From Alphaproteobacteria bacterium MedPE-SWcel (GTDB lineage Bacteria; Pseudomonadota; Alphaproteobacteria; Rhodobacterales; Rhodobacteraceae), in NCBI GenBank assembly GCA_001874255.1, contig MPDC01000018.1, positions 20,834-84,833 on the forward strand: a stretch of DNA of 64,000 nucleotides. The letters are read 5' to 3'. The position numbers were made by a program, and so were the translations under genes. How positions within the stretch are numbered: the stretch's first letter is position 1; each line of letters begins with the position of its first letter. Positions 1-64,000 of the stretch are shown piece after piece. Below the pieces are notes generated by a model. It had not been told where the DNA came from and made no database searches. It saw nothing but the letters and a program-made list of their open reading frames with translations.

Positions 1-687
1 GGTCTCGTGGGCTTTGCCATGCCGATGATCATGGTCTCTGGCCTCAGCTCGATCATGGCGCCCGACCTGGCGCTGGCCGGGCTGATCCTGCCCACGCTTG
101 CCACCAACGGATTTCAGGCCCTGCGGCAGGGCCCGCGCGCGGCCTGGGAGTCGATGCACCGCTTTCGGGCCTTCCTCCTGATCGGAGGGATGTTCCTGCT
201 GATCAGCGCGCAGCTGGTGCGGGTCCTGCCCACGCAGGTCATGCTGTTGATCATCGGCGGGCCGATCACCCTGTTTGCGCTGACGCAGCTGATGGGCAAG
301 CAGCTCACGCTCGCCGCGCCGTCGCGACGGATGGAGCTGTCGATCGGCGCCTTTGCGGGGTTCATCGGCGGCTTCTCCGGTATCTGGGGGCCGCCCACGG
401 TTGCCTATCTGACTGCGCTCGGCACAGAAAAACGCGAGCAGATGCGGATCCAGGGCGTGATCTACGGCCTCGGCGCGGTCGTGCTGTTCTTTGCGCATAT
501 CGGCTCCGGCGTCATGCGGAGCGAGACATGGCCGTTTTCCGTGTTGATGATCCTGCCTGCCCTGATGGGAATGTGGATCGGCGGGCAGCTGCAGGACAAG
601 ATCGACCAGAAGGGGTTCCGCCGGGCGACGCTGTTTGTGTTGCTGATTGCCGGGCTGAACCTGTTGCGCCGCGCAGCGGTGGGCTGA
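1..687 (+). CDS. TauE/SafE family sulfite/anion exporter, 5'-truncated by window edge
   Basis: This is an integral membrane protein made almost entirely of hydrophobic helices. It resembles the TauE/SafE (DUF81) family, thought to export sulfite, sulfoacetate or related organic anions. The frame is open from base 1 (GGT CTC GTG), so the true start lies upstream; about 228 codons are visible against roughly 250 for the family. The glycine-rich stretch GGFSGIWGPPTVAYLTALG around residues 118-137 is the typical second family repeat. The stop is 4 bp before the CDF transporter, so the two are probably co-transcribed. The substrate cannot be told from sequence. Confidence 0.8.
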   Translation, partial: GLVGFAMPMIMVSGLSSIMAPDLALAGLILPTLATNGFQALRQGPRAAWESMHRFRAFLLIGGMFLLISAQLVRVLPTQVMLLIIGGPITLFALTQLMGKQLTLAAPSRRMELSIGAFAGFIGGFSGIWGPPTVAYLTALGTEKREQMRIQGVIYGLGAVVLFFAHIGSGVMRSETWPFSVLMILPALMGMWIGGQLQDKIDQKGFRRATLFVLLIAGLNLLRRAAVG

Positions 688-691
688 GCTG

Positions 692-1615
692 ATGCCCTTT
701 GGCCTCAGCTCCCGGCTGTCCGCCAGCCAGATCGCCGGCGGCACCATTGCCGTCTCGGTTCTGGTCCTGCTGCTAAAGCTCGCAGCCTGGGCGCTGACCG
801 GGTCTGTGGCGCTGTTTTCCGATGCGATGGAAAGTCTGGTCAATGTCTCGGCCGCGGTTCTGGCGTGGTTCGCCATCCGATATGCGGACCGCCCGGCGGA
901 CGACAGCCACCCGTTCGGCCACCACAAGGCGGAGTATTTTTCGGCGGTGATCGAAGGCATCATGATCATTCTCGCCGCGGTGTTGATCGTGGATCAGGCG
1001 GTGAGCGCATTGGTCACCCGGGCCCATGCTCATCTGTCTCCGGTGGCGCTCGGGGTCAATGCGGCGGCGCTGATGGTCAACCTGATCTGGGCGCAAGTGC
1101 TGTTGAGATCGGGCGCGCGACTCAGTTCTCCGGCCTTTGCCGCAGGCGGGCGGCACCTGATGAGCGACGTCTGGACCTCTGCCGGCGTATTGGCGGCGCT
1201 GGCGCTGGCCCTTGCCACCGGATGGACCCTGCTGGACCCGGTGCTGGCCTTGCTGGTGGCGGTCAACATCCTGCGCGAGGGGCTTCACGTGGTCTCCGAC
1301 TCGGTGGATGGGCTGATGGACCGCGCCGCCACCGAGGAGGAACAGGACAAGATCCACGCGGTCATTCTCGGGTCGGGCGGCGGCGCGCTGCAGATCCATG
1401 ACATCAAGACACGCCGCGCCGGCAAGGCAATGTTTGTCGAGTTTCACATGGTGGTGGATGGTGCCATGACCGTCGCCGAGAGCCACGACATCTGTGACCG
1501 GCTGGAGGCCGAGATCGAAGCCACCCTACCGGGCGTCCACGTCACCATCCATGTCGAGCCGGATCACAAGCTGGAAGATACAGGATTGGAACCGGCCGCG
1601 TTCGAACGGCCCTGA
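692..1615 (+). CDS. Cation diffusion facilitator (CDF) family divalent metal exporter
   Basis: A 307-aa CDF transporter of the FieF/ZitB type, which exchanges protons for divalent metals (Zn, Fe, Cd or Mn) at the inner membrane. Visible signatures are SDAMES in the second helix, HPFGHHKAEYF in the following loop, and HLMSDVWTS in the fifth helix; these supply the Asp/His metal ligands of the transport site. The C-terminal about 90 residues form the soluble metallochaperone-like domain (VEFHMVVDG). The ATG is 4 bp after the preceding stop. The metal is not predictable with confidence. The C-terminal tail after VEPDHK is short and variable. Confidence 0.92.
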   Translation: MPFGLSSRLSASQIAGGTIAVSVLVLLLKLAAWALTGSVALFSDAMESLVNVSAAVLAWFAIRYADRPADDSHPFGHHKAEYFSAVIEGIMIILAAVLIVDQAVSALVTRAHAHLSPVALGVNAAALMVNLIWAQVLLRSGARLSSPAFAAGGRHLMSDVWTSAGVLAALALALATGWTLLDPVLALLVAVNILREGLHVVSDSVDGLMDRAATEEEQDKIHAVILGSGGGALQIHDIKTRRAGKAMFVEFHMVVDGAMTVAESHDICDRLEAEIEATLPGVHVTIHVEPDHKLEDTGLEPAAFERP

Positions 1616-1654
1616 ATCACCCGGATACAGCCAGACCCGTTCCAACGCCTGAGG

Positions 1655-1778
1655 TATTGCGCTGCGCTTCGCGCATCGCCAGAGGGCGGGGGCCGCGCCT
1701 TCGGCGCGGCCCCCGCCCGGCCCAACGCTTTTACAATGTGCCTCTGGCGCATTTCAAAGGGGCGGGAGGTCCCCCCTG
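1655..1778. repeat. Dispersed ~124-bp repeat, copy 1, with 16-bp-stem hairpin
   Basis: The spacer between the CDF gene and dgt carries a GC-rich hairpin at 1684-1718 (arm GGGCGGGGGCCGCGCC, 3-nt loop, perfect complement). It is flanked by sequence that aligns in inverted orientation with 9740-9862. Shared blocks are GCGCTGCGC, CGCATCGC, CCCGGCCCAACGCTTT and AAAGGGGCGGGAG. The central part between the last two blocks is divergent. It may act as a terminator for the CDF gene, but it has no T-run. Confidence 0.85.
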
Positions 1779-1858
1779 CCCCCCAGCCAGACCGTTTGCA
1801 ATTTCCGGGCAAACCCGGTCTTTATGCCGCCACCGCGAGACTTGTGCAGGAGATGACA

Positions 1859-3217
1859 ATGATGGACTGGACGCAATTGCTGAGCTCTGGCCGCCTGTGC
1901 CGCCCGGAGTATACCGACAAACCGGACCGGCCGGCCTATCTGCAGGACTATGACCGGATCCTGTTCTCCGAACCCTTTCGCCGCCTGGCCCAGAAAACGC
2001 AGGTGCATCCCCTCTACGATCACGACCATGTGCACCACCGGATGATCCATTCCATGGAGACCTCCTCGGTCGGGCGGTCCCTTGGCATTCAAGTGGGTCA
2101 GGCCCTGGTCCGCGAGGGGCGCCTGGAGGATGGGTTGCAGCATGTGATGGCCGGCACGGTACAGGCGGCCTGTCTGGCGCATGACATCGGCAACCCGCCC
2201 TTTGGTCACTCCGGTGAGGCCAGTATCGGCGCCTGGTTCGCACGGCAATTCGCGGCCGGAACCGGGCTCGGCGCAGGGATCGACCCCGCCCTGCGTGCCG
2301 AATTCGAGGCCTTCGAAGGCAATGCACAGGGCTTTCGCATCACCGCCCGACTGGAGATGGGCCGACGCGCAGGCGGCATGCGACTGTCCTATGCCACTCT
2401 TGGCGCCTTTGCCAAATACCCCTGCACGGCCGCCGCCGCCGCCGATGCGCAGCGTCCCTATGTCGGGCTGAAGAAATTTGGCGCCTTCGCGGCCGAGGAG
2501 GCGCTCTTTGCCGAGGCGGCCACGGCCCTTGGCCTGCCCGAAGACCGCACGCCCAAGGGCCTGCGCTGGTGGCGACGCCACCCGCTGGCCTTCCTGGTGG
2601 AGGCGGCGGACGACATTTGCTACCGCATTCTTGATCTCGAAGACGCCGCCACCGTCGGCGATCTCGACAGCGACCTCGTCTCGGTCATCCTCGAGGAGAT
2701 CACCGGCAAGCGCAACCGCGAGGACGATCCCCTGATGACCCTGCGCGACCGCGTCGGCATGCTGCGCGCCATGGCCATCGGCGCCGCCATCGACAGCGCG
2801 GTTGCGGCCTTTCTCGACAATTACGACAGCATCATGGCCGGCACGTTCGACGATGGGCTGATGGAGGTGTCCAGCAAGGCACCGGCCTTTGCCCGGCTGA
2901 AGGAGATCTCCAACGCGCGCATCTTTACCGCGCGGCGCAAGACCGAGTTGGAGATCGTCGGCCGTCAGGTGCTGTTCACCATCCTCGACGAATTCCACCA
3001 GTTGTTTCTGGCGCTGAAGGCCTGCGACTGGGACGCGGATCGCCTGCTGAGCCAGCATGGCTACTGGACGCAACTCGTGCGGGCTGTGGATCTCGACCTG
3101 AGGGGGGTCATCGATGACTACACCGCCGCCCATGCGCTGACGGATTTTGTCTCTGGCATGACGGACCGCTATGCCCTGCGCGTGCGGGACATGATCACCG
3201 GTCAGGTGCCGGGCTGA
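1859..3217 (+). CDS. dgt: Deoxyguanosinetriphosphate triphosphohydrolase-like protein (HD domain)
   Basis: This hydrolyses dNTPs to deoxynucleoside and tripolyphosphate, helping to control dNTP pools; it is the short type-2 Dgt form common in alphaproteobacteria. About 452 aa. The HD-domain metal ligands are visible as VHHRMIHSMETSS and CLAHDIGNPPFGHSGE, and a later VEAADDICYRILDLED matches the third conserved block. The ORF track starts at 1736, but AGGAG at 1848-1852 lies 6 nt before ATG 1859 (MMDWTQLL) and 9 nt before ATG 1862, so the upstream codons are probably not translated. It converges on phoX across a palindrome. Confidence 0.92.
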   Translation: MMDWTQLLSSGRLCRPEYTDKPDRPAYLQDYDRILFSEPFRRLAQKTQVHPLYDHDHVHHRMIHSMETSSVGRSLGIQVGQALVREGRLEDGLQHVMAGTVQAACLAHDIGNPPFGHSGEASIGAWFARQFAAGTGLGAGIDPALRAEFEAFEGNAQGFRITARLEMGRRAGGMRLSYATLGAFAKYPCTAAAAADAQRPYVGLKKFGAFAAEEALFAEAATALGLPEDRTPKGLRWWRRHPLAFLVEAADDICYRILDLEDAATVGDLDSDLVSVILEEITGKRNREDDPLMTLRDRVGMLRAMAIGAAIDSAVAAFLDNYDSIMAGTFDDGLMEVSSKAPAFARLKEISNARIFTARRKTELEIVGRQVLFTILDEFHQLFLALKACDWDADRLLSQHGYWTQLVRAVDLDLRGVIDDYTAAHALTDFVSGMTDRYALRVRDMITGQVPG

Positions 3218-3252
3218 GCACCGCCCAAATACGCCCAAATAGGTCAACCTTT

Positions 3253-3288
3253 CTGACCCATTGTTTCGCACGCGAAACAATGGGTCAG
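3253..3288. terminator. 36-bp perfect palindrome between convergent dgt and phoX
   Basis: The sequence CTGACCCATTGTTTCGC, then AC, then the exact reverse complement, forms a 17-bp-armed palindrome 35 bp after the dgt stop. As RNA it would fold into a very stable 16-bp stem with a 4-nt loop. There is no clear U-tract, so it could be a terminator or a symmetric protein-binding site. AT-rich DNA (TTTTGTTTTCATTAATAAAT) follows at about 3307-3326, which is unusual for this GC-rich region. Confidence 0.65.
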
Positions 3289-3409
3289 GGATACATACCT
3301 ATCATTTTGTTTTCATTAATAAATATCACCAAACAACTACCCTTGCGGTCGCCCCACAGATCCCCCTGGCAACAGACCGCCCCTCGCAACTGATCGTCCC
3401 CCGGCAACA

Positions 3410-3442
3410 GGAAGAGCCCGCAAGGGACCTGCGGGCTCTTCC
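3410..3442 (-). terminator. Hairpin terminator for phoX
   Basis: The arms GGAAGAGCCCGCA and TGCGGGCTCTTCC form a 13-bp stem with a 7-nt loop, 22 bp downstream of the phoX stop on the minus strand. The U-tract is poor, but position and stability fit termination of phoX. Confidence 0.7.
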
Positions 3443-3463
3443 GGGGACATCACGGCAGTCGCC

Positions 3464-5347
3464 TCAGCCGAAGGCTGCGCCATCCTCGCGCCAGACCGAC
3501 ACCACGGCGGAGCGCGGTTTTCCGGTGCCATCGGGCCAGGCCCCACCCGGGTGCTGCACGCCGACAAAGGCGACCGTCTTGTCCAGCGACCAGCACAGGC
3601 CAGTGACCTCGGCGCCATTCGGCACGGTCATGAACCGGGCGATCTCGCCCGATTCGGGGTCGCCGACCAGCATCTGGTTGTTGCCCATGCCCGCGAATTC
3701 GCCTTCGTTGTCATCGTCGCCATCGGTCTGGATCCAGAGCATCCCGTCCGAGGAGAACACCATCCCGTCGGGCGAGTTGAACATATTGCCGGGGTTGATG
3801 TTGTCCGATCCCGCATAGGCGTTGTTGTAGACGGTCGGATTGCCGGCCATCACATAAAGATCCCACGCAAAGCCCTCGGCGGCGTGATTGCCCCCGGCCG
3901 GGGTCCAGCGCACGATCTGACCGTAGTTGTTGGTCTCGCGCGGGTTCGGCGCATTGACAGAGGTGTCGTCGCCACCGGCGTTCGGCTTCACGCCCCGGTT
4001 CTTGTTGTTGGTCAGGGCGCAGTAGCCTTCGGCCTTGAGCGGATTGCAGGCCACCCATTCGGGGCGGTCCATGGTGGTGCCGCCCACAGCGGAGGCCGCC
4101 AGACGGGTGAAGCAGAGGATCTCTGCCGCGTCCATGCCGGTGGTTGCCGGCGTCAGAGCCAGCCATTCGCCGGTTTGGTCATCGTTGAACTTCGCAACAA
4201 ACAGCGTGCCCTCGTCCAGCAGACCGGCGGTGGAGCCGCCCTCGGTGTAGACCCCTTCGGAGACGTATTTGTAGAGATATTCGCCGCGTTCGTCATCGCC
4301 GAGATAGACCACAATGCGGCCATCGGAGGCCTGCACCATTTCGGCGTTTTCATGTTTGAACCGGCCCAGAGCCGTGCGTTTCACCGGCGTGGAGGTGGGG
4401 TCGGAGGGGTCGATTTCGGTGACGAAGCCGTGGCGGTGCGGTTCGTTCGGCTCTTTGGACAGGTCATAGCGGTCGTCGAATTTTTCATAGGCGTAGCGGC
4501 CAGAGCCACCGATCCCGTAGCGGATGTAGCCCTCTCCCGCAGGCATCTCTCCGGTGGCGCCGAAGTAGCCGTTGAAGTTCTCCTCGCAGGTCAGATAGGT
4601 GCCCCAGAGCGTGCGGCCGGAGCCGCAGTTGTTCATGGTGCCGCGGACGGTGCGGCCGTCGGGATCGGCGTTGGTTTTCACCAGATCATGCCCCGCAAGA
4701 GGGCCCGCAAGCGTCATCTCGGTCTCATGGGTGATGCGGCGGTTCAGGGGGCTGTCCTTGACCACGGCGTAGCCCGCCTCCCCCCTGGCGATCTCCATCA
4801 CGGTGACGCCCTGCAGGTTCTTCAGCAGCGTGACCTCATCGGCGGATTGCGGAACGCCCTCGGAGGCGGCGGGCAGGTTGATCTTCGGGTTCACATATTC
4901 GGAGTTGACCGCGATGACCTCGCGGCCGTCGATGTCAAACAGCTCCATCCCGTCGGTGTTTTCGCCAAATACCTTGTCGGACAGGTCGGCAGAGACGCCG
5001 GTTTCCGGGGAGTAGGCCCCCTCGGCCTCGGACCAGAGCGCATCGCCCCAGCGGATCAGAACCTGCGATTTGTAGCCCGCGGGCACATGGACGGCATGGT
5101 CCGTCGCGATGCCGATCGGCTCGAAGGCGAATGTCGCGGACCCGGCCGCACGTGACGCCGTGGTCGAGGACATCAGCCCGGTGCCGAAAACCGCCGCGCC
5201 GGAGCCAAACGCCAACGCGCCGCCCAGAAAGCCCCGGCGGGAGATCGCGCGTTCAACCACCTGGTCGAACTGGGTCTCGGCCGGACGGGGGTCCCGGTGT
5301 TCGTCGAAATCGTCCCATGAAAGATCGATGAGGGTCTTATCAACCAT
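3464..5347 (-). CDS. phoX: PhoX family alkaline phosphatase (Tat-exported, DUF839)
   Basis: A 627-aa secreted phosphatase of the PhoX type, a Ca/Fe-dependent beta-propeller phosphomonoesterase that releases phosphate from organic esters; it is common in marine Roseobacters. A twin-arginine signal is seen near residues 34-60 (SRRGFLGGALAFGSGAAVFG) after a long N-region, so it is exported folded to the periplasm. The family block NNCGSGRTLWGTYLTCEENF lies near residues 240-259, and GRFKHENAEMVQASDGRIVVYLGDDE further on. The ATG is preceded by GAGGAG. I did not find a convincing PHO box upstream, so phosphate control is unproven. Minor doubt: the DUF839 family includes members of unknown substrate. 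Confidence 0.88.
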   Translation of the reverse strand: MVDKTLIDLSWDDFDEHRDPRPAETQFDQVVERAISRRGFLGGALAFGSGAAVFGTGLMSSTTASRAAGSATFAFEPIGIATDHAVHVPAGYKSQVLIRWGDALWSEAEGAYSPETGVSADLSDKVFGENTDGMELFDIDGREVIAVNSEYVNPKINLPAASEGVPQSADEVTLLKNLQGVTVMEIARGEAGYAVVKDSPLNRRITHETEMTLAGPLAGHDLVKTNADPDGRTVRGTMNNCGSGRTLWGTYLTCEENFNGYFGATGEMPAGEGYIRYGIGGSGRYAYEKFDDRYDLSKEPNEPHRHGFVTEIDPSDPTSTPVKRTALGRFKHENAEMVQASDGRIVVYLGDDERGEYLYKYVSEGVYTEGGSTAGLLDEGTLFVAKFNDDQTGEWLALTPATTGMDAAEILCFTRLAASAVGGTTMDRPEWVACNPLKAEGYCALTNNKNRGVKPNAGGDDTSVNAPNPRETNNYGQIVRWTPAGGNHAAEGFAWDLYVMAGNPTVYNNAYAGSDNINPGNMFNSPDGMVFSSDGMLWIQTDGDDDNEGEFAGMGNNQMLVGDPESGEIARFMTVPNGAEVTGLCWSLDKTVAFVGVQHPGGAWPDGTGKPRSAVVSVWREDGAAFG

Positions 5348-5453
5348 TGTTCGCGCTCCTCGCTGTCAAAGTGGCTGGGATGCAGCCCCGGATAGGGGCG
5401 AAATGGGGCTGAACCGCGAGACTGTTCTTCCTGCGTCAGTGTATCATGCGTAT

Positions 5454-5476
5454 GACGCGGCGGCATATGCCGCGTC
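5454..5476. other. Short hairpin in the recO-phoX spacer
   Basis: GACGCGGC and GCCGCGTC form an 8-bp stem around GGCATAT, 37 bp beyond the recO stop and 107 bp before the phoX start. It could end recO transcription or be an operator for phoX; there is no T-run. The rest of the 165-bp spacer shows nothing clear. Confidence 0.4.
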
Positions 5477-5512
5477 GGTGAAACACAAGCGATTGATTTC
5501 AGGCCTATTGTT

Positions 5513-6238
5513 CTAGCTGCGCCGCGCCAGCACATCGAGGAACCGGCCCCGCGCCTCTGGCACCGCGCGATTGCCGAGCGCCGGCGCCAGCTTTGATTCG
5601 AGAAAGAATCCGGTGGTTCTGAGCGCGGTCAGGATCTCGGTATCCTCCGCCTCTCCCTGCCCCAGCATCACCGGTGGCAGCGGCAGCATCCGGTCGGCCC
5701 AGCCCTCTGCCCCGGCGGCCGAGACGGCGCGGCCCGATTTCGGTGAGACGTAGATCAGCCCCTCTGTGGCGCCGGTGGCCGCGCAGGCGGAAAGGTCGAG
5801 GCCGAAGCCCAGCTCCTCCAGCAAGGCAAGCTCCCAGTGCAGGTAGGCCAGCGGCCAGATCTCCTCCTGGCCGAGGAGATCCAGCAGCGCTTCGCTTTTG
5901 TGGTAGAGCGCCGGATGGGGTTCGCGGTCCGGCAGGGCAAAGGCCAGAATTGCGCAGACCGCGTTCAGGCCAGACAAGGCCAGACGCCCCGAAAAGGCCG
6001 CTGCCGCCCGGCTGCGCAGGGGTTCCGCCTTGTAGGTGCCGAGGTGGTCCTCCAGCCGTGCGGACCAGGCCAGATCCAGCTGTGCGCCCGGCTGCAGCCC
6101 CGGTGCCATCCGGCGACTGGCGCCGCCCCGCACAAGTCCCGCGTGGCGGCCGTGGGCGGCGGTGAAGACATCGATCAGCGCAGAGGATTCGCCATGGCGG
6201 CGCAGGGTGAGCAGAATGCCGTGATCGCGCCACTCCAT
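5513..6238 (-). CDS. recO: DNA repair protein RecO
   Basis: RecO helps load RecA on SSB-coated gaps in the RecFOR recombination pathway and anneals ssDNA. At 241 aa it matches alphaproteobacterial RecO. The N-terminal OB fold is seen in [39 protein letters not shown] (residues 1-39), followed by the helical C-terminal part. The Cys4 zinc motif of some RecO proteins is absent. It is the last gene of the lepB-rnc-era-DUF1491-recO run, starting 3 bp after the DUF1491 stop, which is the usual era-recO neighbourhood. Confidence 0.93.
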
Positions 6239-6241
6239 CGC

Positions 6242-6571
6242 CTAGTCGAGCCCCGGCTCGTCCAGCAGGTGACGGCCCTGGCGGTCCTCGACCTCGATCA
6301 CCCAGAGGTCGCTGTCGAATTGGCGCTGGCGGGCGATGGCGGCCTCGACCTCGGCGTCTTCCCCCGCCAGCAGCTCTATCCACCTGCGGTCCCCGGTCAT
6401 CAGGTCAAAGCTGCGCTGGAAGGCCTGCGCCTGACCGTCCAGTGTGTTGAGCTTGACCAGCACCGCACCGGCCGTGTCATCCCCATGTGCCGTGACGAAG
6501 GCGGGAATGTCCTGAAACCGCAATCGGGCGAGATAGGCATCGACCCAGAACCGGGCGGTGAGGCGGGGCAT
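6242..6571 (-). CDS. DUF1491 family protein
   Basis: A 109-aa protein of unknown function found in alphaproteobacteria, typically between era and recO. The recognisable start is MPRLTARFWVDAYLARLR, with the core GAVLVKLNTLDG and WVIEVEDRQGRHLLDEPGLD at the end. The ORF track reads on to 7105 through the spacer and era; ATG 6571 is chosen because the family starts there. It shares the operon with era and recO, and a dispersed repeat lies between it and era. No catalytic motif is evident. Confidence 0.85.
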   Translation of the reverse strand: MPRLTARFWVDAYLARLRFQDIPAFVTAHGDDTAGAVLVKLNTLDGQAQAFQRSFDLMTGDRRWIELLAGEDAEVEAAIARQRQFDSDLWVIEVEDRQGRHLLDEPGLD

Positions 6572-6629
6572 TGGTGGCTCCTGTCGCGTCTGGGATCGCA
6601 AGGGATCGGGCCGGGGGCTGATCGCGGGA

Positions 6630-6662
6630 GCCTCCGGCGGAGGTATTTTGGAAAAGATGAAA
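6630..6662 (+). repeat. CTCCGGCGGAGGTATTTT dispersed element, copy a
   Basis: GCCTCCGGCGGAGGTATTTT followed by GGAAAAGATGAA sits in the 122-bp era-DUF1491 spacer. It has a palindromic CCTCCGGCGGAGG head and an AT-rich tail with self-complementary TTTT/AAAA. Related copies lie at 22531, 59486 and 60815. Confidence 0.85.
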
Positions 6663-6693
6663 GGGGCGGGCAAGCGGTGGCTCTGGTCCGCCG

Positions 6694-7599
6694 CTAGTTG
6701 CCGTCCTTGAACTCCAGCCCCATTTCCGAGTAGCGCTCCTTTTCCTCGAGCCAGTTGGGGCGCACCTTGACCTGCAGGAAGAGGTGGATCTTGCGGTCGA
6801 GGAAATCCTCGAGGTCCGCCCGCGCCGCCTGTGACACCGCCTTGATGGTTTCGCCGCCCTTGCCGAGCACGATGCCCTTGTGGCCGTCGCGGATCACATA
6901 GATGATCTGGTCGATCTTGGCGGAGCCGTCCTTGCGCTCCTCCCAGGCTTCGGTTTCCACCGTCAGCTGGTAGGGCAGTTCCTGGTGCAGGCGCAGGGTC
7001 AGTTTCTCGCGGGTGGTTTCGGCGGCGATCATGCGCAGGGGCAGGTCGGCGATCTGGTCCTCGGGGTAGAGCCAGGGGCTCTCGGGGACCTTCTCTGCGA
7101 GCCACTTGCGCAGGTCGTCGACGCCGTAGCCCTTTTCGGCCGATATCATGTAGGTTTCCGTGAAGGGGAAGCGCTCATTGAGATCCCGGGTCAGCCCCAG
7201 GAGCACATCGGATTGCACTTTGTCGATCTTGTTGACCGCCAATGCCACCGGGCGCCCTTTGGCGACCTCCTGCAGACCGTCCAGAATCCGTTCGACCCCT
7301 TCGGTGATGCCGCGGTGCGCCTCGATCAGAAGCACGATCACATCGGCGTCGGCCGCGCCGCCCCAGGCGGCAGCAACCATCGCCCGGTCCAGACGGCGCC
7401 GCGGTTGAAACAGGCCCGGCGTGTCGACGAAGACCAGCTGACTGTCGCCTTCCATCGCCACACCCCGGATGCGGGTCCGGGTGGTCTGGACCTTGTGGGT
7501 CACGATCGAGACCTTGGCCCCGACCATGCGGTTCAAAAGAGTGGACTTGCCGGCGTTGGGTTCGCCGATCAGGGCGATGAAACCTGCACGTGTGGTCAT
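6694..7599 (-). CDS. era: GTPase Era
   Basis: Era is an essential Ras-like GTPase that binds the 3' end of 16S rRNA during 30S assembly. The 301-aa protein shows G1 GEPNAGKST (residues 12-20), G3 DTPGL, G4 NKID, and a C-terminal KH domain with GKGGETIK near residue 235. The ATG overlaps the rnc stop by 4 bp (ATGA), implying translational coupling with RNase III, a well-known pairing because both act on rRNA maturation. Confidence 0.97.
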
Positions 7600-8282
7600 G
7601 ACTTTTGCTCCAGCTTGGCGAGAAGCGCCTTGGCCGCCGCCTGTTCCGCCAGCCGTTTCGATCCGGCGGTGGCCTGTTCCTCGGTGCCGTCCTCAATCCG
7701 GGCGGCGATGGTAAATACGGGTTCGTGATCGGGCCCGCTGCGGGCGATCTGAATATAGTCAGGCGGCGGTTGGCGACGGGCCTGGACATATTCCTGCAGC
7801 GCCGTCTTGGGATCGCGGGCGTCCTCCTCGACCGCGCCGACGCGCGGCCCCCAGAGGTTCAGGATCACGGTCTGCGCCGCCTCGAAGCCTGCGTCCTTGT
7901 AGACCGCGGCGATGACCGCCTCCATTGCGTCGCCCAGCAGGGCCATCTTGCGCCGCCCCCCCGACAGCATCTCGGAGCGGCCCAGTTTCAGCACCGCGCC
8001 AATGTCGATCTCGCGCGCCACCTCGGCGCAGGCTTCCTTGCGCACCAGGGCATTGAAGCGGGGTGCCAGCTGACCTTCGGTGGCCGTCTTGTCCTGGTCC
8101 AGCAACGCCGTGGCCATCACCAGCCCCAACACACGGTCGCCCAGAAATTCCAATCGCTGGTTGTCCTGTCTGTTCGGCGAGGAGATCGACGGGTGCGTCA
8201 GCGCGCGGATCAACAGTTCGGGTCTGGCGAACTGATGCCCGAGCCGGTCCTGAAAGGCGCGAATTTCCCGAGATAGCTTCAC
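7596..8282 (-). CDS. rnc: Ribonuclease III
   Basis: This double-strand RNA endonuclease processes rRNA precursors and antisense duplexes. It is 228 aa, as expected. The signature [15 protein letters not shown] (one change from LEFLGDAVL) and [12 protein letters not shown] carry the catalytic acidic residues; a dsRBD follows ([15 protein letters not shown] and [14 protein letters not shown]). The ORF track extends to 8585, but AAGGAGACGAA directly precedes GTG 8282 ([11 protein letters not shown]), which fits the family start. It is coupled to era downstream. Unusually, 476 bp separate it from lepB. Confidence 0.95.
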
Positions 8283-8758
8283 TTCGTCTCCTTGAACATG
8301 TGGCGGCACTGCGGTGTCGAGATCGCCCAATACGCCGCAGCGTGCGCGGTGACAAGGACATGTGGTGCGCGATCCGCAAAGATGGCCGCTGCAGAGCGCC
8401 GTCCGGCCCCGCCCCTGCCGCAGGACGCGAAACATGAGGAGGAGGATCGTGGAAATGCGGCCGACTGGCAAGGTTTCGATCACGCGGGCCCGCACAGGCG
8501 TGTTCCCAGGCCGACACATTCGGGTCGCGCGCACAGTTTGGTTGAGTCGCGCGCGCAGCGAGGCACCAGGGGGACTGGCGACCACTCAGGGGCTGCGGCG
8601 CGTCTTGTGCCCGCGCCCCGGTGCAGGTCGGATGGCCTGCCGGACGCGCCCAGTTCAAATCGACCTGTCCAAATCGACCTGTCCAAATCTACCCGTCCAA
8701 ATCTACCGGTGTCAGGCTACCGGCGTCAGCTGTCCTGCATCGGGTCACCGGTGTCCGG
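8283..8758. other. 476-bp lepB-rnc spacer without a credible gene
   Basis: The overlapping ORFs on both strands here share no family resemblance, lack good ribosome binding sites and run through tandem repeats, so I treat the stretch as non-coding. It holds the rnc ribosome binding site at its left end and the 14-bp tandem array at 8656-8711 near the lepB stop. Confidence 0.6.
8656..8711. repeat. Tandem array, 4 x 14 bp, 3' of lepB
   Basis: Four head-to-tail units are visible: CAAATCGACCTGTC twice exactly, then CAAATCTACCCGTC and CAAATCTACCGGTG. Further degenerate ACCGGTGTC-like pieces continue to the lepB stop at 8759. Confidence 0.9.
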
Positions 8759-9595
8759 TCAATTGATCGCTTTGAAATAGCGATCCGCCCGCCAGGTCCA
8801 GAAGAACAGCATTGACCGGCCAGCGGAGGAGAACATGATCCGGTCGGCGCGCCCGATCAGGTTTTCCAGGGGCACATAGCCAACCCCGCCAACCGCCTGC
8901 GGCACCCGGCTGTCCGCCGAGTTGTCGCGATTGTCGCCCATGAAGAAGAAATGCCCATCCGGCACGTGATAGACTTTGGTGTGGTCGCTCGCCTGATTGC
9001 CGATATTGATGATCGCGTGGCTCACGCCGCCCGGCAAGGTCTCGATCTGGCGCGATTTCCGGCAGACACCGCCCTGGCCGACAGGGTTGTTTTCACAGCG
9101 CGGAAAGCTGCCTTGCGGGCCCTGGCGCTCCATGGTTTCCGCAAACTCTCCATCATCCACGAGACCGACCGCAGCGCCGTTGATGTGCAGCACGCCATCT
9201 TTCATCTGCAGCTTGTCGCCCGGCAGACCCACAAGGCGTTTGATATAGTCGGTGCCGCTGACCGGGTGGCGGAAGACCACCACATCGCCCCGCTCGGGGT
9301 CGCGGCCCAGGAAACGGGTGTTGTCGCCGTCAATGGCGCCGCACAGGTCCTGCGCGTCAATGTTCAGGCCGACCATGCCGAGGCGTATCGACGGGCAGGA
9401 GGCATAGGAGTAGCCGTAGACCATCTTGTTGACGAAAAGGAAATCGCCGACCAGCAGCGTTTCCTTCATCGACCCGGAGGGAATCCAGAAGGGTTGAAAG
9501 AACAGGGTGCGGAAGACACCGGCGATCAACAGCGCATAGACGATGGTCTTGATCGTCTCGAGGATTGAACTTCCGGCAGTGGTTTTCGACGCCAT
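8759..9595 (-). CDS. lepB: Signal peptidase I
   Basis: This inner-membrane serine/lysine protease cleaves signal peptides of Sec and Tat substrates. 278 aa. One N-terminal membrane segment (about residues 14-32) is followed by the catalytic Ser in PSGSMKETLLVGDF, the Lys in DYIKRLVGLPGD, and box E as GDNRDNSADSR. It lies between acpS and rnc on the minus strand in the conserved pdxJ-acpS-lepB-rnc-era block. Unusually large spacers sit on both sides (437 and 476 bp). Confidence 0.96.
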   Translation of the reverse strand: MASKTTAGSSILETIKTIVYALLIAGVFRTLFFQPFWIPSGSMKETLLVGDFLFVNKMVYGYSYASCPSIRLGMVGLNIDAQDLCGAIDGDNTRFLGRDPERGDVVVFRHPVSGTDYIKRLVGLPGDKLQMKDGVLHINGAAVGLVDDGEFAETMERQGPQGSFPRCENNPVGQGGVCRKSRQIETLPGGVSHAIINIGNQASDHTKVYHVPDGHFFFMGDNRDNSADSRVPQAVGGVGYVPLENLIGRADRIMFSSAGRSMLFFWTWRADRYFKAIN

Positions 9596-9739
9596 CAGGC
9601 TCTCCGGTCATTATGGGACAGGTCCGGGCGTACATGCGGGGCCACCCGCCGCAAGTCAAGTCGGCCCGGCGGGCGGCCGCCATCAGACGTCAGGATCGCA
9701 TGGGACTGTGGACCCTATGCCGCAGGTTTGCGGATCCGC

Positions 9740-9862
9740 GAGGGGGAACTCCCGCCCCTTTGACCATGAGGCGGAGCCTCCCGGCAAAGCGTTGGGCCGG
9801 GCGGGGGCCGCGCCGAAGGCGCGGCCCCCGCCCCCTCGCGATGCGCAACGCGCAGCGCAAAT
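9740..9862. repeat. Dispersed ~124-bp repeat, copy 2 (inverted relative to copy 1)
   Basis: The hairpin at 9799-9833 has the same 16-bp arms as the copy at 1684-1718, with loop GAA instead of TTC because the element is inverted. Flanking blocks (GTTGGGCCGGGCGG, GCGATGCGCAACGCGCAGCGC, CTCCCGCCCCTTTGA) match the reverse complement of 1655-1778. Confidence 0.85.
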
Positions 9863-9910
9863 CCTCTGGCCGTCGCCTGCGTCATGTCACATCTGTTGTC
9901 ACGCCCGGGA

Positions 9911-9945
9911 TCACTGGCGGAGTCACTGCGGAGTCACTGGCGGTA
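9911..9945. repeat. Degenerate tandem repeat, 3 x 11-12 bp
   Basis: TCACTGGCGGAG, TCACTGCGGAG and TCACTGGCGGTA follow one another about 90 bp beyond the acpS stop (minus strand). Confidence 0.75.
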
Positions 9946-10032
9946 TCAATCGCGCCCCGGGGGCACTGGCCGTCTCGCCGACAGTCTCATGCCGGTTCGG
10001 CGATGTTGCCGAGCCCGCGTTGCCGTTCGACC

Positions 10033-10446
10033 TCAGGCTTTGTCTGACGCAACAGGACGTGCCTCGATAAGCACGAAGGCCTGGGCCCAGGGGTGATCAT
10101 CGGTCAGCGTCACATGGATGACCGCCTCATGGCCCGGCGGGGTCATCTGCGCCAGACGGGCCTCGGCCCAGCCGCTGACATGCATCACCGGCTGGCCGGA
10201 CGCCATATTGGACACCGCCATATCCTTCCACGCGATCCCCATGCGAAGGCCGGTGCCCAGCGCCTTGGAACAGGCTTCCTTGGCCGCCCAGCGCTTGGCA
10301 TAGGTGCCCGCAACATCGCGGCGGCGCTCGGATTTAGCCTGTTCAACGGCAGTGAAAACGCGGTTTCGGAAGCGATCGCCAAACCGGTCCAGCGTCCGCT
10401 GGATACGATCAATATTCGCCAGATCGGTGCCGATGCCGAGGATCAT
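10033..10446 (-). CDS. acpS: Holo-[acyl-carrier-protein] synthase
   Basis: AcpS transfers 4'-phosphopantetheine from CoA to acyl carrier protein, activating fatty-acid synthesis. 137 aa, the normal length. The metal-binding Asp is in [12 protein letters not shown] (residues 4-15), and the conserved [14 protein letters not shown] holds the catalytic Glu. It ends the pdxJ-acpS pair typical of proteobacteria, here with the ABZJ_00895 gene between the two. Confidence 0.96.
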
Positions 10447-10464
10447 TGCGCGAATCGCAGAGCC

Positions 10465-10902
10465 TCAGCCCTGCCCCCCTTTGCCAGCACGCGCACTCAG
10501 AGCAGAGCGGGCCCCAAGCCCCACGAAATGGCGCACCAGACAGAACGAGACCGCCACCTGGAAGAGGAGTGCGCCCAGCAGGAGCGCGCCGCCATAGTTT
10601 TGCGACAGCAGCAGCTTGATCTCCGGCGCGGTGACGCTGAAGAGGAGGACAGAGACCATCGACAGGCCAAAGATAATGACCGCCGACTGGCGTGCAAAAC
10701 GCCACATCTGCGCAGGCTCGGGCAAGCGCTCCTCGCGCCGGGCAAATTTCTGCCCTTCGACCATCGCAGCCCCCATGGCGGGAATGATGGCCATCCCGGC
10801 ATTGGCGATGTCATATCCTGAAATGGCGCGCACCAATACGACGAGCACCATCAGGGCCAGCATCAAGGCCATATAGACCAGAGTGAAACGACGAAGGTTC
10901 AT
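10465..10902 (-). CDS. ABZJ_00895-like small membrane protein
   Basis: A 145-aa membrane protein with about four hydrophobic segments (residues 8-26, 32-48, 73-92, 101-125) and the motif [21 protein letters not shown], which resembles the ABZJ_00895 family of unknown function. Its ATG overlaps the pdxJ stop by 4 bp, and it ends 18 bp before acpS, so it is translated from the pdxJ-acpS mRNA. No role can be assigned; a link to the membrane or lipid metabolism is only suggested by its neighbours. Confidence 0.72.
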
Positions 10903-11657
10903 TCCGCGCCCCCCTGCCGTGCAAGATCCATCAGCCGGCGCATTTCCTGCACCGCAGGCGTGAGGCCGAGAAAAATCGCCTCGCCGATCAGAAAGTGACC
11001 GATATTCAACTCCCGCACCTCCGGCAAAGCCGCAATGGGCTGCACCGTTTCATAGGTCAGACCGTGACCGGCGTGCACCTCCAGCCCGAGGGAATGCGCA
11101 TAGGCCGACATCTCTCGCAGGGCCGCCAGCTCCGCGTCGCGGGCGGCAAGGTTGCCCTCGGCGTGATGGTCGCAATAGGCACCGGTATGCAGTTCGATCA
11201 CCTCGGCGCCGATTCGATGCGCCGTTTCGATCTGGGTGCGATCCGCGGCTATGAAGATCGACACGCGGCTGCCCGCCGCACGCAGGGGCGCAATGAAATG
11301 GGCCAGACGGTTTTCATCGCGGGCGACATCAAGCCCGCCCTCGGTGGTGCGCTCTTGCCGTTTTTCGGGAACGATGCACACGGCATGCGGCTTGTGGCGC
11401 AGGGCAATCGCCTGCATTTCATCGGTGGCCGCCATCTCGAAATTCAGCGGCACCGACAGGGTGGCCATCAACCCGTCGATATCGGCATCCGTGATATGAC
11501 GACGGTCTTCGCGCAGATGCGCCGTGATACCGTCGGCGCCGGCCTCTTCGGCCAGTTTCGCAGCGCGTATCGGATCCGGATAGGCACCGCCCCGGGCGTT
11601 TCGCACCGTGGCCACGTGGTCGATATTGACGCCTAGGCGAAGGGGGATCTCGGACAT
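10899..11657 (-). CDS. pdxJ: Pyridoxine 5'-phosphate synthase
   Basis: PdxJ condenses 1-deoxyxylulose 5-phosphate with 3-amino-1-hydroxyacetone phosphate in the DXP-dependent vitamin B6 pathway. 252 aa. The family start [19 protein letters not shown] is at residues 6-24; [26 protein letters not shown] and GHGLTYETV are further TIM-barrel active-site blocks. The ORF track runs to 12011, but ATG 11657 (MSEIPLRLG) fits the family. It heads the pdxJ-ABZJ-acpS run. Confidence 0.96.
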
Positions 11658-11759
11658 GGGGTTGCTCTTTATCGGTTGGAGGTCTTGTTCTGGTGTGTCA
11701 GCCCGGAGCCTAGTCGCCTGCGACGCGGAGGCAAGCCACAACGGGTCGAGTGATACAAT

Positions 11760-11900
11760 TCTTGCGGCGCTTCCGACACCCTGTTGCGCCCGGGGCCATT
11801 GTTCCGCCCTCGGCCGGTGTTGCTGCGGGTGTTGCTGCGGGCGCCGGTGTCGCTCCGGGGAGCATTGTTCCTCCGGGGGCCGGTGATCCGCCCGGCGCCA
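11760..11900. repeat. Imperfect GC-rich triplet-phased repeats in the DUF2062-pdxJ spacer
   Basis: On the minus strand, GCAACACCGGCGCC, GCAACACCC, GCAACACC and two GGAACAATG blocks recur with 12-15 bp spacing; the small ORF across them would encode only a Pro/Ala/Thr/Gly repeat ([12 protein letters not shown]). I regard it as a decayed tandem array, not a gene. Confidence 0.6.
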
Positions 11901-11922
11901 CATGTGCCCGCCTGACCGCGCT

Positions 11923-12657
11923 CTAGTCCGGGCGCGAGGCCTTTGGCGCCCGGTCCCGAGGGGTGGCCGGGCGCGGCGAGCTGCTGGGCGGATGGGTTCC
12001 CCGCGGCGCATGGGGGCTGTTCACGGCCTCCAGCTCGGCCCGTTTCTTGATCGCCTCGAATTTGGCCTTGATCTTGCGTTTGCGCCGCTCCTGATAGCTC
12101 CGGATCAGGGGCACTGAGACAATATAGCCCACGGTTCCGGCGACGAGGCCCGGGATCAACCCGCCGATCAGATAGGGGTAGAAAACCTCGTGATAGAAAA
12201 TCACCAGGCCGGTCCAATCGGTCGCAGTGCCGGAGACAAAGGCCGAGAGGTTGAACCAAAGATCACCGCCCGCTGCGAGGAATTTATCCGCGAGGGTCGC
12301 GTTGACCTCGGCCATGGGCTGGCTGCCGAGCAACCAGTGACCGGTCTGCAGCGAAATCACCCCGATCGGGACATAGGTCAGCGGGTTGCCAAAAAACGTC
12401 GCGGACAGCGCCGCCAGAAGATTGCCGTTGATACCACGGGCAAGGATCGCCGCGACGACAAAATGCACACCATAAAACGGCGTGAACGTGGTGAACAACC
12501 CGACGCCAATGCCGCGAGCGATGCGTTCCGGGCTGTCCGGCAGCCGCCGGACACGGTGTTTGACATAGTGAAACGCCCTGCCCCAGCCCCCACGAGGCCA
12601 GAGAAACTCCGCAACCGCCCTGAGTGGCGGACGTCTGTCTCGGCGCCTGAATACCAA
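11923..12657 (-). CDS. DUF2062 domain membrane protein
   Basis: A 244-aa protein with the DUF2062 core: [35 protein letters not shown] (about residues 44-78) and the [11 protein letters not shown] block that marks the family. Two or three further hydrophobic helices follow (to about residue 190), then a charged, low-complexity tail rich in Pro, Ser and Arg. Function is unknown; the family often lies near cell-envelope genes. It is 32 bp downstream of rsh on the same strand and probably co-transcribed. Confidence 0.88.
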
Positions 12658-12689
12658 CGGTATTTTCCCTATTCTTCGTTGCCAAGAGC

Positions 12690-14822
12690 CTAGGCCGGGC
12701 GAGAGTGCGTTCCAGACCGTTCCCGGTAGCGCGCAACCGCGGCGACATCGCTTTCAGCTTCCAATGTCAAAATCAACGAATGCAGCTGTTCTACATCACG
12801 CAATTCCACATTGATCATCAAGCGGTAAAAGTCAGGTTTCCGATCGACGAATTCAAGGTTGGAGATATTGGCTTTTTTTTCACCGACAAGTGTACAGATC
12901 CGGCCCAGAACACCTGCATCATTGCCGATCGTCAGTTCCAGCGTGACCCCATAGGCGGCGGGATGGGTGCCCGAATGCCAATGCACATCGACCCAGCGAT
13001 CCATCTGATCCTCGAATTCCCCCAGCCGGTCGCAATCCGCCGTATGCACGATCACCCCCTGGCCCCGGGTGGTGATGCCGATGATTCGCTCGCCCGGCAG
13101 CGGTTCGCAGCAAGAAGCGCGTTCGAATTTCTGCCCCGGCTCGAGGCCGATCACCGCCCGCCGGGGCGAGACCTCTTCGCCCTCCTTGGCGGTCAGTTCG
13201 GGATAGACCGCCTGCACCACGTCATGCGCCGTGATCACCGCCGCGCCGAGCCGCGCCAGCAGTTCCGTCACGTTGCTGACCCGCAGGGCGCGGGCGGCGG
13301 TTTCGAGCGCCTTGTCGGTGGCCTTCTTGTGCACATGTTCAAACGCCGACCGGGCCAGTTCGTGGCCCAGTTTGACGAACCGCTCGCGGTCGGCCTCGCG
13401 CAGGGCGCGGCGGATGGCGGTGCGGGCCTTGCCCGTGGTGGCGATTTCCAGCCAGCTGACCTGCGGCGTCTGACCCTCGGCGGTGATGACTTCGACCGAT
13501 TGGCCATTCCGGAGCCGGGTCCAGAGCGGCACCCGAATGCCATCCACCTTGGCGCCGACACAGGCATGGCCGATCCGGGTGTGGATCGCATAGGCGAAAT
13601 CGATCGGCGTCGCGCCCTTTGGCAGTTTGGTCACGTCCCCCTTGGGGGTGAAACAGAAGACCTGATCCGAATACATCTCCAGCTTGACCGCTTCGAGGAA
13701 TTCGTCGTGGTCATCCTCGCCGTCGAATTGTTCGGTCAGCGAGGCAATCCATTTCGCGGGATCGACGGCAAAGGGGTTCTCGGTGCGCACCCCGTCGCGA
13801 TAGGACCAATGCGCGGCCACCCCCGATTCGGCGACGTCATGCATCTGGCGGGTGCGGATCTGCACCTCGACCCGCTTGCCGTCACGCCCCGACACCGTGG
13901 TGTGGATAGACCGGTATCCGTTCGATTTCGGCTGGCTGATATAGTCCTTGAACCGGCCCGGCACCGCCCGCCAGCGCTGGTGGATGGTGCCCAGCGTGCG
14001 GTAGCAGTCTTCCTCCGAGCGGGTGATGACGCGAAAGCCGTAGATGTCGGAGAGACGGGAGAACCCCTGATCCTTTTCCTGCATCTTGCGCCAGATCGAA
14101 TAGGGTTTCTTGGCGCGGCCAAAGACCTCCGCCTCGATGCCGGCCTTGTCCAGCTCTGCCCGCATATCGCCGGTGATGCGATGGATCACATCGCCGGTTT
14201 CGCGTTGCAGGGTGACAAAGCGGCGGATGATCGACTGGCGGCCTTCGGGGTTCAGAACCTTGAAGGCGAGGTCTTCCAGTTCCTCGCGCATCCATTGCAT
14301 GCCCATCCGCCCCGCCAGCGGCGCATAGATATCCATCGTCTCGCGGGCTTTTTGGGCCTGTTTCTCGGGCCGCATGGCGCGAATGGTGCGCATATTGTGC
14401 AGACGGTCGGCGAGTTTGACCAGAATGACCCGCAGATCCTTCGACATCGCCATGAACAGTTTGCGGAAGTTTTCCGCCTGTTTGGTCTCGCGCGAGGAGA
14501 GCTGCAGGTTGGTCAGTTTGGTCACCCCATCGACCAGCATCGCCACCTCTTCGCCAAAGCGCGCGGTGACCTCCTCGTAGGAGGCTTTGGTATCTTCGAT
14601 GGTGTCATGCAGAAGCGCGGTGATGATCGTCGCATCATCCAGCCGCTGTTCCGTCAAAATCGCGGCCACCGCCACGGGATGCGAAAAATACGGCTCTCCC
14701 GAGTGACGAAACTGGCCTTCATGCATCGCTTCGCCGAATTCATAGGCATCGCGGAGGCGGGTTTCGTTCGCTTTCGGGTTGTAGTCGCGGACCAGGGAGA
14801 TCAGGTCATCAGCAGATGTCAT
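12690..14822 (-). CDS. rsh: Bifunctional (p)ppGpp synthetase/hydrolase (RelA/SpoT homolog)
   Basis: The single RSH enzyme of alphaproteobacteria makes and degrades (p)ppGpp in the stringent response. 710 aa. In order: HD hydrolase (SHPVAVAAILTEQRL with ALLHDTIEDT, residues about 47-75), synthetase domain (GYRSIHTTVSGRDGKRVEVQIRT near 295-317), TGS domain (PIDFAYAIHTRIGHACVGAKVDG), and a C-terminal ACT domain (VTLELTIGNDAGVLGRI). Both catalytic halves look intact. It follows rpoZ by 36 bp on the same strand, the common proteobacterial rpoZ-spoT arrangement. Confidence 0.96.
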   Translation of the reverse strand: MTSADDLISLVRDYNPKANETRLRDAYEFGEAMHEGQFRHSGEPYFSHPVAVAAILTEQRLDDATIITALLHDTIEDTKASYEEVTARFGEEVAMLVDGVTKLTNLQLSSRETKQAENFRKLFMAMSKDLRVILVKLADRLHNMRTIRAMRPEKQAQKARETMDIYAPLAGRMGMQWMREELEDLAFKVLNPEGRQSIIRRFVTLQRETGDVIHRITGDMRAELDKAGIEAEVFGRAKKPYSIWRKMQEKDQGFSRLSDIYGFRVITRSEEDCYRTLGTIHQRWRAVPGRFKDYISQPKSNGYRSIHTTVSGRDGKRVEVQIRTRQMHDVAESGVAAHWSYRDGVRTENPFAVDPAKWIASLTEQFDGEDDHDEFLEAVKLEMYSDQVFCFTPKGDVTKLPKGATPIDFAYAIHTRIGHACVGAKVDGIRVPLWTRLRNGQSVEVITAEGQTPQVSWLEIATTGKARTAIRRALREADRERFVKLGHELARSAFEHVHKKATDKALETAARALRVSNVTELLARLGAAVITAHDVVQAVYPELTAKEGEEVSPRRAVIGLEPGQKFERASCCEPLPGERIIGITTRGQGVIVHTADCDRLGEFEDQMDRWVDVHWHSGTHPAAYGVTLELTIGNDAGVLGRICTLVGEKKANISNLEFVDRKPDFYRLMINVELRDVEQLHSLILTLEAESDVAAVARYRERSGTHSRPA

Positions 14823-14858
14823 CGCCGGTCCGCAACCTTTCTTTCATGGCCACCCGGG

Positions 14859-15212
14859 TCAGCCCTGACCCTGGGCCTCCATCAGCGCCCGCAGGAGCTT
14901 TTCTTCGCTCATGTCGTCTTCCTGCGGCTTGTCCGCTTCGCCGCCCATCAGCAGAGCCATGGAATCTTCTTCCGGCTCGTCGACCTCGATCTGGGTCTGG
15001 TTGCTTTCGATGAGACGTTCGCGCAGGGCGTCGGCACTCTGGGTTTCTTCGGCAATCTCACGCAGGGAGACGACCGGATTTTTGTCATTGTCCCGATCCA
15101 CGGTGAGTGCGGCACCGGCGGAAATCTCGCGCGCCCGGTGTGCGGCCAGCATCACCAGTTCAAATCGGTTGGGAACCTTGTCAACGCAGTCTTCGACCGT
15201 CACGCGGGCCAT
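14859..15212 (-). CDS. rpoZ: DNA-directed RNA polymerase subunit omega
   Basis: Omega assists beta' folding and RNA polymerase assembly. 117 aa. The N-terminal [33 protein letters not shown] is the classic omega helix-turn segment, followed by [14 protein letters not shown]. The acidic C-terminal tail is typical of Rhodobacterales. It is followed by rsh, which is notable because omega can form part of a ppGpp site in proteobacterial RNA polymerase. Confidence 0.96.
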
Positions 15213-15322
15213 GGGCGACTCTCCAATACAGTTCTGGGTCCAGAGGAAGTGCTTCTATGACGATTTTGAGGGCTTGACAAGCATCGCCCCATCACAATCC
15301 AAGGAAATTCGCCAAAATGCAA

Positions 15323-15892
15323 TCAAAGCGGCTTTACCTCGGCCACATCCGCCGCCGGACACTCTGCCAGCAGTTGCGCCACGCTCTGCCTCAGAACCGG
15401 ATGCATCCAGTGGCGGGCGATATCGGCCAGCGGCACCAGCACAAAGGCCCGGTCCTGCAGACGCGGGTGCGGCAGGATCAGCCGATCGGGTGCCGCGCTG
15501 CGCTGTGCCTCCGGTGCGAGGCTCTGCCAGCGCCTGAATTCAGCGAGGTCCGGCATCACCTGATCCGCCGCCGCCAGCAGATCGAGATCCAGCGTGCGCA
15601 TGCCCCATCTTTCTGTTCTGGTCCGCCGGAATCGCGACTCGATCCGGTGCAGCCGAGTCAGCACCTCCGAGGCGTCGCAATCGGCTTCAATCGCAACAGC
15701 ACCGTTAACGTAATCAGGTCCGGCCCCGGCGGGAAAGCAGGGAGTGCTGAAAAAACGTGAAACCGCGACGAGACGGAGCCCCTCTGTGGAAAAAGCCTGC
15801 AGACAGTCCTGCAGGGTGCCCAGAGGCGAAATTCCCCCGTTTTCCAAGTTGCTACCCAGTGCGACAAGAAAATTTGACCGGTATTCGGTCAT
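15323..15892 (-). CDS. folK: 2-amino-4-hydroxy-6-hydroxymethyldihydropteridine diphosphokinase
   Basis: FolK (HPPK) transfers pyrophosphate from ATP to the pterin alcohol in folate synthesis. About 189 aa. Family blocks are FLVALGSNLENG at the N-terminus, YVNGAVAIEADCDASEVLTRLHRIESRFRR, RWGMRTLDLDLL (catalytic Asp pair), and LPHPRLQDRAFVLVPLADIA. The ORF track begins with a TTG at 15904; ATG 15892 (MTEYRSNFLVALGSN) is the better start. It is divergent from the NYN gene across about 136 bp of relatively AT-rich promoter DNA. Confidence 0.95.
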   Translation of the reverse strand: MTEYRSNFLVALGSNLENGGISPLGTLQDCLQAFSTEGLRLVAVSRFFSTPCFPAGAGPDYVNGAVAIEADCDASEVLTRLHRIESRFRRTRTERWGMRTLDLDLLAAADQVMPDLAEFRRWQSLAPEAQRSAAPDRLILPHPRLQDRAFVLVPLADIARHWMHPVLRQSVAQLLAECPAADVAEVKPL

Positions 15893-16028
15893 ATTTGACC
15901 CCAATTCCCTATGACCTAACCCTTGCGGGAAGTGCCAAATAACCTAAATTAAGTCCACCCGCGGATTTCGGGATTTTTTTCACTCACTCACGGCATACGA
16001 GATCCGCGACACCAGAAGGACACGATTA

Positions 16029-16601
16029 ATGTTTTACAAGGACGAACGGCTTGCGCTGTTCATAGATGGCTCGAATTTATATGCTGCTGCGAAAGCATTG
16101 GGCTTTGACATCGACTACAAGCTTCTGCGCCAGGAATTTATGCGGCGTGGAAAACTTGTTCGAGCGTTCTACTATACCGCGCTGCTTGAAAACGACGAGT
16201 ACTCCCCGATCCGGCCTTTGGTGGACTGGTTGCACTATAATGGTTTCACCATGGTGACAAAACCGGCCAAAGAATACACCGACAGCATGGGCCGACGCAA
16301 AGTCAAAGGCAATATGGACATCGAACTCGCGGTCGATGCCATGGAGCTGGCGCCGCGTGTCGACCACATCGTGCTGTTCTCCGGCGATGGCGATTTCCGC
16401 CCGTTGATTGCCAGCCTGCAACGGCAGGGCGTACGGGTCTCCGTCGTCTCGACCATCCGCAGTCAACCGCCCATGATCTCGGATGAGCTGCGCCGCCAGG
16501 CCGACAATTTCATCGAGCTGGAGGAATTGCGCGACGTGATCGGGCGCCCGCCACGGGATATTCCCGCCGACGTGCGCCCGCCGGCCTCTGTCACAGGTTA
16601 A
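16029..16601 (+). CDS. NYN domain (LabA/DUF88-like) putative ribonuclease
   Basis: A 190-aa protein with a PIN-like NYN fold. Acidic residues at the expected metal sites are seen in LALFIDGSNLYAA (Asp13), KGNMDIELAVDAME (Asp near 97 and 103) and VLFSGDGDFRPLI (Asp near 117-119). LabA-type NYN proteins are presumed RNases; the target is unknown. It is divergent from folK, and a strong terminator lies 145 bp after the stop. The stop region has been tandemly duplicated (see 16590-16689). Confidence 0.9.
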   Translation: MFYKDERLALFIDGSNLYAAAKALGFDIDYKLLRQEFMRRGKLVRAFYYTALLENDEYSPIRPLVDWLHYNGFTMVTKPAKEYTDSMGRRKVKGNMDIELAVDAMELAPRVDHIVLFSGDGDFRPLIASLQRQGVRVSVVSTIRSQPPMISDELRRQADNFIELEELRDVIGRPPRDIPADVRPPASVTG

Positions 16602-16689
16602 ATCGGTCACGGGCTAAGTCAGTCACTGGCTAGAGCAGTCACCGGCTGACACCGCGTTGCTAGAGCAGTCACCGGCTGACACCGCGTTG
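16590..16689. repeat. Stop-codon-containing tandem array (4 x 16 bp) merging into a perfect 2 x 30 bp duplication
   Basis: Four units start GTCAC: GTCACAGGTTAAATCG, GTCACGGGCTAAGTCA, GTCACTGGCTAGAGCA and GTCACCGGCTGACACC. The first holds the real TAA stop of the NYN gene; the others carry TAA, TAG and TGA at the same place. Positions 16630-16659 are then repeated exactly at 16660-16689. Confidence 0.95.
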
Positions 16690-16745
16690 ATGGTGCCTAC
16701 AGGACGCGCCTGTCGTGCGCCTGTGACGCGGCTGAAGACCTCGAA

Positions 16746-16773
16746 ACGCCCGGCAGATCCGTCTGCCGGGCGT
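16746..16773 (+). terminator. Intrinsic terminator of the NYN gene
   Basis: ACGCCCGGCAGA, loop TCCG and TCTGCCGGGCGT form a perfect 12-bp stem followed by TTT, a textbook rho-independent terminator. It separates the NYN transcript from ispH. Confidence 0.92.
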
Positions 16774-16896
16774 TTTATCATGCGCCGCCACGCCCCGAGC
16801 CCCTCCGCCGCAACGCTGGCACTGGACGTCGACGGATGCAGAGCTTACCTCTGGGAGAAATCTGAACGCCTCCTGCCGATTGAGGACCGCCCCCGC

Positions 16897-17850
16897 ATGA
16901 CCACACCCAGACCTCCGCTTACCCTCTACCTCGCTGCGCCCCGCGGTTTCTGCGCCGGCGTCGACCGCGCGATCAAGATCGTGGAGATGGCGTTGGAAAA
17001 ATGGGGCGCGCCCGTCTATGTGCGCCACGAGATCGTGCACAATAAATTCGTTGTGGACGGTCTGCGGGAAAAAGGCGCGGTCTTTGTCGAGGAGCTGGAG
17101 GAATGTCCCGATGACCGGCCGGTGATCTTTTCCGCCCATGGCGTCCCGAAATCAGTGCCCGATGCCGCCAGCGCCCGCGAGATGGTCTTTGTCGATGCGA
17201 CCTGCCCCCTGGTGTCAAAGGTTCACATCGAGGCGCAGCGCCATGCCGAGGCCGGCCTGCAGATGATCATGATCGGTCACAAGGGCCACCCGGAGACGAT
17301 CGGCACGATGGGGCAATTGCCGGAGGGCGAGGTGCTGCTGGTCGAGACCGTCGCCGATGTTGCCGAGGTCGTGGTGCGTGACCCCGACCGCCTGGCCTTT
17401 GTCACCCAGACGACCCTGTCGGTCGATGATACCAAGGACATTGTAGCAGCCCTGCAGAGCCGGTTTCCCGCCATCATCGGCCCCCACAAGGAAGACATCT
17501 GCTATGCCACCACCAACCGTCAGGAAGCGGTCAAGGCGGTGGCGCCGAAATCCGACGCCCTGCTGGTGGTCGGCGCGCCGAATTCGTCGAATTCCCGCAG
17601 ATTGGTCGAGGTGGGCGCCAAGGCCGGCTGCAAATATGCGCAGCTGGTGCAGCGGGCCGAAAATATCGACTGGCGGGCACTGGAGGGTATCCGCTCGGTG
17701 GCGATCACGGCCGGGGCCTCGGCGCCGGAACTGTTGGTGAATGAGGTCATCGACGCTTTCCGGGACCGCTACGATGTCACCGTCGAAATGGTGGAAACTG
17801 CGGTGGAACGGGTAGAATTCAAGGTGCCACGCGTCCTGCGCACGGCCTGA
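16897..17850 (+). CDS. ispH: 4-hydroxy-3-methylbut-2-enyl diphosphate reductase
   Basis: IspH is the last enzyme of the MEP isoprenoid pathway, a [4Fe-4S] reductase making IPP and DMAPP. 317 aa. The three cluster Cys are visible in [13 protein letters not shown] (near residue 17), [12 protein letters not shown] and [13 protein letters not shown]; the [13 protein letters not shown] block is the family's (S/T)xGAS(A/T)P motif. The ORF track begins at 16657, upstream of the NYN terminator; ATG 16897 ([19 protein letters not shown]) fits the family. It seems to have its own promoter after the terminator at 16746. Confidence 0.96.
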
Positions 17851-17890
17851 GCCACGCTGCGCCTCGCGCGTTCGGTCGCGCCTTGCGCGC

Positions 17891-17961
17891 GTTCGGGTCT
17901 GATCGGGTTCGGGTCTGATCGGGTTCGGGCCTGATCGGATCGGGTCTAATCGGATCGGGCC
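17891..17961. repeat. Tandem array, about 4.5 x 15-16 bp, 3' of ispH
   Basis: GTTCGGGTCTGATCGG twice exactly, then GTTCGGGCCTGATCGG, ATCGGGTCTAATCGG and a partial unit, in the 226-bp spacer between ispH and the LysE gene. Each full unit carries TGA or TAA. Confidence 0.9.
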
Positions 17962-18076
17962 GCAGGGTCTTGCGCTTCGCGGCCACCCGGCTACCCTGTG
18001 GGAGCACGGGGACACTCGCGCCAATTGGCGCCGCGTCAGTTTCACCCTGTCATTTTCACACCAGGGAGCCGGTTCA

Positions 18077-18694
18077 TTGATATCTCTGCAGTTCCTCCTC
18101 ACCGCCTTTGTTGTTGTGCTGGCCCCGGGCACGGGCGTGATCTACACGCTGGCGCTTGGTCTCGGGCGCGGGCGCCGTGCCGCGATCTGGGCCGCCCTTG
18201 GCTGCACTTTCGGCATCCTGCCGCACCTTGCCGCCGCGACGCTGGGGCTGGCGGCGGTGCTGCATTCTTCGGCGCTGCTGTTTCAGGGGCTAAAGATCGC
18301 CGGCGTGATCTACCTGCTGTATCTTGCCTGGCAGATGCTGAAATCCAACGGTGCCCTGTCGGTGACGGCGGCACAACCCACGCCGCAGCCGGGCCTGACC
18401 ATTGCCAAGCGGGGCGCGCTGATCAACATCCTGAACCCCAAGCTGTCGGTGTTTTTCCTCGCTCTGATGCCGCCGTTCCTGTCCGGCTCCGCCGCCCATG
18501 CCACCCAGGAAATGGTGGTGCTTGGCGGCGTGTTCATGGCGCTGACCTTTGCGGTCTTTGTGCTCTACGGTCTGTTTGCAGCCCAGGCCCGCAGCCTGAT
18601 CCTCGGCTCTGATCGGGTGGTCACATGGCTCAACCGCAGCTTCGCCGCGATCTTTGCCGCACTTGCCCTGCGCCTCGCGATGGAGCGCGCCTGA
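18077..18694 (+). CDS. LysE family amino-acid exporter
   Basis: A 205-aa inner-membrane exporter of the LysE/RhtB superfamily, which releases amino acids such as homoserine, threonine or cysteine derivatives. Family marks are FLLTAFVVVLAPGTGVIYTLALGLGRG at the N-terminus and ALINILNPKLSVFFLALMPPFL near residues 112-133. About six hydrophobic helices. The only plausible start is TTG 18077, with GGGAG 8 nt before it. The stop overlaps the next ATG by one base. Substrate unknown. Confidence 0.9.
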   Translation: MISLQFLLTAFVVVLAPGTGVIYTLALGLGRGRRAAIWAALGCTFGILPHLAAATLGLAAVLHSSALLFQGLKIAGVIYLLYLAWQMLKSNGALSVTAAQPTPQPGLTIAKRGALINILNPKLSVFFLALMPPFLSGSAAHATQEMVVLGGVFMALTFAVFVLYGLFAAQARSLILGSDRVVTWLNRSFAAIFAALALRLAMERA

Positions 18695-19152
18695 TGCTGC
18701 GCAGCGTCCCCACCGCGCCGCTGCTGCTGGGGCTGGCCGGGCTGATCCCCTTTGTCTGGGGCGCCCTCACCCTGTTGATCCCCGCCCTGCAAAGCTGGGG
18801 CAGCAGCCAGCTCGGGCCGCGTTTCGTCGGCCCCTACGTGCAGCTGTTCTATGGCTCGGTGATCCTCAGCTTCATGTCCGGCGTGCTCTGGGGCTATGCC
18901 ACCCGGGCCTCCGGGCGGTGGCAATCCGCGACCTGTTATGCGCTGTCGGTGATCCCGGCGCTCTGGGCCTTTGTGATGACCGGAGGCGGGCCTGTCAGCG
19001 CAGGCATGAACCTGATCTGGGGCTTTCTCGGCCTGCTGCTTCTGGACATGATGTTCAGCCTCTGGCGGCTGACACCCGGGTGGTGGATGCCGCTGCGCGG
19101 GGTGCTGACCGCCGTCACCGTCCTGTCTCTGTCCGTAGGAGTGTTCCTGTGA
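18694..19152 (+). CDS. DUF3429 domain membrane protein
   Basis: A 152-aa membrane protein with four or five hydrophobic segments. The DUF3429 features seen are PLLLGLAGLIPFVWGA at the N-terminus and LFYGSVILSFMSGVLWGYA (residues about 50-68). Function unknown. ATG 18694 overlaps the LysE stop (TGATG), so translation is coupled; the ORF-track start at 18625 lies inside lysE and is rejected. It is followed by an overlapping methyltransferase gene. Confidence 0.87.
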   Translation: MLRSVPTAPLLLGLAGLIPFVWGALTLLIPALQSWGSSQLGPRFVGPYVQLFYGSVILSFMSGVLWGYATRASGRWQSATCYALSVIPALWAFVMTGGGPVSAGMNLIWGFLGLLLLDMMFSLWRLTPGWWMPLRGVLTAVTVLSLSVGVFL

Positions 19153-19748
19153 GCGATGAAGAAACCATGGCCGTCTATTCGCGGGCGGCAGCGGATTATG
19201 CGGCGGGCTTTGCCAAGGCCAAGGACAGCTTCCACGAAGCCGACTACGCGGCCTTTGTCGCAGGCCTCCCCGAGGGCGGGACCGTCTTGGATCTGGGCTG
19301 CGGCCCAGGCCATTGGGCGGCGCGGTTCCGGGATGCGGGCTACCGGGTGGCCGCCGTCGATGCCTCGCCCGAAATGGCGGCCTATGCACAGGACACCTAT
19401 GGCATCGAGGTCAGCGTGGCGGAGTTCGAGGATATCGCGGTCGAAGCGGTGTTTGACGGGATCTGGGCCTTCTTCAGCCTGCTGCATGCGCCACGCGACG
19501 ATTTCCCCAGCCATCTGCTGCGTCTGGGGCGGGCCCTCGTGCCCGGCGGGCGGCTGACGCTCGGCATGAAGCTCGGCGAAGGCGAAGGCCGCGATGATCT
19601 GGGCCGGTTCTACGCCTACTACAGCGAAGAAGAATTGCGCGACCTGCTCGACGTGCTGGGCTACACGGTGATCAGCGCGCGTCGCGGAAATGGCAAAGGA
19701 TTGGCTGGCGCAGAGGAAACCTTTGTCGTACTGACCGCGCATGTCTGA
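19149..19748 (+). CDS. Class I SAM-dependent methyltransferase
   Basis: A 199-aa Rossmann methyltransferase. Motif I is [16 protein letters not shown] (residues about 45-60), motif II has [14 protein letters not shown], and the post-I acidic region is followed by [13 protein letters not shown]. The substrate is not predictable. GTG 19149 has AGGAG 8 nt upstream and overlaps the DUF3429 stop; ATG 19167 is the alternative. The 3' end overlaps rnhA by 8 bp, so LysE, DUF3429, methyltransferase and rnhA form one tightly coupled run. Confidence 0.9.
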
Positions 19749-20199
19749 TTTATTTGCCTATACCGACGGAGCCTGCTCCGGAAATCCCGGCCCCGGCGGC
19801 TGGGGCGCCCTGCTGCGTGCCATGGACGGCGAGACCGTCGTCAAGGAACGCGAACTGAAGGGCGGCGAGAAGGATACCACCAACAACCGGATGGAACTGC
19901 TCGCCGCGATCCACGCGCTGGAGAGCCTCGCCCGGCCGTCGAAGATCACCGTTGTCACCGATTCCGCCTATGTGAAGAACGGGGTGACCGGGTGGATTTT
20001 CGGGTGGAAGAAGAACGGCTGGAAGACGGCCGCCAAGAAACCCGTCAAGAATGTCGAGCTGTGGCAACGCCTTGATGCGGCACAGGCGCGCCACGACGTG
20101 ATCTGGAAATGGGTCAAGGGCCACGCGGGCCACCCCGAAAACGAACGCGCCGATGAACTGGCCCGGGCCGGGATGGCACCGTTCAAGAAGGGCGGCTGA
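19741..20199 (+). CDS. rnhA: Ribonuclease HI
   Basis: RNase HI cuts RNA in RNA-DNA hybrids, removing R-loops and primers. 152 aa, as expected. The four catalytic acids are in [16 protein letters not shown] (Asp), [14 protein letters not shown] (Glu), [13 protein letters not shown] (Asp) and [12 protein letters not shown] (Asp); the basic-handle region [15 protein letters not shown] is present. The start lies within the end of the methyltransferase gene. Confidence 0.97.
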
Positions 20200-20242
20200 G
20201 CCGTCGGGTCGCAGCGCCCCACACGGATCGCCAAAGGGTGAC

Positions 20243-21067
20243 ATGAGCATCTTGACGCTTCTGGACTATGCCTCGGTCCTGGTTTTTGCGGCCTCCGGCG
20301 CGCTGGTTGCCAGCCGGGCCCAGCTGGACATCGTGGGGTTTGCCTTCATTGCCTGCCTGACGGCCGTCGGAGGCGGCACCGTGCGCGATGTGCTGTTGGA
20401 TCGAAACCCCGTGTTCTGGATTGGCGACCCGGTGCCGGTGCTGCTTGCCTCCGGGATGGCGGGAGTGGTGTTCTTTACCGCTCATCTGGTGGAAAGCCGC
20501 CTGCGGTGGGTGATCTGGCTCGACACGTTTGCACTGGCGATTGCCGTGCCCGCAGGCACCGCAGCAGCGATGGAGACGGGACAGGGGCCGGTGATCGTCG
20601 TGCTGATGGGCATGGCCACCGGCAGTCTCGGCGGTCTGATGCGGGACGTGGTCTGCAACGAGGTGCCTCTGGTGCTGAAACAGGGCGAATTATATATATC
20701 CTGCGCCATGGCCGGAGCCCTTGTTGCGGTGACATTGGTGGCATGCGATCTGCCCGCCGCAACCGCGCTGGTGGCCTGTGCAGCAGTCACCTGGGTCACC
20801 CGCGCCGGGTCCCTGGTGTTTGGATGGCATCTGCCGGTCTACAGGTCGCGCCCACCGCGCCGGTCGCTTCGGGCTCTGCCCGAAGCGAAACACCTCACTC
20901 CACTGTCCTCGCTGACAAATCTGTTTTCGTTGACAACAAGGACGCTCAGCGCGTGCGAAACCTCTGCCACAGATAGATCAACAGCAAGGCGCCGAGAATT
21001 GCGCCGATCAGACCTGCCATCATCCCCATCACCGCCAGAAGCGTACGCAGCACAAGCCCGCCGATGA
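20243..21067 (+). CDS. TRIC/UPF0126 family cation channel with an aberrant C-terminal extension
   Basis: The N-terminal about 200 residues are a trimeric intracellular cation channel homolog (UPF0126, YadS/YicG): two GGG repeats in TAVGGGTVRDVLL and GSLGGLMRDVVCNEVPLVL, and seven hydrophobic helices ending at FGWHLPVYRSRP. Family members stop near residue 205; this frame runs on to about 274 aa. The extra about 70 residues are encoded by a dispersed hairpin repeat (20865-20887) and the antisense strand of the GlsB-like gene, with low-complexity Ser/Arg content. The simplest reading is that the original stop was lost through the repeat. ATG 20243 is chosen over the track start inside rnhA. Confidence 0.85.
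   Translation: MSILTLLDYASVLVFAASGALVASRAQLDIVGFAFIACLTAVGGGTVRDVLLDRNPVFWIGDPVPVLLASGMAGVVFFTAHLVESRLRWVIWLDTFALAIAVPAGTAAAMETGQGPVIVVLMGMATGSLGGLMRDVVCNEVPLVLKQGELYISCAMAGALVAVTLVACDLPAATALVACAAVTWVTRAGSLVFGWHLPVYRSRPPRRSLRALPEAKHLTPLSSLTNLFSLTTRTLSACETSATDRSTARRRELRRSDLPSSPSPPEAYAAQARR
20865..20887. repeat. CGCTTCGGGC hairpin repeat, copy A
   Basis: CGCTTCGGGC, loop TCT and GCCCGAAGCG, flanked by CCGCGCCGGT and AAACACCTCAC. The reverse complement aligns over about 45 bp with 63945-63990 at the window end (shared GCCCGAAGCGACCGGCGCGG). Confidence 0.88.
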
Positions 21068-21185
21068 CTGCACCGGCGATGCCGATGGCGATGGTGGTGA
21101 TGATATCCGTCTCGACCTGCATGATCCGGGTGGCGATGAACCCCGCCGCCGCACCGATGATGACCAGGAAGACTATGCTACCCAT
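20946..21185 (-). CDS. GlsB/YeaQ/YmgE family stress-response membrane protein
   Basis: A 79-aa two- to three-helix membrane protein of the transglycosylase-associated family, whose members are often induced by envelope or general stress. MGSIVFLVIIGAAAGFIATRIMQ followed by IAIGIAGAVIGGLVLRTLL, with paired Gly residues, is characteristic. It lies next to a second, shorter relative. Its 3' part is overlapped antisense by the aberrant tail of the TRIC reading frame. Confidence 0.88.
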   Translation of the reverse strand: MGSIVFLVIIGAAAGFIATRIMQVETDIITTIAIGIAGAVIGGLVLRTLLAVMGMMAGLIGAILGALLLIYLWQRFRTR

Positions 21186-21221
21186 GCTTTGACCCTTTTT
21201 CCTGCCCCCGCAACCGGAGGG

Positions 21222-21458
21222 TTATCGCCGCCAGTGGAACGGCACGATGATGAGCGCACCGATCGAGGAGGCAATGGCATTCCACCCCGGCGCATTGAAC
21301 CCCACCCCAAACATCAGCCGCAGGAAGTAGAACAGGAACGCGCCACCGACACAAATGATGATCGACGGCAAAATCCCATTCTGCGTAAACCCGCTGCGCT
21401 CGGCGGCGTAGCCCACGATCCCGGCAATCACGACAGTGCCCATGAGTGCAAGAAACAT
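21222..21458 (-). CDS. Small GlsB-like/transglycosylase-associated membrane protein
   Basis: A 78-aa membrane protein with helices at residues 2-20, 28-46 and 60-74 (MFLALMGTVVIAGIVGYAAE, ILPSIIICVGGAFLFYFL). Size, topology and position suggest a relative of the GlsB/YeaQ protein next door, though the Gly pattern is weaker. It starts 3 bp after the fmt stop, so it is probably read through from the def-fmt operon. Role unknown. Confidence 0.75.
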   Translation of the reverse strand: MFLALMGTVVIAGIVGYAAERSGFTQNGILPSIIICVGGAFLFYFLRLMFGVGFNAPGWNAIASSIGALIIVPFHWRR

Positions 21459-21461
21459 TGG

Positions 21462-22394
21462 CTATTCTCCTTCCGACAGGAGCCGCGTTCCGGCGGCCAG
21501 GGGAAAACCGCGCAGAAAGATCTCCCGGTCCTGTGCGCCCTTGCCCGCGCGCTGCAGCCGCAGCAGTTCGACGGCGCCATCGCCACAGGCCACGGCCAGA
21601 TTGTCCCCAAGCACCGTGCCCGGCGCTCCGCTGCCTGGCGCGGGGCGGGGGGCCAGACGGGAGGCCAGAACCTTGATCCGCTGCCCGTCAACCGAGAACC
21701 ACGCACCGGGAAAGGGTGACAGGCCACGGATCTTGCGGTCGACCTCTGCTGCGGGGGCCGACCAGTCGATCTCGGCCTCCGCCTTGTCGATCTTGGCGGC
21801 ATAGGTCACGCCCTCGCTGGGTTGTGGCACGGGCGTCAGTTCCACGAGGAAGGCCAGCGCCTCAACGATCAGCTCGGCACCGGTCTGTGACAGGCGGTCG
21901 TGCAAGAGCGCGGTCGTGTCTTCGGGGCCGATCTCCATTTCCCTGCGCATCAGCACCGGGCCGGTGTCCAGCCCGGCTTCCATCTGCATGATACAGATAC
22001 CGGTCTTTGTATCACCTGCCATGATCGCCCGGTGGATCGGCGCCGCGCCGCGCCACCGGGGCAACAGGCTGGCATGGATATTGAGACAGCCCCGGGCCGG
22101 GGCATCAAGGATTGCCTGCGGCAGGATCAGCCCATAGGCCACAACCACAGCGACATCTGCCGCGAGCCCGGCAAAGGCTGCTTGTTCGGAGGGGGCTTTC
22201 AGCGAGACCGGATGCCGGACCTCCAACCCCAGATCCAGGGCGCGGGCGTGCACCGGCGTGGGACGGTCTTTCTTGCCGCGGCCCGCCGGGCGTGGCGGCT
22301 GGCAATAGACGGCCGCTATGTCGTGACCGGCCCGGACCAGCGCGTCCAGAACAGGGACCGAAAATTCTGGTGTCCCCATGAAGATAACCCGCAT
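21462..22394 (-). CDS. fmt: Methionyl-tRNA formyltransferase
   Basis: Fmt formylates initiator Met-tRNA with 10-formyl-THF. 310 aa. The formyltransferase core has [16 protein letters not shown] at the start and the catalytic Asn-His-Asp region in [21 protein letters not shown] with EAGLDTGPV; the C-terminal OB domain begins near residue 205 ([16 protein letters not shown]). It follows three deformylase genes on the same strand, so addition and removal of the formyl group are encoded together. Confidence 0.96.
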
Positions 22395-22530
22395 TCCTCT
22401 GTCCTTCCCGATGTCCCTGGCAGATGACCGTTCCGCTTGCCGACAGGCTTAGCGCATGATGCAAGGCGGGGCCAGAGCGGGCGCGCTGATGCGCGGCAGA
22501 GCCGCCTGCCCCTGCCCGGTGCAGGCAGGC

Positions 22531-22564
22531 GCCTCCGGCGGAGGTATTTTCAGAAAAGATGAAA
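22531..22564 (+). repeat. CTCCGGCGGAGGTATTTT dispersed element, copy b
   Basis: GCCTCCGGCGGAGGTATTTT followed by CAGAAAAGATGAAA, in the 195-bp spacer between the third def gene and fmt. The match to copy a (6630) is nearly exact over about 33 bp. Confidence 0.88.
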
Positions 22565-22589
22565 TCGCGGAGCCCTCTCAGCTGCTGAG

Positions 22590-23087
22590 TCAGCTGCGGA
22601 ATTTGCGCGCCTTTTTCACCAGCATGTCGCGTTTCACCTTTGAGAGATGATCAAAATACATCCGCCCGTTCAGGTGATCGATCTGGTGCTGCACCGAGGT
22701 TGCCTCGATGCCGATGAAGTCGCGCCGGTCCACGACACCGTCCTGGTTCAGGAAGCGGACGGTGACCGCGCGGGGGCGCTTGATCCTGGCGGACACACCC
22801 GGTAGATTGGGGCTGGCTTCGTCATGTTCCCGCAGTTCGACTGACGCATGCAGGATTTCCGGATTGGCGAGGCGTATCGCGCGCCCCCGCTCGGCGGAGC
22901 CATCGACGACGGCAAGCCGCAGCATCACGCCAATCTGGGTCGCGGCCAGTCCGACCCCGGGCATCGCGTCCATCGTGTCAATCATGTCGGTCCAGATGCG
23001 GTGGATTTCTTCGGTGATTTCCGTCACATCCTCCGCCTTTGTGCGCAGTCGTTTGTCCGGCCAGGGCAGGCAGGTGCGTATCGTCAT
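22590..23087 (-). CDS. Peptide deformylase-like protein lacking catalytic residues
   Basis: A 165-aa deformylase paralog. Motif I is kept (GVGLAATQIG, residues 44-53), but motif II, normally EGCLS with the metal-ligand Cys, reads EASPN (90-94), and motif III, normally HExxH, reads HQIDH (134-138), so the catalytic Glu is Gln. Family knowledge says both residues are needed, so hydrolysis is unlikely. The reading frame is intact and coupled by a 4-bp overlap to the preceding def, which argues for a retained non-catalytic role rather than a pseudogene. It is the third of three tandem paralogs. Confidence 0.9.
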   Translation of the reverse strand: MTIRTCLPWPDKRLRTKAEDVTEITEEIHRIWTDMIDTMDAMPGVGLAATQIGVMLRLAVVDGSAERGRAIRLANPEILHASVELREHDEASPNLPGVSARIKRPRAVTVRFLNQDGVVDRRDFIGIEATSVQHQIDHLNGRMYFDHLSKVKRDMLVKKARKFRS

Positions 23088-23593
23088 TGTGCGGGGCTCC
23101 TGGCTGCCAGATAGTCGGTCTCTGCCCCCATGCGGGCCTCGTCCGGGAGATGGTCAAACGTTATTCGCCCGTCAAGGTGGTCGTATTCATGCTGAATGCA
23201 ACGCGCGGCGAAACCGTCGAACTCCTGTTCCCGAGAGACGCCCTCCCGGTCCTGCCACCGGACCCGCAGCTGAGCCGGGCGCGAGATCTCTGTGGTGACG
23301 CCGGGGATCGAGAGGCAGCCTTCCGCGCCCGATGCGATCTCGTCACTGCGCCACAGGATCTCCGGGTTGATCATCACGACCGGCGTCCGCGGCCCATCCA
23401 CCCATGCGACATCCATCACGAAGAGGCGTTTCAGCACGCCGACCTGCGGCGCCGCCAGACCCCGCCCCGGCGCGGCGTACATGGTGTCCAGCATGTCCCC
23501 GATCAGCGCCGAGAGATCCTCATCCGCGCCGACCGCATCGCAGCAGGTCGCCAGTCTCGGGTCCGGCCAGGTCACGATCGGCCGGGTTGTCAT
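23084..23593 (-). CDS. def: Peptide deformylase, second paralog
   Basis: A 169-aa deformylase with all metal-binding motifs: GRGLAAPQVG (motif I, Arg in the variable place), EGCLSIPGV (motif II) and QHEYDHLDG (motif III). It is predicted active and could remove formyl groups from nascent proteins. Start and stop overlap the neighbouring def genes by 4 bp each (ATGA), so all three are translationally coupled. It differs enough from the first copy to be an old duplicate. Confidence 0.94.
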   Translation of the reverse strand: MTTRPIVTWPDPRLATCCDAVGADEDLSALIGDMLDTMYAAPGRGLAAPQVGVLKRLFVMDVAWVDGPRTPVVMINPEILWRSDEIASGAEGCLSIPGVTTEISRPAQLRVRWQDREGVSREQEFDGFAARCIQHEYDHLDGRITFDHLPDEARMGAETDYLAARSPAQ

Positions 23594-24117
23594 GACTGTC
23601 CGCCGCGCGCGAGTTCACGCTTTAGTTTCTGCATCTTGCGGGTGATCATCTGCCGCTTGAGGGGCTTCAGGTAGTCGATGAACAGCTTGCCGTCGAGATG
23701 GTCGATCTCGTGCTGGACACAGGTGGCCCAGAGCCCGTCGAAGGTCTCGGTCTGCAGAGCCCCGTTCCGGTCCATCCATTCCACATCCACCACCCTGGGG
23801 CGGGTCACTTCGGCGTATTGTTCCGGGATCGACAGGCAGCCTTCCTCATAGACGTTGGTCTCGTCAGAAGCCGCGAGCACAGTTGGGTTGAACATCACCA
23901 GCGGGCGGGACACTCCCTCGCCTTCCTTGACGCAATCCAACACGATCAGCCGGTCCAGCACCCCGATCTGAGGCGCGGCGAGACCGATACCGGGTGCGGC
24001 ATACATCGTCTCCAGCATGTCATCGGCCAGAACGCGCAGGTCGTCCGACAGGTCAGGCACAGCGGCGGCAGTCTTTTTCAGACGCGGGTCGGGATGGATC
24101 AGGATCGAGCGTTTCAT
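23590..24117 (-). CDS. def: Peptide deformylase, canonical
   Basis: A 175-aa metalloenzyme removing N-formyl from nascent polypeptides. Motifs GIGLAAPQIG, EEGCLSIPEQYAEV and QHEIDHLDGKLF are all canonical, so this is the most likely housekeeping enzyme. It is the promoter-proximal gene of the def-def-def-fmt run. The 160-bp gap to the divergent MalY gene should hold both promoters. Confidence 0.97.
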   Translation of the reverse strand: MKRSILIHPDPRLKKTAAAVPDLSDDLRVLADDMLETMYAAPGIGLAAPQIGVLDRLIVLDCVKEGEGVSRPLVMFNPTVLAASDETNVYEEGCLSIPEQYAEVTRPRVVDVEWMDRNGALQTETFDGLWATCVQHEIDHLDGKLFIDYLKPLKRQMITRKMQKLKRELARGGQS

Positions 24118-24277
24118 GCCCCCGATTTAGGCCAATCGCCCCAAAGCCGCAACGCCTGTTGCATGCCCTGGCGGCCAACACCCTCGTGCCCTGTGTTTGT
24201 ACCATCACATTGGCAAGGCTTGCGCAGGGCGCACTTTTGGCTAGCTTCGTGGGAAACGCGACCAGAGAGAGCCCCTG

Positions 24278-25450
24278 ATGAATTTCGACACGATCACCGA
24301 CCGCCGCGGGACCCATTGCGCAAAATGGGATATGATGGAGCCGCTCTACGGCGTGTCGCCCGACGACGGCCTGGCCATGTGGGTGGCCGATACGGATTTT
24401 CAGGTGCCCGAGGTGGTCTCGGCGCGGCTGCGCGAGATGGCGGATCATGGCATCTATGGCTATGTCAACCGCGAGTCGGAGTACAAAGGCGCGATCCAGT
24501 GGTGGATGGAACACCGGCACGGCTGGCAGGTCGATGCGGATGCGATTTTCACCACCACCGGCCTAGTGAACGGGGTCGGTCTCTGTCTCGATACTTTCAC
24601 GCAGGCGGGCGACGGCATTGTCCTGTTCACCCCTGTCTATCACGCCTTTGCCAAGGTCATCCGCCTTGCCGGGCGCGAGGTGGTGGAATGCCCGATGGTG
24701 GTGGAGGATGGTCTCTATACCATGGACTTTGCCGCCTATGACGCGCAAATGACCGGCCGCGAGAAAATGGTGATCCTGTGCTCGCCCCATAATCCCGGCG
24801 GCCGGGTCTGGACGCAGGCGGAATTGCAGGGCGTCGCCGATTTCTGCAAACGCCATGACCTTTTGCTGATTTCCGACGAGATCCACCATGATCTGGTGTT
24901 TGGCGACGCGCGTCACATCCCGATGCCGCTGGCCGCGCCGGAGATCAGCGACCGGCTGATCATGCTGACCGCGCCGTCAAAGACCTTCAACTTTGCGGGG
25001 CTTCATACCGGGCAGGTCATCCTGCCGGATGAGGGGCTGCGCGAGCGGTTCCGCCGACGGATGCTGGCGATTTATCTGCAGGGAAATTCCGCGGGCGAGA
25101 CGGCGACGATTGCGGCCTATTCCCCCGAGGGTGTCGCCTATGTCGAGGCGCTGCTGCCCTATCTCGATGGCAACCGCAAGCTGTTCGACGCTGCCGTCAA
25201 CGCCATTCCGGGCCTGAAGTCGATGGAGCTTCAATCCACATATCTGGCGTGGGTGGATTTTTCCGGCACTGGCATGAGCCGCGAGGACTTCACCCGGCGG
25301 GTCGAACAGGGCGCGCGGATCGCCGCGAACCATGGCACCACATTCGGCAGCGGCGGAGAGAACTGTCTTCGGTTCAACCTCGGCACCCAGAGGGCGCGTG
25401 TCCAGGAGGCCTGTGACCGGCTGACGCAGGCTTTTTCGGACCTTCAGTAG
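24278..25450 (+). CDS. MalY/PatB-type PLP-dependent C-S lyase or aminotransferase
   Basis: A 390-aa fold-type I PLP enzyme of the MalY/PatB group, which cleaves cystathionine and other cysteine S-conjugates. N-terminal FDTITDRRGTHCAKWDMM and VSPDDGLAMWVADTDFQVP are hallmark blocks; ILCSPHNPGGRVW, LISDEIHHDLVF and TAPSKTFNFAGLHTG (PLP Lys) complete the active site. In Roseobacters such lyases can act on sulfur compounds, but the true substrate is not visible. The stop-codon region is duplicated (25445-25470). Confidence 0.92.
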   Translation: MNFDTITDRRGTHCAKWDMMEPLYGVSPDDGLAMWVADTDFQVPEVVSARLREMADHGIYGYVNRESEYKGAIQWWMEHRHGWQVDADAIFTTTGLVNGVGLCLDTFTQAGDGIVLFTPVYHAFAKVIRLAGREVVECPMVVEDGLYTMDFAAYDAQMTGREKMVILCSPHNPGGRVWTQAELQGVADFCKRHDLLLISDEIHHDLVFGDARHIPMPLAAPEISDRLIMLTAPSKTFNFAGLHTGQVILPDEGLRERFRRRMLAIYLQGNSAGETATIAAYSPEGVAYVEALLPYLDGNRKLFDAAVNAIPGLKSMELQSTYLAWVDFSGTGMSREDFTRRVEQGARIAANHGTTFGSGGENCLRFNLGTQRARVQEACDRLTQAFSDLQ

Positions 25451-25470
25451 AGCCCTGCAGTAGAGCCGCG
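25445..25470. repeat. Stop-codon duplication, 2 x 13 bp
   Basis: CAGTAGAGCCCTG followed by CAGTAGAGCCGCG; the TAG in the first unit is the stop of the MalY-type gene. Confidence 0.9.
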
Positions 25471-25491
25471 CCGTCGGTGGGACATGCGGTC

Positions 25492-25541
25492 TTCGCTTCG
25501 GGTCAAGTTCGCTTCGGGTCACGTTCTCGCTCCCGGTCAAG
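25492..25541. repeat. Tandem repeat, 3 x 16-18 bp
   Basis: TTCGCTTCGGGTCAAG, TTCGCTTCGGGTCACG and TTCTCGCTCCCGGTCAAG. A related CTTTGCTTCGGGTCAGA lies at about 25571. All fall in the 197-bp spacer between two convergent genes. Confidence 0.88.
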
Positions 25542-25613
25542 GGCGAAGTCTGCGGCCCGTCTTCATCACCCTTTGCTTCGGGTCAGACCCGATACCTGCG
25601 GCCCTGCATCCTC

Positions 25614-25648
25614 TTGCGGGGCCTGACCGATTGCGGGGTCCTGACCGT
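25614..25648. repeat. Tandem duplication, 17 + 18 bp, at the stop of the minus-strand gene
   Basis: TTGCGGGGCCTGACCGA and TTGCGGGGTCCTGACCGT abut the TGA stop of the gene ending at 25648. Confidence 0.88.
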
Positions 25649-26013
25649 CAGCTGTCGCCCCAGGCATCATGGCTCAGCAATCCGATCGGCGCATCCGGCG
25701 CCCGGTAGAAATCCAGCGGCGCGGTTTCGGAGGCGGCCGTCGCACGTTTGAACTCGTATCGCATCTCGCCACTGTCTGCTTCTGACGCCACGATCAGACA
25801 TTGCGACAGGTGGCACGACCCTTCATAAAGATCCACCAGCCCGCGCAGCTGCGGCACGCGCTCGGCCTCGACGGCGAAGCCGCCATCCCATTTGCGCAAC
25901 ACCGGAAAGATCTCGTTCTGCACATGGACGCGCAGGCGATTCTTTTTCTTCTGCCCCTGCCGGCGGGCCATGTCCAACGCATCCTGTACGGACTGCGGAA
26001 TAAAAGTGGTCAT
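25648..26013 (-). CDS. Conserved-looking hypothetical protein, 121 aa
   Basis: I do not recognise this family. ATG 26013 (MTTFIPQSVQDALDMARRQGQKKK) has GGGGGGA about 5 nt upstream, a good ribosome binding site; the track's longer version runs into a tandem array. The protein is soluble, with a basic KKKNRLRVHV segment (residues 22-31), then VLRKWDGGFAVEAERVPQLRGLVDLYEGS and LIVASEADSGEMRYEFKRAT, which looks like a mixed alpha/beta fold. No catalytic motif seen. It is divergent from the glutathionyl-hydroquinone reductase gene. Confidence 0.75.
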   Translation of the reverse strand: MTTFIPQSVQDALDMARRQGQKKKNRLRVHVQNEIFPVLRKWDGGFAVEAERVPQLRGLVDLYEGSCHLSQCLIVASEADSGEMRYEFKRATAASETAPLDFYRAPDAPIGLLSHDAWGDS

Positions 26014-26321
26014 CGACGTCCCCCCGACGGCTCTTGAGTCGGGAACAAAGATGGCCCGAATTTCGCTAAAATCAAGTGAAGACAGCTGTGACATCCGGTC
26101 GCCAACCAAGGTGTTGTTCCGGCGCCGCGTCCGGGACCGCCGAAACGCGCGGCAGCCCCGGACCGTGGCGCTGCGGATCGGGACCGTCGAGTGGGACCGT
26201 CGATTGGGACTGTCGATTGGGACTGTGCGCCGGTGCAGAGGCCCTGCGCATGGGCACGGGTAGCCGTCGCGCCCCTCGCCTCCTATCCTTTGTTCCATGA
26301 CATGGAGAGCGAGGGCGACGG
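26014..26321. other. 308-bp divergent spacer with a 13-bp tandem array
   Basis: This lies between the minus-strand hypothetical gene and the plus-strand GST gene and should contain both promoters. The only clear structure is the 4 x 13 bp array at 26180-26231; no operator palindrome was found. Confidence 0.6.
26180..26231. repeat. Tandem array, 4 x 13 bp
   Basis: GGGACCGTCGAGT, GGGACCGTCGATT, GGGACTGTCGATT and GGGACTGTGCGCC, in perfect phase, about 90 bp upstream of the GST-family start. Confidence 0.93.
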
Positions 26322-27296
26322 ATGGGACTTCTGGTTGACGGCGAATGGCAAGATGTTTGGTATGATACGAAATCGCAGGGCGGCGCGTTCAAACGGTCCG
26401 CGGCGCAGTTTCGCAACTGGCTGAGCTCTGATGGCCAGGCCGGTCCCGACGGCCAGCCCGGTTTCAAGGCGCAAAGCGGGCGCTACCATCTCTATGTGTC
26501 CTATGCCTGCCCCTGGGCGCATCGCACGCTTATCTTCCGCAAGCTCAAGGGGTTGGAGGATCATATCAGCCTGTCGGTGGTGCATCCGGACATGCTCGAC
26601 AAGGGCTGGACGTTTGAGACAGATTCCCATGGCGCCACGGGCGATGACCTGTTCGGCTTTGACCTGATGCATCAGGTCTATACCAAAGCGGATCCGAACT
26701 ATTCCGGGCGGGTCACGGTGCCGGTTCTCTGGGACAAGGAACAGAACACCATTGTCAGCAATGAGAGCGCCGACATCATCCGGATGTTCAATTCCGCCTT
26801 TGACGAGATCACCGGCAATACGCTGGATTTCTGGCCCGAGGACCTGCGTGAGCCGATCGAAGCAATCAACGCCCGCGTCTATGATACGGTGAACAACGGT
26901 GTCTATAAATCGGGTTTTGCCACCACCCAGGAGGCCTATGACGCCGCGGTCATGCCGCTGTTTGACAGTCTCGACTGGCTCGAGGATCTGCTGAGCCAGC
27001 ATCGCTATCTGCTCGGCGACGCGCTGACGGAGGCCGATTGGCGGCTGTTCACCACCCTCTTGCGGTTCGATCCGGTCTATCATCTGCATTTCAAATGCAA
27101 CCGCCGGCGGCTGGTCGACTATCCCAACCTCTGGGCCTACACGCGCGAGCTGTACCAGATGCCCGGCGTCGCCGAGACCGTGGTGATGCCGCATATCGTG
27201 CGCCACTATCACTACAGCCACGACACCATCAATCCAAACCGCATCCTGCCGATCAATCCTGACCTCGACTGGACCGCACCGCATCATCGCGGCTGA
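26322..27296 (+). CDS. Glutathionyl-hydroquinone reductase (ECM4/YqjG-type GST)
   Basis: A 324-aa Xi-class glutathione transferase that reduces glutathionyl-hydroquinones using a catalytic cysteine. The N-terminal domain holds LYVSYACPWAHRTLI (catalytic Cys near residue 64), and the C-terminal helical domain has LLGDALTEADWRLFTTLLRFDPVYHLHFKCN, the typical Xi-class block. The ATG is preceded by GAGGGCGACGG. It may help detoxify quinones. It stands alone between two spacers. Confidence 0.93.
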   Translation: MGLLVDGEWQDVWYDTKSQGGAFKRSAAQFRNWLSSDGQAGPDGQPGFKAQSGRYHLYVSYACPWAHRTLIFRKLKGLEDHISLSVVHPDMLDKGWTFETDSHGATGDDLFGFDLMHQVYTKADPNYSGRVTVPVLWDKEQNTIVSNESADIIRMFNSAFDEITGNTLDFWPEDLREPIEAINARVYDTVNNGVYKSGFATTQEAYDAAVMPLFDSLDWLEDLLSQHRYLLGDALTEADWRLFTTLLRFDPVYHLHFKCNRRRLVDYPNLWAYTRELYQMPGVAETVVMPHIVRHYHYSHDTINPNRILPINPDLDWTAPHHRG

Positions 27297-27415
27297 GACC
27301 CGCTCTCTTCTGCAGCAGATCGTCCGCCGGGGGGACTTGCTACCGCGCTTGATTTATCGGGCGGGCTGGGACATATCCTGCGCGTAACCGCATATGATAC
27401 AGGGGCCGTCCCGCC

Positions 27416-28438
27416 ATGGCAGAACGCCACATCACTGCCCCGCCTCCCCAGGTGCAGACGCCGGGGTCTGCGCGCTCCGCGACCGAGGCTGACGCGGCAG
27501 GCCGGGGACGGGATCACGGGGGCAACCTCGGCGCCGCGATGGCCCGGTTCGGCGGCACCCGCGCGGAGTGGATCGACCTCTCGACCGGGATCAACCCGGC
27601 GCCCTACCCCCTGCCACCGATGCGGGACGAAGACTGGACCGCCCTGCCCGACAGCGCGGCACAGGATGCGTTGATCGATGCGGCGCGGTCGTTCTGGAAC
27701 GTCCCGCCTGAGGCCGCCATTCTGGCCGCGCCGGGCGCCTCGGCGCTGATTGCCCGCCTGCCGTCCCTGCGTCCGGCCGGCAGGGTGCGGATCACAACCC
27801 CAACCTACAACGAACACGCCGCAGCCTTCGACCACCACGGCTGGCAGATCAGCGAGGAAGGCCCTGCCGAGGCCCAGGTGGTGGTCCATCCCAACAACCC
27901 GGACGGCCGTCTGTGGCTGGCGGATGAGCTGCGCACGCCGTTTTGCGTGATTGACGAAAGTTTCTGCGATATCTGCCCGGATCAGAGCCTGATCGCCCGC
28001 GCCGCGACGCCCGGCACCGTCATCCTCAAGAGCTTTGGCAAATTCTGGGGGCTGGCCGGCCTGCGGCTGGGCTTTGCCATTGGCGACCCGGAGCTGATCG
28101 CCGGGCTGAGCGCCGCCATTGGGCCCTGGCCCGTATCCGGCCCGGCGCTGCGCACCGGCACCCATGCGCTCAGGGATCAGGACTGGGCGGCGGCGACGCG
28201 TCTGCAACTGGCGGATGCGGCCTCTCGTCTCGACCAGTTGATGCAGGCGGCAGGCGCGCAGACCGTTGGCGGCACCGACCTGTTCCGGCTCTATGATGTG
28301 GAGGATGCGCAGATCTGGCAGATCCGTCTGGCCCGCGCTCACGTCTGGAGCCGCATCTTCCCCTATTCCACCCGCTACCTGCGCCTTGGACTGCCACCGG
28401 AGGCGCGCTGGACCCAACTGGAGACCGCCCTCGCATGA
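27416..28438 (+). CDS. cobC: Threonine-phosphate decarboxylase-like PLP enzyme of cobalamin synthesis
   Basis: CobC (CobD in Salmonella) supplies aminopropanol phosphate for the cobalamin nucleotide loop. 340 aa. Class I aminotransferase features: [14 protein letters not shown] (residues about 44-57), [22 protein letters not shown] and the PLP Lys in [19 protein letters not shown]. The stop overlaps cbiB by 4 bp, so both are coupled for aminopropanol attachment. I found no cobalamin riboswitch in the 119 bp upstream. Confidence 0.93.
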
Positions 28439-29346
28439 GCACTGCCCTGCTGTTGATCCCCTCGCTGATCCTCGATGCCACCTTCGGAGAGCCAAAATGG
28501 CTGTGGTCGCGGATGCCGCATCCTGCGGTTTTGATGGGGCAGCTGGTGCAGCTATTGGACGACCGGCTGAACGACGGCGAGGGGCGACGGGGCAAGGGGA
28601 TGATGGCCGTTGCGGTGCTGGTGCTCACCGGCCTGATCCTCGGATGGGTGCTGTCGTGGTTCGGCGGGCTGGCCTCGCTGCTGATCGCCGCCATTCTGAT
28701 CGCGCATCGCTCGCTGATCACCCATGTGCGGGACGTTGCCAAGGGCCTGCGCCGGAGCCTGCCCGACGGACGCGCCGCTGTGGCACAGATTGTCAGCCGG
28801 GACACCGACCGGATGACAGGTCCGCAGGTGGCCCGATCCGCCATCGAAAGCGGCGCCGAGAATTTTTCGGACGGGGTGATCGCCCCTGCCTTCTGGTTTC
28901 TGATTGGCGGCCTGCCGGGGCTGCTGGTCTACAAGCTGATCAACACCGCCGACAGCATGATCGGATATCGCACCGAAACCTACGAGGATTTCGGCTGGGC
29001 CGCGGCCCGGCTGGACGATCTGCTGAACCTGATCCCGGCCCGGCTGAGTGCCGCGATAATCGCCATTGTATCGGGCTGTGGCCGCGACTGGAGCGAGATC
29101 GCGACCGATGCCCGCAAGCACCGCTCTCCCAACGCGGGCTGGCCCGAAGCGGCCATGGCCCGGGCGCTCGGCGTGGCGCTGGCCGGGCCCCGCTCCTACG
29201 AGGGTGAAATGCGGCCGTTCGCCTGGGTCCATGAGGCGGGCAGCAAAAGCGCCGATGCCCACGCCATCGACCGTTGCACCGATATTCTGTGGAAATCCTG
29301 GGCCCTTGCCCTTCTGCTGACGGTTGCATTGGCCCTGCTGTTTTAG
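28435..29346 (+). CDS. cbiB: Adenosylcobinamide-phosphate synthase
   Basis: CbiB (CobD in Pseudomonas naming) joins adenosylcobyric acid with aminopropanol or its phosphate at the membrane. 303 aa. Family blocks: [25 protein letters not shown] (residues about 11-35), [34 protein letters not shown] and [29 protein letters not shown]. Four or five membrane helices. It is translationally coupled to cobC. The other B12 gene in the window, bluB, is 21 kb away. Confidence 0.94.
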
Positions 29347-29387
29347 ATAGTGTCTGCCGCGACTGCCCTGATCAAAGGACGACGGCC

Positions 29388-30635
29388 ATGCGTGCGCTGA
29401 CTAGCCCCAAAGCGGTTCTGCACCGCATCGCCCCGATCACGCCTCTGGCCAAGGTGCTGTCTCTGGCCAAATCGCTGTCTGTGGCCCTGCCTCTGACGCT
29501 GGTGCCGAGCCTGTCCGCCGCCCAATGCGGTGGCCAGTTCCCGGATTTCGTGCGTCACCTGAAGGACGAGGCCGTCACCGCGGGCTATGCCATCAGGACG
29601 GTGAACGGGTTTTTCGCAGGCGTTGCCCAGGACCCCAAGGTCCTGCGTGCCGATCGCGCACAGGGCGTTTTCCAGAAACCGTTCATTGAATTTTCGCGAC
29701 GGCTCATTTCGCAGGACCGCCTGACCCGTGGCCTGCGGAAATCAAAAGAGTTCGACAAGATCTTTGACCGGATCGAGACCACATACGGCATAGATCGCGG
29801 CGTGTTGTTGGCGTTTTGGGCCTTTGAGACCGACTACGGCGCGTTTCAGGGGGATTTCAACACGCGCAACGCATTGGTGACGCTCGCCCATGATTGTCGG
29901 CGGCCGGAGCTGTTCCGCCCGCAGATCTTTTACGCGCTGGAGCTCTACCGCAAGGGGGATTTCGATCCCGCCCGCACCACCGGCGCCTGGGCGGGTGAAG
30001 TCGGCATGGTGCAGATGCTGCCGGGCGATATTCTGGAGCATGGGGTAGATGCCGATGGCGACGGCCATGTGACGCTCAAGACCTCTGCCGCCGATGCGCT
30101 GATGTCCGGCGCGCGCATGCTTGCCGGGCTGGGGTGGCGGCCGAACGAACCCTGGCTGCAGGAGGTGACCGTGCCTGCGGGCATGGATGTGTCGCGCTCC
30201 GGCCCCGCCTACAAGACCCCAGTCGCGGAGTGGGCCGCCATGGGCGTGACACCACGGCAGGGTGAGTTTGCGATGAAGGATGCCAAGGTCTCGCTGTTGC
30301 TGCCGCAGGGGCACAAGGGGCCCGCATTTCTCGCCTACCCGAATTTCGACGTCTATTTTGAATGGAACCAGAGCTTCACCTATGTGCTGACCGCAGCCTA
30401 TTTTGCCACGCGCCTGGCCGGTGCTGCGGTCTATGATGCGGGCACTCCCGAAGACGGGCTATCGGGCGCGCAGATGAAGGACCTGCAGCGGCGTCTGCAG
30501 GCCCGCGGTCACGACGTCGGGGCCGTGGACGGCATTCTCGGGGCAAATACCAGAGCAGCGGTTCAGGCAGAACAGAAACGCCTTGGGATGCCTGCGGATG
30601 CCTGGCCGACCGAGGCGCTCCTGCGGGCGCTGTAG
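29388..30635 (+). CDS. MltB-type lytic murein transglycosylase with peptidoglycan-binding domain
   Basis: A 415-aa periplasmic enzyme cleaving the MurNAc-GlcNAc bond with 1,6-anhydro formation. A signal peptide precedes the mature start around SAAQCGGQFPDFV (residue 45). The SLT_2 (MltB-like) domain contains LLAFWAFETDYGAFQGDF with the catalytic Glu, and GAWAGEVGMVQMLPGDILEHGVDADGDG. A C-terminal PG_binding_1 domain ends the protein (MKDLQRRLQARGHDVGAVDGILGANTRAAV). Start ATG 29388 replaces the longer track start inside cbiB. Confidence 0.93.
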   Translation: MRALTSPKAVLHRIAPITPLAKVLSLAKSLSVALPLTLVPSLSAAQCGGQFPDFVRHLKDEAVTAGYAIRTVNGFFAGVAQDPKVLRADRAQGVFQKPFIEFSRRLISQDRLTRGLRKSKEFDKIFDRIETTYGIDRGVLLAFWAFETDYGAFQGDFNTRNALVTLAHDCRRPELFRPQIFYALELYRKGDFDPARTTGAWAGEVGMVQMLPGDILEHGVDADGDGHVTLKTSAADALMSGARMLAGLGWRPNEPWLQEVTVPAGMDVSRSGPAYKTPVAEWAAMGVTPRQGEFAMKDAKVSLLLPQGHKGPAFLAYPNFDVYFEWNQSFTYVLTAAYFATRLAGAAVYDAGTPEDGLSGAQMKDLQRRLQARGHDVGAVDGILGANTRAAVQAEQKRLGMPADAWPTEALLRAL

Positions 30636-30647
30636 CCTCTCGGCGCC

Positions 30648-30677
30648 GGTTCACTCTGCGACGGTTCACTCTGCGAT
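30648..30677. repeat. Tandem duplication, 2 x 15 bp, 3' of the transglycosylase
   Basis: GGTTCACTCTGCGAC followed by GGTTCACTCTGCGAT, 12 bp after the stop codon. Confidence 0.92.
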
Positions 30678-30704
30678 GGGTCTCTATTCCGGGCCAGAAT
30701 CGTC

Positions 30705-30746
30705 CGTCAGCCCACCGTCGGGCCACCGTCAGCCCCCTCAGGCCAC
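30705..30746. repeat. Tandem repeat of 11-bp units across the smc stop
   Basis: CGTCAGCCCAC, CGTCGGGCCAC and an expanded CGTCAGCCCCCTCAGGCCAC. On the minus strand the last contains the smc TGA, and the first unit carries another TGA at the same place. Confidence 0.82.
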
Positions 30747-33700
30747 CAATGCCTCGGCCTTTTTCAGATCGACAGAGACCAGCTGGCTGACCCCCTTCTC
30801 CTGCATGGTGACGCCAAAAAGGCGATCCATCCGCGCCATGGTCACCGCGTGGTGGGTGATGATCAGGAACCGCGTGTCGGTCTGGCGACACATCTCGTCG
30901 AGCAGATCGCAAAAGCGGGTCACATTGGCGTCGTCCAGCGGCGCGTCGACCTCGTCCAGCACGCAGATCGGCGCCGGGTTCGACAGGAAGACCGCAAAGA
31001 TCAACGCCATCGCTGTCAAAGTCTGCTCGCCGCCGGACAGCAGCGACAGGGTCGACAGTTTCTTGCCCGGCGGCTGGCACATGATCTCCAGCCCGGCGTC
31101 CAGCGGGTCATCGCTTTCGACCATCAGAAGGTTCGCTTCGCCACCGCCGAACAAATGCGTGAACAGCATCGTGAACGAGGCGTTCACCTGTTCAAAAGCC
31201 GTCAACAGCCGCTCGCGCCCCTCCCGGTTGAGACTGGCAATACCGGAGCGCAGAGTCTTGACCGCCTCTTCGAGGTCCAGTTTCTCGGCCACCAGAGTGT
31301 CGTATTCTTCCTGCACCTCGCGGGCATCTTCTTCGGCCCGCAGGTTCACCGCCCCCAGCGCGTCGCGCTGGCGTTTGTGACGGTTGACCTCGACCTCCAG
31401 CTCCTCGGCGGTGGGCATGTCCTCCGGTGCCACGCCGAGCTTTTCGAGAAGCGCTTCGGGCGCCAGTTGCATCTCTTCCAAGATCCGCTCTGCGGTGGCG
31501 TCGACGGTCTCGCGGGCGGCCTCGGTGCGGGCCTCGGAACGGGCGCGGGCCTCGCGCGCCTCGGAGGCCAGCCGCTCCGCCTCGCGTTCGGTATGGACGG
31601 CCTCGCGCAGGATGCCCTCGGCGACAACGAGCGCCTCGGTGGCCTCTGACTTGCGGGTTTCCGCCTCCGCGATCTGGTCATTCAGCTCTTCGCGCATCTC
31701 GGCGATTTCACCGGGGACGGCCATCGCGTCCTCCAGCTCTTCGAGACTGGTCTCGCGACGCTCTTCCAGCTCTGAAATCCGCTTGTCGGCCGAGTCCAGC
31801 CGGTGCCGCCACCCCGAGATTTCCTTTGTCACCGTCTGCGCCCGCTTGGTGCGGGCCTCGCCCTCGCGGCGCAGCTCGTCCAGCGCCGAGCGATGTGACA
31901 GCATGGTGATCCGGGCCGCCTCGACGCTGTGTTTTATATCCTCGACCCGGGCGCGCGCTTCGGCCAGATCGCCAAGCCCCGCCTGTGACGTTTCGGCCTC
32001 CTTCAGCTGCAACCGCGCGGTCATCGCGTCTTCTTCGTGACGGGCGACGGCAATGCCGAAATTCTCCAGCTTGCCTTCTGCGAGGTTGCGCTCCGCCTCG
32101 GCCCGGCTCAGGGCCCGCGCCGCATCGGCCACCCGCTGGTCAGCCGTCCGCCGGGCCTGACGGGCCGCCTGATCGGCGCGGGTCACCTCCTCCAGTTTGC
32201 GCATCAGGGTCTCATGCGCGGCCTGCGCCCCTTCCGTGCGGGCATTGGCGTGGGCCATATCCTGCTTGAGCGCCTCCAGGCGGTTCATCTGCTCCAGCCG
32301 CATGGCGGCGGCGGAGGGTGCATCCTCCGCCCAAGACCGGTAGCCGTCCCAGCGCCACAGGTCGCCCTCCGGCGTCACCAGCCGCTGACCCGGCTGCAGG
32401 GTCGGCTGCAGGCGCGCCGCGCTGTCCGGATCGACCACGCCGATCTGCGAAATCCGGCGCCAGAGCGCCTCCGGGCCGTCCACGAACTTGGCCAGAGGAT
32501 CGGCCCCGTCCGGCAGCGGCATGTCACGGGCATAGGCCGGCAGATGGAGCCAGCCCGTCGGGCCGTCACTCTCGGCCAATGGCGCCCGCAAGTCGTCGGC
32601 CAGAGCCGCGCCAAGCGCCTTTTCATAGCCGGGCGTGACCCGCAGGTCATCCATGACCTGCCCCCCCTCGGCCGTGTCGCGTTCCACCAGTTTCGCCAGC
32701 GCCGTGACTTCGGCCCGCAGGGCGCCAAGCTCGCCTTCGGCCTCGGAGCGCTGTGCCCGGGCCTCGGTTTCATGCGCCTGCGTCTGGGTGCGCAGTTCAT
32801 CCGCTTCGGCCAGAGCCTCTTCGGCCAGTTCCGCCGCGTCCCGCGCCTCTTCCTCGGCTTCGACGGCCGTTTCAAACGCCTCTTCCGACCCGGCAAGCGC
32901 CTCCCGCGCGAGGCCCATGGCGGCCTGAGCCCGTGTGCCTTCTGCCTCTGCCCGGTCCAATGCGCGGCGGCAATCCTCGACCGATCGCTGCGCCGACTGG
33001 TGGCGGGCGGCGAGGCGGGCGACGTCTTCTGTCACCTGCGACAGGTGATCCTCGCCCGTCTGCAGGATCACGGCAGAGTCCCTGGCCAGCTCTGCGGCTT
33101 CTTCCATGCGGTCCTCGTGGCCCTCGCCCGCCTTGGCCAGTTCCCGCTTTTCCCATTCCAGCCGCTCGATGGTCTCGCCCGCGTCCTTGTTGAGGCCGGT
33201 TTCGCGATCGATGTCATTGCCGAGCTGCTGGATCCGGTTGTTCAGCCGCTCGATGCTCTGGCGGGCCTGCGCTTCCTGATCAGACAGGGCATCGCGCTGC
33301 ACCACAAAGCGCTGCAGGATCGCGGCCGCAATCGCCTCTTCCTCGCGCAGCGGTGGCAGGCTCTCTTCGGCGTCGGCGCGTTTGACCGCAGCCGCGCGGG
33401 CCAGCGCCTCTGCCTTGGCGGCCTGTGTCACCCGGATGCGCAGCTCGTCTTCGGCGCTGGCCCGGGCCTCGTCGGCCTCGCGCCAGCGGCGATACAGCAG
33501 CGTCCCCTCGGCCAGTCGCAGCTTTTCGCCAATTTCCCGGTAGCGCTGCGCCTGTTTCGCCTGCCGCCCCAATTGCCCGAGTTGGGTGGCCAGCTGTTCG
33601 ATGACATCATCGACCCGCAACAGGTTCTGTTCGGTGCTGCGCAGCTTCAGCTCTGCCTCATGGCGCCGCTGGTACAGGCCGGAGATGCCTGCGGCCTCTT

Positions 33701-34193
33701 CCAGCACCCGGCGGCGGGCCTTGGGTTTGGCATTGATCAGCTCAGAGATCTGCCCCTGCCGCACCAGAGCCGGCGAATGGGCACCGGTGGAGGCATCCGC
33801 AAAGAGCATCTGCACGTCCTTGGCCCGCACATCGCGGGTGTTCGCCTTGTAGGCCGAGCCGACGTCGCGCGTGATCCGGCGCACGATATCGAGCTGATCC
33901 GCCTCGTTGAACCCCGATGGCGCCAGCCGTTCCGAATTGTCGATCTGCAGGCTGACTTCGGCAAAGTTGCGGGCCGGACGCGAGGCGGTGCCCGCAAAGA
34001 TCACATCCTCCATCCCGCCGCCGCGCATCGCCTTGGCGCGGGTTTCCCCCATCACCCAGCGCAGCGCCTCCAGCAGGTTCGACTTGCCGCAGCCGTTTGG
34101 CCCCACAACGCCCGTGAGACCATCGGAGATGATCAGGTCGGTGGGGTCAACAAAGCTTTTGAAGCCCGTCAGCCTGAGTTTGGAGAACCGCAA
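30738..34193 (-). CDS. smc: Chromosome segregation protein SMC
   Basis: The SMC subunit of condensin compacts and aligns replicated chromosomes, working with ScpA/ScpB. 1151 aa. Walker A is GPNGCGKSNLLEALRWVMGE (residues 32-51); coiled coils run to about 500 and again after the hinge (about 500-630, with TPGYEKALGAALADDLRAPLAE). The C-terminal head has LSLLSGGEQTLTAMALIFA (signature) and PAPICVLDEVDAPLDDANV (Walker B and D-loop). The coil is highly charged and Ala/Glu rich, which produces long false antisense ORFs. It is apparently monocistronic. Confidence 0.97.
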   Translation of the reverse strand: MRFSKLRLTGFKSFVDPTDLIISDGLTGVVGPNGCGKSNLLEALRWVMGETRAKAMRGGGMEDVIFAGTASRPARNFAEVSLQIDNSERLAPSGFNEADQLDIVRRITRDVGSAYKANTRDVRAKDVQMLFADASTGAHSPALVRQGQISELINAKPKARRRVLEEAAGISGLYQRRHEAELKLRSTEQNLLRVDDVIEQLATQLGQLGRQAKQAQRYREIGEKLRLAEGTLLYRRWREADEARASAEDELRIRVTQAAKAEALARAAAVKRADAEESLPPLREEEAIAAAILQRFVVQRDALSDQEAQARQSIERLNNRIQQLGNDIDRETGLNKDAGETIERLEWEKRELAKAGEGHEDRMEEAAELARDSAVILQTGEDHLSQVTEDVARLAARHQSAQRSVEDCRRALDRAEAEGTRAQAAMGLAREALAGSEEAFETAVEAEEEARDAAELAEEALAEADELRTQTQAHETEARAQRSEAEGELGALRAEVTALAKLVERDTAEGGQVMDDLRVTPGYEKALGAALADDLRAPLAESDGPTGWLHLPAYARDMPLPDGADPLAKFVDGPEALWRRISQIGVVDPDSAARLQPTLQPGQRLVTPEGDLWRWDGYRSWAEDAPSAAAMRLEQMNRLEALKQDMAHANARTEGAQAAHETLMRKLEEVTRADQAARQARRTADQRVADAARALSRAEAERNLAEGKLENFGIAVARHEEDAMTARLQLKEAETSQAGLGDLAEARARVEDIKHSVEAARITMLSHRSALDELRREGEARTKRAQTVTKEISGWRHRLDSADKRISELEERRETSLEELEDAMAVPGEIAEMREELNDQIAEAETRKSEATEALVVAEGILREAVHTEREAERLASEAREARARSEARTEAARETVDATAERILEEMQLAPEALLEKLGVAPEDMPTAEELEVEVNRHKRQRDALGAVNLRAEEDAREVQEEYDTLVAEKLDLEEAVKTLRSGIASLNREGRERLLTAFEQVNASFTMLFTHLFGGGEANLLMVESDDPLDAGLEIMCQPPGKKLSTLSLLSGGEQTLTAMALIFAVFLSNPAPICVLDEVDAPLDDANVTRFCDLLDEMCRQTDTRFLIITHHAVTMARMDRLFGVTMQEKGVSQLVSVDLKKAEALVA

Positions 34194-34321
34194 GAGCGTC
34201 CTTTCAACTGATTCCGTTGCCGGAAATCACAGCGGCTTGCAGGCCGGGAGTCAACGGGGCTGACCGCAAAATCGGGACTTCCCCTCGCGGCAGCCCACCA
34301 TATCTTGTGGATAACCCCGGT

Positions 34322-35536
34322 TCAGCGCGCGGCCTGCAGAACGCGGCCCAACCGCGCCATACCTTCGGCGATCTCGGCCTCGGTGCTATTGGAAAAGCTC
34401 AGTCGGAGACTGTTTTCGCCGCTGCCATCCGCGAAAAACGCCTGTCCGGGCACAAAGGCGACCTTTTCGACGGCCAGCGCCGTTTCCAGCAGAGCGGCGC
34501 CATTCAGACCTTCGGGCAGGGTCACCCAGATGAACATGCCGCCCTCGGGCCGGGTCCAGCTGACACCGGGCGGCATGTGCTCCTTCAGGGCCACCAGCAT
34601 CGCATCACGGCGGCGACCATAGGCCTGCCGCAGCCCGGCGGTGTGACGCTCGAACAGGGCCTCGGCCACCTGATGAATGGCAATCTGGTTCAGAGTTGGC
34701 GAGTGCAGATCCGAAGCCTGTTTCATCAGCACCAATTGGGAAATCACCGGTTCGGCCGCAACCACCCAGCCGACCCGCAGACCCGGGGACAGCGTTTTCG
34801 AGAAAGTGCCGCAGTAGATCGTCCGGCAGGCCTCGAGATTGCCGCCGTTTTGGTCCTGTTCCAGCGCCAGGAGCGGCGGCACCGGATCGCCGTCGTATCG
34901 CAAGGCCTGATAGGCGGAATCCTCGATCACCGCGCAGTCGAGCGCGGCCGCCGTTTCCAGCACCTGCACCCGCTCCGCACGGGTCAGCGTCAGACCCGTG
35001 GGATTGTCGAAATCAGGGCTGAGATAGGCGAATTTCACGCGTCCGCCCGCGGCCTCTGCGGCGCTGGCATATTGCTCCGGTCGCCGATCCTCGCCAAGCC
35101 GCAGACGGTCGTAGCTGGGTTCATAGGCATTGAAGGCCGCAAGCGCGCCGAGATAGGTCGGCCAGCCGACCAATGCCGTGTCGCCCGGGCTCAGGAAGAG
35201 TTTGCCCAGATAGTCCAGCGCCTGTTGCGATCCGGAGGTGATCACTACGTTTTCAGGACGACAGGTCACGCCGAGCCCGGCCATATACGAAACGATCCAC
35301 TGCCGGAGCGGCAGATAGCCCTCGCTCACCGAATATTGCAGCGCCTGCGCCTGATGGTCCGGTGACAGCGCGTCCTGCAACGCCTTGCCAAAGGCCTCGA
35401 CCGGGAAAAGTGCGGGGTCGGGTATCCCACCAGCAAAGGACAGCATACCGGGCTGATCCAGCAATTTCAGAAGCTCGCGAATTTCCGAAGCCTTCATGCG
35501 GGTCATTCGTGTCGCAAATTGCGCTGTAAGTGACAT
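34322..35536 (-). CDS. PLP-dependent aminotransferase (2-aminoadipate aminotransferase-like)
   Basis: A 404-aa fold-type I aminotransferase of the MocR/LysN-like stand-alone group. Blocks seen: MLSFAGGIPDPALFPVEAF (near residue 30), VVITSGSQQALDYLGKLF, AYLSPDFDNPTGLTLT, VIEDSAYQALRYDG and the PLP Lys in IYCGTFSKTLSPGLRVGWV. The substrate is probably a hydrophobic, aromatic or aminoadipate-type amino acid. ATG 35536 (MSLTAQFATRM) has AAGGAAA upstream. It is divergent from a GntR regulator, a likely local control pair. Confidence 0.9.
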   Translation of the reverse strand: MSLTAQFATRMTRMKASEIRELLKLLDQPGMLSFAGGIPDPALFPVEAFGKALQDALSPDHQAQALQYSVSEGYLPLRQWIVSYMAGLGVTCRPENVVITSGSQQALDYLGKLFLSPGDTALVGWPTYLGALAAFNAYEPSYDRLRLGEDRRPEQYASAAEAAGGRVKFAYLSPDFDNPTGLTLTRAERVQVLETAAALDCAVIEDSAYQALRYDGDPVPPLLALEQDQNGGNLEACRTIYCGTFSKTLSPGLRVGWVVAAEPVISQLVLMKQASDLHSPTLNQIAIHQVAEALFERHTAGLRQAYGRRRDAMLVALKEHMPPGVSWTRPEGGMFIWVTLPEGLNGAALLETALAVEKVAFVPGQAFFADGSGENSLRLSFSNSTEAEIAEGMARLGRVLQAAR

Positions 35537-35649
35537 TTTGGTTATTTCCTTTCGTCGACCTGGGCGCAAACGACAGGAAATGGAAATTAATGTCAACAGT
35601 GCTGACCTATTATTTCAATCTTCGTGATCTTGCGAGGGACGTCACAAAG

Positions 35650-35688
35650 TGGTCATGTGCGTTGACCAATTCAGATCTCGGGAGATCT
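35650..35688. promoter_or_regulatory. Two inverted repeats upstream of the GntR gene (candidate operators)
   Basis: TGGTCA-N7-TGACCA at 35650-35668 and AGATCTC-GG-GAGATCT at 35673-35688 lie in the divergent spacer just before the GntR start. TGGTC/GACCA half-sites are known for FadR-like GntR proteins, although the 7-bp gap here is wider than usual. The second repeat overlaps the ribosome binding site (GGGAGATC), so it could mediate autorepression. Confidence 0.5.
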
Positions 35689-35691
35689 CCC

Positions 35692-36459
35692 ATGCCGTTT
35701 CAAAAAGTTCAGCCGGAAAAGCTCTCGGCCGCCGTGGTGCGCCAGATCGAAAAGCTGATCCTGCGTGGCATCCTGCGCCCGGGCGAGCGATTGCCCTCGG
35801 AGCGGGAACTCTCGGATCGGCTTGGCGTGTCCCGCCCCTCGTTGCGAGATGCGCTGACCGAGCTGCAAGGGCGCGGCCTGCTGGTCAGCCGCGCAGGATC
35901 CGGGGTTTTTGTCGCCGATGTGCTGGGATCGGCCTTTTCACCGGCGCTGATCCAGCTGTTTGCCAGCGATGACGAAGCGGTTTTTGACTATCTCTCCTTT
36001 CGCCGCGATCTGGAAGGGCTGGCGGCGGAACGCGCCGCCCGGTTCGCCTCGGATGCGGATCTGGAGGTCATTCAGGCGATCTTTGACAAGATGACCCATG
36101 CGGGTGATCCGGGCCAGTCCACTGACGCCGCCGAGCTTGATGCGCAATTCCACTCCGCGATACTGGAGGCGAGCCATAACGTGGTCATGCTGCATATGAT
36201 GCGGTCCATGTTCGACATGCTGCGCAAGGGGGTGTTCTACAACCGGCAGATCATGTTCCGCCAGCACACCACCTGCGAGGCGCTGCTGGAACAGCATCGC
36301 GCCATCAATGCAGCCCTTCAGGACCGCGATCCGCTGGCCGCACGGCAGGCGGTGGAGACCCACCTGGATTATGTCAAGAAAGCTCTGGAAGAGCAGATCC
36401 GGGCCGACCGCAATGCCGAGATCGCTGCCCAGCGATTGCAACATGAGCTGAACCGCTAG
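35692..36459 (+). CDS. GntR/FCD family transcriptional regulator (PdhR/LldR-like)
   Basis: A 255-aa repressor with an N-terminal winged helix: RPGERLPSERELSDRLGVSRPSLRDALTELQGRGLLVSR (residues about 27-65). A helical FCD effector domain follows, with the metal/ligand residues DAQFHSAILEASHN and LLEQHRAINAALQDRDPLAARQAVETHL. FCD proteins sense organic acids such as pyruvate or lactate. The ATG is preceded by GGGAG. It probably regulates itself and the divergent aminotransferase. Confidence 0.9.
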   Translation: MPFQKVQPEKLSAAVVRQIEKLILRGILRPGERLPSERELSDRLGVSRPSLRDALTELQGRGLLVSRAGSGVFVADVLGSAFSPALIQLFASDDEAVFDYLSFRRDLEGLAAERAARFASDADLEVIQAIFDKMTHAGDPGQSTDAAELDAQFHSAILEASHNVVMLHMMRSMFDMLRKGVFYNRQIMFRQHTTCEALLEQHRAINAALQDRDPLAARQAVETHLDYVKKALEEQIRADRNAEIAAQRLQHELNR

Positions 36460-36524
36460 GGGGATGCCGTCCGGCGAACGAGCAGACCCGGTCGCCCGCG
36501 TCTCCCCGGTCGCAGCTGGGAGCA

Positions 36525-37352
36525 TCACATTCCGATGCTGTCGATAAAGGCGCGTGTATTGGCGTTCAGCGCCGCAGTGAAAATCATCTCTGCACTGTCG
36601 ATTTCGACGATCCGCCCCTCTTCCATATAGGCCACCCGGTCTGCGACCTGCGCCGTCTCCGATAGGGTGGATGTGGCCAGAACCAGCGTATGGTCTGTCT
36701 TCAGGTCCTCAACCAGCCGGTTCAGGAGCTCCAGCTCCATCCGGTCAATCGATCCCGTCGGCCGGTCCAGCAACAGGATATCCGGCTTGATTGCCAGGCT
36801 GCGGGCGATGCACAACAGGCGCTGCTGATGGATCGGCAGATCGGTGCCGCGCTTGCGATGCAGCACGTCGCGCAGGTCCTCCCACAACAGGCATCGGCGC
36901 AATGTGGTCTCGACCAGCTCTGCCATTGAAGGTTTGTCCATGGCCACCCGATGCAGACGCGCGCCATAGGCGATATTGTCCCAGATCGACGTCGGGAAAG
37001 GGTTCGCGCGCTGGGGCACAAAGGCAATCATGCGGCGCACAGCCGGGAGGTCGCAGGCGCGGCCGTAGATATCCTGCTGCCCGTAGATCAGAGCGCCGCT
37101 TACCTCGACCCCACGGGTCTCGTCCAGCAGCCGGCACATCGCCCGCAACAGGGCAGTCTTGCCGGAGCCCGCGCGACCAATCAGGCCCAGAACCTCGCCC
37201 CGGCACAGATCAAAGGTCAGCTCCGACAAAAGCGCCTTCTGGCCGAGGGAAATGCTGAAATTCCGCAGCGCCATGACGGTCTCGTCTCCGGGAGCGGAAC
37301 CGCCAGGGCCGACAGACTTGGTTTGCTGATGGAAGGGGAGCGGATGGAACAT
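36525..37352 (-). CDS. PstB-like ABC ATPase with degenerate catalytic motifs
   Basis: A 275-aa protein whose closest recognisable relative is PstB, the phosphate-import ATPase: PFPTSIWDNIAYGARLH (119-134) and the Q-loop FVPQRANPFP are PstB-like. Walker A is intact (GRAGSGKTALL, 59-69). The signature LSGGQ is replaced by LPIHQQR (172-178), the Walker B Glu by Arg (LLLDRP, 193-198), and the H-loop His is absent (ATSTL, 226-230). No permease genes are adjacent. It probably binds but does not turn over ATP, suggesting a regulatory role, perhaps in phosphate sensing. ATG 37352 is preferred to the upstream TTG-type starts. Confidence 0.85.
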   Translation of the reverse strand: MFHPLPFHQQTKSVGPGGSAPGDETVMALRNFSISLGQKALLSELTFDLCRGEVLGLIGRAGSGKTALLRAMCRLLDETRGVEVSGALIYGQQDIYGRACDLPAVRRMIAFVPQRANPFPTSIWDNIAYGARLHRVAMDKPSMAELVETTLRRCLLWEDLRDVLHRKRGTDLPIHQQRLLCIARSLAIKPDILLLDRPTGSIDRMELELLNRLVEDLKTDHTLVLATSTLSETAQVADRVAYMEEGRIVEIDSAEMIFTAALNANTRAFIDSIGM

Positions 37353-37430
37353 AGTCGGGCAGCCTTGGGCATTATTGTTGTCCCTGCAGTCGCACAAGAG
37401 CGTTAATCGGTCACGTCGCAACGCAAAACT

Positions 37431-37458
37431 ATCATAAAAAATTCATGCACCCATGCAA
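37431..37458 (-). promoter_or_regulatory. Candidate sigma-70 promoter for the PstB-like gene
   Basis: On the minus strand TTGCAT and TATGAT are separated by 16 bp, about 75 bp before the PstB-like start and directly after the atp operon terminator. This is one of the few AT-rich promoters visible by eye. Confidence 0.45.
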
Positions 37459-37485
37459 AAGCCCCGGCGTTTCCACCGGGGCTTT
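37458..37485 (-). terminator. Intrinsic terminator of the F0 ATP synthase operon
   Basis: AAAGCCCCGG, an 8-nt loop and CCGGGGCTTT form a 10-bp stem. On the minus strand it ends in GGGGCTTTTGC, 26 bp after the atpF stop. Confidence 0.88.
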
Positions 37486-37511
37486 CGAGAAAGGTTCGAC
37501 GGGCAAGCAGC

Positions 37512-38069
37512 CTAGTGGAGCTTGGCGTCGACGTCCTGAATGGCCGCGTCGATCAGCTTGTTCGCTTCGGTCGCCGTCATCTGCTTTGAAATCACCTGAT
37601 CGGCGACCTCGATAGCGATGGTAATGGCACGATCGCGCACCTCTTTGACGGCGGTGGCCTCGGCAGAGGCGATCTGTTCCACCGCGGCAGCCATACGGCG
37701 CGCGATGGAGGCTTCGAGATCGGCCTTGGCCTGTTCGGCGGCCGCAGCGGCCTCGTCACGCGCATTGGCGACGATGCGTTCAGCCTGGGCCTGAACTTCC
37801 TGTTGCTTGCGCTCGTAGGAGGCCAGAAGTGTCTGCGCCTCCTCCCGAAGGGCCCGCGCCTCTTCCAGTTCCGACTTGATGCTTTCCGCACGTCCGTCGA
37901 GCTGTTTGCCAATCATGGATGGCACTTTGGCAGCGAGCAGGATGCCAACGAACAGCAGGAACGCGAGAATGACGACAAAGTCGGTGTTGCCGAGGTTGGC
38001 GCCACCACCGGCTGCGAAGGCAGGCGCGGCAGAAGCGAGGGTCAAAGCCAGTGCAAGAGTAACACGCAT
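37512..38069 (-). CDS. atpF: ATP synthase F0 subunit b
   Basis: Subunit b of the peripheral stalk joins F0 to F1. 185 aa. The N-terminus MRVTLALALTLASAAPAFA looks like a cleavable signal, then comes the membrane segment TDFVVILAFLLFVGILLAA (about 30-48) and a long Ala/Glu-rich dimerising helix. ATG 38069 is used instead of the track start within the b' gene. It is the last gene of atpI-B-E-F'-F and is separated from b' by 4 bp; paired b/b' genes are typical of photosynthetic and related alphaproteobacteria. Confidence 0.94.
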   Translation of the reverse strand: MRVTLALALTLASAAPAFAAGGGANLGNTDFVVILAFLLFVGILLAAKVPSMIGKQLDGRAESIKSELEEARALREEAQTLLASYERKQQEVQAQAERIVANARDEAAAAAEQAKADLEASIARRMAAAVEQIASAEATAVKEVRDRAITIAIEVADQVISKQMTATEANKLIDAAIQDVDAKLH

Positions 38070-38073
38070 GATC

Positions 38074-38640
38074 TCAGCCCTCCGTCCGTTCGGCGACCGC
38101 AGCCGCAATGGTTTTCGCATCGTCCTTGCCGCCCAGCGCCGCAATCAGCGCAGAAGCAGTGTCGGACGCGACGATTTTGACGCTATCCAGAGCAGAGGCC
38201 CGGATTTCGGCAATGGCGGCCTCGGATTCTGCTGCCTTGGCAGAGATTTCCACGTCCGCTTTGGCGATCGCCTCATCAACACCGGCCTGAATTTCGGCGC
38301 GGGTTTCAATGGCAATACGCTGTGCCTCGGCACGGGCATCCGCCAGCGCCTTGTTATAAGCGTTTTCGGCCTCTTGTGCCTTGGCTTTCAGATCTTCAGC
38401 CGCGGCGAGGTCGTTGGTGATGGTGCCCTGGCGCTCGTTCAGGATCGCTGCGATACGAGGCAGCGCAACGCGCGACAGGATCATGTAGATCACGACAAGC
38501 GTGACCAGAAGCCAGAAGATCTGGTTTCCGTAGGTCGAGAAGTCCAGCTGCGGCATGCCCGAAGAACCGTGGGCAGCATCTGCTGCACCATGCGCCGCGT
38601 CGGCAGCTCCATGACCTGCGTCATGCGTATTGGTTGCCAT
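38074..38640 (-). CDS. atpG: ATP synthase F0 subunit b'
   Basis: The b' subunit (often annotated AtpF2 or AtpG in this lineage) forms a heterodimeric stator with b. 188 aa. An Ala/His-rich leader (residues 1-30, with two AADAAHG repeats) is followed by a membrane segment [20 protein letters not shown] and an amphipathic helix to the C-terminus. It sits between atpE and atpF. The gene name varies between genomes. Confidence 0.92.
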
Positions 38641-38726
38641 GTCGTCCTCCTATGGAACTTGCCGTTACACCGGGCGGGGCACAGATCGCGCACCGCCCGG
38701 CCGTAAGGAAAAAGCTTCCGAAGGTC

Positions 38727-38951
38727 TTAGACGGCGAACATCAGCAGCAGAGCAACCAGGAACGAGAAGATGCCCAGAGCTTCTGCGAATGCGATGCCGA
38801 TGAAGAGGGTTGCGGTCTGGGATGCAGCCGCAGAGGGGTTGCGCAGCGCGCCTGCCAGGAAGTTAGCAGCAACGTTGCCAACACCCAGAGCAGCAATACC
38901 AGTACCCATGCCAGCCAGGCCAGCGCCGATGTATGCGAGATCGCCTTCCAT
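38727..38951 (-). CDS. atpE: ATP synthase F0 subunit c
   Basis: The proteolipid ring subunit, 74 aa with two helices. Helix 1 is [24 protein letters not shown]; helix 2 contains the proton-binding Glu in [22 protein letters not shown]. The Gln/Thr pattern around the Glu does not show the classic sodium-binding set, so proton coupling is likely. The codon use is strongly biased, as expected for a highly expressed gene. Confidence 0.97.
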
Positions 38952-39019
38952 GATAGTATCTCCTTACGATTTGGAAGTTGCAGATTGGTAGTTCAGACCA
39001 GCAGTCCGTGCGGGGTTTA

Positions 39020-39823
39020 TCAGTGCGACGGGTGCAGCGCGTCCTTGAGATAGACGCAGGTCAGAATGGTGAACACGTAGGCCTGAATGAAGGCCACGAG
39101 AACCTCGAGCGCGTAGAAGGCGCTGATGGCGAAGATCGGCAGGAAGGAGGCGAAACCGAGCGCCCCTGCAAAGCCTGCGAAAACCTTGAGAACCGCGTGG
39201 CCCGCCATGATGTTGCCCGCCAGACGAATGCAGAGGCTCACGGGGCGCACGAAGTATGAAATCACCTCGATCAGGGCCAGGACCGGACGCAGAGCCAGCG
39301 GCGCGGAGCTCACCCAGAACAGGCCGAGGAACTTGGCACCGTGCAGCACGAAGCCGGTCACGGTGATGGCGACGAAGACCAAGACCGCCAGCACGCCGGT
39401 CACGGCGAAATGCGAGGTAGTGGTGAAGCTCATCGGGATCAGGCCGAGGAAGTTGGCCGTGACGATGAACATGAACAGCGTCATGATATAGGGGAAGAAC
39501 TTGACGGCGTCCTTGCCGGCGACATCCTCGACCATCTTGTAGATGAACCCATAGGCCAGTTCGGCCACGGATTGGGCGCGGGAGGGGACGATGCCGCGGT
39601 TGGCGGAGCCAAGCACCAGCAGAACGAAGATCGCGCCGATGGCCAGGAACATCCACAGGGTCACGTTGGTGGGCGTGTACCAGGCCACGTGATCGCCGCC
39701 AAACAGCGCCTCGACCGTGAACTGATCCATCGGATGGATGGCCAGACCCGCATGTTCCGGGGCGAACAACACACCCGATACAACAACCAGAGCCAGAGCT
39801 ACGTAAAAGACCAGTTTGCCCAT
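39020..39823 (-). CDS. atpB: ATP synthase F0 subunit a
   Basis: Subunit a forms the proton half-channels beside the c-ring. 267 aa. The essential Arg is in [16 protein letters not shown] (near residue 205), and the last helices end with [22 protein letters not shown]. An N-terminal membrane segment may be signal-like. ATG 39823 ([13 protein letters not shown]) has GGAGAAG upstream; the track's 14 extra codons are rejected. It follows atpI by 38 bp. Confidence 0.96.
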
Positions 39824-39861
39824 CGTTCCGCTTCTCCTGTCGCCGGGCCAGGGCCCGGCAT

Positions 39862-40212
39862 TCATGCGTCTTTGTCAGCCTTGGCGTGTTTTTCCGCCTC
39901 GGCCATTTGCTTGTCCTGGATCTCGCCTGCGCTGCGGAGCATCACTTTCACCCCGGCGGCCAGACCCAGCATTATAAACAGCACCATGAAGATGGGCATC
40001 GTCCCCAAAAGGACATCCAACCCGTATCCGATGCCGAGGCCGATCACGAGACCGGCCACCAATTCCGTCACCATTCGCCAGGCCTGATTGGCCATCGAAT
40101 AATGTTCATCCGCGCGGGGCGCCGGCTCCTCATGCGCCTGTTTGGCGGCAGCCAGCTTTTCCTCCAGCTGCGCCATGCGCTGCTTTTGGTCGTCGTCGAT
40201 CAACGGACGCAT
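39862..40212 (-). CDS. atpI: ATP synthase accessory protein AtpI
   Basis: AtpI assists c-ring assembly or Mg import and usually heads atp operons. 116 aa with a charged N-terminal coiled region ([20 protein letters not shown]), then two hydrophobic helices ([21 protein letters not shown] and [21 protein letters not shown]) matching the AtpI/F0F1-ATPase gene 1 family. Start ATG 40212 ([13 protein letters not shown]). The operon promoter should be in the 168 bp upstream. Confidence 0.9.
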
Positions 40213-40380
40213 CCTCACACGAAATCTGAGGCTGTTGCTAAGCGGTCCCCCGCTTAGAGTCAATTGCGCATATCCTCGACCGGGAAATTGATATTGTTGT
40301 TTGTTTTCAATACCAACACCAGCCGCCGCCCGGCCAACGGGTTTTGGGGCGCGAGGCGCATTCGGGTGCAATTGCGATAT

Positions 40381-41292
40381 TCAACCATTCGGTTGATCTT
40401 GAAATCCAGCCCTCCGACCGCGGCGCCGAAACAGCCTGCCATCGATCAGCAGCAGGCCGAGAAGGATGGCGAACAGCCCCGCAAGGTGACTGACCGCCAG
40501 CTCTTCGCCGAGGACCATCACCCCAAGTGTCAGCGCCGATGTCGGCGCAATCAGGGTCGGCAGCGTGATATTCGTCGGGCCGACCTTTGGCAGCACCCAG
40601 TAAAAGACGATGAACGCGGCTGAGGTCAGCACGAGCCCGATCACCAGCAAGGCGCCCCAGACCGCAGCACTGGGTCTGCCGGGAAGACCTTCGGCCCACA
40701 GCGCCAGGGGCAACACGCAGAGGGTCGCGCCGGTCAGCGCCCAGGTCACCAGCACCACCGGCTCCAGATCCCGGAACTGGCGGGCGAGATTGACCGAAAG
40801 CGCATAGCACATTGGCGCCCCGAGGGTGACCAGAACCGCCCAGACCCGAGAGGGGTCGCCGTTCTGCAGGATCGGCAGCGACAGGATGACGATACCGCAC
40901 AGGCCCGCCGCTACGCCGAGACTCTTGAGCCATGTGGCGCGCTCGCCTCCGGGCCAGAAATGGGTGACCAGAACCGCGAGCGCAGGCGTGCAGGCGTTGA
41001 CGATCCCCGCGACGCCACTGGCGATATGCTGTTGGCCGATGGCATAGCAGGAAAACGGGATGGCGTAGCTCAGGGCGCCAAACCCGGCCAGCATCGCGAT
41101 CCGCGCGGGCGGCAGGCGCCAGTCGCGCCCACGCGCGAGGAGGAAAACCCAGCACCCGACCGCGCCGAATCCGACCCGCCCCGTTGCAATCCAGAGCGGC
41201 CCCAGTTCGCGCAGCAGCACCGCATTGAACATGAACGACATCCCCCAGCCGATGCCGAGGGTGATGATGATTGCCCAATACCGCAGTGCCAT
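40381..41292 (-). CDS. EamA/DMT family transporter
   Basis: A 303-aa inner-membrane protein with about ten hydrophobic helices in two EamA repeats, typical of drug/metabolite transporters (RhtA/YdcZ-like exporters). The N-terminal helix with LGIGWGMSFMFNAVLLRELGPLW and the C-terminal LIAPTSALTLGVMVLGEEL are usual family blocks. Substrate unknown. It diverges from an ArsR regulator across 86 bp, which may control it. Confidence 0.88.
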   Translation of the reverse strand: MALRYWAIIITLGIGWGMSFMFNAVLLRELGPLWIATGRVGFGAVGCWVFLLARGRDWRLPPARIAMLAGFGALSYAIPFSCYAIGQQHIASGVAGIVNACTPALAVLVTHFWPGGERATWLKSLGVAAGLCGIVILSLPILQNGDPSRVWAVLVTLGAPMCYALSVNLARQFRDLEPVVLVTWALTGATLCVLPLALWAEGLPGRPSAAVWGALLVIGLVLTSAAFIVFYWVLPKVGPTNITLPTLIAPTSALTLGVMVLGEELAVSHLAGLFAILLGLLLIDGRLFRRRGRRAGFQDQPNG

Positions 41293-41378
41293 GCCAAGCC
41301 GCTCCTGTCTGATTGCGGCATGTGTGACAGGTTGTTCGGGATTGTCGACCCGATTTCTGCGGTTTAGGACTGTCCCCC

Positions 41379-41720
41379 ATGAGCGACACTCTCGACACTG
41401 TTTTTGCGGCCCTTGCCGATCCGACCCGGCGGGCGATCCTGACCATGCTGTTGGAAGACGACATGGCCGTCACCGATGTGGCCGACCCCTTTGACATGTC
41501 GCTGGCGGCGATCTCGAAACATCTGGTGATCCTGTCGCGTGCCGGGCTGATCGCGCAGGAGAAACGCGGGCGGGTCAAATGGTGCAAACTGCAGCCCGAC
41601 GCCCTGCGGGCCGCATCGGTCTGGATGCAGGGATTTGGCCAGTTCGAGCCGGTGAACCTCGATGCATTCGAGCGGTTTCTGGAAAGCGAACTCGCAGCGC
41701 CCCCGCCGGATGAGACCTAG
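41379..41720 (+). CDS. ArsR family transcriptional regulator
   Basis: A 113-aa winged-helix repressor: ALADPTRRAILTMLLEDDMAVTDVADPFDMSLAAISKHLVILSRAGLI covers the ArsR DNA-binding domain. The metal-binding ELCVCDL motif of ArsR/SmtB is not present (MAVTDVADP instead), so it probably senses something other than metal or works with a partner, like the SdpR/YdfF-type ArsR members. It is divergent from the EamA transporter. Its stop shares the CTAG at 41717-41720 with the convergent transglutaminase-like gene. Confidence 0.9.
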   Translation: MSDTLDTVFAALADPTRRAILTMLLEDDMAVTDVADPFDMSLAAISKHLVILSRAGLIAQEKRGRVKWCKLQPDALRAASVWMQGFGQFEPVNLDAFERFLESELAAPPPDET

Positions 41721-42556
41721 CGCGCCGCCGCCCGCAGGGTTTCATACCCGCTGAGGCGGATCTCAAGCCCCGCGACCTCGGTCAGCGTGCCGTCGACGAA
41801 ACCCATCGGCGGCCCCATCAGTTTCACATCCCGCAGGCCCAGTTCGGGCAGCGTCCAGCCCATGGAATGCGCCAGCGGCAATCGCACGCCCGGACGCGGG
41901 TTGAGCCCGGGCGCAACGTCGCGACGCCCCATCTTGAGGAAATGCGCGATGTCCCATTCCTCGCAGAGACCCTCATGCCGGGTCACCACCCAGCAATGGC
42001 CATCCTCTGCCCAGCTGCGTTTCTCTTCCGGCACGAAAACGCCGTAGACATAGCCTGCCTCATAGCCCGCCGCACGCAGTGCCGCGATCAGATAGGCGTT
42101 GATATCCACGCAGGAGCCCTGCTCCATGCTGCAGAGCTGAGGCATCTCGTCGGTCTCGTCGTAGAACCTCGTTTCCGGATGCCCGTAGTCAAAGATCCCC
42201 GCCACATGGGACACGATGGACTGCAACCCGGCCCGACCGCCGCCTGCGGCCTCGGCAATGGCGCGCGTTTCTCCGGCCAGGGCGGCGGCACTGCGGGTGA
42301 ACCGGCTGTCGCGCGGGGCAAACATCCCCTCCGGGTACTGCGGGCCAGACGTGGCATAGCGCAGCCGGACCTCGACGCGCTCCGCCTCCGGCAGCAGCAC
42401 CATCACATGCTGGGCCAGTGTCGGCTCCGCCACCAGCCGCAGCCGCGCGCCAGTGACCTCGGCTGCGATGGGGGCCGCATGCGGTGTCGCCACGCCGGGG
42501 GCAAGAACGACCTCCGTGCCGGGGGTCGCGTCAAAGGAAAAAGACAATTCGATCAT
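41717..42556 (-). CDS. Transglutaminase-like domain protein
   Basis: A 279-aa protein with a cysteine-protease-like transglutaminase core. The catalytic triad is visible as EQGSCVDINAYLIAALRAAGYEA (Cys near residue 149), DGHCWVVTRHEGL (His) and EEWDIAHFLKMG (Asp). An N-terminal beta domain (residues 1-100) resembles the bacterial transglutaminase N-terminal module. In bacteria such proteins are thought to be peptidases rather than cross-linkers. Substrate unknown. Confidence 0.88.
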   Translation of the reverse strand: MIELSFSFDATPGTEVVLAPGVATPHAAPIAAEVTGARLRLVAEPTLAQHVMVLLPEAERVEVRLRYATSGPQYPEGMFAPRDSRFTRSAAALAGETRAIAEAAGGGRAGLQSIVSHVAGIFDYGHPETRFYDETDEMPQLCSMEQGSCVDINAYLIAALRAAGYEAGYVYGVFVPEEKRSWAEDGHCWVVTRHEGLCEEWDIAHFLKMGRRDVAPGLNPRPGVRLPLAHSMGWTLPELGLRDVKLMGPPMGFVDGTLTEVAGLEIRLSGYETLRAAAR

Positions 42557-42607
42557 GGGGTCACCTCACGTCTGATCGGGGCAGGCCTACGCGGCGCAGA
42601 TGACAGT

Positions 42608-43534
42608 TCAGTGACGGCCTTCGTCCTTCAGCAGAAGCAACAGGGCGACGATGGTCAGCGCAATGCCCAGCAGGATCAATCCGGTGGGCCAGCCCCGCCC
42701 CAGCGCGATTTCCCACAGGATGACCCATGTCGGCACCAGATAGGTATAGGCCATCACCTTGGCCGAGGGCAGGCGCAGCGTCGCGAATTGCAGCAGCACA
42801 AAGGTAAAGGCCGATGCGCAGAACGACAGATAGAACAACCCGATCCAGACAATCGGCTTCAACCCGGTCCAATCCGTCGCCCGCAGATCCCGCCAGCCGA
42901 ATACGATCAGCACCATCGCCCCCGCCACCAGCATGCCAAAGGTGAAAACCAGCGCAGGCTCTCCGCGGTTCAACTTGCGCACCAACGGCGTATAGAGCGC
43001 ATGGGCCACGCAGCCGACGAAATAGATCACCTCGCCCCGGCCAAGCTCGAACGCCAGCATCGCCGAGAGGTCGGCCCGGAAGATCACCCAGATTGCTCCG
43101 GCCCCGCCGATGGCCAGCGCCAGCGCCATGCGGGGCGTCGTCACCTGTCGCAACAGCAGCCAGCCGAAAACGCCGCTGAGGGCGGGCGTCAGGGTGAAGA
43201 CCGCGGCCGCGCTGATGGGAGCGGCGGTCTGCAGCCCATAGAACATCAACACAAAATAGACCGCAAAGACCCCGCCCAGGATCAGATACCGCCACGGCGC
43301 GACAAAATACCTGCGCCGCAGTCCGGGACCGAGCGCCGACGCCGCCCCGATCAACACCCCCGCGAGAACAAACCGGGCCGCATTCAGGGCCGCCGGGGTG
43401 ATCTCGTTGGCCACCATCGCCCCGAGCGAGAAAGATCCCGCCACCAGCGCTGAAAAGGCCAGCATTGCAAGGTGCCCCTTGTGGTCCGCGCCCAGGGACA
43501 ACCGGGCCCGGGCGGAGCGGGCGTTGGTGGGCAT
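42608..43534 (-). CDS. EamA/DMT family transporter, second copy
   Basis: A 308-aa ten-helix exporter-like protein with two EamA repeats (NAARFVLAGVLIGAA and KVMAYTYLVPTWVILWEIALG). It is only distantly similar to the transporter at 40381. ATG 43534 (MPTNARSARARLSLG) overlaps the LysR stop by one base (TAA on the minus strand at 43534-43536), so it is likely co-transcribed with the LysR gene. The track's longer start inside lysR is rejected. Substrate unknown. Confidence 0.87.
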   Translation of the reverse strand: MPTNARSARARLSLGADHKGHLAMLAFSALVAGSFSLGAMVANEITPAALNAARFVLAGVLIGAASALGPGLRRRYFVAPWRYLILGGVFAVYFVLMFYGLQTAAPISAAAVFTLTPALSGVFGWLLLRQVTTPRMALALAIGGAGAIWVIFRADLSAMLAFELGRGEVIYFVGCVAHALYTPLVRKLNRGEPALVFTFGMLVAGAMVLIVFGWRDLRATDWTGLKPIVWIGLFYLSFCASAFTFVLLQFATLRLPSAKVMAYTYLVPTWVILWEIALGRGWPTGLILLGIALTIVALLLLLKDEGRH

Positions 43535-44412
43535 TATTGCGGCCAGTCCCGGGCCCTTTCCTTCAGGAACCGCACGAAGCTCTGCACCTTGTTGGTGCGG
43601 TGCAGGTCCACATGGGTCACCAGCCAGATCCGGCCGGACCATTCGTCCATCGGCGCCATCATCTGCACCAGATCCGAACTGCACGCGGCCTCCCACAGGG
43701 AGATGAAGCCGATCCCCGCACCGGAATGAATGGCCTGATGCCCGGCCACGGTATCCGAGCAGCGGAAAATGATGTTGTCGGCAGGGACATGCGCGCGCAG
43801 CCAGCGCTCAAACGGGGCGCGGGTGTTTTCATTGTCGCTGGCGACAAACCGGTGGTTCACCATGTCCTCGATCCCCTTCAGCTCCCCGTGGCGCTCCACA
43901 TAATCGCGGGAGGCGTAGAGCGCGAGCCGCTGACCAAGGAAGGGCTGCACCACATTGTCCGGCTGTTCCGGTGCGGCGCCGGCGCGCAGGGCCACATGGG
44001 CCTCGCCATATTCCAGCCGGAACAGCCGCTCCCCCGTCAGGTAGCGGATCACAAGCTCCGGATGCATCCTTTGGAAATCCGCCAGCGCCGGTGCCAGCAT
44101 CGGCGCCATCGACGACAGCGACGTCACGACCAGCTCGCCCGAGACCTCATCGCCCTGCCCCTTGAGCCGCCCCACCAGCTGACTGAACTGGTCATCCGTG
44201 GCCTGCGCCACCCGCAACAGATCGAGACCGGCCTCGGTCGGGGTGTAGCCACGGGCGTGGCGCTGAAACAGCTTCACCCCCAGCTTGGCCTCGATCGCAT
44301 CAATATGACGGATCACCGTCGCATGGTGCACGCCTAGAACTTCTGCGGCGCCACTCACCGTGCCCAGCCGCGCAACCTGATAGGCGGTGCGCACCTCATC
44401 CCAATTTTCCAA
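43534..44412 (-). CDS. LysR family transcriptional regulator
   Basis: A regulator of about 292 aa with an N-terminal HTH: VRTAYQVARLGTVSGAAEVLGVHHATVIRHIDAIEAKLGVKLF (residues about 6-48), and a periplasmic-binding-like effector domain. No ATG fits; TTG 44412 gives MENWDEVRTAY, which matches the usual family start, while the track start TTG 44466 adds an implausible N-terminus. It diverges from azoR with a palindrome in the shared spacer and probably controls it. Confidence 0.85.
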   Translation of the reverse strand: MENWDEVRTAYQVARLGTVSGAAEVLGVHHATVIRHIDAIEAKLGVKLFQRHARGYTPTEAGLDLLRVAQATDDQFSQLVGRLKGQGDEVSGELVVTSLSSMAPMLAPALADFQRMHPELVIRYLTGERLFRLEYGEAHVALRAGAAPEQPDNVVQPFLGQRLALYASRDYVERHGELKGIEDMVNHRFVASDNENTRAPFERWLRAHVPADNIIFRCSDTVAGHQAIHSGAGIGFISLWEAACSSDLVQMMAPMDEWSGRIWLVTHVDLHRTNKVQSFVRFLKERARDWPQ

Positions 44413-44477
44413 CCTGACCCCCGTCCTGACCCCAGTCGCGACACTCTGCGCGTAAATGCACAACACCTGTTGAATAT

Positions 44478-44488
44478 CACAAATTGTG
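44478..44488. promoter_or_regulatory. Candidate LysR binding palindrome
   Basis: CACAA-A-TTGTG is a perfect short dyad within TATCACAAATTGTGTT, in the 182-bp AT-richer spacer between lysR and azoR. Its position fits a LysR-type activator site. Confidence 0.5.
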
Positions 44489-44594
44489 TTCGCGGATGCA
44501 AATACTCATTCTTTCTATCGAAACACGCAGATCTCTTCCGCAAGCCGCAAACACACGCACCAATACACATTCTCCAGACACAAGGACCAAAACA

Positions 44595-45176
44595 ATGGCA
44601 CAGACCGTACTGCATATTGACAGCTCCGCCCGCCTCACCGGGTCCGTGACCCGGGATCTCACCGCGCAGGTCGTCGCGCGTCTCGGCGCCAAAGAGGTGA
44701 TCCATCGCGACCTTGCCACGCCGCTTCCCTTGTTGGATGAGGCCTGGATCGGGGCCAATTTCACCCCGGCCGACCAACGCAGCGATGAGCAGAAGGCCAC
44801 GCTTGCCCTCTCCGATTCGCTGGTGGCAGAGCTGCAATCCGTCGATACCATCGTCATCGGTGTGCCGATCTATAATTTCACCGTACCCACCACGCTGAAG
44901 GCCTGGATCGATCAGGTCGCCCGCGCCGGTGTGACCTTTCAATACACCGAGAATGGCCCCGAAGGCCTGCTGACCGGCAAACGCGCCATTCTGGTGGTGG
45001 CCTCCGGCGGCACCGAAGCCGGGTCGGATATCGACTATGCCAGCCGCTACCTGCGCCACATGCTGGGCTTCATCGGGATCACCGATCTGGAGATCGTGGC
45101 CGCCGACCAGCAGGCCCTGGACGCCGAAGGCTCCGTCCAAAAGGCCCAAGACGCCATCGCCGGTCTGGCCGCCTGA
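44595..45176 (+). CDS. azoR: FMN-dependent NADH-azoreductase
   Basis: AzoR reduces azo compounds and quinones by two-electron transfer with NADH and FMN, serving as a quinone-stress enzyme. 193 aa. The flavodoxin-like fold begins with VLHIDSSARLTGSVTRDLT (phosphate-binding loop), then VIGVPIYNFTVPTTLKAWIDQVARAGVTF (FMN site), and VVASGGTEAGSDIDYASRYLRHMLGFIGI. ATG 44595 lies after an ACAAGGACC-like site; the upstream track start is not favoured. It is followed by a strong terminator and is divergent from LysR. Confidence 0.93.
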   Translation: MAQTVLHIDSSARLTGSVTRDLTAQVVARLGAKEVIHRDLATPLPLLDEAWIGANFTPADQRSDEQKATLALSDSLVAELQSVDTIVIGVPIYNFTVPTTLKAWIDQVARAGVTFQYTENGPEGLLTGKRAILVVASGGTEAGSDIDYASRYLRHMLGFIGITDLEIVAADQQALDAEGSVQKAQDAIAGLAA

Positions 45177-45214
45177 CCCCAACGCGCGCCGCAGATGGGT
45201 GCAAGACGACCCCG

Positions 45215-45241
45215 AGGACGCCCGCTTGCGGCGTCCTTTTT
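45215..45241 (+). terminator. Intrinsic terminator of azoR
   Basis: AGGACGCC, loop CGCTTGC, GGCGTCCT and then TTTT: an 8-bp stem with U-tract 39 bp after the azoR stop. Confidence 0.92.
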
Positions 45242-45344
45242 CAGTCAGGCGGCACTCTTTCATTCAGGCGGAACTTTTCGGCGTTCCTTCAGGCTGCGAC
45301 ACAGGCGCGAAAGGATCGCCCGATTGCGGGATCGGCTGCGCGGA

Positions 45345-45872
45345 TCAGATGAACTCCGGCACCACCGCGATCCGCTCGAAAAAGCGCATCAGATCCGGGC
45401 GTGGCAGGGCGAGGGTGCGGTCATTGACCAAAGGGTGCATATAGATGACATCGGCCTCCTGTGCGGAGGCATCGAGGAGGAACCGCACCTGCTTTGGCGC
45501 TCCGGTGATCATGGCGAGCGGGCTGACGGCCCCGGGGCGGATACCGAGATATTCCATCAGCCGGTCGGCCGACCCGAACGACAGGCCACCGGCGCCCAAC
45601 TGCGCCGCCAGCGCCTTCAGGTCGATCTCGCGATCCTGGTGCAGCGATATCAGGTAGTTCCGTTTCTTGCGGTCCCGCAGGTAGAGGTTCTTGAGCCGCA
45701 GCGCCGATTGGCCGGGCACCAGAAGATCCGCTTCGACCGCTTTTGAGTCCTCGACGGTGCGCAACGGCACATGGTCATGCAGCACATAGCCGATGCCCCA
45801 ATCCTGCAGCTGCGCCAACAGCGCATCAGAGGTCATCGGCAGGCTGTCCTGAAAGGCAGAGCTTGCGTCCAT
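45345..45872 (-). CDS. Prolyl-tRNA deacylase ProX/YbaK-like editing protein
   Basis: A 175-aa trans-editing protein related to the INS domain of prolyl-tRNA synthetase, which clears Ala- or Cys-tRNA(Pro). Features: GIGYVLHDHVPLRTVEDSKA (substrate loop), KNLYLRDRKKRNYLISLHQDREIDLKAL (invariant Lys in KNLFL) and the GAVSPLAMITG block. ATG 45872 has GGAGGAGACG directly upstream, so the track's GTG 45893 is rejected. It lies divergent from ffh. Confidence 0.9.
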   Translation of the reverse strand: MDASSAFQDSLPMTSDALLAQLQDWGIGYVLHDHVPLRTVEDSKAVEADLLVPGQSALRLKNLYLRDRKKRNYLISLHQDREIDLKALAAQLGAGGLSFGSADRLMEYLGIRPGAVSPLAMITGAPKQVRFLLDASAQEADVIYMHPLVNDRTLALPRPDLMRFFERIAVVPEFI

Positions 45873-46287
45873 CGTCTCCTCCGTGGGGTTCACTGTCCGA
45901 CACCGCCCCCTCTTGCCAGATCAGGTCGCCCCGGCGCAATCCGCTTTCCCGCCCGCTTTCCCCGCCTGCACAGTCACCCGCAGATCTGCCTGCACAGCCG
46001 CCCGCCTTCCCCGCCTTCTGCGCAGGGTGGCAAAGCCTGACTTGACTCCGGCGGGCCAGAGGGGTACGTCCCTCGCAACTCCGGAAGCCTCTTGTGACTT
46101 CCGGTCCCCGCGTCATTTCGGGGATCGCCCTCCACCAGCGCGTTGCGCCCGTGGGGGCAATACTGTTTGGATCGTTCCCATCCGGCGCCCTATTGTGGTG
46201 TCACCGACCGGGGGCGATTGTGCATCGTTCCACCGCCCCCTACATCTGGGGCACACGTTTTAAACCGGCAAAGGAGGCCGAGAGGGC
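45873..46287. other. 415-bp divergent spacer proX/ffh
   Basis: No credible gene; track ORFs here are short and low-complexity. A 17-nt motif near CTGCACAG recurs at 45966 and 45989 (CCGCCTGCACAGTCACC and TCTGCCTGCACAGCCGC), a weak direct repeat. The end carries the ffh ribosome binding site (AAAGGAGGCCGAGAGGGC). Both promoters must lie here. Confidence 0.55.
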
Positions 46288-47832
46288 ATGTTTGAAAATC
46301 TATCCGAACGCCTGTCCGGTGTCTTTGACCGGCTGACCAAACAGGGCGCCCTCTCTGACGAGGACGTCAAGACCGCCCTGCGCGAGGTCCGCGTCGCCCT
46401 GCTGGAGGCCGACGTCTCGCTCCCGGTGGCGCGCGCCTTTGTCAAGAAGGTGCAGGAAGACGCCACAGGTCAGGCGGTCACCAAATCGGTGACACCGGGC
46501 CAGCAGGTTGTGAAAATCGTGCACGACGCGCTGGTGGAAACCCTGCGCGGCGAAGACGACCCCGGCGCGCTCAAGATCGACAACCCGCCCGCGCCGATCC
46601 TGATGGTCGGCCTGCAGGGCTCGGGCAAGACGACAACCACCGGCAAGCTGGCCAAACGTCTGAAGGAAAAGGACGGCAAGAAGGTCCTGATGGCCTCGCT
46701 CGACGTCTATCGCCCGGCGGCGATGGACCAGCTTGCCGTGCTCGGCCAGCAGGTCGGCGTCGACACGCTGCCGATCGTGCCCGGCCAGAAACCGGTCGAT
46801 ATCGCCAAACGGGCCAAGCAGCAGGCCGCGCTCGGCGGCTATGACGTCTATATGCTCGATACCGCAGGTCGCCTGCAGATCGACGAAGTCCTCATGCAGG
46901 AGGTCGAGGATGTCGCCCGCGTGGTCAGCCCGCGTGAAACGTTGCTGGTGGTGGACGGGCTGACCGGTCAGGTCGCCGTCGAGGTCGCCGAGGAATTCGA
47001 CGCCAAGATCGGCATCAGCGGCGTGGTCCTGACCCGGATGGACGGCGATGGCCGCGGCGGGGCGGCGCTGTCGATGCGCGCAGTGACCGGCAAGCCGATC
47101 CGCTTTGTCGGCCTCGGCGAGAAGATGGACGCCATCGAGACCTTCGAGCCGGACCGAATCGCCGGCCGTATCCTCGGCATGGGCGACATCGTGGCGCTGG
47201 TCGAGAAGGCGCAGGACACCATCGAGGCCGAGCAGGCCGAGCGCATGATGAAGCGCATGATGAAGGGTCAGTTCAATATGAACGACCTGCGCATGCAGTT
47301 GGAACAGATGCTGCAGATGGGCGGCATGCAGGGCATGATGCAGATGATGCCCGGCATGGGGAAAATGGCCAAACAGGTCGAGGACTCGGGCTTTGACGAT
47401 CGCGCCATCAAGCGTCAGGTCGCCATGATCCAGTCAATGACCAAGAAAGAACGCGCCAATCCCGCCTTGCTGCAGGCCAGCCGCAAGAAACGTATCGCGG
47501 CGGGCTCAGGCATGGAGGTCTCTGACCTCAACAAACTGTTGAAAATGCACCGTCAGATGGCGGACATGATGAAGAAAATGGGCAAGATGGGCAAAGGCTC
47601 GATGCTGAAACAGGCCATGAAGGGCATGTTCGGCAAAGGCGGCATGCCCGACATGGCCGGCGGTCTGCCCGGCGGCATGGACCCGAGCCAGATGGACCCG
47701 AAGGCGCTGGAGGCCGCGGCCAAGGCGATGGGCGGCGGCAAGGGTCTGCCCGGTGGTCTGGGGGGCTTGGGCGGTCTTGGTGGCGGCATGGGGCTGCCCG
47801 GTGGCCTCTCCGGGTTCGGCAAGAAAAAGTAG
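46288..47832 (+). CDS. ffh: Signal recognition particle protein Ffh
   Basis: Ffh, the SRP GTPase, binds signal sequences of nascent membrane proteins with 4.5S RNA. 514 aa. N domain (residues 1-95), G domain with GLQGSGKTTTTGKLAKRL (near 107), DTAGRLQIDEVLM, and TRMDGDGRGGAALS, then an M domain rich in Met (MMKRMMKGQFNMNDLRMQLEQMLQMGGMQGMM, about 317-350). A Gly/Met/Pro-rich low-complexity tail follows from about 435. It heads the ffh-GNAT-chorismate mutase-rpsP block. Confidence 0.97.
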   Translation: MFENLSERLSGVFDRLTKQGALSDEDVKTALREVRVALLEADVSLPVARAFVKKVQEDATGQAVTKSVTPGQQVVKIVHDALVETLRGEDDPGALKIDNPPAPILMVGLQGSGKTTTTGKLAKRLKEKDGKKVLMASLDVYRPAAMDQLAVLGQQVGVDTLPIVPGQKPVDIAKRAKQQAALGGYDVYMLDTAGRLQIDEVLMQEVEDVARVVSPRETLLVVDGLTGQVAVEVAEEFDAKIGISGVVLTRMDGDGRGGAALSMRAVTGKPIRFVGLGEKMDAIETFEPDRIAGRILGMGDIVALVEKAQDTIEAEQAERMMKRMMKGQFNMNDLRMQLEQMLQMGGMQGMMQMMPGMGKMAKQVEDSGFDDRAIKRQVAMIQSMTKKERANPALLQASRKKRIAAGSGMEVSDLNKLLKMHRQMADMMKKMGKMGKGSMLKQAMKGMFGKGGMPDMAGGLPGGMDPSQMDPKALEAAAKAMGGGKGLPGGLGGLGGLGGGMGLPGGLSGFGKKK

Positions 47833-47841
47833 ACCTTACAG

Positions 47842-48372
47842 ATGTCCTCCGCGCCCACCATAGAAACCGATCGGCTGATCCTGCGCCCGCATGAGGCTGC
47901 GGATCTCGACGCGTTCTGGACCTTTTTCCAGAGCGACCGGTCGCGCTATATGGAGGCGCCCGAGTCCCGGTCGCAGCTGTGGTCGGGCCTGCTGGCCGAA
48001 GTCGGCGCCTGGGAGATTTTCGGCTGGGGCGGATTGGCGATCGAGACCGCCGAGGGCGTGCTGGCCGGTCAGGTCTGCGTCAGCAAGCCCCCCCATTTCC
48101 CGGAACTGGAACTGGGCTGGATCCTGTTTGAGGGCTTTGAGGGCAAGGGCTATGCGCTGGAGGCGGCCTCGGCCATGCGCGACTATGCCTTCGAGATCCT
48201 CGATGTGCCGACGCTGGTCAGCTACATTGATGAAAAGAACGCCCGGTCCATTGCCCTGGCCGAGCGGCTGGGGGCGACCCTCGACCCCAATGCCCGCAGC
48301 TACGACCCGGTCGATCTGGTCTACCGCCACCAGCCCGACACGGCAGGCCCCGGTCTGGAGGCCTACGCATGA
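47842..48372 (+). CDS. GNAT family N-acetyltransferase (first of three)
   Basis: A 176-aa RimJ/RimL-type acetyltransferase: IETDRLILRPHEAADLDAFW at the start, the acetyl-CoA loop region FEGKGYALEAASAMRDYAFE, and the end block YIDEKNARSIALAERLGATLD. The natural substrate is unknown. It starts 9 bp after ffh and overlaps the next GNAT by 4 bp. Confidence 0.92.
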   Translation: MSSAPTIETDRLILRPHEAADLDAFWTFFQSDRSRYMEAPESRSQLWSGLLAEVGAWEIFGWGGLAIETAEGVLAGQVCVSKPPHFPELELGWILFEGFEGKGYALEAASAMRDYAFEILDVPTLVSYIDEKNARSIALAERLGATLDPNARSYDPVDLVYRHQPDTAGPGLEAYA

Positions 48373-48896
48373 CCGCGATGACCCTGCCGATCCCGGCGAT
48401 TGAAACCGACCGGCTGATCCTGCGCGCGCCCCATGGCAGCGACCTGTCCCATATGGCCACCTTCTTCGAGACCGAACGCAGCCATTTTGTCGGCGGCCCG
48501 CGTGACCTCGACGGGACCTGGCAGGCGCTGGTCGCGCGCCTCGGCCATTGGGTGCTGAACAACTATGGCCTCTGGCACATCACCGAAAAGGCGACCCGCG
48601 CCTTTGTCGGCTGGACCGGCGTGATCTTTGCCCCCGGCTGGCAGGAGCCGGAGCTGGGCTGGACCGTCTTTGAAACCGCCGAAGGCCGCGGCATCGCCGC
48701 CGAAGCCGCCACCGCCGCCCGTCGCTATGCGGCTCTGCATCAGGGGCACGACGGTCTCATCAGCTATGTGCGCCCCGACAACACCCGCTCGCGCGCGCTG
48801 GCTCAGCGGCTTGGCGCCACGCTGGAGTGCCACGGCAGCCTGCGCGGCACCCCCTGCGAGATCTGGCGGCACCCGAAACAGGAGGATCTGGCATGA
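48369..48896 (+). CDS. GNAT family N-acetyltransferase (second of three)
   Basis: A 175-aa paralog with IETDRLILRAPHGSDLSHMA, the AcCoA region AEGRGIAAEAATAARRYAAL and YVRPDNTRSRALAQRLGATLE. It begins in the ATGA overlap of the first copy (MTAMTLPIPAIETDR) and ends in another with the third. Similarity among the three is about domain level, with shared end signatures; divergence suggests different targets. Confidence 0.92.
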   Translation: MTAMTLPIPAIETDRLILRAPHGSDLSHMATFFETERSHFVGGPRDLDGTWQALVARLGHWVLNNYGLWHITEKATRAFVGWTGVIFAPGWQEPELGWTVFETAEGRGIAAEAATAARRYAALHQGHDGLISYVRPDNTRSRALAQRLGATLECHGSLRGTPCEIWRHPKQEDLA

Positions 48897-49498
48897 CCGC
48901 TTCGTCCATCCCGGAAATCGAAACCCGGCGTCTGGTCCTGCGTGGACCAGAAGCCGTCGACTATCCGAATTTCAAGGCCACATTCACCTCCTATCGCGCC
49001 CGCTTCATGGGCGGGCCGCTGAACACCTACGAATCCTGGATGCTCTATGCGGCGGAGATCGGCCACTGGCAGATCCGGGGTTTTGGCATGTGGATGATCC
49101 ACCACAAGACCACGGGCGAGACCCTCGGCATGGCCGGCGGCTGGCAGCCTGCGGGCTGGCCGGAGCGCGAAATCGCCTGGATCATCTGGCCCGAAAAGGC
49201 CGGCAAGGGCTATGCGCTGGAAGCCACCCATGCCGCGCGGAATTATCTCTACACGCAGGCGGGCTGGGATGGGGCCGTCAGCTATATCGACCCGAAGAAC
49301 CTCGATTCGATCCGTCTGGCAGAACGGCTTGGCGCCCAAAAGGACCATGACGCGCAGACCATCGACGGCAATGACGCGGTCTACCGTCACCCGGCGCCCG
49401 CGCAGCTCGCAGGCAGCCAGCTGGCCCATGGCATCGAGATGGAAATCGGCCATTACGCGGACCCGCTGTTCAAACCAAAAGGATGGGCTATTGACTGA
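48893..49498 (+). CDS. GNAT family N-acetyltransferase (third of three)
   Basis: A 201-aa paralog, longer at the C-terminus: IETRRLVLRGPEAVDYPNFK, AcCoA segment EKAGKGYALEATHAARNYLY, SYIDPKNLDSIRLAERLGAQKD, then a tail HGIEMEIGHYADPLF. ATG 48893 overlaps the previous TGA. Its last bases overlap the TTG start of the chorismate mutase. Three adjacent GNATs behind ffh resemble an expansion. Confidence 0.92.
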   Translation: MTASSIPEIETRRLVLRGPEAVDYPNFKATFTSYRARFMGGPLNTYESWMLYAAEIGHWQIRGFGMWMIHHKTTGETLGMAGGWQPAGWPEREIAWIIWPEKAGKGYALEATHAARNYLYTQAGWDGAVSYIDPKNLDSIRLAERLGAQKDHDAQTIDGNDAVYRHPAPAQLAGSQLAHGIEMEIGHYADPLFKPKGWAID

Positions 49499-49799
49499 CA
49501 CACCGACCGATCCGGTGGCCCGCACCGCAGAGCTGCTGAAAGGCCACCGCGACAGCATCGACCGCCTTGATGCGATCCTCGTCTACACCCTGGGCGAGCG
49601 GTTCAAGCATACCCAGGCGGTGGGCTTGCTCAAGGCGACACACGACCTTCCCCCGTCCGATCCGACGCGCGAATCCGCGCAGATCGCACGGCTCGAAGAC
49701 CTGGCGAAAGAGGCCGATCTCGACCCCGAATTCGCCAAGGCGTTTTTGAACTTCATCATTGATGAGGTCATCCGCCATCACCGAAAACACCAGGAATAA
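49491..49799 (+). CDS. Chorismate mutase (AroQ type)
   Basis: A 102-aa helical AroQ mutase converting chorismate to prephenate. The long H1 helix ELLKGHRDSIDRLDAILVYTLGERFKHTQAVGLLKATHDLP carries the conserved Arg, Asp and Lys positions, and FAKAFLNFIIDEVIRHHRKHQ is the final helix. The start is TTG 49491 (MTDTPTDPVAR) with GGATGG upstream; the track's frame from 49212 is an artefact. It is common next to rpsP in Rhodobacterales. It is followed by a 59-bp gap. Confidence 0.88.
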   Translation: MTDTPTDPVARTAELLKGHRDSIDRLDAILVYTLGERFKHTQAVGLLKATHDLPPSDPTRESAQIARLEDLAKEADLDPEFAKAFLNFIIDEVIRHHRKHQE

Positions 49800-49858
49800 G
49801 CGGGATTTGACCTGACATCAGGACATCCCGTTCAACGCCATCAAAGGAGAATGACACC

Positions 49859-50227
49859 ATGGCAATGAAAATCCGTTTGGCCCGCGGCGGCTCCAAGAAA
49901 CGCCCCTTCTACCGCATCGTGGCTGCTGACAGCCGCATGCCGCGCGACGGCCGTTTCATCGAGAAGCTCGGCACCTATAACCCGCTGCTGCCGAAAGACA
50001 GCGAAGAGCGCGTGAAAATGGACATGGAGCGCGTGCAGGCATGGCTCGACAAAGGCGCGCAGCCGACCGAGCGCGTTGCCCGTATGCTCGAAGCTGCCGG
50101 CGTCCGTGAAAAGGCGACCCGCAACAACCCCAACAAAGGCACCCCGGGCAAGAAAGCCCAGGACCGCGCCGAAGAAAAAGCTGCCAAGGCGGCTGAGGCG
50201 GCAGAAGCCACAGCAGACGCGGAATAA
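49859..50227 (+). CDS. rpsP: 30S ribosomal protein S16
   Basis: S16 binds 16S rRNA in early 30S assembly. 122 aa; the core is the first about 85 residues ([42 protein letters not shown]). A Lys/Ala/Glu-rich C-terminal extension follows ([25 protein letters not shown]). AAAGGAGAATG precedes the start. It is the first ribosomal gene of rpsP-rimM-trmD-rplS-rpmE, interrupted here by bluB and others. Confidence 0.98.
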
Positions 50228-50231
50228 TCCC

Positions 50232-50885
50232 GTGACAGGGCCCGGCGTGGATCAGAAAGGGTGTTTCCCCGAAGCGTTCCGCGCCGAGCTTGACCTGTTG
50301 ATGCGGCTGCGCCGGGACGTCCGGCGTTTTCGCACCGATCCGGTAGACGAGGCAGTGCTCAGGCGCTGCCTCGCTGCCGTTTCGCTGGCCCCCTCGGTGG
50401 GGCTGAGCGAGCCCTGGCGCATTATCCGCGTCGAAAGTGAGACGGCCCGGGCGGCCGCTCTGAAGAATTTTGAAACCGCCAACGCCGCAGCGCTTGCGGA
50501 CTATCGCGACACGCGGGCCGCCACCTATGCCCGGCTCAAGCTGTCCGGCATGCGGGATGCCCCGGTGCAGATCGCCTTTTTCTGCGATGACGAGACCGAA
50601 AAGGGCCATGGCCTTGGCGCCCGCACCATGCCCGAGATGCGCCGCTACTCGGTGGTGACCGCGATCACCCTGTTCTGGCTCGCGCTGCGGGCCGAGGGTC
50701 TGGGGCTGGGCTGGGTGTCGATCCTGGATCCCGATCAGATCTCGCGCGATCTGGACGTGCCGAGCGGCTGGAGCCTTGTGGGATATCTCTGTGTCGGCCA
50801 TCCGGAGCATCTGTCCGACACGCCGGAACTGGAGCAGGAAGGCTGGGAACAACGCCTGGCCGCGCTGCCGGTCGAGACGCGTTGA
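50232..50885 (+). CDS. bluB: 5,6-dimethylbenzimidazole synthase
   Basis: BluB destroys reduced FMN with oxygen to make the lower ligand of vitamin B12. 217 aa, nitroreductase-like fold: AELDLLMRLRRDVRRFRTDPVDE at the start, VSLAPSVGLSEPWRIIRVES, MRDAPVQIAFFCDDETEKGHGLG and ALRAEGLGLGWVSILDP. GTG 50232 follows the rpsP stop by 4 bp. BluB lies far from cobC-cbiB, inside a ribosomal block. The start could also be GTG 50247. Confidence 0.92.
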   Translation: MTGPGVDQKGCFPEAFRAELDLLMRLRRDVRRFRTDPVDEAVLRRCLAAVSLAPSVGLSEPWRIIRVESETARAAALKNFETANAAALADYRDTRAATYARLKLSGMRDAPVQIAFFCDDETEKGHGLGARTMPEMRRYSVVTAITLFWLALRAEGLGLGWVSILDPDQISRDLDVPSGWSLVGYLCVGHPEHLSDTPELEQEGWEQRLAALPVETR

Positions 50886-50891
50886 TCCGGC

Positions 50892-51041
50892 ATGGGACTG
50901 ATCCGCATGCTGATTTTCACCCTGATCGCCTTTGGCGCGGGCGTGTTGTATGAACGCAGCGGTGCCCGCGAACGCTGTAGTGTCGCTGGCGGTGACTGGG
51001 GCAGACTAGAAACGGGGACCGGCATGATCTGCCGGATGTGA
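50892..51041 (+). CDS. Small membrane protein, 49 aa
   Basis: This ORF is below the track cut-off. ATG 50892 gives [29 protein letters not shown]... ending ICRM, with TGA at 51039-51041, one base before the rimM ATG. It has one membrane helix (residues 3-19), then a short C-terminal part with two Cys and GGDW, reminiscent of small Roseobacter proteins with a YERS..C..GG.W....C pattern. Tight packing between bluB and rimM (6 and 1 bp) suggests real translation. Function unknown. Confidence 0.72.
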
Positions 51042-51042
51042 C

Positions 51043-51546
51043 ATGGACGAACTCATCTGCGTCGGCGCAATTGCCGGATCCTACGGTGTCAGAGGCGAAA
51101 TACGGCTCAAGAGCTTTTGCGCTGTGCCCGAAGATATCGAAGACTATTCGCCGCTTCTGAGCCAGGACGGCCAGACCCGCTACGCGCTCGCCCTGACCCG
51201 CGCCGTCAAGAACGGCTTTGCCGCGCGGCTGGTCGGTGTGGACACCAAAGAACAGGCGGATGCCCTGAAGGGGGTGCAGCTCTATGCCCCGCGCGACCGC
51301 CTGCCCTCCTTGCCGGATGACGAATATTATCACGCCGATCTGATCGGGCTGGAGGTCTATGACACTGGCGGCACGCTGTTGGGGAGCGTGAAATCGGTGC
51401 AGAATCACGGCGCTGCCGACCTGCTGGAACTGCAGGGACCGGAGCTGAAGGGCACGGTGCTGTTGCCCTTTACACTGGCGGCCGTGCCGACGGTGGATCT
51501 GGGCGCGCGCCGTATCGTGGCCGACCCGCCTGAGGGGCTGTTCTGA
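51043..51546 (+). CDS. rimM: Ribosome maturation factor RimM
   Basis: RimM binds S19 and aids 30S head assembly. 167 aa. N-terminal beta domain: [34 protein letters not shown]-barrel half: [38 protein letters not shown] and [28 protein letters not shown]. The gene follows the small membrane protein directly. Typical order rpsP-rimM-trmD is kept, with the antisense phosphotransferase gene inserted before trmD. Confidence 0.96.
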
Positions 51547-51664
51547 GAGGTGCGCCGCTCCGGTTTTGGTGTGCCGGTAAACCACCGGTGCAGTGCTACG
51601 CCATATCTCGTCCGCGCGCAGCCGCCGCTGAGATGACTGTCAAGGTCCGGGTCACAGGCCAAAG

Positions 51665-51706
51665 TATCAGGTCTCGGTGTATCAGGCTTCGGTGTATCAG
51701 GCGCCG
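51665..51706. repeat. Stop-codon duplication, 3 x 15 bp, at the phosphotransferase 3' end
   Basis: TATCAGGTCTCGGTG, TATCAGGCTTCGGTG and TATCAGGCGCCG. On the minus strand each reads CCTGATA; the TGA of the last is the real stop of the gene at 51697, and the two following are in-frame copies. Confidence 0.92.
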
Positions 51707-52737
51707 CGTTGCTCCTTGTCCTGCAGCCAGTCCGCGCGGCTGACCAGACGCAGCAGCTCCGGGCGATTGGCCTCGGCACGCTCGGGCGGCCCCAGACGGA
51801 GCCAATCGTCGAACAGGCGCAGCGCGAAACAGAATTCAAATGCTGGATCCGCCGAAATCCTGCGCCCGTAGCCCTCTTCAAAGGCCGTCACATCCGCCGC
51901 TGCAAACCCTCCGTATCCGCGCGCTGCCCCCTCCTCCGGGTCCAGGGACGCGCTGCCGCGGTTCCAGAAGCAGGCAAGGTCCACAGCCTGAAACCCGTCC
52001 TGCAGGGCGGTGAAATCCAACACACACAGCCCCTCGGGCGCATCCAGCACATTCACCGGATGAAGATCGCCATGCACAAAGCCAAAGGCCGCCTGTTGCC
52101 CCGCCACCCGTCGCCCGGCACGGTGCAGATAGGCGCATAGCCCCAGAAACCGGCGAGGACGAAACAGCCCTCGCCCCTCCAGCGGTCTGTCCAGCGGCCC
52201 CTCCAGCGGCCCCTCCAGCGGCCTGTCCGCCCGCAGATCCTCCGCGATCCGGCGTACCCGCGCCAGGTGACGTTTGGGATAGAAGGGCCGCGTAGTGACG
52301 GAGGGCCCGTGCAGACATCGCGCCAGACGCCCACTGCGGTGCAACAGATCCTGCCGCGCACCCAAGCCGAAATCGGCGTAGTCCAGCGCCCGCCGCAGGC
52401 TCGGCCCCGGAACATAGGCCATGACGACGGCCTGACGCTCCGCATCCGCCCAGAGCACCTCTGGCGCGAACAGGCCCTCGATAGGCGACATCCGGTCAGA
52501 CAGCTGCCGCTGGATCGCGATGCGGCGGGCAAAACCATCGGGGTCTCTGGGGCTCACGACCAGTTTCAACACCAGCCTGTCACCGGTAGGGGTCGTGACC
52601 GACAGCACGCCGCGTTCCTGCCCCGGCGCGCTCTTCAACTTCATCAGCGACCAGCGGCCCTCCCGATCATATCCGAGGCCCGGCGCAATCTCGGCCCATA
52701 GGGCCCGCGCCTGCCGTTCGATGCGCTCGCCTGCCAT
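51697..52737 (-). CDS. Aminoglycoside phosphotransferase (APH)-like kinase
   Basis: A 346-aa protein with a kinase-like fold: N-lobe GDRLVLKLVVSPRD (nucleotide Lys), and catalytic loop GFVHGDLHPVNVLDAPEGLCVLDFTAL (Brenner HGDLHxxN and the DFxxL metal Asp). Possible substrates include small metabolites; resistance is not implied. ATG 52737 (MAGERIERQARAL) follows GGGGGAATTG. Inside the gene, PLEG units repeat from a 4 x 12-bp expansion (52179-52226). It lies antisense between rimM and trmD, so it is an insertion into that block. Confidence 0.85.
   Translation of the reverse strand: MAGERIERQARALWAEIAPGLGYDREGRWSLMKLKSAPGQERGVLSVTTPTGDRLVLKLVVSPRDPDGFARRIAIQRQLSDRMSPIEGLFAPEVLWADAERQAVVMAYVPGPSLRRALDYADFGLGARQDLLHRSGRLARCLHGPSVTTRPFYPKRHLARVRRIAEDLRADRPLEGPLEGPLDRPLEGRGLFRPRRFLGLCAYLHRAGRRVAGQQAAFGFVHGDLHPVNVLDAPEGLCVLDFTALQDGFQAVDLACFWNRGSASLDPEEGAARGYGGFAAADVTAFEEGYGRRISADPAFEFCFALRLFDDWLRLGPPERAEANRPELLRLVSRADWLQDKEQRGA
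52179..52226. repeat. In-frame coding tandem repeat, 4 x 12 bp
   Basis: CCAGCGGTCTGT, CCAGCGGCCCCT twice, CCAGCGGCCTGT. It encodes DRPLEGPLEGPLDRPLEG in the phosphotransferase-like protein, between the N- and C-lobe regions. Confidence 0.92.
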
Positions 52738-52823
52738 CAATTCCCCCATCATCGGCGCAGTGCAGCACAGGACCGGGCAGATTACTATTGCAAAGCCACC
52801 GCAACGGCGGCAATCACATCGCC

Positions 52824-53642
52824 ATGACCGATAGTCCGCGCAAACCAGCCCTCAAATCTCACGGGCGCCTGTCGATTGGCGCAACCCTGAAACCGCGTGC
52901 CCTGATCAGTGACACGCCGGACCTTGCCGGGGTGTGGAAAGCCAAGATCCTGACCCTCTTTCCCGGCGCCTTTCCCGGGGTCCTGGGCGAGAGCCTGACC
53001 GGCAAGGCCCTGCAACAGGGGCTGTGGCAGTTGGAAACCATCGATCTGCGCCAGTTTGGCGTCGGCAAGCATCGCAATGTCGATGACACGCCCGCAGGCG
53101 GTGGCGCGGGCATGGTCCTGCGCGCCGATGTGCTGGGGGCCGCGATCGACCACGCCAAGGCGGGCACTCGCGGCAACTGGCCGCTGATCTACCTGTCGCC
53201 GCGCGGCCGCCGCATGGATCAGACGATGATGCAGAGCTTTGCCCGCTGCGACGGGATGACCCTCCTGTGCGGCCGTTTCGAAGGCGTCGATGAGCGGGTG
53301 CTGGAGCACTATGGCATCATGGAGGTCAGCCTCGGCGATTTCGTGATGACCGGCGGCGAGCTGGCGGCACAGGCCCTGATCGACGCCACCGTGCGCCTGA
53401 TCCCCGGCGTGCTTGGCAATCAGGCCTCAACCGAGGAGGAGAGCTTTTCCTCCGGCCTGCTGGAACACCCGCAATATACCCGACCTGCGGAATGGCAGGG
53501 ACGGAAGATCCCCGAGGTGCTGATGTCGGGCCATCACGGCAAGATCGCCGACTGGCGCCGCCAGATGAGCGAGGAGATCACCAAGGCGCGCCGCCCCGAC
53601 CTCTGGCAGGCCTATCAGCAGCGCCAGATCAAGGACGACTGA
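52824..53642 (+). CDS. trmD: tRNA (guanine(37)-N1)-methyltransferase
   Basis: TrmD makes m1G37 in tRNAs reading CNN-type codons and prevents frameshifts. 272 aa, with a Rhodobacterales N-terminal extension of about 45 residues (to about residue 45, before KAKILTLFPGAFPGVLGESLTGKAL). SPOUT knot motifs: LIYLSPRGRRMDQ, LLCGRFEGVDERVLEHY, VSLGDFVMTGGELAA and the C-terminal PEVLMSGHHGKIADWRR. ATG 52824 replaces the longer track start. It leads to a 595-bp gap before rplS. Confidence 0.95.
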   Translation: MTDSPRKPALKSHGRLSIGATLKPRALISDTPDLAGVWKAKILTLFPGAFPGVLGESLTGKALQQGLWQLETIDLRQFGVGKHRNVDDTPAGGGAGMVLRADVLGAAIDHAKAGTRGNWPLIYLSPRGRRMDQTMMQSFARCDGMTLLCGRFEGVDERVLEHYGIMEVSLGDFVMTGGELAAQALIDATVRLIPGVLGNQASTEEESFSSGLLEHPQYTRPAEWQGRKIPEVLMSGHHGKIADWRRQMSEEITKARRPDLWQAYQQRQIKDD

Positions 53643-53760
53643 TCCCGCACGGAGTACCCGGCCGGCATCTGCGCCCGGCCGGTGTCTGTCTGGGCTTTCC
53701 AATGGCCGACAATGGCCGTGGCTGCGGGTCCTGCGCGGCCTCGGCCATCCGGTGCCGCTC

Positions 53761-53873
53761 CCTGCGTTTGCACAGTTTGCTGCAATGAGACAGCCTCCTG
53801 GGTTTGCACTGTCTCCGGGCTTTGCACAGTCTGATAGGTTTGCACTATCTGCCAGGTTTGTGCTGTCTCCGGG
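53761..53873. repeat. Degenerate tandem array, about 5 x 17-22 bp
   Basis: Units around GTTTGCACAGTTTGC, GGTTTGCACTGTCTCCGGG, CTTTGCACAGTCTGATAG, GTTTGCACTATCTGCCA and GGTTTGTGCTGTCTCCGGG share TTTGCACWGTCT. The unit order and spacing vary more than in the other arrays. Confidence 0.85.
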
Positions 53874-53969
53874 GGCAGGGACAGTTTCCAGCGGCTGCCT
53901 TGGTGGCGCAATAGCGTTCCGCCTGCGAGCGCCTCGGCCGCCGCTCCCGGCCTGATGCGTTCAAACGGA

Positions 53970-53993
53970 CTTGCAAACAGGCTTGCAAACAGG
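53970..53993. repeat. Perfect 2 x 12 bp duplication
   Basis: CTTGCAAACAGG occurs twice head to tail, preceded by a third partial copy TCAAACGGA at 53961. Confidence 0.88.
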
Positions 53994-54237
53994 GGCCATC
54001 TGGACTATTCACCGCGCGTCCGAGGCTCTGTTTGAGTCGCCCGGACCCGTCTTGTATTGCCCAAGCCTGCTTTCTTCAGCGGTCATGCACTACCGGCGGC
54101 GCCGACAAGCAACGAGACCTCAACTCTGGCGGGCGCATGCGGTTCCCTGAACCCCGCGCGGACCCGATGAAGACCACGAGCGCTGAGGATCATACGAACT
54201 TCGTGGATAAACCACGAGCAGCAAAGGAGAAGATCAG

Positions 54238-54609
54238 ATGGATCTGATCGCAGAACTCGAGGCGGAGCAAGTCGCCGCCCTGGGGAAAACCATCCCCGAC
54301 TTCAAGGCCGGCGACACCATCCGCGTCGGCTACAAAGTGACCGAAGGCACCCGTACCCGTGTGCAGGCCTATGAAGGCGTCTGCATCAGCCGCAAGAACG
54401 GCTCCGGCATCGCCGGGTCCTTCACGGTCCGCAAGATTTCTTTCGGTGAAGGCGTGGAACGTGTGTTCCCGCTGTTCTCGACCAACATCGAATCCATCGA
54501 GGTTGTGCGCCGTGGTCGTGTCCGCCGCGCCAAGCTGTACTACCTCCGTTCGCGCCGTGGCAAATCCGCACGTATCGCCGAAGACGCGCATTACAAAGCC
54601 AAAGCCTGA
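54238..54609 (+). CDS. rplS: 50S ribosomal protein L19
   Basis: L19 lies at the 30S-50S interface. 123 aa. [83 protein letters not shown] are the standard family blocks. The ATG follows AAAGGAGAAGATCAG. It is followed 11 bp later by rpmE. Confidence 0.98.
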
Positions 54610-54620
54610 GGAGTGGTCTC

Positions 54621-54842
54621 ATGAAAAAAGACACCCATCCCGACTACCACTTCATCAACGTCAAAATGACCGACGGCACCGTCCTTCAGATGCGCTCCAC
54701 CTGGGGCAACGAAGGCGACCAGCTGGCTCTGGACATTGACCCTTCGGTCCACCCGGCCTGGACCGGCGGCACCTCCCGTCTGCTGGATGCGGGCGGCCGT
54801 GTTTCCAAGTTCAAGAAGAAATACGAAGGTCTCGGCTTCTAA
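54621..54842 (+). CDS. rpmE: 50S ribosomal protein L31
   Basis: L31 bridges the 50S central protuberance and 30S head. 73 aa: [45 protein letters not shown]. It contains no cysteine, so it is the zinc-free (C-minus) form that needs no zinc. ATG is 11 bp after rplS. A terminator follows at 54871. Confidence 0.97.
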
Positions 54843-55285
54843 ACCGGACTGGACCCTTGATGACAACTCGAAACGCCGCCCTCCGGGCGGCGTTTTCCGT
54901 TATCCCCCTGGCCCGTTATCCGCCTGGCCCCCACAAGCCCCCTGCCCCCCATGCGCCCGGTCTGACGGCGCCCTGCCTGACTTACGCCCGGTCTGACTAC
55001 GCCCGGCCTGACCGCACCCGACCTGATACATGGGGCCTGATGCTTGGGACCTGATGCACGGCGCCAGACACATCAGATTATGCGGCCGGATGCGGCAATA
55101 GACGCCGAATTTGGGTCAACAGACCGACTGTCCTGTCGTGAATTCACACAGCCAAAGTCATTGAAGAGAAACAGGCTCTAATACAGGGCCTTATGCGCTT
55201 TCCATTGATTCGCGCCGCCTCTATAGTCTCGGCAAAGACAAGAGCGCCTTGGCAAAAGGCTGCAGCTTCAAAGGGATCCTTGTAG
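54843..55285. other. 443-bp rpmE-mipZ spacer
   Basis: It holds the rpmE terminator (54871-54896), then a C-rich stretch with loosely repeated CCTGAC and CGCCCGG words (about 54955-55060), and finally about 200 bp of less GC-rich sequence that should contain the mipZ promoter. I see no gene. Confidence 0.6.
54871..54896 (+). terminator. Intrinsic terminator of rplS-rpmE
   Basis: AAACGCCGCCC, loop TCC, GGGCGGCGTTTT: an 11-bp stem with the U-tract partly in the stem, 28 bp after the rpmE stop. Confidence 0.93.
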
Positions 55286-56095
55286 ATGGCGCATATCATA
55301 GTCGTCGGCAACGAAAAGGGCGGTGCCGGCAAATCAACCGTCTCCATGCATGTGGCCACAACGCTGGCGCGGATGGGTTACAAAGTGGCGGGTCTTGACC
55401 TTGACCTGCGTCAACGCTCTCTCGGGCGGTATCTGGAAAACCGTCTGGCGTTCATTGCGGCCTCCAATGTGACCCTGCCGATGGTGGCCCTGCACGAATT
55501 GCCCGAGATAGACCCGGACTCGCTGCAGCCAGGTGAAAACATCTATGACCTGCGCCTGTCGGCTGCGATCTCCGAACTGGAGCCGGTCTATGACTTCATC
55601 CTGATCGATTGCCCCGGGTCTCATACCCGGTTGAGCCAGGTGGCCCATTCGCTTGCGGACACGCTGGTCACCCCCCTGAACGACAGTTTCGTGGATTTTG
55701 ACCTGCTTGCCCATACGGACGACAAGGGTGAAAAGATCAAAGGCCCGTCGGTCTATTCAGAGATGGTCTGGAACGCCCGCCAGTTACGCGCGCAGGCCGG
55801 GTTGCCGCCGATCGACTGGATCGTGATCCGCAACCGGGTCGGCACGCAGCGGATGGTCAACAAGGAAAAGATGGAACGCGCCATCAAGATGCTGTCAAAG
55901 CGTATTGGCTTTCGGGTCGCGCCCGGCTTTTCCGAACGGGTGGTCTTTCGCGAATTGTTCCCGCGCGGGTTGACGCTTCTTGATCTCAAGGACGTCGGAG
56001 TAAAGCAGCTCAATATCTCAAATATCGCGGCGCGCCAGGAATTGCGTGACATGATGAAAGCGCTCGACCTGCCCGACGTGGCGATCGACATCTGA
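55286..56095 (+). CDS. mipZ: Division plane positioning ATPase MipZ
   Basis: MipZ is a ParA/MinD-like ATPase that, in alphaproteobacteria, forms a gradient from the ParB-marked poles and blocks FtsZ assembly except at midcell. 269 aa. Deviant Walker A GNEKGGAGKSTVSMHVA (residues 8-24), AGLDLDLRQRSLGRYLENR, and DFILIDCPGSHTRLSQVAHSLADTLVTPLNDSFVDFDLL match MipZ. It appears monocistronic and is followed by a palindrome between convergent genes. Confidence 0.94.
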   Translation: MAHIIVVGNEKGGAGKSTVSMHVATTLARMGYKVAGLDLDLRQRSLGRYLENRLAFIAASNVTLPMVALHELPEIDPDSLQPGENIYDLRLSAAISELEPVYDFILIDCPGSHTRLSQVAHSLADTLVTPLNDSFVDFDLLAHTDDKGEKIKGPSVYSEMVWNARQLRAQAGLPPIDWIVIRNRVGTQRMVNKEKMERAIKMLSKRIGFRVAPGFSERVVFRELFPRGLTLLDLKDVGVKQLNISNIAARQELRDMMKALDLPDVAIDI

Positions 56096-56173
56096 CATGT
56101 GAAAGCCACAAGTCAGGGTTTCCGCCCCCTTTCGCGACCCACCTGCGGTGGGCCACTTCGGGGTCGGCGTGGA

Positions 56174-56202
56174 GCGCGCGCCGGGCCAGGCCCGGCGCGC
56201 GC
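56174..56202. terminator. 29-nt GC-only palindrome between convergent mipZ and cyclase genes
   Basis: GCGCGCGCCGGGCC, A, GGCCCGGCGCGCGC: a 13-bp stem with loop CAG. No U-tract. It may serve both genes as a terminator or belong to a dispersed GC-rich repeat family. The 200-bp spacer shows nothing else. Confidence 0.7.
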
Positions 56203-56295
56203 GGGTCGGTCCGGAACGGACGGAAACACCTCTTATTGGCCCCAGTAGACTGTGCATTTGCACTGTTCGCAATCGAGCAGTAATCGGGCAATCTG

Positions 56296-57531
56296 TCACG
56301 CCGAAGGGGAATTCCCTTCCGGCATATAGAGCGTAAAGAGCTCGATCGGAGCCGCGACCCCCCGCAGCATATATCGCCCCACCGACACCAAATGGTCCGC
56401 ATCGCCCCCCACCGCTCTGCGCACGTCCTCCGACAGGATGATGGACCGCTCCACGGTCCGGTGCATATCGGCAATCCGCGCGGTCAGGTTCACCGCAGGT
56501 CCGATGACCGTGAAATCCAGCCGGTTCGGAGCGCCAATATTGCCATAGAGGATTTCTCCCGCGTGCAGCGCCACCGAATATTGCGCCAAAGGCAGGCCTG
56601 CCGCCGCGCGCGCCGCATTCACCGCCTCCATCCGAGGCGCCAGTTCAGACACCGCCCGCAACGCGGCCTGGGCGTCCTCTTCCAGCGTTCCCAGGTTGAA
56701 CATTGCCATCACCCCATCCCCCATGAACTTGAGGATATTGCCGCCGTGGGCCTGGATCACCTCCACCACGTGCCCGAAGTAATCGTTCAACAGATCGACC
56801 AGCGCCTCGCCCGGCAACTGCTCCGACAAAGTTGTAAAGCCCCGCAGGTCGAACAGACAGATCACCGCATCGATCAGCTCTGACGACCCGCGCCGGATTT
56901 CACCGGACAAGACCCGCTCGCCTGCGTCCCGGCCCAGATACACCTTCAGCAACGAGCGTCCCATTTCCCGATTGCTCGCCGTGGACAGGACCACCACCAA
57001 TGTTTCAAAACACCTGCGGATCACGTCACGATGACGCTCGGCTTCAGCCGGATCGCCATCAAAACTCCAGGACGCCAGCACCCCTTCGGTATTGAGCTGA
57101 TCAGGATCATACTCCGTGCGGCTCAGCTCTCCGACCGGCTGCCAGTGAACGAAATACGACGTGGCCCCCTTTGCGCGCAACTCTGCAAAAATGGGGAACA
57201 GATGCACCTCCGGTCCGGTCAGATCCGCCTGCATCTCCGCCTCGCCACTTTTTATCAAAGCGTAGAACGGGCTGGTGTACCAATCCTTGCGCGCCTGATC
57301 GGGGCGGCCAAAATACTCGAAATGCATGCCGTCGGCCCGCGTCCACGTGAACCCGATGCCCCCGAATTCGGGGTGCAGCGCCCGCTGCGCCAGTTGCATC
57401 CGCAGCAGCGGGACACCGTGGTTCACCAGCTGCTCGCAAAACGCACGCAGCATGTCCTCGCGCCCCTGCGCTTTCAGACCCTGACGGATGAGCCAGGCAT
57501 TCAACAGGTCGGAGGGAGAGGTCTGCGTCAT
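56296..57531 (-). CDS. Adenylate/guanylate cyclase domain protein
   Basis: A 411-aa soluble class III nucleotidyl cyclase. The N-terminal about 200 residues are a domain of unknown function (FGGIGFTWTRADGMHFEYFGRPDQARKDW...), shared by a family of bacterial cyclases. The catalytic domain has metal Asp in CLFDLRGFTTLSEQ, NILKFMGDGVMAMF (Lys and Asp) and the transition-state set TVIGPAVNLTARI. The substrate is probably ATP. No membrane segment is seen, so the signal is cytoplasmic. It is separate from the following MarR gene (36 bp, same strand). Confidence 0.9.
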   Translation of the reverse strand: MTQTSPSDLLNAWLIRQGLKAQGREDMLRAFCEQLVNHGVPLLRMQLAQRALHPEFGGIGFTWTRADGMHFEYFGRPDQARKDWYTSPFYALIKSGEAEMQADLTGPEVHLFPIFAELRAKGATSYFVHWQPVGELSRTEYDPDQLNTEGVLASWSFDGDPAEAERHRDVIRRCFETLVVVLSTASNREMGRSLLKVYLGRDAGERVLSGEIRRGSSELIDAVICLFDLRGFTTLSEQLPGEALVDLLNDYFGHVVEVIQAHGGNILKFMGDGVMAMFNLGTLEEDAQAALRAVSELAPRMEAVNAARAAAGLPLAQYSVALHAGEILYGNIGAPNRLDFTVIGPAVNLTARIADMHRTVERSIILSEDVRRAVGGDADHLVSVGRYMLRGVAAPIELFTLYMPEGNSPSA

Positions 57532-57567
57532 GGTATCCTGCCGATGTCGGTGTCTCAGGTGTCCGGT

Positions 57568-58014
57568 TTAGCCCGAGTTCTCCATGTTTGCCAACTGCCG
57601 CAGCATGCGGCGCAGCAAGGCGGTCTCCGCTTTGTCAAATTGTGCTGTCAGACGCGCGTCATAGATCCTGGCCTGCTGACGCAAATCATCATAGACCCCA
57701 CGGCCGGCGGCTGTCAGTTCCAGATGTTCAGACCGTCGGTCCGCCGCATCCCGGCTGCGGCTGATCCAGCGCCGCCCGGCGAGTTTGGCGACGGCGCGAC
57801 TGATCTTGGTCTTGTGTATTTTGGCCCGCAGGCTGATGTCGCGCGCGGTCAGACGCTCATAGATCCCAAGGTGGAACAGCACGCGCCATTCCGTCCGCAA
57901 CATCCCATAGCGCCCCTTGTATTGTTTCTGAAACGCCAGCGAGGAGTCCTCTGCCGCACGGTTCAACAGAAATGGCAGGAAATCCTGCACGACAAAATCA
58001 TCGTCTTCCTCCAT
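57568..58014 (-). CDS. MarR family regulator of the homogentisate cluster
   Basis: A 148-aa winged-helix protein: [68 protein letters not shown] holds the HTH and wing. It diverges from hmgA with a short inverted repeat in the spacer, so it is a likely repressor responding to homogentisate or a related aromatic acid. AGGAGG lies 5 nt before ATG 58014; the track start 58029 is also possible. Confidence 0.9.
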
Positions 58015-58036
58015 CCCGGCCTCCTGCATCCCTTGT

Positions 58037-58054
58037 TAGTTACAAAATCAACTA
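58037..58054. promoter_or_regulatory. Candidate MarR operator in the marR-hmgA spacer
   Basis: TAGTT-N8-AACTA forms an 18-bp inverted repeat (TAGTTACAAAATCAACTA) in AT-rich DNA just upstream of the hmgA ribosome binding site. Position and symmetry suit a MarR dimer controlling both genes. Confidence 0.6.
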
Positions 58055-58088
58055 CTACCGAGGAGGAGATGCAAGAGGAGACTGTTCC

Positions 58089-59444
58089 ATGACCAGAGCC
58101 GCGCTGCCGGATCAGATGATCCAGGCCCCCTCTAATCAGGGCACGACAGAGGGCTACATGCCCGGCTTCGGGAATGATTTCGAAACCGAAGCGCTGCCCG
58201 GAGCGCTGCCTCAGGGCATGAACAGTCCGCAAAAATGCAACTACGGTCTTTATGGTGAACAGCTCTCCGGGACCGCCTTTACCGCCGAGCGCCCGGAACG
58301 CAGCTGGTGCTACCGCATCCGGCCCAGCGTCAAACATTCTCATCGCTACGAACGGGTAGCGCTGCCCTACTGGAAAAGCGCCCCGCATATTCCACAGGAT
58401 GTGACCTCGCTGGGGCAGTATCGCTGGGACCCGATCCCACATTCAGACGCAGGCCTGACCTGGCTGACCGGCATGCGGACGATGACCACAGCAGGGGATG
58501 TGAACACGCAGGTCGGCATGGCGTCGCATGTGTATCTCGTGACCCAATCCATGCAGGAGTCCTATTTCTATTCCGCCGACTCGGAAATGCTCGTGGTACC
58601 GCAGGAAGGTCGGTTGCGCTTTGCCACCGAACTGGGGATCATTGACGTGGAACCCCAGGAAATAGCGATCCTGCCCCGAGGCCTTGTCTACCGGGTCGAC
58701 GTACTGCAGGGGCCAGCCCGCGGTTTTGTCTGCGAGAATTACGGGCAGACGTTCGACCTGCCGGGACGGGGTCCGATCGGGGCGAATTGCATGGCCAACC
58801 CGCGCGATTTCAAGGCGCCCGTCGCGGCCTATGAGGATCGCGAGGTGCCCTCGACACTGACAGTGAAATGGTGCGGCCAGTTTCACGAGACGCGGATCGG
58901 ACAAAGCCCGCTCGATGTGGTCGCATGGCACGGAAACTATGCGCCCTACAAATATGATCTGCGCACATACTGCCCGGTCGGCGCTATCCTGTTCGACCAT
59001 CCCGATCCATCTATTTTCACCGTACTGACCGCACCATCCGGACTGCCGGGCACCGCCAATATCGACTTCGTTCTGTTCCGGGATCGCTGGATGGTGGCCG
59101 AGAACACGTTTCGCCCTCCCTGGTATCACAAGAACATAATGTCGGAGCTGATGGGGAACATCTACGGCCAGTATGACGCCAAACCAAAGGGATTTGTCCC
59201 CGGGGGCATCAGTCTTCATAATATGATGCTGCCGCACGGGCCGGATAAGAATGCCTTTGAGGGCGCATCAAATTCCAACCTCGGGCCTGAAAAGCTGAAA
59301 AACACCATGTCATTCATGTTTGAAACCCGTTTCCCGCAGCATCTGACGGAATTCGCCGCGCGTGAAGCTCCGTTGCAGGACGACTACATCGACTGTTGGA
59401 CCAGCCTCGAGAAAAAGTTCGACGGAACTCCGGGGCCGAAATAA
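58089..59444 (+). CDS. hmgA: Homogentisate 1,2-dioxygenase
   Basis: HmgA opens homogentisate to maleylacetoacetate in tyrosine/phenylalanine and 3-hydroxyphenylacetate breakdown. 451 aa. [27 protein letters not shown] at the start, [13 protein letters not shown], and the iron site in [16 protein letters not shown] (His and Glu) with [12 protein letters not shown] (His). ATG 58089 has GAGGAGACTG upstream. It is the first gene of the aromatic cluster and is divergent from MarR. Confidence 0.97.
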
Positions 59445-59485
59445 TGGGGCTCTGCCCCCTCTGCGCCCCGCCGGGCCGCATTCAC

Positions 59486-59512
59486 CCCCGAGGTATTTTC
59501 AAAAAGATGAAG
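59486..59512 (+). repeat. CTCCGGCGGAGGTATTTT dispersed element, copy c (partial head)
   Basis: CCCCCGAGGTATTTTCAAAAAGATGAAGG, between hmgA and fahA. The GAGGTATTTT and AAAAAGATGAA parts are kept, while the palindromic head is only half present. Confidence 0.75.
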
Positions 59513-59547
59513 GACCAGTCACAGTCCTCGCTTGATAGGGAACACGC

Positions 59548-60804
59548 ATGCCTTTGAACAAGTCCTGGGTTACGTCGGCAAACGATGCACATCACCCGTT
59601 TCCGCTCAACAATCTGCCGTATGGTGTCTTTTCCGACGGGGATGCCCCCCCCCGCTGCGGCGTCGCCATTGGTGACATGATCCTCGACCTGCAGGCCGCC
59701 GAAACGGCAGGGATAATCCAGCTGGGTAGTGAGCGGTTGTTCGAGATGCCATTCTGGAACGAATTTATGGAAGAAGGGCCTGCTGTCTGGGCCGCCTTGC
59801 GAGAGCGTTTGACGGCTTTGTTGCAGGTCGGCGCCCGGGATCAGAAGAGGATTGAACCCTTTTTGGTGCATACGAAAGACGCCGAGCTTCATATGCCGTT
59901 TATGGTCTCCGAATTCACAGATTATTATGCCGGCCGTCACCACGCCACCAATGTCGGCAGCATGTTCCGTGGCCCGGAAAACGCCTTGCCACCCAATTGG
60001 CTGCATATCCCGATCGGCTACAACGGGCGCGCATCTTCGGTCGTCGTCTCAGGCACGGACGTGCGCAGGCCATGGGGACAAATCAAGGGAGCTGAAGACG
60101 ATACCCCTCGCTGGGCACCTTGCTCCCGCTTCGACATCGAACTGGAAATGGGGGCAATCGTGGGCACCCCGTCAGACGGTCCGATCACGGTGCAGGAAGC
60201 CGATGACCACATCTTTGGCTACGTCCTTCTTAATGACTGGTCCGCGCGTGACATCCAGGCTTGGGAATACCATCCCCTGGGGCCCTTTCAATCCAAGGCC
60301 ACAGCCACATCGATCAGCCCCTGGATTGTCACCAAAGCAGCATTGGAACCTTTCCGTTGCAACACGCCCGCGCGCGAGGTCGAACTCCTCGAACACCTCT
60401 GGGACTGCGGCCCGATGCTCTATGACATTGATCTTTCTGTATCGCTTCGCCCTGAAGGCGGTACTGACGAGATCCTGGCGCGTACGAACTATCGGGAAAT
60501 GTACTATTCCGCCGCTCAGCAATTGGCGCATCACACAACCTCCGGCTGCCCAATGAACCCAGGCGACCTCCTCGGGTCCGGCACAATTTCCGGCCCCGAC
60601 AAGACCCAACGCGGCTCACTCCTCGAACTCAGCTGGGGCGGCCAGGACCCAATCACTCTGGCTTCGGGCGAAACCCGCAGCTTCCTCGAAGATGGCGACA
60701 CTCTGACGTTGCGAGGAGAGGCCAGGGGCGATGGCTATACCATCGGCTTTGGCGAGTGTACCGGCACAGTCACACCAGCTCTGGACGACCCCTATGCTCG
60801 CTGA
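59548..60804 (+). CDS. fahA: Fumarylacetoacetase
   Basis: FAH splits fumarylacetoacetate into fumarate and acetoacetate. 418 aa. DYYAGRHHATNVGSMFRG (catalytic His), RFDIELEMGAIVG (metal Glu pair), LLNDWSARDIQAWEYHPLGPF (metal Asp) and GDLLGSGTISGPDKTQRGSLLEL are conserved. It lies 103 bp after hmgA with a repeat in the gap. Its substrate needs an isomerase (maiA), which seems broken at the window end. Confidence 0.96.
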   Translation: MPLNKSWVTSANDAHHPFPLNNLPYGVFSDGDAPPRCGVAIGDMILDLQAAETAGIIQLGSERLFEMPFWNEFMEEGPAVWAALRERLTALLQVGARDQKRIEPFLVHTKDAELHMPFMVSEFTDYYAGRHHATNVGSMFRGPENALPPNWLHIPIGYNGRASSVVVSGTDVRRPWGQIKGAEDDTPRWAPCSRFDIELEMGAIVGTPSDGPITVQEADDHIFGYVLLNDWSARDIQAWEYHPLGPFQSKATATSISPWIVTKAALEPFRCNTPAREVELLEHLWDCGPMLYDIDLSVSLRPEGGTDEILARTNYREMYYSAAQQLAHHTTSGCPMNPGDLLGSGTISGPDKTQRGSLLELSWGGQDPITLASGETRSFLEDGDTLTLRGEARGDGYTIGFGECTGTVTPALDDPYAR

Positions 60805-60814
60805 CCCTCTTTCC

Positions 60815-60847
60815 TTTCATCTTTTCGCAAATACCTCCGCCGGAGGC
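60815..60847 (-). repeat. CTCCGGCGGAGGTATTTT dispersed element, copy d (inverted)
   Basis: TTTCATCTTTTCGCAAATACCTCCGCCGGAGGC is the reverse complement form of copies a and b, placed between fahA and the MBL gene. Confidence 0.85.
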
Positions 60848-60892
60848 TCCCCAATCTCTCCTGCGGACTCAGTTTGACAAGGACACGACACA

Positions 60893-61843
60893 ATGGCCAA
60901 GGCATTCGCATCGCAAGGCGACATGAGCGAGAAAAACATTTCCTTCACCGAGGTCGGCGCGGGGCTTTATGCCTTCACCGCCGAAGGCGATCCCAATTCC
61001 GGCGTCATCATCGGCGACGATAGCGTGATGATCGTGGAGGCACAGGCAACACCGCGTCTGGCCAACAAGGTCATCGACTGCGTGCGATCCGTGACGGACA
61101 AGCCCATTTCCCATGTCGTGCTGACCCACTATCACGCCGTGCGTGTGCTTGGGGCCTCTGCCTTCAACGCAGACCAGATCATCATGTCTGACGCCGCGCG
61201 CGCGATGGTCGCCGAGCGTGGCCAGGAAGACTGGGACAGTGAATTTCAACGCTTTCCACGCTTGTTCGAAGGATATGAGAGCATTCCCGGCCTGACCTGG
61301 CCGACCACCACATTCTCCGACGCCATGACCGTCTACCTCGGCAGCCGCCGTGTCGACATTCGTCATCTCGGACGGGCGCATACCGCTGGCGACGCGGTCA
61401 TCCATGTGCCCGATCAGAACGTCATGTTCACCGGCGATATCGTCGAATACCACTCGGCCTGCTACTGCGGCGATGGCCATTTCGGTGACTGGGGACGAAC
61501 GCTCGACGCCATAAAATCCTACGATGTGGATGCCATCGCACCCGGCCGCGGCGATGCCTTGACAGGCAAGGACATGGTCAACGCCGCGATAGAAGATACC
61601 CGCGACTTCGTCGCCAGCACCTATCGCCCAGCGGCCCAGGTTGCCGCTCGGGGTGGCTCGTTGAAAGAGGCCTGGGACGCCGTGCGCGCAGCCTGTGATC
61701 CCAAATTCAAGGACTACGCGATCTACGAACACTGCCTGCCTTTCAACGTGGCCCGCGCCTATGACGAAGCCCGCGGAATCGATACCCCGCGCATCTGGAC
61801 CGCCCAACGCGATCTCGACATGTGGGACGCTCTGCAATCCTAG
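60893..61843 (+). CDS. MBL-fold protein with non-canonical metal motif
   Basis: A 316-aa metallo-beta-lactamase-fold protein next to fahA. Where canonical members have HxHxDH, this one has HYHAVR (residues 79-84), so the second-site Asp and His are missing. Later ligands remain: GRAHTAGD (His163, Asp167) and FTGDIVEYHSACYC (Asp182). It might be a mononuclear hydrolase or use different ligands. Substrate unknown, but its place suggests an aromatic intermediate, perhaps a lactone or thioester. ATG 60893 follows GACACGAC-rich DNA; ATG 60923 is an alternative. Confidence 0.85.
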   Translation: MAKAFASQGDMSEKNISFTEVGAGLYAFTAEGDPNSGVIIGDDSVMIVEAQATPRLANKVIDCVRSVTDKPISHVVLTHYHAVRVLGASAFNADQIIMSDAARAMVAERGQEDWDSEFQRFPRLFEGYESIPGLTWPTTTFSDAMTVYLGSRRVDIRHLGRAHTAGDAVIHVPDQNVMFTGDIVEYHSACYCGDGHFGDWGRTLDAIKSYDVDAIAPGRGDALTGKDMVNAAIEDTRDFVASTYRPAAQVAARGGSLKEAWDAVRAACDPKFKDYAIYEHCLPFNVARAYDEARGIDTPRIWTAQRDLDMWDALQS

Positions 61844-61960
61844 GGGCCGCCTCGCCCTGTTGCAGAGAACGATGCGTGGCGTCGTGGCGGGCGGGATTGA
61901 CAGCGCCGGGGCCTGCCGCAGGGCCCGGCCTGCCGTCCACGGCCCAAGGGAGGACACGAA

Positions 61961-63583
61961 TTGAAAAGGATTTTTGACACTCCCCTGTACCCCTATGCGC
62001 GCAGCAAGGATCAGGATGCGGAGCATGTGCCACGTCACAAGGTCATTGTCGTCGGCGCCGGTCCCGTCGGCCTCGCGGCAGCCATCGATCTGGCTCAAAA
62101 CGGGGTGCCCGTGGTCGTTCTGGATGACAATGACAAGGTCAGTTTCGGCTCTCGTGCAATTTGCTTTGCAAAACGCACGCTGGAGATCGCTGACCGCCTC
62201 GGCGTCGGTCAGCCTATGATCGGCAAGGGGGTACAGTGGAATCTGGGCAAAGTTTTTTTCGGCGACCGCAAAGTCTACGATTTCAACCTGTTGTCCGAAG
62301 CCGGTCACCAGTTTCCGGCCTTTGTGAACCTGCAGCAATACCATATCGAGACCTATCTGGTGCAGCGCATCCGCAGCCTGCAGGCAGGCGGGGCTCCGAT
62401 CGAAATCCGGGGCCGGAACCGGGTGACGGCCGTCCAGCCTCACGACAGCCATGCCACCCTTTCGGTCGACACCCCCGACGGGCCCTATACGCTCGAGGCG
62501 GATTGGCTGATCGCCTGCGACGGGGCAGGCTCTGCGATACGCGCGCTGATGGGGCTGGATTTCATTGGTCGCGTCTTTGAGGATAACTTCCTGATCGCCG
62601 ACGTGACCATGGAGGCCGATTTCCCGACCGAGCGCTGGTTCTGGTTTGATCCGCCCTTCAACAGCGGCCAATCGGCGCTGCTGCACAAGCAACCGGATGG
62701 CGTCTGGCGCATTGATCTGCAACTCGGCCGCGACATCGACAAGACCGCGGAAAAGGCGCCAGAGAAGGTCATTCCCCGCCTGAAGGCCATGCTGGGGGAG
62801 GACACGCGCTTTGCACTGGAATGGGTTTCGATATATAGCTTTCAATGCCGCCGGATGGCCCGGTTTCGCCATGGCCGGGTGATCTTTGCAGGCGACAGCG
62901 CCCACCAGGTCTCGCCATTCGGGGCACGGGGCGCCAATTCCGGCTTTCAGGATACAGACAATCTGATCTGGAAACTGAAGCTCGTTCTGGAGGGGCTGGC
63001 CAAAGACAGCCTGCTTGATAGCTATGACGCCGAACGTGTTGCCGCCGCCGAAGAGAACATTCTGAACTCTGCCCGCTCTACCGATTTCATCACCCCGAAA
63101 TCGGACATTTCCCGGATCTTTCGCGATGCGGTGCTGGATCTGTCGGAACACCATGCGTTCGCCCGCCCCCTGGTGAATTCCGGGCGCCTGTCTCTGCCCA
63201 CGGTCTATGACGGCTCCGCTTTGAATTCCGCCGACCAGCTGCCCGGGGGAAACGCGGTCACCCGTCCCGGTGCGCCCTGCCCCGATGCGCCTCTGGGCGA
63301 TGGCTTCCTGTTGTCGCACCTCGGGCGCGGCTTCACGCTGCTGACCATCAACGCCGATGCCCCGGAGCTCATCCAGGAAGCAGGCATCGCGATCCCCCGT
63401 CTCGCATTGACCACGGAGGCCGACAGAACAGGCGCATTGGTGGATCGCTATCTCGGGACGGCGGCCTCTGCGGTCTATCTGATCCGCCCCGATCAACATG
63501 TGGCCGCCCGCATGGAAACATTCGACGAGGCCGCAATCCGGTCGGCATTGCGCCGCGCCATTGGACAGGAGTATGACACGTGA
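61961..63583 (+). CDS. FAD-dependent aromatic monooxygenase (MhpA/MhaA-like)
   Basis: A 540-aa group A flavin hydroxylase. GxGxxG FAD motif in VIVVGAGPVGLAAAIDLAQNG (near residue 24), the DG motif in WLIACDGAGSAIRALMG, and the GD motif in GRVIFAGDSAHQVSPFGARGANSGFQD. TTG 61961 follows AAGGGAGGACACGAA, a strong site. It overlaps the DUF2783 gene by 4 bp. Family relatives hydroxylate phenols; inside this cluster a 3-hydroxyphenylacetate 6-hydroxylase making homogentisate is a plausible role (inference). Confidence 0.88.
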   Translation: MKRIFDTPLYPYARSKDQDAEHVPRHKVIVVGAGPVGLAAAIDLAQNGVPVVVLDDNDKVSFGSRAICFAKRTLEIADRLGVGQPMIGKGVQWNLGKVFFGDRKVYDFNLLSEAGHQFPAFVNLQQYHIETYLVQRIRSLQAGGAPIEIRGRNRVTAVQPHDSHATLSVDTPDGPYTLEADWLIACDGAGSAIRALMGLDFIGRVFEDNFLIADVTMEADFPTERWFWFDPPFNSGQSALLHKQPDGVWRIDLQLGRDIDKTAEKAPEKVIPRLKAMLGEDTRFALEWVSIYSFQCRRMARFRHGRVIFAGDSAHQVSPFGARGANSGFQDTDNLIWKLKLVLEGLAKDSLLDSYDAERVAAAEENILNSARSTDFITPKSDISRIFRDAVLDLSEHHAFARPLVNSGRLSLPTVYDGSALNSADQLPGGNAVTRPGAPCPDAPLGDGFLLSHLGRGFTLLTINADAPELIQEAGIAIPRLALTTEADRTGALVDRYLGTAASAVYLIRPDQHVAARMETFDEAAIRSALRRAIGQEYDT

Positions 63584-63786
63584 CGCCCCCTTTGATCCTG
63601 ACCCCGAACCTTGACCGGCCGGATGATGTCTACGCAGAGCTGCTGGCGGCCCATGACGGTCTGACAAAGACGCAGAGCGACGCGCTGAACGCGCGGTTGA
63701 TCCTTGTTCTGGCCAACCACATCGGAGATCAGGAGGTCTTTGCTCAGGCTCTGACAGCGGCAAAACGCGCCGGTTCGCAGGAGTGA
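63580..63786 (+). CDS. DUF2783 family small protein (candidate coupling partner)
   Basis: A 68-aa soluble protein of DUF2783: MTPPLILTPNLDRPDDVYAELLAAHDGLTKTQSDALNARLILVLANHIGDQEVFAQAL. It starts with GTG in the 4-bp overlap with the monooxygenase, so the two are synthesised together. Its size and coupling recall MhaB, the small coupling protein of 3-hydroxyphenylacetate 6-hydroxylase known from Pseudomonas putida, but I could not test this similarity. Confidence 0.82.
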   Translation: MTPPLILTPNLDRPDDVYAELLAAHDGLTKTQSDALNARLILVLANHIGDQEVFAQALTAAKRAGSQE

Positions 63787-63790
63787 TGCA

Positions 63791-63935
63791 GTCCTCTACA
63801 GCTCTTGGCGGCCCTCGGCGCGCGACCGGGTGCGGATCGCTGTCGCTCTGGCCGGGATCACATATGAACGCCGCGCCCTCGACCTGTTTGCCGCCGCGCA
63901 TCCCGACCTTCACCGCCCGCCGAGACCTTATGTGA
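63791..63935 (+). pseudogene. maiA: Remnant of maleylacetoacetate isomerase (maiA), 5' part only
   Basis: The frame reads VLYSSWRPSARDRVRIAVALAGITYERRALDLFAAA, which resembles the GST-zeta N-terminus of MaiA. No start codon lies in this frame; the natural ATG at 63786, with AGGAG just before it, is in a different frame, implying an indel near the start. The catalytic Ser-Ser-Cys is PSA. After about 45 codons the expected NPQGxVPxL region is absent and a dispersed hairpin repeat takes over. The frame stays open to the window end, so a functional gene cannot be wholly excluded. Confidence 0.55.
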
Positions 63936-63953
63936 GCCGTTCGGGAGAGGTTT

Positions 63954-63976
63954 CGCTTCGGGCATCGCCCGAAGCG
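63954..63976. repeat. CGCTTCGGGC hairpin repeat, copy B
   Basis: CGCTTCGGGC, loop ATC, GCCCGAAGCG, followed by ACCGGCGCGG. It is the inverted relative of the copy at 20865-20887 and is the last structure in the window. Confidence 0.88.
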
Positions 63977-64000
63977 ACCGGCGCGGCGCGCGCCCGTTCC

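Follow-up and report, generated by a model that had tools for sequence, protein, structure and literature searches.

The spacers of Alphaproteobacteria bacterium MedPE-SWcel hold many short tandem arrays, some of which copy the stop codon of the gene that they follow, and these arrays are probably intergenic minisatellites that arise by untargeted short tandem duplication and slippage, are elevated in this lineage and survive where constraint is weak. The apparent link to stop codons is most readily accounted for by the places in which duplications persist. The starting point was a stretch of 64,000 nucleotides, here called the window (G000:C10:20834-84833), for which the original prediction had described a recurring local process that copies stop codons at the ends of genes. 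The literature was searched for this pattern and no account of it was found.

Materials and Methods

The source draft genome comprises 4.08 Mb and belongs to a genus that includes Tritonibacter multivorans; the sampled congeners include T. multivorans CECT 7557 and Epibacterium sp. Ofav1-8, and one genome per species entered the comparison. The closest sampled species, G010, has a DNA identity of about 89% over the window. Arrays were surveyed in 1.64 Mb of the source genome (the window and 20-kb stretches) using TRF and a codon-model gene caller, with a TRF score of at least 50 and a period of at least 7 as the cut-off, and distance profiles use the nearer half of each spacer in 25-nt bins. 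Perfect tandem duplications were counted for units of 10–60 bp, the rates of the other congeners being pooled by summing per-genome rows. Junction homology was taken from simple two-copy duplications; a value from all exact duplications (mean 3.5 nt) was set aside, as decayed three-copy arrays inflate it.

Results

The NYN-domain gene (16029–16601, plus strand; a gene call whose name comes from the original prediction) is conserved beside ispH in the genus, and its 3' end with the stop forms the first unit of a 16-bp array of 3.6 copies (16590–16647, plus strand; this and all following arrays are TRF calls) with the units GTCACAGGTTAAATCG, GTCACGGGCTAAGTCA, GTCACTGGCTAGAGCA and GTCACCGGCTGA. 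As had been described, the NYN stop (16599–16601) is recopied as TAA, TAG and TGA, the units carrying TAA, TAA, TAG and TGA, and the copies are out of frame. Next to it are a perfect 30-bp tandem duplication (16629–16689, plus strand; two copies, 100%, 1 nt of junction homology) and, 3' of the array, a terminator-like hairpin with a T-run recognised by sequence inspection (16746–16776, plus strand); similar hairpins are present in congeners that have no array at this place. The downstream gene ispH (16897–17850, plus strand, identified by homology) starts at 16780 according to the gene caller, the start at 16897 being the one used for the spacer comparison, and 40 nt 3' of its stop lies a further 16-bp array of four copies that does not include the stop (17891–17953, plus strand). 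No array was found in the NYN–ispH spacer of the other congeners sampled, and only a few more-distant Rhodobacteraceae have one.

TRF reports an array at or near every site named in the original prediction, the one placed at 53761 lying in fact at 53795–53874 (18 bp, 4.4 copies, plus strand, 152 nt past a stop). Among the sites said to begin at or carry a stop, the NYN array is joined by a 13-bp duplication at 25441–25467 (plus strand), in which the TAG stop (25448–25450) occurs twice, and by a 15-bp array of 2.6 copies at 51664–51702 (minus strand) with three in-frame TGA codons, but the 17/18-bp duplication at 25614–25647 (minus strand) only abuts the stop of the 25648–26094 gene without containing it. 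The 11/22-bp array at 30704–30747 (minus strand) does overlap the stop of the 30738–34193 gene, which the prediction named smc, but the copied stop does not keep its register along the array. The 13-bp array of 3.7 copies at 26176–26223, listed in the prediction among the arrays without the stop, is situated in a divergent spacer, where two starts adjoin and no stop is nearby. Further arrays are found at 8656–8707 (14 bp, 3.7 copies, minus strand, 51 nt past the stop of the 8759–9595 gene), 9911–9943 (11 bp, 2.8 copies, minus strand), 25492–25526 (a 16-bp duplication, plus strand, 41 nt past a stop), 30639–30676 (15 bp, 2.5 copies, plus strand, 3 nt past a stop) and 53962–53993 (12 bp, 2.7 copies, plus strand), and compound arrays of 16, 31, 15 and 14 bp lie 3' of a terminator-like hairpin at 54897–55073 (plus strand). 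Words of the form GGYCTGAC recur in the compound arrays of this last spacer (54843–55285). Rfam has a single match in the window, to an ffh RNA (46114–46165, 65 bits).

The claim that such arrays follow many genes holds up, as in the 1.64 Mb an array is present in 23% of spacers between convergent genes, 8% of those between co-directional genes and 6% of those between divergent genes. A comparison with shuffled sequence, proposed along with the prediction, gave a clear excess over chance: when spacers are taken in isolation, arrays occupy 3.2% of their bases against 0.00–0.06%, or roughly 0.04%, in five dinucleotide-shuffled sets. Across the 1.64 Mb, coverage is 3.5% in noncoding and 0.26% in coding sequence, and the noncoding coverage of 50-kb controls is 0% in Pseudorhodobacter turbinis, 0.7% in Paracoccus denitrificans and 0% in Sinorhizobium meliloti. 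The units differ per site, as the prediction had stated, and do not constitute one repeat family. It is therefore very improbable that the arrays are footprints of mobile elements, in the form of target-site duplications left after excision, or members of a dispersed family such as MIRU or REP. Some target-site duplications overlap the 8–16 bp size range, and MIRUs overlap start and stop codons, but here the units of different sites are unrelated and share no dominant word, periods spread over 8–20 bp with up to 5 copies, no mobile element was seen inserted between two unit copies, and the sole Rfam match of the window lies elsewhere.

How are the arrays placed relative to genes? Counted outward from stops in 25-nt bins, coverage is 4.7, 6.5, 7.1, 6.8, 4.7 and 3.9%, and up to 300 nt it does not leave the range of 3–8%, whereas the corresponding bins before starts hold 0.7, 1.6, 2.3, 1.5, 2.4 and 3.1%, with a climb to 4–7% beyond about 150–250 nt. 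The pattern is unchanged when, as a control, each gene is made to begin at the farthest upstream start codon available to it. The higher coverage after stops than before starts that the original prediction anticipated is thus present, amounting to about 3- to 7-fold in the first 100 nt, but it is caused by a deficit near starts: coverage is flat from the stop onward and equal to the level far from starts, which indicates that stops do not attract arrays and that starts and coding sequence exclude them. Array 5' ends are mildly over-represented at up to 10 nt from stops, with 29 where about 17 would be expected (p = 0.007), although coverage within these 10 nt is not raised; we assume an edge effect in which arrays accumulate at the border of coding sequence, from which they are barred.

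The proposed link to stop codons and transcription ends is not supported by these profiles. A process coupled to the ends of translation or transcription, for instance through RNA polymerase arrest, R-loops or replication–transcription conflict, could create duplications at 3' ends and would account for the 3- to 7-fold ratio and the mild excess of 5' ends at stops; given a profile that is flat to 300 nt and a density far from starts that equals the density near stops, we consider it unlikely. Moreover, 118 spacers have a terminator-like hairpin, and in these, arrays cover 3.8% of the sequence from stop to hairpin and 8.6% of that past the hairpin. This speaks against coupling to the end of the transcript, as do the arrays in divergent spacers and the lack of a strong C-over-G skew. 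A reading of the arrays as Rho sites was dropped, their C/G skew barely differing from that of other spacer sequence. There is also a tendency for stop-containing spacers, but not divergent ones, to exceed those of several relatives in length, in keeping with untargeted duplications that survive where constraint is weak.

The period is divisible by 3 in 69 of 76 coding arrays, while noncoding arrays distribute over the remainders 0, 1 and 2 as 63, 46 and 53. Arrays that overlap a stop have a period divisible by 3 in 7 of 23 cases, and in two thirds of them, the 16-bp NYN array included, the stop is copied out of frame. Protection from read-through, which the original prediction had suggested, is not supported by stop copies that are mostly out of frame, in-frame ones being no commoner than one in three. 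This agrees with the eubacterial survey by Ho and Hurst, in which selection for additional in-frame stops was not found (PMC6764699). Selection of the copies as a back-up for the real stop is hard to credit on the same grounds, and most arrays contain no stop, even though a stop is retained at 38 of 46 copied stop positions.

Simple two-copy duplications above chance are mostly 8–16 bp long, with few larger ones. Restricting the set to units of 10 bp or more and homology below 5 nt leaves 25 duplications, in which the junction homology is 0 nt in 10, 1 nt in 6 and 2 nt in 6, that is, 0–2 nt in 22; about 55%, 29% and 11% are expected for 0, 1 and 2 nt if no homology is required, so that any preference for homology is weak. 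End joining, one of the mechanisms offered in the original prediction, is excluded in its canonical, Ku-dependent form, as Ku (PF02735) is absent from 18 of 18 genomes of the genus and was found in the control B. subtilis. A flap-processing or exonuclease mutator by gene loss is not supported either, since the PolA 5'-nuclease domain (PF02739), RecJ (TIGR00644) and the ExoVII large subunit (TIGR00237) are present in both the source genome and G010 in a presence test. A 974-aa open frame at xseA, considered as a fusion, is merely an upstream antisense extension across the neighbouring gene. It is conceivable, if rather doubtful, that a lineage-specific Ku-independent process, for example the fill-in of paired nicks 8–16 nt apart, requires little homology, acts mainly in noncoding origin-distal DNA and rapidly rewrites 3' spacers.

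G010 differs from the source genome at every array compared, including examples at 25451, 26095, 30636 and 54843. It has no counterpart of the arrays at 8656–8707 and 9911–9943, the latter adjoining a long G+C-rich inverted repeat (GGGCGGGGGCCGCGCCGAAGGCGCGGCCCCCGCCC) that is conserved in G010 within the spacer 9596–10032. At its counterpart of the 25441 array CAATAGG is repeated at the TAG of G010, the 26176 spacer has an unrelated 12-bp array, and different CCTGATCCACCTGG repeats correspond to 54897–55073. Among 98 orthologous spacers, arrays occur in both species in 5, in the source genome only in 7 and in G010 only in 3, and this co-occurrence has p = 0.007 once the origin region is left out; the value is 0.03 when only spacers of 150 nt or more are counted and 0.13 with a minimum of 200 nt. 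In the shared spacers the best unit similarity is 0.42–0.75 (random mean 0.50, 95th percentile 0.67); that the same spacers hold unrelated units shows that turnover is fast, in line with the recurring local process originally proposed. Correspondingly, 14% of array bases can be aligned to G010, compared with 69% for array-free spacers.

In noncoding sequence, perfect tandem duplications occur at 3.38 per 10 kb in the source genome, 4.35 in G010 (5 duplications in 11.5 kb), 0.80 in the other congeners (6 in 75 kb) and 0.21 in 80 Rhodobacteraceae loci, which all surround one gene, include a few congeners and serve as a rough baseline; the source genome is elevated at p = 6e-5 over the other congeners and p = 5e-16 over the 80 loci. 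The coding rates are 0.18, 0.26 and 0.05 per 10 kb for the source genome, the other congeners and the 80 loci, respectively. The coding rate of the source genome does not exceed that of its congeners (p = 0.27), so the data do not show a simple increase in mutation across the genome. In the rest of the genus, coding duplications are commoner than in other Rhodobacteraceae (p = 4e-4). Duplication thus seems to be somewhat elevated at the level of the genus, with the source genome and G010 further raised in noncoding sequence only. In addition, tandem repeats make up 5.8% of a small intergenic sample from Rhodobacteraceae bacterium UBA9292 (L107, 11 kb), so other lineages may have a similar elevation.

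An ordinary mutation rate combined with relaxed spacer constraint in this lineage might also let duplications accumulate, an explanation that we regard as possible but not favoured. It fits a noncoding rate about 4-fold that of the congeners with a coding rate no higher, as well as the poor alignment of array-bearing spacers to G010 even outside the arrays (42% versus 69% for array-free spacers); however, the strong depletion near starts implies that spacers are still constrained, and the genus-wide coding excess over other Rhodobacteraceae points to a mutational component.

The arrays are not evenly spread over the chromosome. Intergenic tandem repeats are almost absent origin-proximally in both species: the gidAB–parAB origin region (C12; gene names assigned by position and size) has 0 perfect duplications in 20.8 kb of noncoding sequence (p = 0.001), and no TRF arrays were found in its G010 counterpart (C124). 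Origin-proximal G+C is lower than elsewhere, at 0.575–0.586 with a GC3 of 0.66–0.68 (C12 L012 and L160–L169; C124 L241–L244 of G010), and GC3 correlates with array coverage (rho 0.54), a relation that need not be causal. The empty region might reflect tighter constraint, or mutation may follow a different regime there. C12 was considered as a plasmid because of a RepB/ParB-like match, but it is syntenic with the gidAB–parAB origin region of the 3.2-Mb contig of G009. A simple origin-to-terminus gradient was likewise rejected, contigs mapped on G009 giving a patchy picture in which only the origin region is clearly empty.

Discussion

Bacterial minisatellites, or VNTRs, are the closest known counterpart, with head-to-tail units of about 10–50 bp, a mostly intergenic location and rapid change between related genomes; the arrays described here have units of about 10–60 bp above chance by TRF against shuffles and vary relative to G010. 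They differ in their high density where the spacers of the two sister species are unconstrained, in their near absence from most relatives and in having units private to each site. MIRUs resemble them as tandem units able to overlap stop codons; however, MIRUs are one dispersed homologous family, and homologous units at many loci, as in MIRU or REP/BIME, were not found here, the units being unrelated between sites. Extra stops shortly past the true stop recall the additional, or tandem, stop codons of yeast (PMC1088959) and eubacteria (PMC6764699), but the copies here are mostly out of frame and by-products of duplication. A survey of short tandem repeats downstream of bacterial transcription ends (PMC12699852) reports a preference for sites 3' of genes in bacteria and archaea; it deals with short units, of which some of up to 9 bp are mentioned, and with weak effects, in contrast to mostly 11–20 bp here, and the profile here indicates that arrays are kept away from starts, not drawn to ends.

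How might untargeted duplication give rise to this arrangement? A local duplication of roughly 8–16 bp would need little or no sequence homology, slippage between the copies would then gain or lose units, and old arrays would be eroded by substitutions. We infer that the mutational event is replication slippage or polymerase template switching, and that selection acts as a filter. The duplication rate, or the tolerance for duplications, would be raised in the source species and its sister G010, and purifying selection would clear nearly all coding duplications, in-frame ones excepted, and most of those near starts. Copied stops are then a by-product, since the protein stays the same when the first copy of a duplication spans the stop. 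The excess of array 5' ends at stops and a coding rate no higher than that of the congeners count against untargeted duplication under selection, as does the empty origin region, which a uniform process does not predict.

In conclusion, a mutational process without any target can, through selection, appear to be directed at stop codons. The source species and G010, a sister pair with about 16–20 times the family level of perfect intergenic tandem duplications, provide a natural comparison with low-level congeners alongside, and with array-poor congeners beside such a pair the origin of bacterial minisatellites becomes testable.

Follow-up and report, generated by a model that had tools for sequence, protein, structure and literature searches.

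The third of three overlapping deformylase genes in the window (the whole 64,000-nucleotide stretch analyzed here) very probably encodes a catalytically dead deformylase that has been retained by selection, as judged from the sequences of this protein and its relatives. Aligned with the E. coli enzyme, this protein, here called C, carries three fixed changes by which catalytic elements are lost: C90S removes the third metal ligand, L91P the NH of the oxyanion hole and E133Q the general base. These changes characterize a single clade that arose at or near the base of the Rhodobacteraceae, the family to which the window belongs.

Organization of the deformylase cluster

The three deformylase genes and the methionyl-tRNA formyltransferase gene fmt lie on the minus strand and are transcribed in the order A, B, C, fmt. 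Gene A (23590-24117, 175 aa) encodes a canonical deformylase with the motifs EGCLS and QHEIDH and a basic C-terminal helix, gene B (23084-23593, 169 aa) one with intact catalytic motifs (EGCLS and QHEYDH) and a short, non-basic C terminus, and gene C (22590-23087, 165 aa) a protein with EASPN and QHQIDH at the same places; the product of fmt (21462-22394) matches PF00551 and PF02911. The coordinates of the reading frames confirm an earlier note on this DNA, which had claimed three deformylase genes with 4-bp overlaps: both the A/B and the B/C overlap are exactly 4 bp (ATGA). Each of the three products covers nearly the full Pfam profile PF01327, and C reaches 129.9 bits against a gathering score of 22.8, which makes it a member of the deformylase fold family. 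The third gene is thus intact and located in the fmt operon, as had been stated. No deformylase genes beyond A, B and C were found in the source genome.

Fixed residue signature of C

In E. coli deformylase, the metal has Cys90 as its third ligand, Glu133 serves as general acid/base, and the oxyanion hole is formed by the backbone NH of Leu91 together with Gln50; a proline has no such NH. Motif I of C in the window, GVGLAATQ, fits the consensus G-phi-G-phi-A-A-x-Q, and both glycines and the glutamine are invariant among C orthologs. Motif II is EASPNLPG (residues E90-G97 of C, 22797..22820, minus strand), corresponding to C90S, L91P and S92N in E. coli numbering, and motif III is QHQIDH (residues Q133-H138, 22674..22691, minus strand), corresponding to E133Q with both metal-binding histidines retained. 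The replacement of EGCLS by EASPN and of HEIDH by HQIDH, by which Cys and Glu are gone, had been noticed before and is confirmed.

These changes are not peculiar to the window. In a first sample of 130 loci with a C ortholog (one per genus, the window's locus included), motif II was ExSP(N/C/H)L and motif III was QHQ(I/V)DH in 130/130 orthologs, so that EGCLS with its Cys ligand and HExxH with its catalytic Glu are absent from all of them. A was canonical in 130/130 of these loci, and B, present in 71 of the 130, was canonical in most, if looser. The second sample, which overlaps the first in part, comprised 112 copies of C: 80 from named loci, 28 from genomes that are divergent or match weakly, and four that partly repeat earlier genomes. 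No copy departs from Gln133 or Pro91 where these positions can be read, and a single one lacks Ser90 (L289, with the sequence EAPPNL, in which Pro replaces Ser). The conservation on which the earlier note had made its reading depend is therefore found: the residues are not random across orthologs, and the signature occurs in 130/130 orthologs of the first sample and in nearly every copy of the 112. Two copies in the second sample are decayed, namely L300 (genome G225, QHQANH) and L304 (genome G158, fragments with broken frames); traces of the signature persist in them, and they represent the loss of C caught under way.

When the C orthologs were aligned to E. coli def (E. coli numbering), V31W, E41M, C90S, L91P, S92N, I93L, C129S, E133Q and a few other changes turned out to be fixed among the C proteins and to occur rarely in A, and a one-residue deletion relative to the E. 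coli enzyme is likewise fixed. L91P, S92N and C129S go beyond the changes singled out previously. Fixed in A and C alike are G43, G45, Q50, E88, R102, Q131, H132, D135 and H136, which include the pocket and the two metal histidines. Because Q50, H132, D135, H136, E88 and R102 are invariant, the pocket of C seems still to be under selection, or these residues could be structural instead. As to the earlier claim that C should be unable to bind or use the metal normally, the residue losses are family-wide and the protein is probably catalytically dead; a loss of metal binding itself stands as a prediction.

Origin, selection and distribution

In phylogenetic analysis, C formed one clade (SH-aLRT 100), also when the columns of motifs II and III were left out, with a stem branch of about one change per site; B formed a separate clade. 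Both clades lie among the deformylases of the window's own family, with other alphaproteobacterial enzymes outside. The tree indicates a single origin of C, at the base of the family or close to it, and an independent, repeated loss of the motifs is ruled out because leaving out the motif columns does not break up the C clade. Some of the lineages that have only A are located near the base of the tree and others are nested within it, which points to an early origin of C followed by several losses.

The terminal branches of C resemble those of A, both being much shorter than those of B. In 208 loci, the pairwise identity averaged 74.4% among A sequences and 73.0% among C sequences, and in the 111 loci with all three genes it averaged 74.8%, 52.1% and 73.7% for A, B and C, respectively; the median dN/dS (3435 pairs) was 0.215 for A, 0.243 for C and 0.407 for B. 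Such a burst followed by constraint fits what is predicted for a new function and not for decay. A redundant copy in decay is ruled out by the conservation and the dN/dS of C, and since the lost residues are a genuine feature of the whole family, in a gene subject to purifying selection, an intact and probably catalytically dead protein is being kept.

The family was surveyed in 249 genomes (one per genus), 241 of which contain a gene matching C or one of the C paralogs. The order A-(B)-C-fmt was recognized in nearly all of 238 loci, among which are named loci of the well-studied marine genera Ruegeria, Phaeobacter and Leisingera, and the ATGA overlaps were found in most genomes. B exists in about half of the family and almost exclusively in genomes that have C, about half of the C-bearing genomes being without it; L302 (genome G137) and genome G119 are exceptions, with an apparently B-type gene and no C. 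In about 28 of the 241 genomes with a deformylase C is absent and A stands alone, in nearly all cases followed by fmt; no remnants of C were found between A and fmt in these loci, where the matches were to A's own C terminus. These genomes and the decayed copies suggest that the role of C is dispensable in some lineages. Two records deserve mention. One, titled Nocardioides marinus strain DP1N28-1 (L189), contains a Ruegeria-like deformylase cluster and is probably mislabeled or a mixed assembly; in the other, from Pseudophaeobacter leonis (L218:1975-2489), gene A is split across two frames, perhaps by a sequencing error.

A profile search for C in 289 genomes of the class gave 278-311 bits within the family and at most 176 bits elsewhere, which is the level of canonical enzymes. 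The DNA pattern for QHQ(hydrophobic)DH(hydrophobic)xG, searched in 399 genomes of the phylum, matched 27 family genomes and five others; these five matches were unrelated proteins, so that we could not find any QHQ-type deformylase outside the family in the 399 genomes. The plasmid search yielded a single C-type match, on a Pseudorhodobacter replicon. A phage origin of C was considered and rejected: viral deformylases with QHQxDH exist, yet they are not close kin of C. A marine phage deformylase (L383:333-827, identical in L361 and L384) has ETSFS and QHQMDH, the same pair of Cys-to-Ser and Glu-to-Gln changes by independent origin, and it looks like a single lineage because its relatives on viral contigs retain Cys and Glu. 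Short viral deformylases (L351, L359, L396 and similar loci) have an intact E(K/R)CLS together with QHQFDH, and are without the catalytic Glu and the C-terminal helix.

Predicted fold and C-terminal helix

The AlphaFold2 model of C has the deformylase fold (mean pLDDT 95.2), and its best match among solved structures is E. coli deformylase (TM 0.93, rmsd 1.3). The model ends in a helix of residues 150-164 (22596..22640, minus strand), which by its position and net charge is predicted to correspond to the helix with which E. coli deformylase docks on the ribosome. In that enzyme, the C-terminal helix binds ribosomal protein L22, near the tunnel exit (PMC8712518). Over the C-terminal segment that begins at E. 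coli residue 147, the net charge averages +8.1 for A, +6.5 for C (130 orthologs) and -1.1 for B, compared with +6 for the E. coli enzyme; the basic C-terminal alpha helix, a hallmark of type 1B deformylases, is thus present in C according to both model and charge. Taken with the motif states, these charges make B look like a cutter that does not dock and C like a docker that does not cut, a division of labor proposed from sequence features. The link to the ribosome raised in the earlier note gains indirect support from the basic helix, kept by C and missing from B; docking itself stands as a prediction, as do the regulation of the active enzymes and the recognition of formyl-peptides that the note also suggested.

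Proposed role of C and rival explanations

Since the catalytic residues are lost, the conservation equals that of a working enzyme and the ribosome-docking tail is kept, C is evidently used for a purpose other than formyl removal, and a ribosome-associated, non-catalytic role on formyl-methionine N termini is favored because the pocket and the helix look constrained while the chemistry is gone. That C is a pseudo-deformylase kept for such a ribosome-linked role is, as a whole, a plausible reading of the sequences that we hold tentatively. An ancient duplicate of the housekeeping deformylase would have lost the metal-hydrolase chemistry once, near the base of the family, and purifying selection would then have kept it for a non-catalytic job. 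C may dock at the ribosomal tunnel exit through its basic helix, as A would, a basic helix alone being no proof of docking; once docked, it might hold or shield formyl-methionine N termini without cleaving them or, alternatively, compete with A and methionine aminopeptidase for the site. The outcome would be that C sets the timing of deformylation, or which nascent chains undergo it. A bolder form of this proposal, possible but doubtful, is that the family has split the functions of deformylase, A having both, B cutting without docking and C docking without cutting, and that C sits on the ribosome as a factor dedicated to reading formyl-methionine N termini and thereby delaying or directing deformylation. 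If true, C would represent a hitherto undescribed type of nascent-chain factor.

The main rival is that C is a regulatory or scaffolding partner in a heteromer with A, or with B, to which it would lend the missing docking helix. The ATGA overlaps, which imply translational coupling in most genomes, would suit this, as would the complementary states of B (catalysis without a basic helix) and C (a basic helix without catalysis), the near restriction of B to C-bearing genomes, and the C-specific invariant residues W32 and M42, which lie outside motifs II and III. However, B is missing from about half of the genomes with C, and E. coli deformylase functions as a monomer. Any co-variation of the A and C distances beyond shared phylogeny is weak: the partial correlation of A and C given fmt (0.52) is little above that of A and fmt given C (0.42), and that of B and C given fmt is only 0.16. 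We regard a heteromer as unlikely. It is quite unlikely, too, that C acts outside translation, by analogy with B. subtilis DefA, an inhibitor of the tyrosine kinase PtkA in oxidative stress whose effect is independent of deformylase activity; the enzymatically inactive DefA E133A retains both the inhibition of PtkA and the protection against peroxide (PMC11194573), but C is locked in the deformylase-fmt operon and retains a ribosome-type helix that such a role would not require.

C could also still be an enzyme: it might be a deformylase whose metal ligands are unusual, or else a hydrolase of new chemistry that uses Ser90 and the two histidines, both of which are invariant along with Q50 and the pocket. 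Type 3 deformylases of T. brucei are active despite altered motifs, and exact motifs are an unreliable predictor of activity, according to PMC12690207. Nevertheless, metal ligand, oxyanion NH and general base are three independent elements that were lost together, B. subtilis DefA becomes inactive when only E133 is lost (PMC11194573), and the L289 ortholog with Pro for Ser90 argues against a Ser nucleophile, so that an active C seems distinctly improbable. Least credible, and very improbable indeed, is a decaying relic retained only through its position in the operon: C is missing in some lineages and visibly decayed in G225 and G158, but its identity and dN/dS match those of the housekeeping enzyme, and its unusual residues recur without exception (130/130 genera).

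The essential step of deformylation is usually treated as a constitutive housekeeping process and as a target for antibiotics. The existence, beside fmt in a large and mostly marine family, of a dead twin as strictly conserved as the enzyme suggests a regulated or non-catalytic layer in N-formyl processing, and C would be a clean case of pseudoenzyme evolution within a translation operon.

Comparison with known systems

Clustered deformylase genes have already been published: according to PMC12690207 (Mol Biol Evol 2025), 104 of the 145 species with such clusters are Rhodobacterales, 98.1% of the Rhodobacterales reference species have clustered copies and 62.5% have three genes, and the rationale of the clustering is called "elusive". 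These are evidently the same gene cluster as that described here. The passages of its main text that were searched do not state that one member is a pseudoenzyme, and a search of the open-license literature found no paper on a pseudo-deformylase. C as a putative pseudoenzyme offers a concrete candidate answer to the published puzzle.

Among minor deformylases with a function independent of catalysis, B. subtilis DefA, the PtkA inhibitor (PMC11194573), may be likened to C. DefA is, however, catalytically competent, which is not expected of C, and C is not known to be linked to any kinase. Type 3 deformylases, which occur in archaea and trypanosomatids and as inactive accessory copies in S. aureus and S. 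pneumoniae, have substitutions in catalytic motifs as C does, and several of them are reported to show weak or no activity (PMC12690207, PMC5591237). According to PMC12690207, type 3 is marked by changes in motifs I and II, whereas C has an unaltered motif I and carries its substitutions in motifs II and III; it groups with its family's own enzymes, in a tree that contained no type 3 sequence. With type 1B deformylase (E. coli Def, PF01327), C shares the fold, the length, motif I, both metal histidines, E88, R102, the basic C-terminal helix and the adjoining fmt gene, and it differs from that enzyme in C90S, L91P, S92N, C129S, E133Q, V31W and the one-residue deletion, all of them fixed.
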